Origin: a virus
Direction: 5' to 3' (one strand)
Virus record (IMG/VR): IMGVR_UViG_3300020183_000344
Coordinates: 1-29,468 of that record
Length of the DNA: 29,468 bases
The notes under the pieces were generated by a model. That model was not told where the DNA came from. It saw only the letters and a list, made by a program, of their open reading frames with translations, and searched no databases. The translations under genes and the position numbers were made by a program. Position 1 is the first letter of the stretch. Each line of letters opens with the position of its first letter. Below, piece after piece: positions 1-29,468 of the stretch.

Positions 1-1173
1 CCCGCGTAAATCTAGCTTTTCAGCGCGAGTGTTTAGAAATTCCGCCTCTCTAAAATATCTTTCAGCAGTTACCCGATCACCTCTTTGTTGCGCTCGCTGG
101 GCGATTCTTGTTGCTTGCTCTGCTTTTTCATGTAACGAATTAGTAGTGCTTTGATCTCGAATGTTCATCAATCGAATTAACTCATTATATTTTTCTTCTC
201 CAAAAGACGGATCATCGACCGGGTGCTGTTTTAACGACTTATATTCGCTTTCAAGATCTGCTAATCGTTTTGCATCAAATGGCTGCTTTCCTCCAAGCAC
301 AACCTCATTCACCTGAACCTTGTTGTTCTTGATGTAGTCATCAATGTCTTGTTTCGTGACGTTCGGCTTGCCAGCAAGGAACTCTTTCAGTCCAGAGAAC
401 TCCAATTCATCATCCCTGACTCCGGCTTTCTTCAGATCATTCAGGAATCCTTCTCCCCTTCCTGATTGTCTCTGCAAAGACATCGCCGCTTCTTCTGCGG
501 GGGAGTAAAACCCAATATCACTCCTCGGAGCCGCAGGCTTCGGAGAACTGGGGGCGGCTTGCAGCAACAACCCCTGACGGCTCAGGAAGTCCTCAGCAAC
601 GTTTGCAGCCGCCGGTGCGAGAGACTGTGCCGCTTCCTTACCCTTCTGCTGCAACTGCCTTCCAACCCCTCTTCCGATCCCTGTGAAGGCTTGCAACTCA
701 GGCAGTGGCCCGGTCTGAGGAAGACCCTCTAGAACCTCTCCTAAGCCCTGCAAATGCCTTGCACCGGACTCAGTTCGAGGGATGTACATATTGCGCTGCA
801 TGAACTCCAGCGGGCTACCTTGCGTCTGCTGTCCCGGCCTCAAGGCGTACATCATCGAGGCAGGCATCAGCGCAACAGCAGACCCCAGTGAGGCCAGAGC
901 TTCACCCGCACCTAGAACATCAGCAGGAAGCTGTTTAGCGCGTTCCAGAAGGGTCGGATCACGCTGAAATAGCTTTGAGGTGTCACCCCCAAGAATCGGC
1001 TCTTGGACAGGGGGGATATCAGAAACAGGAGGTTCGACGGGGACGCCGCTGAGTAAGGACTGCTGTCTGCTCTGGCTCAATCTGAGCGCCAAAGTCATCG
1101 CCTGTTGAGGATCCATTCCACCGGCAACTAGTTTCTCGGCGATGGAATCTGTATCAGCAGCAAAATCGTTCAT
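1..1173 (-). CDS. Large internal virion protein, N-terminal part (cut by window edge)
   Basis: An open frame of 391 codons starts at the ATG at 1173 and runs off the left edge without a stop. AGGAGGG lies 6 bases before the ATG. The N-terminus is acidic and helical, a hydrophobic Ala/Met-rich stretch lies near residues 85-110, then comes a Pro/Ala-rich linker. Near residues 245-290 is the pattern DDELEFSGLKEFLAGK followed by VTKQDIDDY and VQVNEVVLGG, which I know from large polyvalent phage proteins (LPD-type) carried into the cell with DNA. The end seen here is charged and coiled-coil-like. It follows TerL directly and is probably a multi-domain ejection protein of well over 1000 residues. 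The family assignment is from memory of the motif; function is inferred. Confidence 0.75.
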   Translation of the reverse strand, partial: MNDFAADTDSIAEKLVAGGMDPQQAMTLALRLSQSRQQSLLSGVPVEPPVSDIPPVQEPILGGDTSKLFQRDPTLLERAKQLPADVLGAGEALASLGSAVALMPASMMYALRPGQQTQGSPLEFMQRNMYIPRTESGARHLQGLGEVLEGLPQTGPLPELQAFTGIGRGVGRQLQQKGKEAAQSLAPAAANVAEDFLSRQGLLLQAAPSSPKPAAPRSDIGFYSPAEEAAMSLQRQSGRGEGFLNDLKKAGVRDDELEFSGLKEFLAGKPNVTKQDIDDYIKNNKVQVNEVVLGGKQPFDAKRLADLESEYKSLKQHPVDDPSFGEEKYNELIRLMNIRDQSTTNSLHEKAEQATRIAQRAQQRGDRVTAERYFREAEFLNTRAEKLDLRG

Positions 1174-1217
1174 GGACGCCCTCCTGCCGTAATCATAACT
1201 TTTGGGGACAGTCAAGT

Positions 1218-2639
1218 CTACGCGGTGTACGGATTCTCTCGCGTCCTGCCGGTGTCCACAAAGTCATCCTCATCCCAGTCGTCACGAGGAGGAGGATCGA
1301 CTTCCAGCCAGCCAGCATCACGGAGCCACCTCAAGGCTTGCGTACAGGCGTCAACCATGTCGTCGTTTGAGCTTTCAGGGAAGCTACAGATCTGACTGAC
1401 GAACGGCTCGGCCCAGTCTTTTACATATCCCTTTCTTCGATCTGACTCAGGAATCCACACCCTCCCGCGGGCGATGATGTGGGAGACGATGTTCAGCCGC
1501 TGGATCTTGTCCGCCTTGCCGGGGTTATAGGCAGCGACAGGAAGGTGTGCTCTCCGAAGATCCTGAATCAGCGAGATGCCTGCGGATTTGTCTTCCACGA
1601 GGATTGTGTCTACTCGCTTCTTGTCTTTCCCCTCTCCGAAGATCACCTCGTACTCTTCCTGAACCTTTTCTCGTAGTTCAGGGTACTGGAGTCGGTCTTG
1701 CCAGCAGTCGATCAGCATCACGCTCATCGGGCCGTCTGTAGGCTTGAAGACGCCCCACGTCTCCGAAGCGGTAGGGTCGTTGACGGTCTTCTCAGACGTT
1801 GCACAGTCGTAGCTCTGCACGATGTACTCGAACCGCGGGAACTCCTTGCCAGCAGGCCATAGGCGGAACCAGTCCCTTCTGACCATGCCACCGTCTTCGG
1901 GGTCGATGATCTCGGCGTAGATCTCTTGCCTGCCTAGCTTCGTGCCTTCGTACTGGAGGATCTGCTTCCTGAAGCTCTCGGAAAGGTTCGCAAGGTTGCT
2001 GTAGGTCGAGGCGGTGCTGACCTTGACATCATCGCCATCACGCCCGACTAGCTCGATGATCAGGTCTTTTGGTCTCGGGGTTGTAGTACATATCAGCCGG
2101 GTCGGCATATTCGGGATCTTCAACCGCAGCCCGAACTGCATCTGATCCCACGCTTCTTGCAAGTAGTCCCACGCCGCAAGTTCATCCGTCCATCCGCCAT
2201 GAAATTGTGGGCCGCGGAACCGATCAGGCTCGCTCGCAGGGATGCCTTTGATCAAACTACCGTTGACTAGCTTCAGTTCGTGCAAAGCCTTGTTGTAGTC
2301 GGCAACCAACTGGAAAGGGATGACTGACAGCAGGCCGCTGTCCCCCTCGAAGCACGTTGCCCGAACGTCAGAGGACGTAGGAGCCGCCACCAACCACCGG
2401 GTGTTGGGATACGTCCACGCCCACCAACCAATCTGCTCTGCTGCGGTTCTTGTCTTCCCGGCCCCCCTGCCTGCCAACATCAGCCAGATCGACCACCAAT
2501 CACCCGCGGGGAGGATCTGATGCTTGTGGGCTTGTGACAGCCACTTAACTCTCCATGCGAACGCTACTTGATCATGAGGAGCTAGCCGCTCGAACTCACT
2601 GCGGGTCTTGGGATCCCGCAGAATCTCTAAAACGTCCAT
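1218..2639 (-). CDS. terL: Terminase large subunit (TerL)
   Basis: ATP-driven packaging motor and nuclease, 473 aa, a normal length for the family. The ATPase domain has Walker A AGRGAGKT at residues 56-63, Walker B HGGWTDEL near 147-154 with the catalytic Asp-Glu, and a motif III-like CTTTPRP near 188. The C-terminal RNase H-like nuclease has the first acidic residue in QSYDCATSEK, a second region around LVEDKSAG, and the closing acidic motif NDDMVDACTQAL near 440. It lies directly downstream of TerS. The ATG at 2639 is the only possible start because an in-frame TGA sits 6 codons upstream, yet no good ribosome binding site precedes it. Assignment is secure. Confidence 0.97.
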   Translation of the reverse strand: MDVLEILRDPKTRSEFERLAPHDQVAFAWRVKWLSQAHKHQILPAGDWWSIWLMLAGRGAGKTRTAAEQIGWWAWTYPNTRWLVAAPTSSDVRATCFEGDSGLLSVIPFQLVADYNKALHELKLVNGSLIKGIPASEPDRFRGPQFHGGWTDELAAWDYLQEAWDQMQFGLRLKIPNMPTRLICTTTPRPKDLIIELVGRDGDDVKVSTASTYSNLANLSESFRKQILQYEGTKLGRQEIYAEIIDPEDGGMVRRDWFRLWPAGKEFPRFEYIVQSYDCATSEKTVNDPTASETWGVFKPTDGPMSVMLIDCWQDRLQYPELREKVQEEYEVIFGEGKDKKRVDTILVEDKSAGISLIQDLRRAHLPVAAYNPGKADKIQRLNIVSHIIARGRVWIPESDRRKGYVKDWAEPFVSQICSFPESSNDDMVDACTQALRWLRDAGWLEVDPPPRDDWDEDDFVDTGRTRENPYTA

Positions 2640-2712
2640 GATTGTTGCAGCGCATCACACTGGGAAAGTGCCGAATTTTTCGGGCCTGTATCCACTTGGT
2701 TGTTGCACTGCG
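2640..2712. other. Short spacer between TerS and TerL
   Basis: This stretch of 73 bases has no gene. It holds a weak 5-bp hairpin (CCGAA-AAA-TTCGG on the minus strand) and no recognisable ribosome binding site for TerL. No terminator U-run follows the hairpin. Confidence 0.4.
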
Positions 2713-3258
2713 TCATTCGACCTGACGTTTAGATTCAAGATTCTGGAGCACGGCATCGAACAGCAGTTTGGACTCCACTTGAATGGGAGGAGCGTTGTCT
2801 GCGCCGGTCAGGGCCATCCGATCTCCAAACCGTTTTGGATCCCACTTGGCTAGCAGCTTCAGTCTGGTCTCGATTTGGAGCTTGCGGTGACCCAACATAT
2901 CCTCAACGGTTGTCGAGGTTCCCTGATCGGACATCGTTTGTTTCTGGCCGAACTGCGGGGTATCTGCAATCAGCAAGCATTCCTCTGCGATTGCTTCGTA
3001 TCCTTGCTCTCTAGCTCGCGCGATGGCTCTGGAAAGACCTACACCTTCCTCTCCTAGCGCATCATCTCGATACATCCAATCGTAGATGGTTTGCCAAGCG
3101 GGCATATGATCATCGCGGCATATTTGTCTGAGAGGCTCTCCGTTGCTTAAACGCTGGCAGATCTCAGTTGCGATGTCAGGATTGTATTTCGAGGGGCGTC
3201 CGGTCTTTTGAGGTTCTGCTAGACCTCTCAATTTTTTCGGGGTTTCTGCCTTGGGCAT
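2713..3258 (-). CDS. terS: Terminase small subunit (TerS)
   Basis: A 181-aa protein that should recognise phage DNA and load TerL. The N-terminal region, about residues 18-65, is a helix-turn-helix of the terminase small-subunit type (GRPSKYNPDIATEICQRL, then SNGEPLRQIC and MPAWQTIYDWMYRD). It is followed by the helical part with RAIAREQGYEA-type spacing and a C-terminal tail. I chose the ATG at 3258 (MPKAETP) over the one 7 codons upstream because GGAGAGG sits 5 bases before it. It lies just upstream of TerL, separated by a 73-base gap. A candidate promoter lies 28 bases upstream. Confidence 0.9.
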   Translation of the reverse strand: MPKAETPKKLRGLAEPQKTGRPSKYNPDIATEICQRLSNGEPLRQICRDDHMPAWQTIYDWMYRDDALGEEGVGLSRAIARAREQGYEAIAEECLLIADTPQFGQKQTMSDQGTSTTVEDMLGHRKLQIETRLKLLAKWDPKRFGDRMALTGADNAPPIQVESKLLFDAVLQNLESKRQVE

Positions 3259-3285
3259 ATTCCTCTCCGTTGATTTCATTCGGAA

Positions 3286-3314
3286 AGTATATCTTCAAAG
3301 TATAAAGTCCCCAA
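3286..3314 (-). promoter_or_regulatory. Candidate promoter for the terminase genes
   Basis: On the minus strand TTGGGG (3314-3309), a 17-base spacer and TATACT (3291-3286) match a sigma-70 layout, 3/6 and 5/6 to consensus. A second TATACT lies 13 bases upstream (3304-3299), so the octamer TATACTTT occurs twice in direct repeat. It sits just before the TerS start and after the small 91-aa gene. Function is inferred from position and match only. Confidence 0.45.
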
Positions 3315-3397
3315 GGGTGGAAGCCCGGACTGGATTCCTTCCCTCTCCCGCCTTCTATGTCCCTGCATAGATGCCAGAGTACCTTTGAGGCTGCGAG

Positions 3398-3517
3398 TCA
3401 TCGATAAGGGGCTTGTCCCACCCATGTACCCCGAACCTTTTGCGGTCGCTCACAGACACGCCGCGCGGCTTGCTGGCGGGTGTAGGCCCAGCCGGTGTTT
3501 TCTCCCTCGCAGCCCAT
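3398..3517 (-). CDS. Possible 39-aa protein
   Basis: A short frame starting at ATG 3517 and ending at TGA 3398, encoding a small basic protein (MGCEGENTGWAYTRQQAARR at the start). It lies in the gap between the 91-aa gene and the terminase promoter. The ribosome binding site is weak (AAGAG, 5 bases away). No similarity is recognised. It could equally be noncoding; the rest of 3280-3572 shows no other gene. Confidence 0.25.
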   Translation of the reverse strand: MGCEGENTGWAYTRQQAARRVCERPQKVRGTWVGQAPYR

Positions 3518-3549
3518 TCAAGCTCTTACTGTCGTGAGGGGTACGTCCG

Positions 3550-3571
3550 GCTACCCGCCGGAAGGGGTAGC
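3550..3571 (-). other. Hairpin immediately after a stop codon
   Basis: Perfect 7-bp stem GCTACCC/GGGTAGC with an 8-base loop, starting one base after the TAA of the 91-aa gene. No U-run follows, so it is not a standard intrinsic terminator. It may protect the 3' end or mark RNA processing. Confidence 0.4.
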
Positions 3572-3572
3572 T

Positions 3573-3848
3573 TTACTTCATTGCCTCATCAACTGGCTTA
3601 CCTTGCTCAATGCCGACGCGATGCTTGATCTCTACAGCATAGTAAGTGAAATCCAGATGCCCGTGACTGATTGCATTAGCAGCGTACTCGCGGCATTTAT
3701 CAATCGCGCTATCTAGGGTTTCATGCAGGAATTTAAACTTAGCGGAGTGTCCTGACGGAGATCTCAAAAACACTGCAAATTTTGGATCCGTCGCTCTGTG
3801 CAGTTGCTGCACAGCTTTCTTTCTTGATCTGTAAAAACCGCCGTCCAT
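3573..3848 (-). CDS. Hypothetical protein, 91 aa
   Basis: The ATG at 3848 is preceded by AGAGAGG at 6 bases, so I take it over a longer frame to 3878. The protein is basic at its start (MDGGFYRSRKKAVQQLHR). It then has a mixed alpha/beta character with a pattern of a short modification- or substrate-binding-like fold (KFAVFLRSPSGHSAKFKFLH), but no domain I can name. It is the first gene after the branched terminator-like element at 3885-3975 and the last before the terminase genes. Function unknown. Confidence 0.65.
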   Translation of the reverse strand: MDGGFYRSRKKAVQQLHRATDPKFAVFLRSPSGHSAKFKFLHETLDSAIDKCREYAANAISHGHLDFTYYAVEIKHRVGIEQGKPVDEAMK

Positions 3849-3884
3849 ACGCGCCTCTCTCGACAATAAGGCGTACAACGGTCG

Positions 3885-3975
3885 AAAAAAAACCTTCTAG
3901 ATTGACCCCGGTCGAGGATCCAAGGGTTTCTTGGATTGCCCCAAACGGGGCCGGGATCATACTAGAAGGTTCTTC
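3885..3975 (-). terminator. Branched RNA structure ending in a U-run (terminator or antiterminator)
   Basis: Read on the minus strand, a 10-bp stem AACCTTCTAG/CTAGAAGGTT closes the element. A 2x2 internal loop follows, then a second 9-bp stem TGATCCCGG/CCGGGGTCA. Inside it are two hairpins, CCCC-GTTT-GGGG and ATCCAAG-AAACC-CTTGGAT. The outer stem runs into eight T residues (3892-3885). One pair in the second stem is U-G on the minus strand but would be a C-A mismatch on the plus strand, so the minus transcript is the folding molecule. An intrinsic terminator is the simplest reading. The branch is much more elaborate than usual and could be a put-like antitermination site or a stable small RNA. 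Confidence 0.7.
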
Positions 3976-4088
3976 GCGGGCCTCGACGCCAACGACTCTA
4001 TTTTGCTTCCGATAATTTTGTTTGTCAACTGAGGTTGGTGGCCGGTGCTGATCCCCGGCTTCTGGCGCAGATCTAAAACGGTTGCCAT
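3957..4088 (-). CDS. Possible 43-aa basic protein
   Basis: A frame from ATG 4088 to TGA 3957, beginning MATVLDLRQKPGISTGHQPQ and ending in a basic tail (SRPAKNLLV). The start overlaps an upstream TGA as TGATG, the joint used elsewhere in this operon. The ribosome binding site is poor. The last codons and stop lie inside the 5' arm of the branched terminator. Composition looks protein-like but I do not recognise it. Confidence 0.4.
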   Translation of the reverse strand: MATVLDLRQKPGISTGHQPQLTNKIIGSKIESLASRPAKNLLV

Positions 4089-4198
4089 CACCGCTGCTCG
4101 CGTGTTGTCAGGATGCGAATCATGACGACGCTAGATCCACCGTGCATCAGCCTGCATTTCACCAACACGGCTGGGGACTGGAAGGAAGGGGACAAGGC
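4089..4198. other. No supported gene
   Basis: A G+C-rich stretch of about 110 bases. The only minus-strand frame, which ends at the TGATG joint with the 43-aa gene, lacks a ribosome binding site. I see no structure or repeat in it. Confidence 0.4.
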
Positions 4199-4354
4199 TT
4201 AGTAATCCTTACCCGACCGCGCACTGATAGCGTAATCTCGCTCCATGCCTATGCGCCAATCCCCATGCGTGTTGATGCCGGTCTTTCCCGGCTGTCCGCC
4301 GACTCCCGCCCGAGGAGACACTGCACAGGAGGCGTATCGGCTGCGGGTGTTCAA
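4199..4354 (-). CDS. Possible 51-aa protein with TTG start
   Basis: A frame from TTG 4354 to TAA 4199. GGGAGG lies 4 bases before the TTG, a strong but close ribosome binding site. The protein is Gly/Arg-rich and hydrophilic (AGVGGQPGKTGINTHGDW then IGMERDYAISARSGKDY). The Gly-rich run and its fit with the operon suggest real coding, perhaps the remnant of a longer gene, since the frame is also open upstream of the TTG. No function can be given. Confidence 0.35.
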   Translation of the reverse strand: MNTRSRYASCAVSPRAGVGGQPGKTGINTHGDWRIGMERDYAISARSGKDY

Positions 4355-4370
4355 ACCACCTCCCGCTGGG

Positions 4371-4433
4371 TCACAGCAACAACGGGAGACAGCATAGCCC
4401 CGCCATCACCGCCCAAGCAAGGATCTCATCCAT
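4371..4433 (-). CDS. Possible 20-aa hydrophobic peptide
   Basis: ATG 4433 overlaps the end of the 59-aa gene by 8 bases and AAGGAG lies 8 bases before it, a strong ribosome binding site. The peptide is one hydrophobic stretch (MDEILAWAVMAGLCCLPLLL) that could cross the membrane. Such peptides in early phage operons can act on host membrane proteins, but that is speculation. Confidence 0.35.
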   Translation of the reverse strand: MDEILAWAVMAGLCCLPLLL

Positions 4434-4605
4434 GCCCTGTCTCCTTGGGAAACTGTTTGCATAACTGACTGTCCATCTGCTCTGCGATGTGCCGGATGTC
4501 CGAAAACAGCAACCTAGCTTCACGGATCTGGTTCGCTAGCAGAGCTTTGTCCACGGCTTTTAGGCGGGCTTTGATCTCAAGTACGCCTTCAGAATAGTCA
4601 AGCAT
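4426..4605 (-). CDS. Hypothetical protein, 59 aa
   Basis: I chose the ATG at 4605, which overlaps the upstream stop by 8 bases. A TTG at 4632 would add 9 residues. No clear ribosome binding site is seen, so translation is probably coupled. The protein is strongly helical and charged (EIKARLKAVDKALLANQIRE, then LLFSDIRHIAEQM), with no known domain. It is part of the tight series of small early genes. Confidence 0.6.
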   Translation of the reverse strand: MLDYSEGVLEIKARLKAVDKALLANQIREARLLFSDIRHIAEQMDSQLCKQFPKETGHG

Positions 4606-4792
4606 GAGGGATGGGCTGTTTTGGTTGAACAATGAACCGACGAGTCTTCAGAGTGTCGGATGTATGGAAGGCTTCCGGGTTTTCTTTCTTCAGAGCTTTG
4701 ATCACTTCTTCCAAAGCCGGGTTCTCACGGGTGTAATCAGGCGGCTTGCGAACCGCGGTTTTCAGTTTCAACATCTGCTCAGTTGTCAACAT
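4598..4792 (-). CDS. Hypothetical protein, 64 aa
   Basis: ATG 4792 lies inside the end of the preceding gene, with GGAGGTAGACC just before it as a strong ribosome binding site. The protein is charged and helical (MLTTEQMLKLKTAVRKPP, NPALEEVIKALKKENPEAF), rich in Lys and Glu. No domain recognised. Confidence 0.65.
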   Translation of the reverse strand: MLTTEQMLKLKTAVRKPPDYTRENPALEEVIKALKKENPEAFHTSDTLKTRRFIVQPKQPIPHA

Positions 4793-5123
4793 GGTCTACC
4801 TCCATTCGCACTTCAAGGGGATGCTTCTGCCAATAACGAAAGTTCTTCATGAAGTTCCGTCTTTGAGACTCCGCGAACCCGTTTACCTCCCGCGCCCACT
4901 GATCCTTCATGATTGTCAACAAACGTTGACGGAACTGCCCGGGGTCGAAATCTAAGAACTCAGCGTACTCGGTCAGACCCGAATACCGCTCGTCAAACAA
5001 AAACCTCATCGCTGATAGAGCATCAACGGTCGGTTTATCGCCGGGTTGAGAGCAGGCGTCTGTTACTGCGAGCTGAACTACAGACGCCAACAGGTTTCGA
5101 CACTGCCTAGTTTGAAAATCCAT
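4779..5123 (-). CDS. Hypothetical protein, 114 aa
   Basis: Start at ATG 5123, overlapping the previous gene by 17 bases; the longer frame to 5135 begins with a TTG and has no support. Helical protein with RQCRNLLASVVQLAVTDAC near the start and RFLFDERYSGLTEYAEFL near residues 45-65. The latter acidic/aromatic region recalls small phage proteins of unknown role next to replication genes. No catalytic motif seen. Confidence 0.65.
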   Translation of the reverse strand: MDFQTRQCRNLLASVVQLAVTDACSQPGDKPTVDALSAMRFLFDERYSGLTEYAEFLDFDPGQFRQRLLTIMKDQWAREVNGFAESQRRNFMKNFRYWQKHPLEVRMEVDHVDN

Positions 5124-5292
5124 AGTCCCTGCCAAAGTTTGTGAAGTCGCGGGTGATCTGCTGACAATCCTGAATCGTCAGCTTCTCTTCAAGCCAGCCT
5201 GCAAAGTTGCCGTTGCGATCTAGCACTTCCCAGCTATCTTCGACTGCGTTGATGATGCAGGGGATGCCTTGAATTTTGTAGTTCATTTGCAT
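5107..5292 (-). CDS. Hypothetical protein, 61 aa
   Basis: A small soluble beta-rich protein (YKIQGIPCIINAVEDSWEV, LDRNGNFAGWLEEKLTI). The first ATG (5292) and a second two codons on are both possible. It is preceded by the repeated leader AGCGAAGGATAGCGGATC. No known domain; 'IINAVEDSWEVLDRNGNFAGWL' strand-turn pattern only. Confidence 0.65.
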   Translation of the reverse strand: MQMNYKIQGIPCIINAVEDSWEVLDRNGNFAGWLEEKLTIQDCQQITRDFTNFGRDYGFSN

Positions 5293-5330
5293 GATCCGCT
5301 ATCCTTCGCTGTTGTGTTGATGTAATTATG
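5290..5330 (-). repeat. Leader module, copy 1
   Basis: Minus strand: TAATTACATCA, a short spacer, then ACAGCGAAGGATAGCGG up to the ATG. The CATAAT at its 5' end resembles a -10 box, with TACACA 17 bases further upstream. The first half overlaps the stop codon of the 82-aa gene. See copies at 5980 and 6942. Confidence 0.5.
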
Positions 5331-5574
5331 CTCTAGATTCCGAGGCTTGTGTAGCGGGTTGCGATGAAACTTTTTTATCGGTTTCACGGGGCTGAGAGGC
5401 TAAAACTATCCCCTCTTTTACCGCCTCGTAGTAGCCGCGGTGGATGGACTTGTGGTTTGGCCCCAGCAGGACATACCGCTCGTCTTCATCAGGACGCACC
5501 TCGAACTGGGTGACGCCCTTGATCGTGGCGTAGACGCCGTTACGGACGTAGGTCTCGGTGACTTTAGGCTTCAT
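5326..5574 (-). CDS. Hypothetical protein, 82 aa
   Basis: ATG 5574 overlaps the stop of the 72-aa gene and has GGAG 7 bases upstream; the longer frame to 5667 is not supported. Small acidic-basic protein with strand-like segments (TYVRNGVYATIKGVTQFEV, ERYVLLGPNHKSIHRGYYEA) and a polar Ser/Gln tail. The pattern suggests a compact beta fold. Function unknown. Confidence 0.6.
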   Translation of the reverse strand: MKPKVTETYVRNGVYATIKGVTQFEVRPDEDERYVLLGPNHKSIHRGYYEAVKEGIVLASQPRETDKKVSSQPATQASESRA

Positions 5575-5782
5575 TGGCACGCTCCAGAATGGATTCGATG
5601 GTGGCTTTACCAGAGAGAATTTGGGCGTAGTTGACGCCGTTGTCCCCGAGAGCTTCGTCCACAGCACTCCAGATTGCCGATGCCGCGGGGTTGTCGTAAC
5701 TGGGGTTGGCTACCTCGTGGAACGCCCGCAGGACGTTCAGGACGTTCTTGAGTTCAGCTAGCTGGTGTTTGTTGAGTTCCAT
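5564..5782 (-). CDS. Hypothetical protein, 72 aa
   Basis: ATG 5782 with AGGGGTGAG just before it. All-helical acidic protein (MELNKHQLAELKNVLNVLRA, SAIWSAVDEALGDNGVNY, KATIESILERANEA). No domain recognised. It belongs to the minus-strand chain of small early proteins. Confidence 0.65.
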   Translation of the reverse strand: MELNKHQLAELKNVLNVLRAFHEVANPSYDNPAASAIWSAVDEALGDNGVNYAQILSGKATIESILERANEA

Positions 5783-5796
5783 GACTCACCCCTTTT

Positions 5797-5982
5797 TCAG
5801 TTGTGCAGAGCGTTGCAAGCATCATTCACACTGGCGGCGTAAAACCCAACCGTCAGAGGTTTAGCGGCAGACTGACCGCCAACTTTGAACACCCAGAAGG
5901 CCCGAGCACCATCGATCCCAGTAGCAAACACTTCCCAGCGTGCGCCGCATTGCTCGGTAATGTAGGTAATGTGGTTTTTCAT
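5797..5982 (-). CDS. Hypothetical protein, 61 aa
   Basis: I use ATG 5982, preceded by AAAGGAAGCGAATC, rather than the GTG at 6009. Small beta-rich protein with Trp and aromatic residues (ITEQCGARWEVFATGIDGAR, AFWVFKVGGQSAAKPLTVGF). It is one of three genes preceded by the same leader. No function known. Confidence 0.65.
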   Translation of the reverse strand: MKNHITYITEQCGARWEVFATGIDGARAFWVFKVGGQSAAKPLTVGFYAASVNDACNALHN

Positions 5983-6028
5983 GATTCGCTTCCTTTCGCT
6001 GTCCTGCACATTGCAGTGATGTAATTAG
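5980..6028 (-). repeat. Leader module, copy 2
   Basis: Minus strand: TCTAATTACATCA, a spacer of about 17 bases, then ACAGCGAAAGGAAGCGAATC before the ATG. It shares both blocks with copy 1; the TCTAAT may be a -10 box. Presumed promoter plus ribosome binding site cassette. Confidence 0.5.
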
Positions 6029-6038
6029 AACACAGATT

Positions 6039-6090
6039 AAAAGGGCCGGGTTGCGTTACATACAAAAATTATTTCTATCGATTCCGGCCC
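6039..6090 (-). terminator. Weak terminator-like inverted repeat
   Basis: On the minus strand GGGCCGG (6090-6084) and CCGGCCC (6049-6043) can pair, followed by TTTT at 6042-6039. The 34-base loop is A+T-rich and long for an intrinsic terminator. It lies right after the 102-aa gene and before leader copy 2, so it may separate two transcripts. Confidence 0.4.
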
Positions 6091-6098
6091 GGTGATAG

Positions 6099-6407
6099 TC
6101 AAAAGTTGAAGTCGTAGAAGCGCACAGGTTTATCGCTCAGGCCGAAGCGGCGGCCATGTTTGTCCTGCCAGCCCTTTTTGTTAAGGCGCAAACGAATGAC
6201 GGGGTTGGCTTCGTTGCTGGTGATGAACCACTTCTGATCGCGCTGATTGATGCAATGACCGGCAAAGCCTCCGGGCAGCCATTCGAGCTGCACAGACTCA
6301 TCTCTCTCGGCGTCCATCTCGCGCACCTCAATAGTCTTGTCGCTGATCACGCGCACCACCTCGAAGGGGTACACATCGCTGTAGCCGTAGTGATTTGCAA
6401 AGTTCAT
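6099..6407 (-). CDS. Conserved hypothetical protein, 102 aa
   Basis: ATG 6407 has GAGG 6 bases upstream; the longer frame to 6449 is the shadow of the preceding gene. The sequence shows an all-beta protein: VYPFEVVRVISDKTIEVREM, then PGGFAGHCINQRDQKWFI, and a C-terminal NKKGWQDKHGRRFGLSDKP ending FYDFNF. I recognise this as a widespread phage/plasmid family with invariant PGGFAGHC and FxDYNF-type end, but no function is established. Likely a small binding protein. Confidence 0.7.
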   Translation of the reverse strand: MNFANHYGYSDVYPFEVVRVISDKTIEVREMDAERDESVQLEWLPGGFAGHCINQRDQKWFITSNEANPVIRLRLNKKGWQDKHGRRFGLSDKPVRFYDFNF

Positions 6408-6414
6408 GGCAACC

Positions 6415-6612
6415 TCAAATGACAAAGTTGATGTAAGGGGTGTCGTCATCCTGCTGCTTATACTTGCTGAACAAGGTCACCTCAATCGATCCCTGTTCGG
6501 TCTCAATGACGATAGTCCGGACTGCATAGCTGTAGTCAGCCGTTTTGGTTTCGGACTCCGCCATGACGGTGACGCCGATGACCTTGTGAACGTTGAGAGT
6601 TGTTAGAAGCAT
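6415..6612 (-). CDS. Hypothetical protein, 65 aa
   Basis: ATG 6612 has GGAG 6 bases upstream. Small protein with alternating strands (MLLTTLNVHKVIGVTVM, YSYAVRTIVIETEQGSIEV, TLFSKYKQQDDDTPYINFV), pointing to a beta-sandwich or barrel. No domain is recognised. It lies 7 bases upstream of the 102-aa gene. Confidence 0.65.
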   Translation of the reverse strand: MLLTTLNVHKVIGVTVMAESETKTADYSYAVRTIVIETEQGSIEVTLFSKYKQQDDDTPYINFVI

Positions 6613-6644
6613 GGTGGTCTCCAAGGGGCCGAAGCCCCGGTTAA

Positions 6645-6944
6645 TCAGACAGTGGGGGTGACTTTGATGACGGCGCTGGACTCGCCGCGGAAGGAGTCGA
6701 GCTGCGCTTCGGTGATGCCGAAAGCCTTGCACAGAGCTTCCATGTCTACGGAACCTTTGCGCTGTTCAATTGTCACGCGGACACCGTACTTCTCGCCGCG
6801 GTGCTTGCCTTCGCCGTACTCGTTAGCAATTGAGTCTTTGAGAACCTTGCACTTAGCGGTCAGGTCTTTGATCTGACGGTCGAACACTGCAAGGGTGTCG
6901 ATGTCGCTAGTGAGGGATTCGGTGAGAGAGATGATTTCGTTCAT
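6645..6944 (-). CDS. Hypothetical coiled-coil protein, 99 aa
   Basis: Start at ATG 6944, just after the leader AGCGAAGGATAGCGAA; the frame to 7058 is longer but crosses the leader. Residues 1-45 form a helical, coiled-coil-like region (SLTESLTSDIDTLAVFDRQI, KDLTAKCKVLKDSI). The second half has GEKYGVRVTIEQRKGSVD and a helix with a C-terminal RGESSAVIKV strand. The layout is like the small phage proteins that pair a coiled coil with a compact domain; role unknown. Confidence 0.65.
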   Translation of the reverse strand: MNEIISLTESLTSDIDTLAVFDRQIKDLTAKCKVLKDSIANEYGEGKHRGEKYGVRVTIEQRKGSVDMEALCKAFGITEAQLDSFRGESSAVIKVTPTV

Positions 6945-6996
6945 TTCGCTATCCTTCGCTATGGTTCGCATCAGGTATTGATGCGATAGGTGTAAC
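6942..6996 (-). repeat. Leader module, copy 3
   Basis: Minus strand: AGTTACACC, about 30 bases, then ATAGCGAAGGATAGCGAA before the ATG. It shares the AGCGAAGGATAGCG block with copy 1 and a diverged TTACA block. Itself built of a direct repeat, AGCGAAGG-AT-AGCGAA. Confidence 0.45.
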
Positions 6997-7023
6997 TGTA
7001 AAGTAGATTTATGGGCTGTGCAA
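6995..7023 (-). promoter_or_regulatory. Candidate promoter before the 99-aa gene
   Basis: Minus-strand TTGCAC (7023-7018), 17-base spacer, TACAGT (7000-6995), a reasonable sigma-70 match (4/6 and 4/6). It would transcribe the small genes downstream of the HNH nuclease. Assigned from sequence match only. Confidence 0.4.
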
Positions 7024-7058
7024 GTCTTTTTGAGTAGGGGAAACCCTAAGCGTTCCAT

Positions 7059-7163
7059 TTTTTGTGTGTTTTCAACCGAAGCGATTAGAGGCTCTACAAT
7101 CGATTTGTCGGTCTGGGTGCCCCAATCTATGTCCGACCCCTGAAAATCGCTTCTAGGGCCGTT
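7059..7163. other. Noncoding stretch between the 99-aa and HNH genes
   Basis: About 105 bases without a gene. It holds most of the AATCG(A/C)TT sites and a possible hairpin on the minus strand (GTCGG/CCGAC enclosing TGGG-GCA-CCCA) that has no U-run. A long A/T tract lies around 7057-7072. Confidence 0.45.
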
Positions 7164-7174
7164 TTAATCGATTC
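7078..7174. repeat. Cluster of AATCG(A/C)TT sites
   Basis: Four related 8-9-base sites occur in 97 bases: GAAGCGATT (7078-7086), CAATCGATT (7097-7105), AATCGCTTC (7145-7153) and AATCGATTC (7166-7174). The last two extend to the near-identical AATCG(C/A)TTCTAGGG. The sites occur in both orientations. They flank the end of the HNH gene and may be protein-binding sites or origin iterons. Confidence 0.45.
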
Positions 7175-7445
7175 TAGGGGCATTGCTGCGTACTTCGGAC
7201 AACAAGTCTTGTTCGTCGAAGCCCCAATGCTTCACAAACCCCTTAGTTCCCAGTCCGTGAACGCCTGTCTTGCCGCGGTGGTGTTCGGGGCATAAAGGAA
7301 TCACGTCCCAGTCGCTAGCCCTTCTGCCTGCGCCAGTACCAGCCCGGGGGTGGTGAAGCTCCGCAGGCGTCCCCGGGTAGCCCATACGCTTGCAGATAAT
7401 GCAGCCCATCTCTGCGACTAGGCTCATGTACTTCTTAACCTTCAC
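7164..7445 (-). CDS. HNH-type nuclease, Ref-like
   Basis: A 93-aa protein with a zinc/HNH core: Cys15-x-x-Cys18, ELHHPR with His31-His32, Cys52-x-x-His55-His56, and His63 in GVHGLG. The pattern CIIC, ELHHPR, PLCPEHHR and GVHGLGTKGF is that of the Ref-type (phage P1 RecA-dependent) nucleases and close HNH relatives. It probably nicks DNA near recombination structures. The start is GTG 7445, overlapping the PD-(D/E)XK gene by GTGA; ATG 6 codons in is an alternative. It sits with RusA and a second nuclease, so a recombination role is likely. Ref membership is from motif memory. Confidence 0.8.
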   Translation of the reverse strand: MKVKKYMSLVAEMGCIICKRMGYPGTPAELHHPRAGTGAGRRASDWDVIPLCPEHHRGKTGVHGLGTKGFVKHWGFDEQDLLSEVRSNAPRID

Positions 7446-7846
7446 AGCCGCTTGAACCCCTGTAACTCGAACATCTGCATCGGTTCGGTGTCCTGCCAGT
7501 CACCGCGGTCTGTTCTTCCACCCACCTCGATGTCTAGCGGATAGCTCGTGACGTTGCCCCACCAGATGCCCTCGGGGAAGCCATAGACAAGGACGAAGGG
7601 CACCATTAGTTTCTCAGCGAGAGCCTTCGACTCAAGGAATTTGTGAAGAGAAAGGAACATTTTTTTATACCTTTTTGCTCGGTGCTTAATCTCAATTACA
7701 CCGACCGGCTTTTCCCTCAACGCTAAGTAGTCAGCTCGGTACGAGATCGGCAGCTTGTAGAGGTTGCACTTCCATGCCTTCTCCAGCTTCTGCGCGATCT
7801 CCCTCTCAACCTTCAGGTGCTGCGGAGTCTCATACAACGGCCTCAC
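7442..7846 (-). CDS. PD-(D/E)XK superfamily nuclease (probable)
   Basis: 134 aa. The core motif is ADYLALREKPVGVIEIKHR: Asp39, then Glu52-x-Lys54 on the next strand, with Glu14/Glu16 on the first helix. This is the D-(x)n-(E/D)xK catalytic pattern of the VRR-NUC/PD-(D/E)XK family; the Asp is preceded by Tyr-Arg as usual. GTG 7846 overlaps the upstream stop (GTGA) and GTGA also links it to the HNH gene. Likely acts on phage or host DNA in replication or recombination. No zinc finger or helicase domain is present. Confidence 0.65.
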   Translation of the reverse strand: MRPLYETPQHLKVEREIAQKLEKAWKCNLYKLPISYRADYLALREKPVGVIEIKHRAKRYKKMFLSLHKFLESKALAEKLMVPFVLVYGFPEGIWWGNVTSYPLDIEVGGRTDRGDWQDTEPMQMFELQGFKRL

Positions 7847-8175
7847 AGGGTTACCGCTCCCTGTAGCCTCTGGTTCGCTTGTTCTGTCCTCCAGATGTCA
7901 CAGCGCATCCTTGCCGCTTCGAGGAGCCATCTCAACTCCTCTTCCTCGGCGGTAGCCTCCCTGATCCCAGCAAGGATTTCTAGGTAGTCCTTGTCGCTAT
8001 ACGCTTCTCTCTCTTGCGCGTTTACGGCTTCATAGCCTCTAGCGAGGGCGTCTTTCATCAGCAGAGCTTTCTTGCTCTTGCGGAACTCTTCTAAAAAAAT
8101 CCGATGGGCTTTCGCCTGTGCGTACTTTCTTGAGTTCGCAATGATGAAGTCAACTGCTTTGTGTGGGTCGCTCAT
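7843..8175 (-). CDS. Conserved phage protein of unknown function, 110 aa
   Basis: All-helical and highly charged (KYAQAKAHRIFLEEFRKSKK, ATAEEEELRWLLEAARMRCD ending IWRTEQANQR). The C-terminal pattern LRWLLEAA-RxxxDIWRTEQAxxR is one I know from many phages, always next to nuclease and RusA genes, with no known function. ATG 8175 has AAGGA 6 bases upstream and overlaps the previous stop by ATGA. Confidence 0.75.
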   Translation of the reverse strand: MSDPHKAVDFIIANSRKYAQAKAHRIFLEEFRKSKKALLMKDALARGYEAVNAQEREAYSDKDYLEILAGIREATAEEEELRWLLEAARMRCDIWRTEQANQRLQGAVTL

Positions 8176-8345
8176 CCTAAATCCTTCAGAACATATCTCA
8201 GTTCTTTGAAGTCTCTCTGTTCACTTTCTTTCGCTGCTTTCTCTGATATCAATAACTTGTTTAATTTGGATCTCCGGCTCCTGTCGTTTCTTAAAATCTT
8301 TTTCACAAACTTGATTACTTCATCTTGCTCTTGGGTCGTCAACAA
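8172..8345 (-). CDS. Hypothetical basic protein, 57 aa (TTG start)
   Basis: A frame below the usual length cut-off, from TTG 8345 to TGA 8172, with GGAG 7 bases before the TTG. Its stop overlaps the ATG of the next gene by ATGA, exactly as the real genes here do, and it starts inside the end of RusA. The protein is A+T-rich and very basic (DEVIKFVKKILRNDRSRRSK, KESEQRDFKELRYVL). It fills what would otherwise be a 145-base gap. No domain recognised. Confidence 0.6.
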   Translation of the reverse strand: MLTTQEQDEVIKFVKKILRNDRSRRSKLNKLLISEKAAKESEQRDFKELRYVLKDLG

Positions 8346-8676
8346 CTTCTATCTCCACTTTCAAATATCCACCAATTGATTCACCCCACTTGATTCTTAA
8401 ATCAACGATCTGTGAATCGTCTTCCCAAACTTTCGCATGAGTCAAACTGTCTAAAACTCCCTTGTAAAGATTATCAAGGTCGCGCTTACGATTATCTGGC
8501 CGATATGCAGTAATCGAAACTCTCAACGCGCCTTTCAATTCTTTTGCTGCATTCTGAATCTGGATTTGTTCCGCAACCGCTTTTCTGTATTCCCTTCCAA
8601 CTTTAGAAATAATCAATCGGCTTCGGAACATCCGCCACATATGATTCACAGATGGAGGCCAAGGTAAGGTAATCAT
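8320..8676 (-). CDS. rusA: RusA-family Holliday junction resolvase
   Basis: 118 aa, the usual size. Starts with the family signature PWPPSVNHMWR. The catalytic core YRPDNRKRDLDNLYKGVLDS carries Asp66 and Asp68, and WEDDSQI adds the third acidic residue at 86-87, matching Asp70, Asp72 and Asp91 of E. coli RusA. It resolves branched DNA made during replication or recombination as a homodimer. ATG 8676 overlaps the upstream stop by ATGA. Secure. Confidence 0.93.
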   Translation of the reverse strand: MITLPWPPSVNHMWRMFRSRLIISKVGREYRKAVAEQIQIQNAAKELKGALRVSITAYRPDNRKRDLDNLYKGVLDSLTHAKVWEDDSQIVDLRIKWGESIGGYLKVEIEVVDDPRAR

Positions 8677-8960
8677 TGTCTTTGAGTAGGTATGCGATTA
8701 CGGATTGTCTCAGCGGCGTTCTTCAACGCTGTGCTGAGTTCCCCTTCGTCTTCTTCTGCTGCTAGCTTCTCTACGACCTCAGCACAAGCCTCTCGTTCGA
8801 TCATCACTGCCTGCTTCGAGGTCTGGATCGCTATCGCCATGATCTCCGCCTTAGCGAACGACAGAGCGTCATCGAACTCCTGCTGGGTAAAGAGCTTGTG
8901 GCCCGTCCCTTTACCTAGCAGGAAAGCCTTTTGGAAGTCTGACAGTTCTGCTTTCTTCAT
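8673..8960 (-). CDS. Conserved hypothetical protein, 95 aa
   Basis: ATG 8960 with AGAGG 6 bases upstream. Helical, acidic protein. The segment IEREACAEVVEKLAAEEDEG is a pattern seen in many small phage proteins (EREACA-x-x-C/V-E) and recurs, weakly, in the 71-aa gene at 12900 and the 69-aa gene at 15604. Its role is unknown. The stop overlaps RusA by ATGA, so translation is coupled. Confidence 0.7.
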   Translation of the reverse strand: MKKAELSDFQKAFLLGKGTGHKLFTQQEFDDALSFAKAEIMAIAIQTSKQAVMIEREACAEVVEKLAAEEDEGELSTALKNAAETIRNRIPTQRQ

Positions 8961-8969
8961 TTTGTGCCT

Positions 8970-9200
8970 CTACGGTTTAGTTGATTCATCTTGCCTCCAG
9001 TCCCCATACTCGCCTCGATTTCCTAAAGCCCACTCTCGCTTGGTATCAGCCTCAAGTCTTGACCCGGGGTGGTTGTTGTTCCATTTGTTCAGCCATTCAA
9101 ATGCTTTGGAGCGGTTTTGCATTCGATACTTGATCAACCATCTCACTAAACATTGATGACGGAACAAATCTTCTCCTGATTCAAAATTCTCCGGCATCAT
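8970..9200 (-). CDS. Conserved hypothetical protein, 76 aa
   Basis: Starts at ATG 9200 or 9197, overlapping the helicase end by up to 20 bases. The longer frame to 9305 is the helicase read out of frame. Pattern: FRHQCLVRWLIKYRMQNR, HPGSRLEADTKREWALGNRG, ending GDWR. Conserved Arg/Trp residues suggest nucleic acid binding, and it always keeps this place after a helicase in related arrangements I recall. No named domain. No clear ribosome binding site, so coupling is likely. Confidence 0.65.
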   Translation of the reverse strand: MMPENFESGEDLFRHQCLVRWLIKYRMQNRSKAFEWLNKWNNNHPGSRLEADTKREWALGNRGEYGDWRQDESTKP

Positions 9201-10122
9201 CAAACGCCATCGGAACAGCTTCAGGACTTTCAAGGTATTGCAAAGATTCACGGTGAAACCAAAGTTTGTACCTTTCTTCAACCGCACCGTTTCTTTGTTT
9301 TTCACACATCAAAAGCATATCCGGTACATCCGATCCAATTGGTTTACCGTCCTTGATTGCGTTCTCCTTCTTTTTGTTTCGCCAAACAATGAAAACATTA
9401 TCAACTTGGTCTGTGATGGAACTAGACCCTTTGATGTCCATTTTGTTTGGGCGATCTTCTTCACTTCCGCTTTTACGGATATGGTGAACTAAATGAATGT
9501 GGACTTGATGATCTCTCGCAACAGAAGTTAGTTTGTCAACAAACTGTTTCTGTCCATTGTAGTCATCTTCGCCTGCAACGCATTTCATTAGGTTATCAAT
9601 GATGATGTGGTTGCATTTCAATTCAACCGCGGAGTATCTAGCCATTGCAATCACTTCTCTCGCACTGGTAGATCCCTGTTGGTCGTAGAGGTACATCTTT
9701 TTGTGGAGACTATCCACCAGCCGCATACGATGCTTCTCGAACCAAGTTTCCAAACTCTGAAACTGCGGGGCGCGGAAGTTTTTGCTATAAAACTGCTGGG
9801 CAATACGTTCAAAGGTTCTGACCGGAGTCATCTCAAAGCTAGCAATGACGACCTTCTGGCCTTGCTTGCAGAGACTGAGAGCAACTTGGGTGGTCAGCAT
9901 TGATTTGCCTGATCCGTTGCTCCCAGCCCAGATGGTTACCTCACCGGGGCGGAACTCGAAGTCGTCCCAGCTCTGCGACCACGGCATCGTGATGCCCCGT
10001 TTCTGGGGAGCTAGCATCGCCCCCTCGAAGTCCGCTTGGAAAAGAATTACGTCCCGAACCTTACGGGACATCTCCTTCGGTTCGTACCACTCGTCAACGT
10101 CGATGTCGTAAATCAGTTCCAT
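9181..10122 (-). CDS. DnaB-like replicative helicase, ATPase domain only
   Basis: 313 aa, the RecA-like C-terminal domain of SF4 helicases without a primase or DnaB N-terminal domain. Walker A GSNGSGKS (67-74), catalytic Glu97 in ASFEM, Walker B HIIIDN (172-177), then the motif 3/4 region HLVHHIRKSG (about 210-219) and the KGSSSITDQVDNVFIVWR loop (about 231-248). Unwinds the phage fork as a ring. ATG 10122 sits inside the end of the DUF1376 gene (ATGGAACTGA). It is coupled with that replication protein, which may load it. Assignment of the fold is secure, the exact role inferred. Confidence 0.88.
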   Translation of the reverse strand: MELIYDIDVDEWYEPKEMSRKVRDVILFQADFEGAMLAPQKRGITMPWSQSWDDFEFRPGEVTIWAGSNGSGKSMLTTQVALSLCKQGQKVVIASFEMTPVRTFERIAQQFYSKNFRAPQFQSLETWFEKHRMRLVDSLHKKMYLYDQQGSTSAREVIAMARYSAVELKCNHIIIDNLMKCVAGEDDYNGQKQFVDKLTSVARDHQVHIHLVHHIRKSGSEEDRPNKMDIKGSSSITDQVDNVFIVWRNKKKENAIKDGKPIGSDVPDMLLMCEKQRNGAVEERYKLWFHRESLQYLESPEAVPMAFDDAGEF

Positions 10123-10817
10123 GATGGGTTTCCAAACTCGTCTACTGTTGCCTTCGGATTCGCTTTCTCGTACCACTCAGCCTTGAAGCCGCGCCACCCG
10201 TGCTCGGCGCTGAAGCGGATCGCCTCAGCCGGGGTGATGCCAGCGCGGGATGCTTCATTACAGATTAGCTTGTAGGAAGTCTGCGTCAACGGAGATTTTC
10301 TAGCTTGCAGGTAATCCTCCCAAACTTGGTCTTCAAGGTCTTCAGGTTTTTGAACGACAGATATATCTTTTTTACTTTGGTTATTGGTTATTGGTTTATG
10401 GTTTATGGTTAGTTGCTCTAACGTTGAACTACCGTCGAACACTTGTTCAACAGGTGTTGAACGTTTGTTGCTCTTGCGTTTAACAGATGTCTCACTAGCG
10501 TTCTTCTTGCGTTCAGCAGATGCTTTGCCAGCCCTTGATCGCTTCTCCTGATTAGCTTCGTACTCTTCGATCTCTTTGTCGCATCTTGAGTGCCTCCAGA
10601 CCCCTTGTTCGCCTAACTTAAAGTACGAATTTAGGATCAGGCGAACGGTATCCTGATCGCTTCCAATCTGGAAGGCGAGCAGTTCAAGATCGTTAACAAG
10701 AGGCTGCTGCTTGTCGTAGTACCGCCAGATCAAGCGCAGGTATGCCATCGTCTGAGCGTCCGTCAAACGTGACGTAGCCCTGATGAAATCACCTATGTGA
10801 TGCTGGTAATAGAACAC
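10113..10817 (-). CDS. DUF1376 replication protein
   Basis: 234 aa. Residues about 3-65 match DUF1376: YYQHHIGDFIRATSRLTD, then YLRLIWRYYDKQQPL, typical of phage replication initiation-type proteins with a winged-helix-like fold. A basic, low-complexity linker (about 90-150) leads to a conserved C-terminal region, VWEDYLQARKSPLTQTSY, then WRGFKAEWY. It precedes the helicase directly, as O-type initiators precede helicase loaders or helicases. The start is GTG 10817, with GGGGA 7 bases upstream that lies inside a predicted stem (10822-10919). Probably recruits the helicase to the origin (inference). Confidence 0.78.
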   Translation of the reverse strand: MFYYQHHIGDFIRATSRLTDAQTMAYLRLIWRYYDKQQPLVNDLELLAFQIGSDQDTVRLILNSYFKLGEQGVWRHSRCDKEIEEYEANQEKRSRAGKASAERKKNASETSVKRKSNKRSTPVEQVFDGSSTLEQLTINHKPITNNQSKKDISVVQKPEDLEDQVWEDYLQARKSPLTQTSYKLICNEASRAGITPAEAIRFSAEHGWRGFKAEWYEKANPKATVDEFGNPSWN

Positions 10818-10821
10818 AACT

Positions 10822-10919
10822 CAATCCCCATCGGTGGACGACCCCAGTGTGAGAATTACCGGGGGCTGTCCACCATTGCAGTGGCTTACGGCATCTGAGG
10901 CCGTCCCCGATGGAGACTG
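10822..10919 (-). promoter_or_regulatory. Predicted three-way junction over a ribosome binding site
   Basis: In the minus-strand RNA, CAGTCTCCATCGG (10919-10907) pairs fully with CCGATGGGGATTG (10834-10822), 13 bp including two G-U pairs that would be C-A mismatches on the plus strand. Inside are two hairpins: ACGGC/GCCGT (10904-10888) and GGTGGAC/GTCCACC (10874-10833), the latter sharing two bases with the outer stem and holding an inner CCCC/GGGG. The GGGGA ribosome binding site of the gene starting at GTG 10817 lies in the outer stem. It therefore looks like a translational switch. Confidence 0.5.
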
Positions 10920-10983
10920 CTTGCGATGCCCCTATTGCGCTTCTCACGGCGCTGACATAGTGTATGAGCGAACCTCATCCAAG
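10920..10983. other. Short noncoding stretch
   Basis: Together with the structured element this makes a gap of about 165 bases between the 150-aa gene and the DUF1376 gene. Two minus-strand frames cross it: 30 codons from an ATG at about 10975 and 52 codons from a GTG at about 10940. Neither has a convincing ribosome binding site. Confidence 0.35.
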
Positions 10984-11436
10984 TCAAGGTCTCAATCTTC
11001 TAACTTTGCACATATGATGGAAGTCGTGCGATTTGCCGTTACTATCGACAGCCTGTCTTTGATAGCCATAAGGCGTTTTTCTTTGGATAGAAACCATAGT
11101 GTAATGCTCCTTAGTTCTACAAAGTTCAAATTTTTCACCAACTTTCAAAAAACCTAAAACAGTATGATCATCCTCTTCTTTTTGCATTTCCAACTTGTAA
11201 GATTGAATTAACTTTTTGAGATATTCAACAGATGAGAAATGAATGTCGCTTAAATGCGCTTTATGACAAATCATTTGTTTTTTTCTTGCCGGGTCTTTTA
11301 ATAAGTAAATATAAATTTGATTATCTCGAATTTTTATGGGGTAACTTTCATCATCAGGCCGTTGCCTTGCCCATTCTTCTAAAGACTCCAAAACAACTTC
11401 TAATTGTCTAATTTTTACTAACAGTTGCTTGTTCAT
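10984..11436 (-). CDS. Hypothetical A+T-rich protein, 150 aa
   Basis: Noticeably richer in A+T and Lys/Ile than neighbours, as if recently acquired. N-terminal helix with heptad-like leucines (MNKQLLVKIRQLEVVLESLE). A central mixed region follows (YPIKIRDNQIYIYLL, DPARKKQMICHKAHL). A C-terminal basic beta-rich part has VGEKFELCRTKEHYTMV and KSHDFHHMCKVRR. His and Cys residues near the end (HHxC) could bind metal, but the full set is not seen. ATG 11436 overlaps the previous stop by ATGA. Not recognised. Confidence 0.6.
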   Translation of the reverse strand: MNKQLLVKIRQLEVVLESLEEWARQRPDDESYPIKIRDNQIYIYLLKDPARKKQMICHKAHLSDIHFSSVEYLKKLIQSYKLEMQKEEDDHTVLGFLKVGEKFELCRTKEHYTMVSIQRKTPYGYQRQAVDSNGKSHDFHHMCKVRRLRP

Positions 11437-11747
11437 TTGCGACCTTTCTGTTTGGCAAGTCTAGCTTTCGCTACCCTGCCTTCTAAACCCTTCCTGCGCT
11501 GTATGTCCTCTCTAAGAGCGTAGTTGATGTACCCCTCCGGGGTGGGGTGAAAGAAGTCCCTCAGAACGGGTTCTATGCAGTCCCAGTCGAGTCCTACAAG
11601 GGTCTCCAGCTCCTCATGATCTAGAGGCAGCGGGCCTTCTTTTAAGTAGTAGAGATCGATCATTCTTCTAAAAGCCAGATCCTCTGCATCAGGGAGATGT
11701 TCTGTCAGTTTTAGATACTGATCTACATCAAACTTGTACCATTTCAT
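11433..11747 (-). CDS. Second DUF1376 protein, short form
   Basis: 104 aa, almost only the DUF1376 domain: MKWYKFDVDQYLKLTEHLPD, AEDLAFRRMIDLYYLKEGPL, then ETLVGLDWDCIEPVLRDFF. It ends with a short basic tail (RRKGLEGRVAKARLAKQKG), where a full-length family member would continue. Linked to both neighbours by ATGA joints. It may cooperate with, or compete with, the longer DUF1376 protein at 10113. Domain assignment good, role inferred. Confidence 0.78.
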   Translation of the reverse strand: MKWYKFDVDQYLKLTEHLPDAEDLAFRRMIDLYYLKEGPLPLDHEELETLVGLDWDCIEPVLRDFFHPTPEGYINYALREDIQRRKGLEGRVAKARLAKQKGRK

Positions 11748-11929
11748 GATGCCTCCGGAACGTCACGCCATTCGGTTTCAATGACATAGCTTTCACCATC
11801 CTTAAAGCCTTCTCTGATCCATTTCTGCTGAAGGATATTAAGAGGTCTTGAATGTAGATAATCGTGATCAGTTTCCGTTTTCGTTCGTTTCACAAACTGC
11901 AATTCAACGGTTGGTTTCCAAGGACTCAC
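11744..11929 (-). CDS. Hypothetical protein, 61 aa
   Basis: GTG 11929 overlaps the preceding stop (GTGA), with GGAG 8 bases upstream. Small hydrophilic protein (KPTVELQFVKRTKTETDHDY, LNILQQKWIREGFKDGESYV). The sequence is strand-helix-strand-like and ends in EWRDVPEAS. No known domain. Confidence 0.6.
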   Translation of the reverse strand: MSPWKPTVELQFVKRTKTETDHDYLHSRPLNILQQKWIREGFKDGESYVIETEWRDVPEAS

Positions 11930-12219
11930 GTCTTTTTCTCCGTATAAAGGGATCCATGATGGCGGCAGCGGGCCTTAAAATTTGATGCTCCCACTGACCG
12001 GGTGATACCAAAGAACCGCGGGGCGGTATAGAGGGGTGTCATGTCGTCATAAAACTTGTCCCATGACAGCAGGTTTTGACTGTGACTAATCCACGCCACC
12101 GGCTCTTTAGCCTGCTCGATTGCAGCTCGGAGGGCGGTGATGGCATCGTCCACAAATACTTCATCCGCAACCTCTTCTAACACCTCCAGCGCCTGCTGCG
12201 CGGCTTGTCTCAGGCTCAT
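11926..12219 (-). CDS. Conserved hypothetical phage protein, 97 aa
   Basis: N-terminal helix SLRQAAQQALEVLEEVAD and ITALRAAIEQAKEPVAWI are the signature of a very common phage family with the KEPVAW motif. MTPLYTAP follows, as usual. The last ~30 residues after TAP are basic and unlike the usual ending; a frame change there is possible, though the stop forms the standard GTGA joint with the next gene. Function unknown in the whole family. Confidence 0.75.
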   Translation of the reverse strand: MSLRQAAQQALEVLEEVADEVFVDDAITALRAAIEQAKEPVAWISHSQNLLSWDKFYDDMTPLYTAPRFFGITRSVGASNFKARCRHHGSLYTEKKT

Positions 12220-12845
12220 GTCCGCTCCTTAAAGTCGTAAAACCAATCGTCTCCTGCGGCCCACTTGCGTGTGCCATCGACCGACCAAAAGTTTTTAGCG
12301 GCTTGAAAGTCCGGGGTCTTTGTCTCGGAGGGCACGAGGCTCTGGTCGTACCACAGGCAGCGATTGTTTGGTTGCGCCGCAAACTGACCTCCCTCCAACC
12401 GCAAAAAGTTAAAGGATTTGTGTTCCTCTGCTTGTTCGCTAAATCCGGTGTCAAGATCCGTTTCGTCGGCGCAGAAATCAACCGTGAACATGTAATTTCC
12501 AAAATGCCATGTTCGATCCTTTCCGAAAAACTTCACGCCAAGGTTTCTGAGGCCAATCTTCTCGCTCACCGTGAAGCGATACCCCATGCAATCCCAAAGT
12601 TGCAAGACATCTATGGGCAGGTGGGTCGCGTCTTCTTTCCAGACATAAGCATGGATGGGAAGTTTGTCGTACAAAGCGCCGTAGTTCGGCAGGAGAGACT
12701 CAATCCTAAATACCTGACCCCTCAACGCCTTTAAACTGACCCAGATGGCAGGCTCAAATTCTCCATGCCCTTTCTTACCGTTGTAGAGGAATTCCCGCTT
12801 GATAAAGCATTTAATCGGGGGCAAAGACGCAAAAACATAGCTCAT
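12216..12845 (-). CDS. Conserved hypothetical protein, 209 aa
   Basis: AAGGAG 6 bases before ATG 12845. A beta-rich protein recognisable by IKCFIKREFLYNGKKGHGEF, LPIHAYVWKE, LQLWDCMGYRFTVSE, YMFTVDFCADETD and FAAQPNNRCLWYD. I recall this family from many tailed phages, always with PIHA, LQLWDC, FTVDW and AAQPNNR motifs, but no function is known. Lies downstream of the repressor and another small gene. Possibly host-takeover, by position only. Confidence 0.75.
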   Translation of the reverse strand: MSYVFASLPPIKCFIKREFLYNGKKGHGEFEPAIWVSLKALRGQVFRIESLLPNYGALYDKLPIHAYVWKEDATHLPIDVLQLWDCMGYRFTVSEKIGLRNLGVKFFGKDRTWHFGNYMFTVDFCADETDLDTGFSEQAEEHKSFNFLRLEGGQFAAQPNNRCLWYDQSLVPSETKTPDFQAAKNFWSVDGTRKWAAGDDWFYDFKERT

Positions 12846-12899
12846 GTATTGCTCCTTGTAGTTACAGTGTCTCTAACATCAGTCGGGAGGCGTCGTCAG

Positions 12900-13115
12900 T
12901 CATTTCGACCTCAGTTCATCAATAACGTCATCAAAGGCATATCCAACCTTTTCGTGATCCCAGAGCTTCCTGTGGTCTTCTACGACCTGTACACAAGCCG
13001 CTCTCTCTTCTCTGATGATTTCTACACACACCTCTAAGATCGCCTGATACAACGTAGGAAAAGACTCAGGAGTAATCCCTGCCTTCTGTAGCTGCTTGAA
13101 GACACTAGCGTTCAT
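12900..13115 (-). CDS. Hypothetical protein, 71 aa
   Basis: ATG 13115 overlaps the repressor stop by ATGA. Helical protein with ILEVCVEIIREERAACVQVV, resembling the EREACA motif of the 95-aa protein at 8673. Acidic C-terminus (YAFDDVIDELRSK). The two may be distant paralogues. Role unknown. Confidence 0.7.
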   Translation of the reverse strand: MNASVFKQLQKAGITPESFPTLYQAILEVCVEIIREERAACVQVVEDHRKLWDHEKVGYAFDDVIDELRSK

Positions 13116-13321
13116 CTCAGTTCTCCAAATAGATCGGGCCTCAAGTCCACTCGTCTTACTGCTCCATGCGTTAGCTGCTCAATCGCCTTCGCTAACTCCG
13201 CACTGCAAACTCGCTTTCCTTGAATGATCTGACCCATCCAAGTCCTTGAAATTCCAAGTTTTTCCGCAAGATCAGCCTTCGATCCCCGGGGCTTCATGTC
13301 AAAATACTCCGTAAGCGTCAT
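13112..13321 (-). CDS. Cro/YdaS-like helix-turn-helix repressor
   Basis: 69 aa. Helix-turn-helix near residues 15-45 (SKADLAEKLGISRTWMGQII, then QGKRVCSAELAKAIEQLT) followed by HGAVRRVDLRPDLF, the ending of the YdaS/Cro family. First gene of the leftward operon, directly next to two palindromes in the divergent promoter, so it most likely represses both directions. A good AGGAGGAAGTC ribosome binding site precedes ATG 13321. No CI-type partner or integrase is seen, so I expect autoregulation in a lytic phage (inference). Confidence 0.88.
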   Translation of the reverse strand: MTLTEYFDMKPRGSKADLAEKLGISRTWMGQIIQGKRVCSAELAKAIEQLTHGAVRRVDLRPDLFGELR

Positions 13322-13340
13322 GACTTCCTCCTATGCCTTT

Positions 13341-13355
13341 AAGTTACACTAACTT
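13341..13355. promoter_or_regulatory. Operator palindrome 1
   Basis: Perfect 6-bp arms AAGTTA/TAACTT around CAC. It covers the -10 box of the leftward promoter, so binding would block it. Overlaps palindrome 2 by three bases. Confidence 0.55.
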
Positions 13356-13369
13356 GCAATGTCGTGCAA
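13341..13369 (-). promoter_or_regulatory. Leftward early promoter
   Basis: Minus-strand TTGCAC (13369-13364), 17-base spacer, TAACTT (13346-13341). The -10 is a poor match (3/6), the -35 good. It sits before the repressor gene with the ribosome binding site 10-15 bases downstream. Overlaps both palindromes. Confidence 0.45.
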
Positions 13370-13370
13370 G
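13353..13370. promoter_or_regulatory. Operator palindrome 2
   Basis: Perfect 6-bp arms CTTGCA/TGCAAG around ATGTCG, an 18-bp site. It overlaps the -35 boxes of both divergent promoters, the position expected for a Cro-type repressor. Confidence 0.55.
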
Positions 13371-13382
13371 GGGGTGTATGAT
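13354..13382 (+). promoter_or_regulatory. Rightward early promoter
   Basis: TTGCAA, exactly 17 bases, TATGAT: 4/6 and 5/6 to sigma-70 consensus. It leads directly to the AAGGAG site and ATG at 13405. Its -35 lies in palindrome 2. Confidence 0.6.
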
Positions 13383-13404
13383 GAGGTTTCACAAGGAGCG
13401 AACT

Positions 13405-13578
13405 ATGAGCGAAGATTTTGTGTACATACCAGCAGCAGCGACAGACGTAGGGAAGCGGATCAGAGAGGAGTGGAAGCGGTTAGGTCAACTTCCCCCTGAT
13501 CAAGATCCAAAGGTCTTAGAGAACCGTAGAAAAGTCTTGGAGTATGGAAAATGCGAGCCGACGAATTTCACCAAGTAA
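13405..13578 (+). CDS. Hypothetical protein, 57 aa
   Basis: First gene of the plus operon. ATG 13405 with AAGGAG 7 bases upstream; the ATG at 13333 has no such site. Sequence MSEDFVYIPAAATDVGKRIR, EEWKRLGQLPPDQDPKVLEN. Small charged protein, role unknown. The next ATG lies inside its end. Confidence 0.65.
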   Translation: MSEDFVYIPAAATDVGKRIREEWKRLGQLPPDQDPKVLENRRKVLEYGKCEPTNFTK

Positions 13579-13808
13579 TGTTGGATCGTCAGAGAGAAGT
13601 AGAGGAAGCAGTAGAGAGAGCAGAACGTGGAGAGGCAACCACCGAAGATTGGAAACTGATCCGTTACGAATGTGGACTAAGGAGCCAAAATGCTAATAGC
13701 GCGAGCAACACAAGCCAGCACCTTCAAACCCGTACCACCGGGGTCACACTTGGCAAGGTGCTACCGTATCATCGACCTTGGAACCCAGAAGACAACCTTT
13801 CAGGGTGA
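13551..13808 (+). CDS. Conserved hypothetical protein, 85 aa, with long overlap
   Basis: ATG 13551 has GGAG 8 bases upstream. Charged helix REVEEAVERAERGEATTEDW then KLIRYECGL, a pattern known in phage early proteins (TxEDWxLIRxECGL). Those I remember end soon after the CGL. Here the frame instead continues 119 bases into the next gene. A one-base change near 13675 would put the TAA at 13679 in frame. So the C-terminal 40 residues are doubtful. Confidence 0.55.
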   Translation: MRADEFHQVMLDRQREVEEAVERAERGEATTEDWKLIRYECGLRSQNANSASNTSQHLQTRTTGVTLGKVLPYHRPWNPEDNLSG

Positions 13809-14307
13809 GTCTAGGTCGATCAAGAAGGTCATGTTCCAGTGGGAAGTTCATTCTGAAGATGACGACGGCCCCCTTAAAACCGATAAGGGTGAACCAATGT
13901 CTATTAGTAAGAACTACACCCTATCCCTCTCTGATAAAGCCGTTCTAAGGGCTGATTTAGAGGCGTGGAGGGGTCGAGAGTTCACCCGCGAGGAACTACG
14001 AGGGTTCGAGCTGAAGAACGTTCTAGGAGCTTGGTGCCTGATCACGGTCACTAAAGCTACCGGCAACGACGGAAAGGAATACACCAACATCACGGCTGTA
14101 TCTCCTGTTCCTAAAGCTATGAAACAGAACCTTCCTAATCCCTTTAATCAGGTAGGAATCTTCTACATCGATGATCCCGATATGGAGATGTTTGGAACCC
14201 TGTCCGAGCGTATCCGTCAAAAGATTATGGAAACCCCTGAGTGGAAGTCCCGCTCAACCCCGCAACCGTCATCTAACTTTGATGACGACGCTTCTATCCC
14301 TTTCTGA
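13690..14307 (+). CDS. Probable ssDNA-binding protein
   Basis: 205 aa with AAGGAG 5 bases before ATG 13690. A beta-rich OB-fold-like N-terminal half (YRIIDLGTQKTTFQGES, KKVMFQWEV, ISKNYTLSLSDKAVL) is followed by LKNVLGAWCLITVTKATGND and a flexible, polar region. The last residues DDDASIPF match the acidic tip DDDIPF by which SSB recruits partners. The family is a common phage replication protein. It lies next to the exonuclease in the operon, which suits strand protection during recombination. SSB role is strong inference, not shown. Confidence 0.75.
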   Translation: MLIARATQASTFKPVPPGSHLARCYRIIDLGTQKTTFQGESRSIKKVMFQWEVHSEDDDGPLKTDKGEPMSISKNYTLSLSDKAVLRADLEAWRGREFTREELRGFELKNVLGAWCLITVTKATGNDGKEYTNITAVSPVPKAMKQNLPNPFNQVGIFYIDDPDMEMFGTLSERIRQKIMETPEWKSRSTPQPSSNFDDDASIPF

Positions 14308-14316
14308 GGAGCACCT

Positions 14317-14475
14317 ATGTACTCAATCCTAGTAGTTCACACCAGCGAAGTTCCCCGCATTCTTGCCCTTCTGAATACACCGAAACCTGTCGCTAAAGAC
14401 AAGCCTTCAGTAGTCCCGAAGAGGAAGCGAGGGCGTCCGTCAAAATCTGTTTCTAAAACCGATGGAACGAATTGA
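14317..14475 (+). CDS. Small AT-hook protein, 52 aa
   Basis: A frame below the usual length cut-off. ATG 14317 has GAGGAG 6 bases upstream. The N-terminal half is strand-helix-like (MYSILVVHTSEVPRILALLN). The C-terminal half is basic with KRKRGRPSKS, a clear AT-hook (core RGRP) that binds the minor groove of A/T-rich DNA. The stop overlaps the next ATG by 14 bases. Likely a DNA-associated protein, perhaps with the SSB-like one upstream. Confidence 0.75.
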   Translation: MYSILVVHTSEVPRILALLNTPKPVAKDKPSVVPKRKRGRPSKSVSKTDGTN

Positions 14476-14662
14476 GTTCTTTGGACTCTCAGGTAATAAG
14501 GTCGGCCATCTTGATCTGGAGGATGGCCGCTTTACCTTTACGGGGGACGCGGATCAATCCGCTCACGCTTTGTTTATCTCTCTCCACAAACTCATCTCAG
14601 AGAGAGTCCACGAAGCCTATATGAGCGGTTGGAATGACGCCTTGAAGGAAAAGATCAATTGA
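14462..14662 (+). CDS. Hypothetical protein, 66 aa
   Basis: ATG 14462 overlaps the AT-hook gene. Beta then helical protein (MERIEFFGLSGNKVGHLDLE, FTFTGDADQSAHALFISLHK, ERVHEAYMSGWNDALK). Ends by overlapping the TTG start of the exonuclease. No known domain. Confidence 0.65.
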   Translation: MERIEFFGLSGNKVGHLDLEDGRFTFTGDADQSAHALFISLHKLISERVHEAYMSGWNDALKEKIN

Positions 14663-15405
14663 TCGCTAAAGACTCATTTAAGACCTCTGAGCACTGGTAC
14701 ACTCGTGACGGAGATCCGGCCTATACGGTTAAAGGTTCTTCAGGAACGCGCTCTACGACCCTCAAAGACGCTCGTAAGCTCAACCTTGTACCCTCGGTTA
14801 CCTCAATCCTCAACGTCGCCGCCAAGCCCGCTCTAGAGATCTGGAAGCAGCGACAACTCCTGTTAGCTGCTCTCACCCTCCCCAAGATCAATAGTGAATC
14901 CGAGGATGAGTACATCGACCGGATCATCAGAGACTCGAAGGAAGAGGGGAAAGCCGCCGCGGATGCCGGAACCGAGATCCACGCCTCGATAGAAGCGTTC
15001 TATAAGGGCGAGACTATCGGACACCTCACCCACGTCAAGGCGACCGTTGACGCCCTTCTTAGAGAGTTTGGCGGGCAATCTTGGATAGCGGAGAAATCGT
15101 TTGCCCATGAACTAGGGTTCGGAGGTAAGTGCGACCTGCATTGTCCAGATGCTGTTGTAGACATCAAGACTAAAGAGTTCGGAGACCCTTCCAAGGTCGA
15201 AGCGTATGACGAACACATTATCCAGCTAGCAGCCTATCGAATGGGTCTAGGTGTTCCTGAAGCTAGATGTGCAAACGTCTTTGTGTCTCGCTCCGTTCCG
15301 GGCCTAGTGAAGGTCATCGAGCACTCACAAGAAGACATCCAAAAAGGCTGGGAGATGTTTACCCACCTTCTCAAATACTGGCAACTCTCGAAAGGCTACA
15401 AGTGA
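14659..15405 (+). CDS. PD-(D/E)XK exonuclease (Cas4/lambda Exo type)
   Basis: 248 aa. Core residues are visible: His108 in GTEIHAS, Glu145 in AEKSF, Asp159 in GGKCDLHC, Asp168-x-Lys170 in VVDIKTKEF, and Gln189 in HIIQLAAYRMG. This order is that of RecB/Cas4/PDDEXK_1 nucleases. It likely makes 3' tails for recombination, working with the SSB-like protein; no annealase of Bet/RecT type is seen here. Start TTG 14659 overlaps the upstream stop (TTGA), with AAGGA 9 bases upstream. Secure as a nuclease, role inferred. Confidence 0.85.
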   Translation: MIAKDSFKTSEHWYTRDGDPAYTVKGSSGTRSTTLKDARKLNLVPSVTSILNVAAKPALEIWKQRQLLLAALTLPKINSESEDEYIDRIIRDSKEEGKAAADAGTEIHASIEAFYKGETIGHLTHVKATVDALLREFGGQSWIAEKSFAHELGFGGKCDLHCPDAVVDIKTKEFGDPSKVEAYDEHIIQLAAYRMGLGVPEARCANVFVSRSVPGLVKVIEHSQEDIQKGWEMFTHLLKYWQLSKGYK

Positions 15406-15614
15406 AAACCATCAACGCTTACCAAACCGCAGACGGAACAATCTTTGGTGACCTCGAAGAAGCAGAGCGTCACGAGAAGTTTTTGGATAACCGCGCCGAG
15501 ATTGAAGAGTTCCTTGATTCTGAACTGAACCCCTACAAGTCTATTGCTCAACGGTCTATCGCTCGAAGTACCGTCGTCAATTGGTCTCTTTGGAGTTCAA
15601 AGAATGCTAAGTGA
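15402..15614 (+). CDS. Hypothetical protein, 70 aa
   Basis: GTG 15402 overlaps the exonuclease stop as GTGA, with AAAGG 6 bases upstream. The pattern INAYQTADGTIFGDLEEAER, HEKFLDNRAEIEEFLDS reminds of small acidic phage proteins with a strand then a helix. No function known. A longer frame reaching back to 15267 is only the exonuclease out of phase. Confidence 0.65.
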   Translation: MKTINAYQTADGTIFGDLEEAERHEKFLDNRAEIEEFLDSELNPYKSIAQRSIARSTVVNWSLWSSKNAK

Positions 15615-15813
15615 AAATGTCATTAAACAGATCTACTTCCAGACCGAAGAAAAAGGCGGCCCCATCGGTGAAGTAGATATCTTTGAGTTCGCTAGGAAGA
15701 TCCAAGCAGCTATCACTCCAACAATCCAACTGCGAGAACATCAGCGGTGCGTGAAGATCGTCTGCGAACTGAATAAAGAGGTAGGTAGGAAGTTATCTAC
15801 CCTCAGACCATAA
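15604..15813 (+). CDS. Hypothetical protein, 69 aa
   Basis: ATG 15604 overlaps the previous gene and has GGAG 8 bases upstream. Sequence MLSENVIKQIYFQTEEKGGP, FEFARKIQAAITPTIQLREH, RCVKIVCELNKEVGRKL. The last part resembles the EREACA family of small phage proteins. Last gene of the plus operon; its TAA lies in the foot of the shared terminator. Confidence 0.65.
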   Translation: MLSENVIKQIYFQTEEKGGPIGEVDIFEFARKIQAAITPTIQLREHQRCVKIVCELNKEVGRKLSTLRP

Positions 15814-15835
15814 AAAGACGCCCCCCGAAGGGGGC
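15812..15835 (-). terminator. Intrinsic terminator for the structural operon
   Basis: Minus strand: GCCCCC-TTCG-GGGGGC then GTC and TTTTT, a 6-bp G+C stem with the very stable UUCG loop and a U-run. It ends the long minus-strand structural series at 15852. On the plus strand no U-run follows, so it would be only a weak stop for the early operon. Confidence 0.85.
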
Positions 15836-15851
15836 AAATGGTGCCGGAGAG

Positions 15852-16865
15852 TCACCGAAACTTTTCACGAGCGTATTGGATAGCCGGAGCGCCAATCGCT
15901 AAAGCAGCACCCGGGATTTGGCCGCCGGGAACCATCATCATCCCCGTACCTAGCAAGCCAGCAGCAGCAAGAGCTTGTTTAAGGCGGTCAGGTTCTTCTT
16001 CCCCTTGCTCTGAGGAGATGTCATGGGCCTGCCCAAACGCACTAGCTAAAGCTAATGGAGGTGCTGCAACACGCAAGGCAGCGCCTGCTCCAGCACCCAC
16101 TTTTTGAGCGATGGGGGTTGCCATCATCTTTCTATACATTTCCGACACTTTTTCCAAAGGAGAAATTTTTGGTTCCGGAATAGGTTGTGTCGGAGGAAGT
16201 TGCCGCAGAGTAGAAGCAGCGCTCGGGGCAGCAGATTGAATAGGTTGTTGAACAAACTGAGCCTTCGGCCCTTGTCCCGCTCCCTGTTCTCGAAGCATCA
16301 AACCACTGCCCCTTTCCCTCCATGTTTCCGTGGGGGCAATAGACTCAACTGTTCTGAACCCTGCACTTCTTTGCGACTTTGACAACTCATAAACATCAGA
16401 GGAAGTCATGCCTCGTTGAACAAAGTTCTGGGCTTCGATGTCTGTGAAACCCAAACTCTTCGCAAAGTTGTAAACCTGAGAACCTGTGCTGCCTTTAGGT
16501 AGATACCCACCGTCCGTGATGATTTTGCTGGGCAATCCTCCGGTAGCAGGCGCAGCAGTAGAAACTGACGGAGCAGCAGGAGCAGCAACAGCAGTAGGAG
16601 CGGCGACAGGCGGCGCAGCAGGAGGTGCCTTAGCAAAAAAACCCTCTCCCACCGTGCCAGCAACTTTCTTTAGAGTAGGCATTCCGAACGAGTACGCCGC
16701 GCCAATTCCAGCGCCTGCAAGTTGCGCTTGAAACTTCGCCTGATCGTTTTCTTCTTGAATGATGCTTTTTGGCAGTTTTTTAAGGGCGTCTTCAATTTCT
16801 TTTTGAGACGTTCCGTCCGGAAATTCGACCTCTCCAAACCCTTTAACATTAACGATGATTGGCAT
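15852..16865 (-). CDS. Virion-associated protein, 337 aa
   Basis: ATG 16865 has GGGAG 8 bases upstream; the longer frame is not supported. N-terminus MPIIVNVKGFGEVEFPDGTS is the short beta motif often seen at the start of phage internal proteins. A Pro/Ala-rich, low-complexity segment (about 80-115) follows. The C-terminal half has two hydrophobic stretches (about 260-285 and 305-330) suited to crossing a membrane. Last gene of the structural operon, so probably an ejection protein. Not seen in sequence: any enzyme motif. Confidence 0.65.
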   Translation of the reverse strand: MPIIVNVKGFGEVEFPDGTSQKEIEDALKKLPKSIIQEENDQAKFQAQLAGAGIGAAYSFGMPTLKKVAGTVGEGFFAKAPPAAPPVAAPTAVAAPAAPSVSTAAPATGGLPSKIITDGGYLPKGSTGSQVYNFAKSLGFTDIEAQNFVQRGMTSSDVYELSKSQRSAGFRTVESIAPTETWRERGSGLMLREQGAGQGPKAQFVQQPIQSAAPSAASTLRQLPPTQPIPEPKISPLEKVSEMYRKMMATPIAQKVGAGAGAALRVAAPPLALASAFGQAHDISSEQGEEEPDRLKQALAAAGLLGTGMMMVPGGQIPGAALAIGAPAIQYAREKFR

Positions 16866-16867
16866 GA

Positions 16868-18754
16868 TCAAAACTCCCATTTCCCTTTTTTAGGATCCCA
16901 TGTAGGCCGCCTTGGAGCCTCTCGCTGCTGCGAATACGTCTCATCGATACTGTTCAGTTTTTGTTCATACGATTTCAATAACTGACCGTACTGAGGAGTT
17001 GTCTGCCAATCAAAGTAACTCTTGCTGGGATTGCGCTCTTTCCACTGGTTGAACTGGGTAATGTCTGCTCTATCAAATTGAGACCTTGCTCGAATCAGGT
17101 TCATACGATGGACAAGTGTTTCTGGCGTGCTGCTAGTGCTGCCACCAAGGCGAGCAACAACTTGTCCTTCCATGTTTGATACAGCGCCCTGACCGGAAAG
17201 AAAAGTCTTCCGGTACAACAATTCCAGATTGCTCAGATCCGCTTGAACCTTTTCTATGTTTGCAAGATCGGTTCGTTTTACATTCGGCATCACCTTACGA
17301 ACAGCATTCTCTAGAGTTGGGATTTCAACAACTCCGCCTTTCCCCGTTCTGATGCTCTCCTGAATCAATCCAAGCACGGCAGGGCCGATCCCGGGACGAG
17401 CAAATATCCCGATGAATCTCCCGCTCTCGTCAACGATCTTAGAGATTCGATTAGCAACCGCTTCTTGCTCAACAGCAGAAAAGTTAATTTCACCAAGTTT
17501 TGCTTCACGCTCGGCAGCCTGTTGAGCACGAGTCTTAGCGCGTTGCTCTGCTGCTGCTTGTGCAACAGCCCGCTCGCTCTCAGAAGGAACCCTACCTCCC
17601 GTAGGAGTAGCGCCAGCCGCAGGGCTAGGAACCCCACTGGGGGCCGCAGGAGCAGCGCCGGAAGCTCCACTGGGAACGCCGCTTGGGACGCTGGGAACCG
17701 CACTAGGTGCTGGGCTAGGGGCAGCCTCACCAGTATGCCTAGAGGCAAACCGCAATACTTCAGGGCTGTTAATTCCGTGCCTAGAGACCAGTTGCCCAAG
17801 CTCATAAGCAGCATTGATGCCGATCTTGTACGAGCCATAAGACCCATCAGCCCGCGGCAATGTGACCTCTATTTGTTGACCGGACTGCGCCCTTTCTGCT
17901 CCGGCTCTTGCTCCAGCTTCCGCTCCGGCTTGTTGAGCAACAGATGGAAGATCTTTAATGTACTGCTCAATCAGTTCTCTACTGCCAAGCCTGATCAGAT
18001 CAACCGGCAACTCCATCGGGCCTTTGCTGGTCATAATCTTCTGAGTATTACCAGTAGGACTGAAGAACATCCGGCCAGTCAATTTATCTAAGACAGAGTT
18101 GTCTCGGAACACATACCGATCATTTTCAAGTTTGGCGGCCTCAGCAAGAGCATCACCAAGCGACATCTTCCCTTCCCGATAGCGCTGCATCAACAACGAA
18201 CGAGAAGTCACAAGATTTTGAGTCGGGGGGAATACTTGCAGTCCGACCATCCCTCTAGTGACCGTATCCCCCATCGCTTCAGACAAACGAGCCTCTGGCC
18301 GTTGACCTTCTGCGGCGCCACTAGGAGCGCCAGCTACTGCACTAGGAGCGCCACTAGGAGCGCCAGAACTAGGAGCGCCGCGAGGAGCAGCGCCCGCATT
18401 CCCAAAATACTCTCGGAATTGTCGTTCGCGTTGACGCTGCTGCTCTAAGGCGATCCCCCTCTCAGCCAAACCCAACTTGGCTTGAGCGAGTTCCATTTCC
18501 GTTTTACTTTCTTGCTCTTCAGCCGCTCGCATTTTTCCCGCGGCGATTCCTAGAGACTCCCCGAAGGAACCAGTCCTGCCGGGGGTTAGGAAGCCTTCAG
18601 CAAGAGCTAGCATGGTCGGATCGAACATTCGGTTCTGACGGGACTCCAGAGCCTTGTTAAGCCTTTCTAGAGCGTCCTGATAGGCTTTGTTAGCTTGGAT
18701 TGCTGCCGGATCTTCTCCGGGGATATAGGCGAGACCACCACCTTTTGTAGCCAT
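16868..18754 (-). CDS. Internal virion protein, 628 aa
   Basis: GAGGG lies 6 bases before ATG 18754. Long helical protein: an N-terminal coiled-coil-like region (AYQDALERLNKALESRQNRM to about 120), a Gly/Ala/Pro/Ser linker built of GAPS units (about 124-150), a central globular part, a second low-complexity linker (about 345-400), and a helical C-terminal domain ending PTWDPKKGKWEF. This is typical of ejected inner-core proteins of short-tailed phages. No catalytic motif. The linkers come from short DNA repeats (see 18321). Confidence 0.65.
   Translation of the reverse strand: MATKGGGLAYIPGEDPAAIQANKAYQDALERLNKALESRQNRMFDPTMLALAEGFLTPGRTGSFGESLGIAAGKMRAAEEQESKTEMELAQAKLGLAERGIALEQQRQRERQFREYFGNAGAAPRGAPSSGAPSGAPSAVAGAPSGAAEGQRPEARLSEAMGDTVTRGMVGLQVFPPTQNLVTSRSLLMQRYREGKMSLGDALAEAAKLENDRYVFRDNSVLDKLTGRMFFSPTGNTQKIMTSKGPMELPVDLIRLGSRELIEQYIKDLPSVAQQAGAEAGARAGAERAQSGQQIEVTLPRADGSYGSYKIGINAAYELGQLVSRHGINSPEVLRFASRHTGEAAPSPAPSAVPSVPSGVPSGASGAAPAAPSGVPSPAAGATPTGGRVPSESERAVAQAAAEQRAKTRAQQAAEREAKLGEINFSAVEQEAVANRISKIVDESGRFIGIFARPGIGPAVLGLIQESIRTGKGGVVEIPTLENAVRKVMPNVKRTDLANIEKVQADLSNLELLYRKTFLSGQGAVSNMEGQVVARLGGSTSSTPETLVHRMNLIRARSQFDRADITQFNQWKERNPSKSYFDWQTTPQYGQLLKSYEQKLNSIDETYSQQREAPRRPTWDPKKGKWEF
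18321..18379. repeat. Tandem CTAGGAGCGCC repeats in a linker
   Basis: Four copies of the 11-mer CTAGGAGCGCC start at 18321, 18342, 18354 and 18369, encoding Gly-Ala-Pro-Ser on the minus strand. A further, diverged block lies at about 17590-17715. These are coding micro-repeats, not a CRISPR. Confidence 0.75.
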
Positions 18755-18756
18755 GA

Positions 18757-19746
18757 TTAACCCTCGTCAGTCTCAGACGAACCCGACACCCCGCCCCCGC
18801 TCGTTATATCCGATCCCATAGATGCGCGGGCGATAGCATCAAAATCTATTGATGAGCCAGCAGGGGAGCTGCCAAAAATAATCCTTCCAAGCTCTGACAG
18901 CCCTCGTTCTAACGGGCTTCCCGCTCTTGCGCCTCCAAGGACGCTCATCAACCCTGAAATCTGAGCAAGATCCGACAACCCATAAGCACCGGCACGCGGG
19001 CCTACGAAGGTCGTGGTCTCGCCCTGCGGTATCGTGAAGCCTCTCAACAAGGCTTGAGCCTGTGTAGCGGTCTTCAGAGGAGCATCAATAATGGCTTGCT
19101 GGTAAGCCTGTTGGGTGGCCCCTGCTTTCTCTAAAGCACCAGTCTCTGCTAAACCAAGATCCTGAGCGAGTTTCGAGATGTTCGCCTGAGTCTTCGCGGC
19201 TTCCGTCTCCAGACCCATCTCTTTCAAGGCAGCATCTACGGCAGTCTTATAACCTTCAGACAAAGCACCGTACTGTTGTCCAGTCAGTGTCTTAGACGCT
19301 TCCGCTAGACCTTGCCCCAAAGCACCGGCGTATCTCTGTGAACCAAGTTGTCCAGATCCCACCATCCCCGCTTTGAGAGCGGGAAGGATGTTTCTTCCAA
19401 CATTCTGTTCTGCAAGCCTAGCCATCTCCTGAACCACGTGCTGCGTAAACGGGTTCATAAACTGGTTGATCTTGTCTGGAGTAATTCCTTGAGCAGTCTC
19501 AGCAATGTTTGCAGTAGCAGCACTGAGACCCGGTTGGTAGGCACCAGCAGCCCCCGGAGTCATCTGATACGCCCGCATCTGCATAGGATCCAAACCAGCA
19601 ACTAACTGCTGACCTGTCTTACCCATCGCAGTCTGTCCCGCTTGCGCTAGGCCAGAAAGATAATTCGTGTAATACCCCGGAGCCTCCTGAGTACGAGTAG
19701 TTGTCTCTTTAATGTCTGGAAGCGGAGAGCCTTGTAGAAATGCCAT
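18757..19746 (-). CDS. Internal virion protein, 329 aa
   Basis: GAGG 6 bases before ATG 19746. Ala/Gln/Gly-rich helical protein. SPLPDIKETTTRTQEAPGYY at the start and the repeating helices QYGALSEGYKTAVDAALKEM, GALEKAGATQQAYQQAIID are like the middle ejection protein of podoviruses. The C-terminus is disordered (SGGGVSGSSETDEG). Lies between the two larger internal proteins. Function by context only. Confidence 0.65.
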   Translation of the reverse strand: MAFLQGSPLPDIKETTTRTQEAPGYYTNYLSGLAQAGQTAMGKTGQQLVAGLDPMQMRAYQMTPGAAGAYQPGLSAATANIAETAQGITPDKINQFMNPFTQHVVQEMARLAEQNVGRNILPALKAGMVGSGQLGSQRYAGALGQGLAEASKTLTGQQYGALSEGYKTAVDAALKEMGLETEAAKTQANISKLAQDLGLAETGALEKAGATQQAYQQAIIDAPLKTATQAQALLRGFTIPQGETTTFVGPRAGAYGLSDLAQISGLMSVLGGARAGSPLERGLSELGRIIFGSSPAGSSIDFDAIARASMGSDITSGGGVSGSSETDEG

Positions 19747-19749
19747 GAT

Positions 19750-22700
19750 TTACCTCTTCACCATTGCAAGGTATTCCAGCGGAGATTTGCTTGCTGGCGG
19801 GATCTTCTTTAATGAACCTCCACGCTTATGAGCGCGGATCTGTTCTCTCATCTTATCTAGCAACTTAGCTCCGGCCTTGTTAGATCCGTTTCCAAGAGCG
19901 GCAACCGTCTCTGCATCGAACACATACTCCCCGTCTGCAAGCATCGCCGGGATGTCGTCTGATTGCCCATCCCCCGGGCCTTGTACATATGCCCCCTGAC
20001 GATAATCCGTTCTTGGCTTACCGGCATAGTGTACGACTGGAAGCCCTCCGGAGGCCATCAGAGGAGTCATTAAACCCCCTTGGGCTGCCATCTGGTCTTC
20101 TTCATCCAAACCAAGAACGCTAGCAACTTCGCTAGGTTGACCATAACTGAAGTACGGCATGGTTCTCTCTTCCGGTTTTGTTTCTTGTTCAGGTTGCAGC
20201 AACCCAATCTGTTTCTGGAAAGCAGCCAGAGGGCTGACAAACTCGTCACTAGCCTCTCCGGTCGTCAAAGCTCTCAAAGGAGACAAAGGTGTAGATGTAG
20301 ATCCTAAACTCCCTAAACCTCCTAAAATCCCCGCTCCAGCGGCTCCGCCAAGCATCGAAGTGCCGAGATTGAGAAGTGTCACCTTTCTACTGGCTTCTTC
20401 GGCTTGTTTCTTAGCTTCCCCCTGATACGACTCAATAACGGAATACACTCCTGTAGCGGGCTTGGATTCATCTTCCGGGGTGTTGGGATTATCAGCAACG
20501 CTAGGAGACCCTACAGCCCCGGATATGGCGTTAGTTACGTCCGTAGGCGAGGCAGCGGCGGGGAGGTTTGATAGAGCAATATTGATAGCTGCCTTAACGT
20601 CATTGATGCCTAGCCCGGGGTTCTCAGTCATTACCGTCTGGACGATCCCTCGAACATTTTCTTGAGACAGCCCAGCAGGAAACTTAATTCCTGAAATTGC
20701 ATCAGTTAATTGAGTCCCAGTAACAAACCCCTTAGTGGCTTTGTCAACAGCGTCCGTTATGTCTTGAGCAGTAGGAGACTTCGGCAAAGTTCCAATCGCA
20801 GTGTTAACCGCATTTTGGATATCCGTTGCAGTAGGGCCGCCCGGGATCTTAGAAATAGCATCTCCGACGATTCTCTTAACATCCGCCTCAGACAATCCGG
20901 GGTTCGCTAACAAGGCGTTGTTAACAATCCTCGTTATGTCTTGCTCAGTTAACTGGCTTCCCGACGGCTGTGTAACCACGGGCGTTCCTGTTGTGTCTGT
21001 TGCCTTCACAGACGTATCCGTGACTGGTTTTGTGTCAGACACGTCGCCAGAAGGTGTAGTTGTATCTACCGGCTTTGCCGCATCGTCAGCTTTATTTGTC
21101 ACTTGTGTCGTAGAAATGACAGGCTTTAATACCGTAGCATCCCCCGACAAAAGGTCTCCACCAGAAGGCGCTACTGACGGCAGCGACGTTGCAGGAACCA
21201 AAGAAGAAACTGGCGGGTTAGTAACAGGCGGCCCAGCTACTTCAGTTGATCCGCTTGGCTTCCCCGTCGCCGCTTGATTTGCTCCAGTTGCAGACTGAAT
21301 AAGATCTGCGGGCAGTGCGTCAGACCTACCTAATTGTTTTTTCAACGCCGCAAGTGCGTCAGCGAGAGCTTTTTCTAAAGCCTCTTGTGCTGCGGATTTC
21401 GCAGGCGTATCCGCTGCCTTTTCTTGAACGGTAGCCGCTTGATCAACAGGCTTTACGTCTGAAGGCGGAAGTTTTATAGGCTGCTTAGTGTCTACTACTT
21501 CAACACGTTCCGGAATTTTAACTTCAGGTGTTGTTTCGGGAGCTGCAACTTTTGCAGGTTCTTTCTTATCTTCTGCTGGAACCTTCAAAGCCTCTGCAGA
21601 TTGAGCCGCATCCGCCGCAGCAATTCTCAACTGAATCTCATCCTGAATGTCTTTAGGAAGACTCACAAGGTCAATAATGACTCCTGAGTCATTGTCCATG
21701 ACCTTTTGACGACCATCGGCAAACAAGAACAAACTGAACCCGTTGTTCATGTCATAAGTCGTCGTTCCCGTTCCTGTATCAAAAGCCGCTATAGAGAACG
21801 GAACAAACCCTCCCGCCGCGCCGGAGCCTTGACCGAAGATCGTAGAGCCTCCAGTATCAGGAGGAGTAGTAGATGTACCTACGCTGACAAGACCCGCCGT
21901 CTGATCGGTTCCGGTTTGCGTAACATCTCCGGTTTTTGGCCCCGTAGACTCCCCAATGTCGGTCGGCTTAACCGCATTCCCGCGGAGCATTTCTCTAAAA
22001 TCAGGATTGGTTGCTTGCGCGTTTACTAAGGTCTCTTCAATGATGTCGTCAGAGATACCGGCATCACGCATTCGGTTGACAATAGCCTGCAACCCTTCCA
22101 GCTCTGGAAGCAGAAAAACTTGCGTCCTACCCGGCTGCAAAGCTCTTGCAAATCTATCAATACCTGAATCAGACACATCAGAAACAATCTGTCCAGACGA
22201 AGCAAGTTGACTGACAGGCTTAGTCGTTCCGCCAACAATCTTTTCTGATTCTTCTTGGATAAGATCAGCTAAAGACGAACCCCCAGCAACGGTATCCCGT
22301 CGCATAGGGACTTCCCCCGGAATAGAACCCGGAGCTAACTCTCTTGCTGGCTTAGTAGGATCAGTAAGTAGCTCCTCTCTCCTGATCGGAGGGCCAACGT
22401 CACTGACAATCCCTTGTTGGGGGTCTAACGTAGGGATTCTTGGAGGCAGGGCAGGCGGGCCTTCCATAGGGCTACTAGTCGGCAACCCAGTAGTCCGATC
22501 CACGCCAAACGAACGAATTACAGAAGGGGCAAAAACTACTTCCCCGGTGAGAGGATCAACTTGTAATTGTTGAGGGGAGCGAACACTTGTCAGGCCCGGA
22601 GACGGCAAAAACCCTACATCTCCGATCATCGGCTGAACATCAAAATTAGGTTGATATCCAAAGTCACTAGGTTGAGCAGGAGGGGTGGGTTCACTAACTG

Positions 22701-24105
22701 CTCCAAAGTCTTCAGGCTGTGCAGCAGTCGGTTGTTTTAAAGTCGCCGCAAAGTCTGACTGAGCCTGTGTAACAGCCCTTTTTATCAACTCTTGATCTAC
22801 AGGCTGACCAGACAGCATCGAACTAATAGTTGTCGTAACTAAAGCCTGCTGTCCGGGGGTGAGGTCAAAGAACTTCTTCCCATCAACATTGAACTGCGAC
22901 GCTCCGTAAGTCACCGCTCCTTGTAAGGTCGCATTAGTGATCTTATCGCTGAGGTTCCCCGGAGTGTCTAAGGCAGCCTGAACCGCATTTATGATTGATT
23001 CTCTTGCCCTCGGGTCTTTGATGTCACTAAAGCCCGGTATGCTGTTCGTGACTAGATTTAGCGACTCTCCGGCAGCAGCACTCAGGCCAGCAGTAGCAAC
23101 GTCTTGTCCAAGGATCGCCGCTCTAGTCATTGCTCCGCCGATGGACTCCGCGAACTTCTTGCCCATCGGAGAATCAAAGATCTCCTTAGCAGTTCCTCCA
23201 ATAAGATCTCTTACCTGCGCCCCTAGGTAAGATCCGGCAGTCGCCATGACGCCTTGTTTAATGTCGCCCGTTAAGACGCTTGTCAGCACCCCAGAGCCAA
23301 TAGCTCCAAGCGCAGCAGCAGACATCCCTTGAGCAGTAGCCGTGCCTAATGCAGCCTCAACTACAAACGTTCCAATAGCTTGACCAATACCGGGGACGGC
23401 AAGAGATGCAATCGCTACAAAAGGCGCAATGTCTTTAACATCAAAGTCCGAACTTGAAGGGCCGGGGGTCGTATAAAAGACAGGAAGCCCGTCAACCATC
23501 GAGATGTTCAGAGAAGTATTCTTCCCCGCAAACGTCCCGCCAAAAGTGTATTGATTAGCATCAGGAGCAATCGTATTAACAGCGTAGTAATACTGAGCAT
23601 CATCTCCTTGCTTTAGAGGCTGACCAGTACGCTTGTTGTAAATCTGTTTGCCTGTAACTGCGCCATCTTCTTGGATAGGACGTTCGCCTATTTCACTAAG
23701 ATCTCGAATGCCACTTCTTACAAGCCTGCTAGCCATATAAGACGTCGCAGCATCAATACCACCAATAGCGCCAAGATCCCCGGCGTAATACTTCTCAGTG
23801 CCTAGGTTCTTTCTTTGATTTGCAATCTGCTGGGCAAGTTTGTTCTGGTAATAGTCATCCCCAAGAGACCCAGCAAAGTCTATGTTTGCTTCTTTTGCTC
23901 TTTGAAACAAAGACTCAAGCTGACTCTCCGTCAAAGACGAGTTCTGATATTTAGCAATCTCTTGCCTTAGTCCAAGAATCTCATCTTGAGACGGCTTTCT
24001 GCCAGCGAAGTAAGCCTCTTCTATCCTCTGCGCTACAGGCTTAGGAGGCTGTACCGGCCCAGAGGGCGGCATCGGGCCAAAAGCACCGCCGACAAGATCT
24101 GCCAT
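19750..24105 (-). CDS. Giant internal virion (ejection) protein, 1451 aa
   Basis: GAGGACGTGAC precedes ATG 24105. Domain order: helical start (about 20-140); a globular beta part (about 140-220); a hydrophobic, Gly/Ala-rich region 225-285 able to cross a membrane; long helical and Pro-rich segments; eight degenerate 18-20-aa repeats at about 1053-1196 (see 20516). A conserved C-terminal domain about 1339-1451 has VQGPGDGQSDDIPAMLADGE, YVFDAETVAALG and AGAKLLDKMR, which I know as the closing domain of many phage internal proteins. Probably forms the DNA-ejection conduit. The large region between has no known fold. Confidence 0.75.
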   Translation of the reverse strand: MADLVGGAFGPMPPSGPVQPPKPVAQRIEEAYFAGRKPSQDEILGLRQEIAKYQNSSLTESQLESLFQRAKEANIDFAGSLGDDYYQNKLAQQIANQRKNLGTEKYYAGDLGAIGGIDAATSYMASRLVRSGIRDLSEIGERPIQEDGAVTGKQIYNKRTGQPLKQGDDAQYYYAVNTIAPDANQYTFGGTFAGKNTSLNISMVDGLPVFYTTPGPSSSDFDVKDIAPFVAIASLAVPGIGQAIGTFVVEAALGTATAQGMSAAALGAIGSGVLTSVLTGDIKQGVMATAGSYLGAQVRDLIGGTAKEIFDSPMGKKFAESIGGAMTRAAILGQDVATAGLSAAAGESLNLVTNSIPGFSDIKDPRARESIINAVQAALDTPGNLSDKITNATLQGAVTYGASQFNVDGKKFFDLTPGQQALVTTTISSMLSGQPVDQELIKRAVTQAQSDFAATLKQPTAAQPEDFGAVSEPTPPAQPSDFGYQPNFDVQPMIGDVGFLPSPGLTSVRSPQQLQVDPLTGEVVFAPSVIRSFGVDRTTGLPTSSPMEGPPALPPRIPTLDPQQGIVSDVGPPIRREELLTDPTKPARELAPGSIPGEVPMRRDTVAGGSSLADLIQEESEKIVGGTTKPVSQLASSGQIVSDVSDSGIDRFARALQPGRTQVFLLPELEGLQAIVNRMRDAGISDDIIEETLVNAQATNPDFREMLRGNAVKPTDIGESTGPKTGDVTQTGTDQTAGLVSVGTSTTPPDTGGSTIFGQGSGAAGGFVPFSIAAFDTGTGTTTYDMNNGFSLFLFADGRQKVMDNDSGVIIDLVSLPKDIQDEIQLRIAAADAAQSAEALKVPAEDKKEPAKVAAPETTPEVKIPERVEVVDTKQPIKLPPSDVKPVDQAATVQEKAADTPAKSAAQEALEKALADALAALKKQLGRSDALPADLIQSATGANQAATGKPSGSTEVAGPPVTNPPVSSLVPATSLPSVAPSGGDLLSGDATVLKPVISTTQVTNKADDAAKPVDTTTPSGDVSDTKPVTDTSVKATDTTGTPVVTQPSGSQLTEQDITRIVNNALLANPGLSEADVKRIVGDAISKIPGGPTATDIQNAVNTAIGTLPKSPTAQDITDAVDKATKGFVTGTQLTDAISGIKFPAGLSQENVRGIVQTVMTENPGLGINDVKAAINIALSNLPAAASPTDVTNAISGAVGSPSVADNPNTPEDESKPATGVYSVIESYQGEAKKQAEEASRKVTLLNLGTSMLGGAAGAGILGGLGSLGSTSTPLSPLRALTTGEASDEFVSPLAAFQKQIGLLQPEQETKPEERTMPYFSYGQPSEVASVLGLDEEDQMAAQGGLMTPLMASGGLPVVHYAGKPRTDYRQGAYVQGPGDGQSDDIPAMLADGEYVFDAETVAALGNGSNKAGAKLLDKMREQIRAHKRGGSLKKIPPASKSPLEYLAMVKR
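20516..20949 (-). repeat. Eight-fold 18-20-residue protein repeat
   Basis: Within the 1451-aa protein: units start TEQDITRIVNNAL, EADVKRIVGDAIS, ATDIQNAVNTAIG, AQDITDAVDKATK, TQLTDAISGI, QENVRGIVQTVMT, INDVKAAINIALS and PTDVTNAISGAVG. The shared pattern is xxDVxxAIxxAlxxLP. The DNA has diverged, so only the protein repeat is clear. It looks like a helical solenoid. Confidence 0.7.
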
Positions 24106-24106
24106 G

Positions 24107-24361
24107 TCACGTCCTCGGGTTTACCGCTGATAGAAGAGCAGCAGCCCAATCAAACCAATCATTAAAGTCGTCAGTCTGGGGGATGGCTTCATTACTAAAC
24201 ACATCAATTGCCTTTAATCCATTGCCCCAGATCTTCCAGTCAGTGTTTTCATCAGGAATGGCTAGTTGCTGGGCAGCGTACTGCTCCACCATTAAAGACG
24301 CCCACGACTCAAAAGTATGAAACCTCGGATCATAGACAAGAGGACTCTGCGTACTAGGCAT
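24107..24361 (-). CDS. Hypothetical virion-region protein, 84 aa
   Basis: ATG 24361 overlaps the nozzle-like stop as TGATG. Acidic, Trp-rich protein (FHTFESWASLMVEQYAAQQL, ENTDWKIWGNGL, DFNDWFDWAAALLSAVN). Its place between a tail component and the giant inner protein suggests a small structural or connector protein. No domain recognised. Confidence 0.6.
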   Translation of the reverse strand: MPSTQSPLVYDPRFHTFESWASLMVEQYAAQQLAIPDENTDWKIWGNGLKAIDVFSNEAIPQTDDFNDWFDWAAALLSAVNPRT

Positions 24362-26589
24362 CAGTAACCCCTGACATCACCAAAGGTCGCATCCAAGAGA
24401 ACTCTACCTACCTGATAGTCACCGCCCGCTACGTTAGACACAAACCTCAACCTCAGTTCTCGTCGCTGCTCTTTCATGTCGATCTTATTTGTATCAGCAT
24501 CAAACGTATAAGGCCCGGTCGTCTTGTCTTCACTTTGAGCGTAGGGTCTACCAGTGATGTATAACTCCATACTTTCTTCTAATAGGAAGTCAGGTTCTAC
24601 CCTCTCCAGTCTCAACCATTTGTTGATCCCTTCCATAGCCGGTTGAGAAGGCCCGCCAGAGACTAATCCAAGATCATTGGTCTCGAAGTAACTCTCTATA
24701 GCCTCTACGTTTTGTCCGTCAATCGCGTCTACACCAATTTCATGTTGAAAAATCTGGATACGATTCGGGGGAAGAGAGAACGTAAGTTCTACCGTTCCTG
24801 TTCCTGTAGCCGCTTGGCTCATCTCAATCGCTTGAGCGTAGATAGCGGTCACAGGAATAGAAAAGCCTGAACCTCCACCAAGAAGAGCATCATCGACTTC
24901 TAAAACGTCTCCAATCTGATACGCAGCACCGCGGTTCACGATGGTCACAGAGGTCACTACACCTCCAGCAACCCCTATATTCGCTGTAGCGTTAGCGCCA
25001 GAGCCTGTCGTAAACGGAATGTCCGTATAGGAACCGTTTGTGTATCCAGAACCCGCTGTAATTGATCCTAGCGTCTTGATATTGGAACTAGTGATCGCAA
25101 CAACCGAAGTCCCGGCAGGAATGTTCGATCCTGAAACGACTTGCCTTAACGCTACCTGAACGTTATAGGTATCAAGGAAGATGAACTCGCTTCCGTTGTT
25201 GATCGGCATCTCTTGAGAGAACAGCGCCGTCTGGGGAAGCGTATCCCAGTTAGCCATCACAGGGTAAGCGAACACTTGAGAGAAGTAGCCCGCAGACCTT
25301 CTCGCTCCCAAAGCCTGTCCTGCGTCATACCACGTCTGCTCTCTGACGTTATAAATAATAGCGTCAGTACACTCCGTAGCATCGCCTCTAGGATAGAACC
25401 ACCAAATCTCTCCATATCTAGGAACCTTGGTAACCCAAACTTTTTGCCTCTGGCTGTAGTTAAGGTTATCAAAGAACCAGTTCTGATTCATCGCATTAGG
25501 GATCTCTTTAACCGTTCCGTTATAGAGAAGAAACCTATCAACACCACACCAGTAATAGATCCCATCATACTCAATGACACTCTGACTCGACATGATCGAA
25601 GTCTGAGAGGAAATGATGTCGTATCTCCAAAAGGTAGGAACCGCGAAGTTAGCTGTGCCGGGAACACCTAGACTCGTAGGTGCATAGGACACCCTAATTA
25701 GGGAATCAAGACTCCAGAAAAGCCCTGAAGGTGAGTTAGATCCACCTCGAACCGGAAGTCCTTGAACAATCTTTCCTGTAGCTACGTTGACCTCATTAGC
25801 GTCACTAGAAACCCAGTCGTTCGTATTCCCCGCACCGCAATTCCTGATAAGCCCGTTGTTTCCAAAAACAAATAGATACGGGTGAAGTGAAACAACTCCT
25901 CCGGATACCGATACGTTGTTGTTAAAAGTTGCCGTGACAGTCGCAGACGCAGTAGCATTGTTTGACATCGTTACCGTCGTTCCCACTACCGAAACAACCG
26001 TAGTATTCGCAGGAATACCCGTTCCGGTAATCGTCTGTCCCGATCCAATCAGAGGATTTGAAACCGCCAGCGTAAGAATAGGACTCAGATTAGTAGTCGT
26101 CACAGAATCGGTAAACACCCCAATCTGGCTCATTGAGGTGCCAGTGATGTCTCCAATAAGAACAGGCGTGTTGTTGTCTGAGTCTATAGCTTGTAGATTC
26201 TGTCCCGGGTGAGCGACGATTGTCTGTACTCCCGAGCCTCCAACATCATAGAAGCCATCAAACTGCCAAAGGTTCAACGGAGAAGCGGTAAAGTTAGAAA
26301 GAGAGAACTCTCCAATCCCCGCTCCGACCCCGTTGTCATCAATTGTCAGAACTTCCAGACCGTTGTTGTATCCAGAAAATATAGACGTAAAAGCATTCTG
26401 AGCATTCACCCAAATGCCTCTAGATGACCCAAACATCTGGTCTGAGATGACCCGATATCCAAGCATCTTTCTCGGGCGACCTCTCTGAAACCTTACCCAA
26501 CGTCCATCGTTATAGAACTGCTTATCGAAAACAGTTCCATCCCTTTGGATACCGGGCTTGGTATCTAACGCAAAGACTTTTTGGGTCAT
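24361..26589 (-). CDS. Tail nozzle / P22 gp10-like stabilisation protein
   Basis: 742 aa. The N-terminus FALDTKPGIQRDGTVFDKQF, YNDGRWVRFQRGRPRKMLGY is typical of the phage stabilisation/nozzle family. The following beta-propeller-like repeats show NLWQFDGFYD, YLFVFGNNGLIRNCG, YYWCGVDRFLLYNG and WWFYPRGD. The end is ELRLRFVSNVAGGDYQVGRV. Two insertions lie in loops: residues about 160-225 and about 482-605 (see finding). It would close the tail below the adaptor, which is encoded two genes upstream. Family secure, structure inferred. Confidence 0.8.
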   Translation of the reverse strand: MTQKVFALDTKPGIQRDGTVFDKQFYNDGRWVRFQRGRPRKMLGYRVISDQMFGSSRGIWVNAQNAFTSIFSGYNNGLEVLTIDDNGVGAGIGEFSLSNFTASPLNLWQFDGFYDVGGSGVQTIVAHPGQNLQAIDSDNNTPVLIGDITGTSMSQIGVFTDSVTTTNLSPILTLAVSNPLIGSGQTITGTGIPANTTVVSVVGTTVTMSNNATASATVTATFNNNVSVSGGVVSLHPYLFVFGNNGLIRNCGAGNTNDWVSSDANEVNVATGKIVQGLPVRGGSNSPSGLFWSLDSLIRVSYAPTSLGVPGTANFAVPTFWRYDIISSQTSIMSSQSVIEYDGIYYWCGVDRFLLYNGTVKEIPNAMNQNWFFDNLNYSQRQKVWVTKVPRYGEIWWFYPRGDATECTDAIIYNVREQTWYDAGQALGARRSAGYFSQVFAYPVMANWDTLPQTALFSQEMPINNGSEFIFLDTYNVQVALRQVVSGSNIPAGTSVVAITSSNIKTLGSITAGSGYTNGSYTDIPFTTGSGANATANIGVAGGVVTSVTIVNRGAAYQIGDVLEVDDALLGGGSGFSIPVTAIYAQAIEMSQAATGTGTVELTFSLPPNRIQIFQHEIGVDAIDGQNVEAIESYFETNDLGLVSGGPSQPAMEGINKWLRLERVEPDFLLEESMELYITGRPYAQSEDKTTGPYTFDADTNKIDMKEQRRELRLRFVSNVAGGDYQVGRVLLDATFGDVRGY

Positions 26590-27842
26590 GTGAACAACCC
26601 ACCAGAGATTCCACCAGTAGTGCCGGAACCAAACGTTCCGGTGCCGTTAATCGTCAATCCCGTCGCCGTAAGACCAAATCTCTTAGTTCCCAGTATCGAA
26701 ATACCAAACTCCCCCGAACCGGGCCTATAGATACCTGTATTGGTCTCTGTCGCAAAGTTAAGAGACGGAGCGGCGTTAGTACCATCAACAAGCGAAACGT
26801 TTACCGCACCAGCGGCAATCGTAGAGGCGTTGTAGAGGTTGACCGAGTCGCAAAGTAGAATGACTTGCTGTCCAGCGGGAACCGTCGCAACTGCCGCTCC
26901 TGCGACCCCTGTAGTGAAGGTAATCTGATACCCAGAGCCACCACCATCAGTCTGATTCGTGATGTAGTAGACCTGAATCGTCTCAGGCAAAACAACCGTG
27001 ACGTTGTTCGTAAGAGTCCCGGTGTACTTCTGCACCACATTTGCGGCCTCACTAGCGGTCAGTGTGTAAGAACCCGTCGTGACAGCTTTGGTCAACTGAG
27101 TAAAGTTAAACTGAGTCGATCTTCCCAAACCTATGGTGTACCAAGAAATACCCGACGAAATAATAACCGCAGAGTCAGCAGGCTGCATCGGTAGTGACGC
27201 AGTTCCGTTGATGTTCTGACCGCCAGAAGGGCTGACTGTAAGAGTCCCCGTCCCACCGTTTCTAACGAGCAGGAACCAGTCTTCTCCGACTGTTCCCGCA
27301 TCAGGAAGGGTCAGGGTGCCACTGCCCCCTGTCCAGACGTATGCAGAGGCTCTATCGCTGTCTACAGCCGTATAGTTCGAGGAGAATGTGTTAACAGGGT
27401 AGGCTTGATTGAGGGTCGATCCTATGGCTTTAAGCCCGTATCCCTCAAGGACAGCAGCGTCAGCGTTACTAGTACCGACTCCAAACGCTATCAGCCCCCA
27501 CGTCCCTGCTGTTGTAGCGTTCGTCGTGATGTAAACATACTTCGCATCTCCAGCAGCTATTGTCGTGATGGTGTTGCCATCATAGTCAGCCAGAGTAAAA
27601 GTATTAGCGCCTACGTTCCTGACTAACGAGTCTTCCCCTACAGAGGCTTGATTCGCAGGCGGCATCCGTAGCGTAAGACTTCCAGCGGTCGCCGTGACGT
27701 TCATGATCCTCGCTACATAGTTATTTGTAGCGGTGCCATTGATCGGCCACTCTAGCGTCGTATTTGCAGATAACGTTACAGCACGAAACGAAACGTCCGT
27801 CGGCTGGATGACGTTTCCATAGAAGGGCGAAAGGAAACTCAT
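26586..27842 (-). CDS. Tail fibre / receptor-binding protein
   Basis: 418 aa, beta-rich and low in charge, full of Thr/Gly/Asn (NVTATAGSLTLRMPPANQAS, VSPSGGQNINGTASLPM). The C-terminal ATETNTGIYRPGSGEFGISI and LGTKRFGL match the fibre-tip motif DTNTGIYRP-x-x-x-x-x-I seen in many phage fibres. Linked by ATGA to adaptor and nozzle genes. Likely trimeric and host-binding; no chaperone or depolymerase site seen. Confidence 0.75.
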   Translation of the reverse strand: MSFLSPFYGNVIQPTDVSFRAVTLSANTTLEWPINGTATNNYVARIMNVTATAGSLTLRMPPANQASVGEDSLVRNVGANTFTLADYDGNTITTIAAGDAKYVYITTNATTAGTWGLIAFGVGTSNADAAVLEGYGLKAIGSTLNQAYPVNTFSSNYTAVDSDRASAYVWTGGSGTLTLPDAGTVGEDWFLLVRNGGTGTLTVSPSGGQNINGTASLPMQPADSAVIISSGISWYTIGLGRSTQFNFTQLTKAVTTGSYTLTASEAANVVQKYTGTLTNNVTVVLPETIQVYYITNQTDGGGSGYQITFTTGVAGAAVATVPAGQQVILLCDSVNLYNASTIAAGAVNVSLVDGTNAAPSLNFATETNTGIYRPGSGEFGISILGTKRFGLTATGLTINGTGTFGSGTTGGISGGLFT

Positions 27843-28471
27843 GAATCCCTCACTATCGCTTGACGGTCACCAATACGAGATACGTCTTCAGTTTTAAGAG
27901 TGTTCACAATAGCGGCGTACTGCTGTTGCCACATTGGGATCCTCTCGTCGTTCTTCAGAAAGGGCATCGCTTGTAAGAGAGACCCGTACAAAAGAGCCTG
28001 CGGAGCGTATTGGGTAAACCAGTTAGTCTGATTAGAGGAATCCAAAGGCTGAACCCTCTCGTAATACAAGACCTCATACGCATAGTCATCGTCCGGTGTC
28101 GGAGCAATCAACCAGTGCGTATAGTCGTAATCACAATAAAACAAGGGAACATCTTGCTCCGCTGGATCAGGCCAATACTCTCTGAGGTACTCATACTTCC
28201 TCAGAAGAATAGGGTTCCTCTGTCCACCTACGGTGACGTTCATTGAGACGGTTTTCCTCCAGCGAGCAGGCTTATCAATGATGGCTTCACCCAAAACCAT
28301 CGTGCTCGTGGCTACTGTCAGATTTCCAAGAAACTTCAGATCAGCGGCAAGAACTTGCTCCGCTAGACCGATAAAAGTAGGAATCTTTTCAACCGTGACC
28401 GTGTCTGTTCTCTCTAGATACTTCTCAATATCTGAGGCCAGATTGTCATAGGTCATCATGTAAGCAGGCAT
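27839..28471 (-). CDS. SU10-type head-tail adaptor protein
   Basis: 210 aa from ATG 28471 (the GTG pair before it is not needed; the stop of the DUF5872 gene overlaps as TGATG). TYDNLASDIEKYLERTDTVT, IPTFIGLAEQVLAADLK, LLRKYEYLREYWPDPAEQD and YCDYDYTHWLIAPTP match the adaptor of the SU10-like podoviruses. It should sit under the portal and hold the nozzle and fibres, whose genes follow directly. Confidence 0.85.
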   Translation of the reverse strand: MPAYMMTYDNLASDIEKYLERTDTVTVEKIPTFIGLAEQVLAADLKFLGNLTVATSTMVLGEAIIDKPARWRKTVSMNVTVGGQRNPILLRKYEYLREYWPDPAEQDVPLFYCDYDYTHWLIAPTPDDDYAYEVLYYERVQPLDSSNQTNWFTQYAPQALLYGSLLQAMPFLKNDERIPMWQQQYAAIVNTLKTEDVSRIGDRQAIVRDS

Positions 28472-28863
28472 CACCACACCTTTTTCTTAATAGACTCAGG
28501 CTGCGGGACATACTGTTTACCCTGCCGCATCCCTTCGCGCTTTGCTCGCGTTGTAGCGGCATACTCCGAAGCGGTTAGCTTCTGTCGTGCTGCTTTGGGA
28601 AGATACCTCTCACCCGTAGCCTTAGAACCCTGCGTAGATGGCTTTCCAGATCGTGTACCCCAATCTTCTCTAGTCCATCTAGATAACGAATTGTCCGCCT
28701 TTTTCGGGCCTTTGTAACCGCCTCCAGAAGATTTGTACTTCTGAGTAGCTAACTGTGCCTTTCTCGCTGACCATTGCCCCGGACTACCGCCTTTTCCGGA
28801 AGCCTTGACCTGAGAAACAATTCTCTTCCACTTCTCGGGATTAGACTTAACGGCGGAGGTCAT
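28471..28863 (-). CDS. DUF5872 protein
   Basis: 130 aa, strongly basic. SNPEKWKRIVSQVKASGKGG, SPGQWSARKAQLATQKYKSS, NSLSRWTREDWGTRSGKPS and YLPKAARQKLTASEYAATT match DUF5872, known also from large DNA viruses. The many Lys/Arg suggest DNA or capsid-internal binding. ATGA joint with the previous gene. No function known. Confidence 0.75.
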   Translation of the reverse strand: MTSAVKSNPEKWKRIVSQVKASGKGGSPGQWSARKAQLATQKYKSSGGGYKGPKKADNSLSRWTREDWGTRSGKPSTQGSKATGERYLPKAARQKLTASEYAATTRAKREGMRQGKQYVPQPESIKKKVW

Positions 28864-29081
28864 TTGTCTACCTTGTTGTCCAACTTATCAAAGATCCTAG
28901 CTAACATACCCTTAATGTCTTGTATGTCCGTTCTGTAGTCGTCTCTAGTGACATACTGAAGAGGCAGGTCAGAAATCCGATCTTCAATACGAATAATTGA
29001 GCGCGAAAGGGAGTTAAGAATCCAACCCCCAAACGCGCCAGCAACACCAAAACCGATGTTGATTAGGATCTGTGGATCCAT
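28860..29081 (-). CDS. Small membrane protein, holin-like candidate
   Basis: 73 aa from ATG 29081 (GGAG 6 bases upstream). One transmembrane helix at about residues 5-25 (ILINIGFGVAGAFGGWIL), then a charged, helical tail (RIEDRISDLPLQY, DIQDIKGMLARIFDKLDNKV). The pattern resembles XhlA-like and related phage membrane proteins. Close to the lysozyme, so a lysis role is likely, but a virion role is possible. Confidence 0.65.
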   Translation of the reverse strand: MDPQILINIGFGVAGAFGGWILNSLSRSIIRIEDRISDLPLQYVTRDDYRTDIQDIKGMLARIFDKLDNKVDK

Positions 29082-29143
29082 CAAAAACTCCACCAAGTTT
29101 TTGGTTTGACCTTCGTTATGGCTTTGTGAACCCACAGTTCCAT
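29081..29143 (-). CDS. 20-aa peptide in the lysis region
   Basis: Frame from ATG 29143 to TGA 29081 with CGGAG 5 bases upstream and a TGATG overlap with the next gene. Peptide MELWVHKAITKVKPKTWWSF, basic and amphipathic. The joints favour a real gene. Function unknown. Confidence 0.45.
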   Translation of the reverse strand: MELWVHKAITKVKPKTWWSF

Positions 29144-29145
29144 AA

Positions 29146-29283
29146 TCACTCCGCCGGTTTCTCTTCCGGTGTGGCCGCTTGTTGAACGCCTGCAATCAAG
29201 TTAGCGACCTCAACATAAGGACGACTACCCAGATAGTTCAGGATGGCGTTGATGAGACTTACAGGTACATTAATCGTTTCCAT
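29146..29283 (-). CDS. Conserved small phage protein, 45 aa
   Basis: A frame below the usual length cut-off. ATG 29283 with CGGAG 6 bases upstream. METINVPVSLINAILNYLGS, RPYVEVANLIAGVQ is a small conserved type I know from other phages, next to the lysozyme. Two amphipathic helices; function unknown. Confidence 0.7.
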   Translation of the reverse strand: METINVPVSLINAILNYLGSRPYVEVANLIAGVQQAATPEEKPAE

Positions 29284-29315
29284 TCGACTCTCCGTTATAG
29301 GGAACATCCCCGGTG

Positions 29316-29468
29316 TTATTTTGCCATTAAGTACATGGCTCTTTCATCTTTCCGTCTTGTCACCAGCCCCGGAAGCACCTTGCCAGCAGACAGGTTCCAC
29401 TTTTCGAACTCCCCTGCCGCTCCCTCAAAGTCCCCCCGGTTGTGCTTGGCTCTCAAGGTTGAAGCCTG
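29316..29468 (-). CDS. Phage lysozyme (GH24-type), C-terminal part
   Basis: The last 50 codons before a TAA at 29316; the start is off-window. RGDFEGAAGEFEKWN, GKVLPGLVTRRKDERAMYL match the end of T4/P22-type lysozymes, which cut peptidoglycan at the end of infection. The catalytic Glu is not in view. A holin-like membrane protein lies three genes downstream. Confidence 0.85.
   Translation of the reverse strand, partial: QASTLRAKHNRGDFEGAAGEFEKWNLSAGKVLPGLVTRRKDERAMYLMAK

Follow-up and report, generated by a model that had tools for sequence, protein, structure and literature searches.

A kissing-helix leader RNA with a terminal U-run recurs in uncultured phage genomes

Positions 3885-3975 of the window, a whole virus contig of 29,468 bases, are the core of a larger, undescribed RNA family, here called element B, that is known from well over 100 contigs of uncultured phages, most of them environmental. 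It is near certain that the structure of element B is real. Its function can be proposed more tentatively, and the reading that we favour, while giving it slightly less than an even chance, is that element B is a promoter-proximal terminator gate that acts in cis and heads a phage transcription unit. For this reading we infer termination at the U-run, a regulated read-through, and an agent that brings about the read-through.

The original prediction for this stretch was a compact, branched four-helix RNA, and its parts were all recovered: a perfect outer stem of 10 bp, a second stem of 9 bp with a U-G pair, two hairpins, and a terminal run of eight U (Table 1). In the window fold, the last G of the second stem is also used by the first hairpin, P3. 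The minus transcript had been proposed as the one that folds, and this held. The MFE of 3975-3885 (-) is -49.1 kcal/mol, compared to -24.5 +/- 3.2 kcal/mol for shuffled sequences (z -7.65, 0 of 200 as good), whereas the fold of the plus strand is weaker (z -5.41), and the covariance model gives 70 bits on the minus strand versus 18 bits on the plus strand, thus the minus transcript is the right reading. The branched layout is found in the window and in one relative (L027), which also has the second apical hairpin, but it is not a trait of the family, since most relatives have a single apical hairpin. Three features had not been part of the prediction: an upstream promoter, a 5' hairpin (P0), and the complementarity between the P0 loop and a bulge of the long stem. 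In the window, these two 7-nt stretches are perfect complements, with base 3911 shared with P2, and together they form what we call the kissing helix.

Table 1. Features of the window around element B
Feature	Position	Strand	Evidence and remarks
terL	1218-2639	-	PF03237 1.9e-19
terS	2713-3279	-	PF20901 2.5e-29, phrog_1482; small terminase subunit, Sf6-type; first late gene behind the leader
Element C, second conserved structured RNA	3361-3551	-	C pattern, covarying fold in relatives
101-codon ORF	3573-3878	-	separates B from C in the window phage
Element B leader RNA, about 110 nt, U-run end	3885-3994	-	R1 69.8 bits, E 7e-13
Sigma-70-like promoter	4028-4000	-	motif match; TTGACA (4028-4023), 17-nt spacer, CAAAAT (4005-4000)
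5' hairpin P0, CGUUGG / CCCGCG	3994-3975	-	covariation; one U-C mismatch in the window phage
P0 loop GUCGAGG, 7 nt, 5' side of kissing helix	3987-3981	-	complementarity and covariation
Outer stem P1, perfect, 10 bp	3971-3962 with 3900-3891	-	fold and covariation; 3' side runs into the U-run
Second stem P2, 9 bp, one U-G pair	3959-3951 with 3911-3903	-	fold and covariation
Hairpin P3, 5 bp, GCCCC-GUUU-GGGGC	3951-3938	-	fold and covariation; common to the family
Second apical hairpin, 7 bp, AUCCAAG-AAACC-CUUGGAU	3936-3918	-	local elaboration
Bulge CCUCGAC, 7 nt, 3' side of kissing helix	3917-3911	-	complementarity and covariation
U-run, 8 U, foot of P1	3892-3885	-	intrinsic-terminator hallmark

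The first homologues were found through relatives of terS, upstream of this gene (L003, L004, L027, L052, L056 and L069) and, unexpectedly, downstream of terL (L014, L021 and L070). Using a B pattern and a covariance model built from 10 sequences (R1), element B was detected in at least 120 viral contigs, and 99 of the first 100 contigs had a sense-strand R1 match at E < 1e-5 among the matches listed. A second pattern, derived from element C alone, gave 62 contigs, 54 of which carry B upstream as judged by R1. One C-pattern contig (L084) is identical to the window, and two (L214 and L221) contain strongly diverged versions of B with 9-nt loop-bulge complements. Another strongly diverged, B-like element with a promoter, to which R1 is blind, lies at positions 143-229 of L062, 4.8 kb upstream of terS, where it heads a row of small genes. 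Positions 7286-7378 of L076, behind terL, may be a distant variant of B, with a 16-bp stem, a U-run, a promoter and a possible kissing pair of 6 nt. A first search pattern based on the outer stem alone was rejected, since it matched unrelated, fold-less sequence in L082/L083.

Judged by these and the following searches, element B has no entry in Rfam and is nearly missing from records of cultured phages. Rfam 15, applied at gathering score to the window and 14 relatives, gave no family at B or C, and below threshold only chance matches (the best, sau-19, at 21.9 bits versus the 80 needed). No description of element B was found in the literature searched, the journal coverage of which is incomplete. 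Among annotated phages, DNA matches (blastn with B and C of L106) were limited to two uncultured Manatee Spring records, one of which was examined with the covariance model and confirmed. The B and C regions of L069, L169 and L245 matched nothing among annotated phages, that of L285, which holds the Hydrogenophaga copy, matched nothing among plasmids, and element B was not found in BPP-1, Amjad_SA or HK022. Pattern matches in genome contigs were mostly chance, with 3 of 50 confirmed by R1. These three point to the hosts and come from Hydrogenophaga sp. NFH-34, from a Comamonadaceae MAG and from a MAG of a beta-proteobacterium. Element B occurs in 1 of 401 Comamonadaceae genomes, which suggests that it belongs mainly to virulent phages.

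Compensatory changes in homologues, set as the check on the original prediction, are abundant across 80 relatives. In the alignment of these nonredundant sequences, which are under 85% identical (A5), the named structure is 94.3% paired, 32 of its 35 pairs have changed on both sides, and its covariation score is 0.608 versus 0.205 after shuffling (0 of 500 as good). For P1 and P2 together, 99.5% is paired and 16 of 18 pairs covary by changes on both sides, and for P0 these values are 89.7% of the cells and 3 of 4 pairs. The kissing helix is 91.5% paired, compared to 67.8% in shuffles, all 7 of its pairs covary (score 0.598 versus 0.161 shuffled, 0 of 500), and a shift of the helix by 1-3 columns destroys it. 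Since this helix was left out of the aligning model, the alignment is not biased towards it. The raw sequences gave the same picture, with an exact loop-bulge complement of at least 7 nt in 71 of the 80 own pairs versus 7 of 80 when loops and bulges were swapped. The kissing nucleotides thus vary freely while their pairing is kept, and conservation outside the helices is limited to the U-run and a 2 x 2 internal loop. The 5' strand can also be paired with sequence past the U-run, perfectly so in L004 and L027, but this turned out not to be general (mean 8.5 versus 7.7 swapped) and was discarded. These results support the suggestion that this is unlike a normal terminator hairpin, and point to a functional, transcribed minus-strand RNA that goes beyond an ordinary terminator.

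The signals around element B suggest where this RNA begins and ends. The promoter motif of the window, which is identical or nearly identical in L003, L004 and L027, lies just upstream of B, and therefore the RNA is predicted to start at about position 3994. A sigma-70 match of at least 8/12 was found just upstream of B in 60 of 76 relatives, compared to about 10% in shuffles, and in 51 of these 60 the -10 element ends 7-8 nt ahead of a conserved TTG, so that the RNA should begin at the foot of the 5' hairpin. At the other end, 71 of the 76 relatives have at least 6 U in 8 nt at the foot of P1, and a U-run is present in all 21 nonredundant relatives that were found through C only, a search in which the U-run was not used. 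A stable stem that runs directly into a U-run has the sequence form of an intrinsic terminator, and termination activity is predicted on this ground. A further intrinsic terminator lies just upstream in 14 of the 76 relatives (0 in shuffles), overlapping the promoter of B, whereas a simple terminator 20-450 nt downstream of B was found in only 1 of 76, which indicates that B opens a new transcription unit. In about 20 of 23 late-gene contexts, the stretch that separates B from terS, terL, the portal or the capsid gene scores no better for a promoter than shuffles do, whereas B's own promoter scores 7-12 of 12. With no intervening promoter beyond chance, transcription of most downstream genes seems to require that polymerase gets past B.

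The position at the border between the early and terminase genes, as originally described, is correct for the window. Upstream of B, on the same strand, are genes for a primosomal/O-like protein and a DnaB-like helicase, and terS and terL follow downstream. The structural genes lie at the opposite end of the contig, on the same strand as B. The window genome is probably circular or permuted, in which case element B would head the whole late region. As a rule for the family this position does not hold, since B also occurs between terS and terL, ahead of a gene of portal size, between the genes for a T7-type scaffold protein (PF05396) and the major capsid protein, ahead of RecE/RecT-like genes, and within sets of replication genes, beside divergent Erf/exonuclease genes. 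Long contigs with a match contain one sense-strand copy in 30 of 31 cases, at operons that differ per phage, and two copies in one case (G014). No tRNA or tmRNA was found. Upstream of B, window positions 4034-4370 (-), about 340 nt without a convincing gene, have 81% identity to sequence that in L005 lies immediately upstream of terS, where L005 lacks B and C, and this may be another RNA of the same leader region.

In most relatives, B is followed closely by element C, roughly 200-250 nt long, at a spacing of 23-32 nt in 46 of the 54 C-pattern contigs with B. The ORF that separates the two in the window has no family match and is missing between B and C in most relatives. In the fold of C, 17 of 23 predicted pairs covary in relatives, no terminator of its own was found, and several apparently unrelated types of C occur behind the same B. 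In our reading, C of L156 and L296 seems to end in a ribosome-binding site and a start codon. Behind C and ahead of the capsid gene, L136 and L106 have a further TTGACA-type promoter followed by a conserved stretch (ACAACCGYAAGGCC...) that looks like a third structured RNA. Also of note is a type II hammerhead ribozyme in another phage contig (L115, 7942-8003, minus strand), which scores above the Rfam gathering score.

The cis gate is proposed because polymerase has to get past this leader, which has a U-run terminator at about +110. Host RNA polymerase would start at the adjacent sigma-70 promoter, and the first 20 nt of the RNA would fold into the 5' hairpin. The long stem would form next, its bulge being clamped by the loop of the first hairpin, and the polymerase would then meet the U-run about 110 nt from the start. 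By default, it would pause or terminate there and release a compact RNA of roughly 110 nt. Passage would need a modified polymerase, the modification being due either to a factor, of phage or host origin, or to the folded RNA, the latter in the manner of HK022 put. Such a polymerase would proceed through C to the genes of the operon: terS and terL in the window, and probably the other late genes. The analysis shows several parts of this scheme: where the promoter lies, how the RNA folds, that loop and bulge pair, that the U-run is conserved, that C is linked to B, and that late genes are usually preceded by no further promoter or terminator. Two points argue against it. Neither a Q family protein (PF06530 or PF03589, in 31 records) nor, outside 4 of 76 leaders, a mutually exclusive antiterminator fold was found that might open the gate. 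Furthermore, nearly every long contig with a match (30 of 31) has a single B, at different operons, whereas a dedicated gate would be expected at every operon or at a fixed place.

This last observation is also the strongest point for the main rival, which we regard as possible but the less likely of the two: that element B is a stand-alone, moron-like small RNA gene, self-contained with promoter, an RNA of about 110 nt and terminator, and acting in trans on a host or phage target, while other promoters or late read-through would supply the genes downstream. Nearly every copy indeed has its own promoter and U-run terminator, and the terminators just upstream, in 14 of 76 relatives, would suit such a gene. 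However, the linkage to C and the lack of other promoters weigh most against it, since the near-constant spacing to a C without terminator, mostly without an intervening promoter, implies that transcripts must pass B. Moreover, hardly any unpaired stretch is conserved in sequence, and therefore a seed for pairing with mRNA is missing; no conserved unpaired region for antisense pairing was found outside the helices.

An RNA-only processive antiterminator similar to HK022 put, in which folded B rides the polymerase past terminators including its own U-run, is unlikely, although it would explain several properties. Element B lies directly behind a promoter, has two hairpin domains and a conserved three-dimensional contact, and heads operons, including early ones before recE/recT and replication genes. 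In addition, none of the 31 records examined, which may be incomplete, encodes a known antiterminator protein of the Q families PF06530 and PF03589. The original prediction had suggested a put-like antiterminator as one possibility, but membership in put is not supported: R1 found nothing in the HK022 genome up to E = 1, and thus no homology, and B has a U-run end and a loop-bulge pseudoknot that are not described for put. A U-run at the foot of a stem is a hallmark of termination, and there is only one copy per genome.

A terminator-embedded riboswitch, in which a ligand stabilises the kissing helix and thereby opens or closes the terminator, is highly improbable. The HMP-PP and guanidine-IV riboswitches combine the same parts, with a hairpin and a pseudoknot or kissing contact in addition to a U-run terminator, but in B the kissing helix is compatible with P1, and an upstream competitor for P1 was found in only 4 of 76 leaders. 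Since most leaders thus lack a competing antiterminator fold, a classical attenuator or riboswitch is unlikely. The kissing nucleotides are moreover free to vary as long as they pair, and the downstream genes share no common pathway. Finally, a plain strong terminator, or a hairpin acting at the DNA level in recombination or replication, would account for the strong stem with its U-run and the varying genome positions, but is contradicted by the covariation of the kissing helix, and also by the covarying 5' hairpin, the fixed promoter distance, the frequent G-U pairs and the strand asymmetry, and has a negligible chance of being right.

To return to the gate, a broader and rather doubtful extension is that B and C form a widespread, unrecognised phage RNA of two modules, in which a gate clamped by the kissing helix is joined to large structured RNAs of exchangeable type, and which would control host RNA polymerase without any phage protein and move as a cassette from operon to operon. 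Known phage RNAs that act on RNA polymerase from a leader are very few. If B gates transcription, it would be a compact new RNA-based terminator switch and would explain how phages lacking Q and N proteins could time their operons; if B acts in trans, it would be among the more widely spread phage small RNAs. The kissing helix is a precise tertiary contact, open to disruption and rescue by paired mutations.

Among known systems, element B is best read as resembling the lambda pR'-tR' region or HK022 put, while being a member of neither. The lambda leader transcribed from pR' to tR' is 6S RNA. Promoter, short leader, terminator and late genes follow each other in lambda as they do in the window and in relatives with a late context, but this layout is not the rule in relatives with early genes. 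The Pistol ribozyme has similar parts, but with the pseudoknot strand on the opposite side of the hairpin, and B is probably not of this class. In lambda, Q binds DNA in the promoter (PMC6606751), whereas in B the conserved part is an RNA fold, and no Q family was found in the 31 records. HK022 put, about 70 nt long, consists of two stem-loops behind the two early promoters and acts on RNA polymerase in cis; neither a U-run foot nor a kissing helix is part of its description (PMC9378689). Its activity consists of binding to the beta' zinc-binding domain and suppression of termination. Like B, it is a leader RNA of phages with two stem-loop domains and lies at an operon start or close to it, the action in cis on polymerase being only proposed for B, which differs in its length of about 110 nt, its U-run end, its kissing helix, and its presence at both early and late operons. 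IsrK of prophage Gifsy-1 exists as a short terminated form and, through terminator read-through, as an mRNA leader (PMC4825925). As described, this resembles the terminated and leader forms proposed for B, but IsrK is a base-pairing RNA of a single prophage locus, whereas B is a structured RNA family of wide distribution in which unpaired stretches are hardly conserved. The HMP-PP (thiS) and guanidine-IV riboswitches likewise have a pseudoknot or kissing contact within an intrinsic terminator with a U-run, but they use ligand-driven, mutually exclusive folds to control one pathway (PMC6478431; PMC11611296), whereas B has neither such folds (4 of 76) nor a single pathway.
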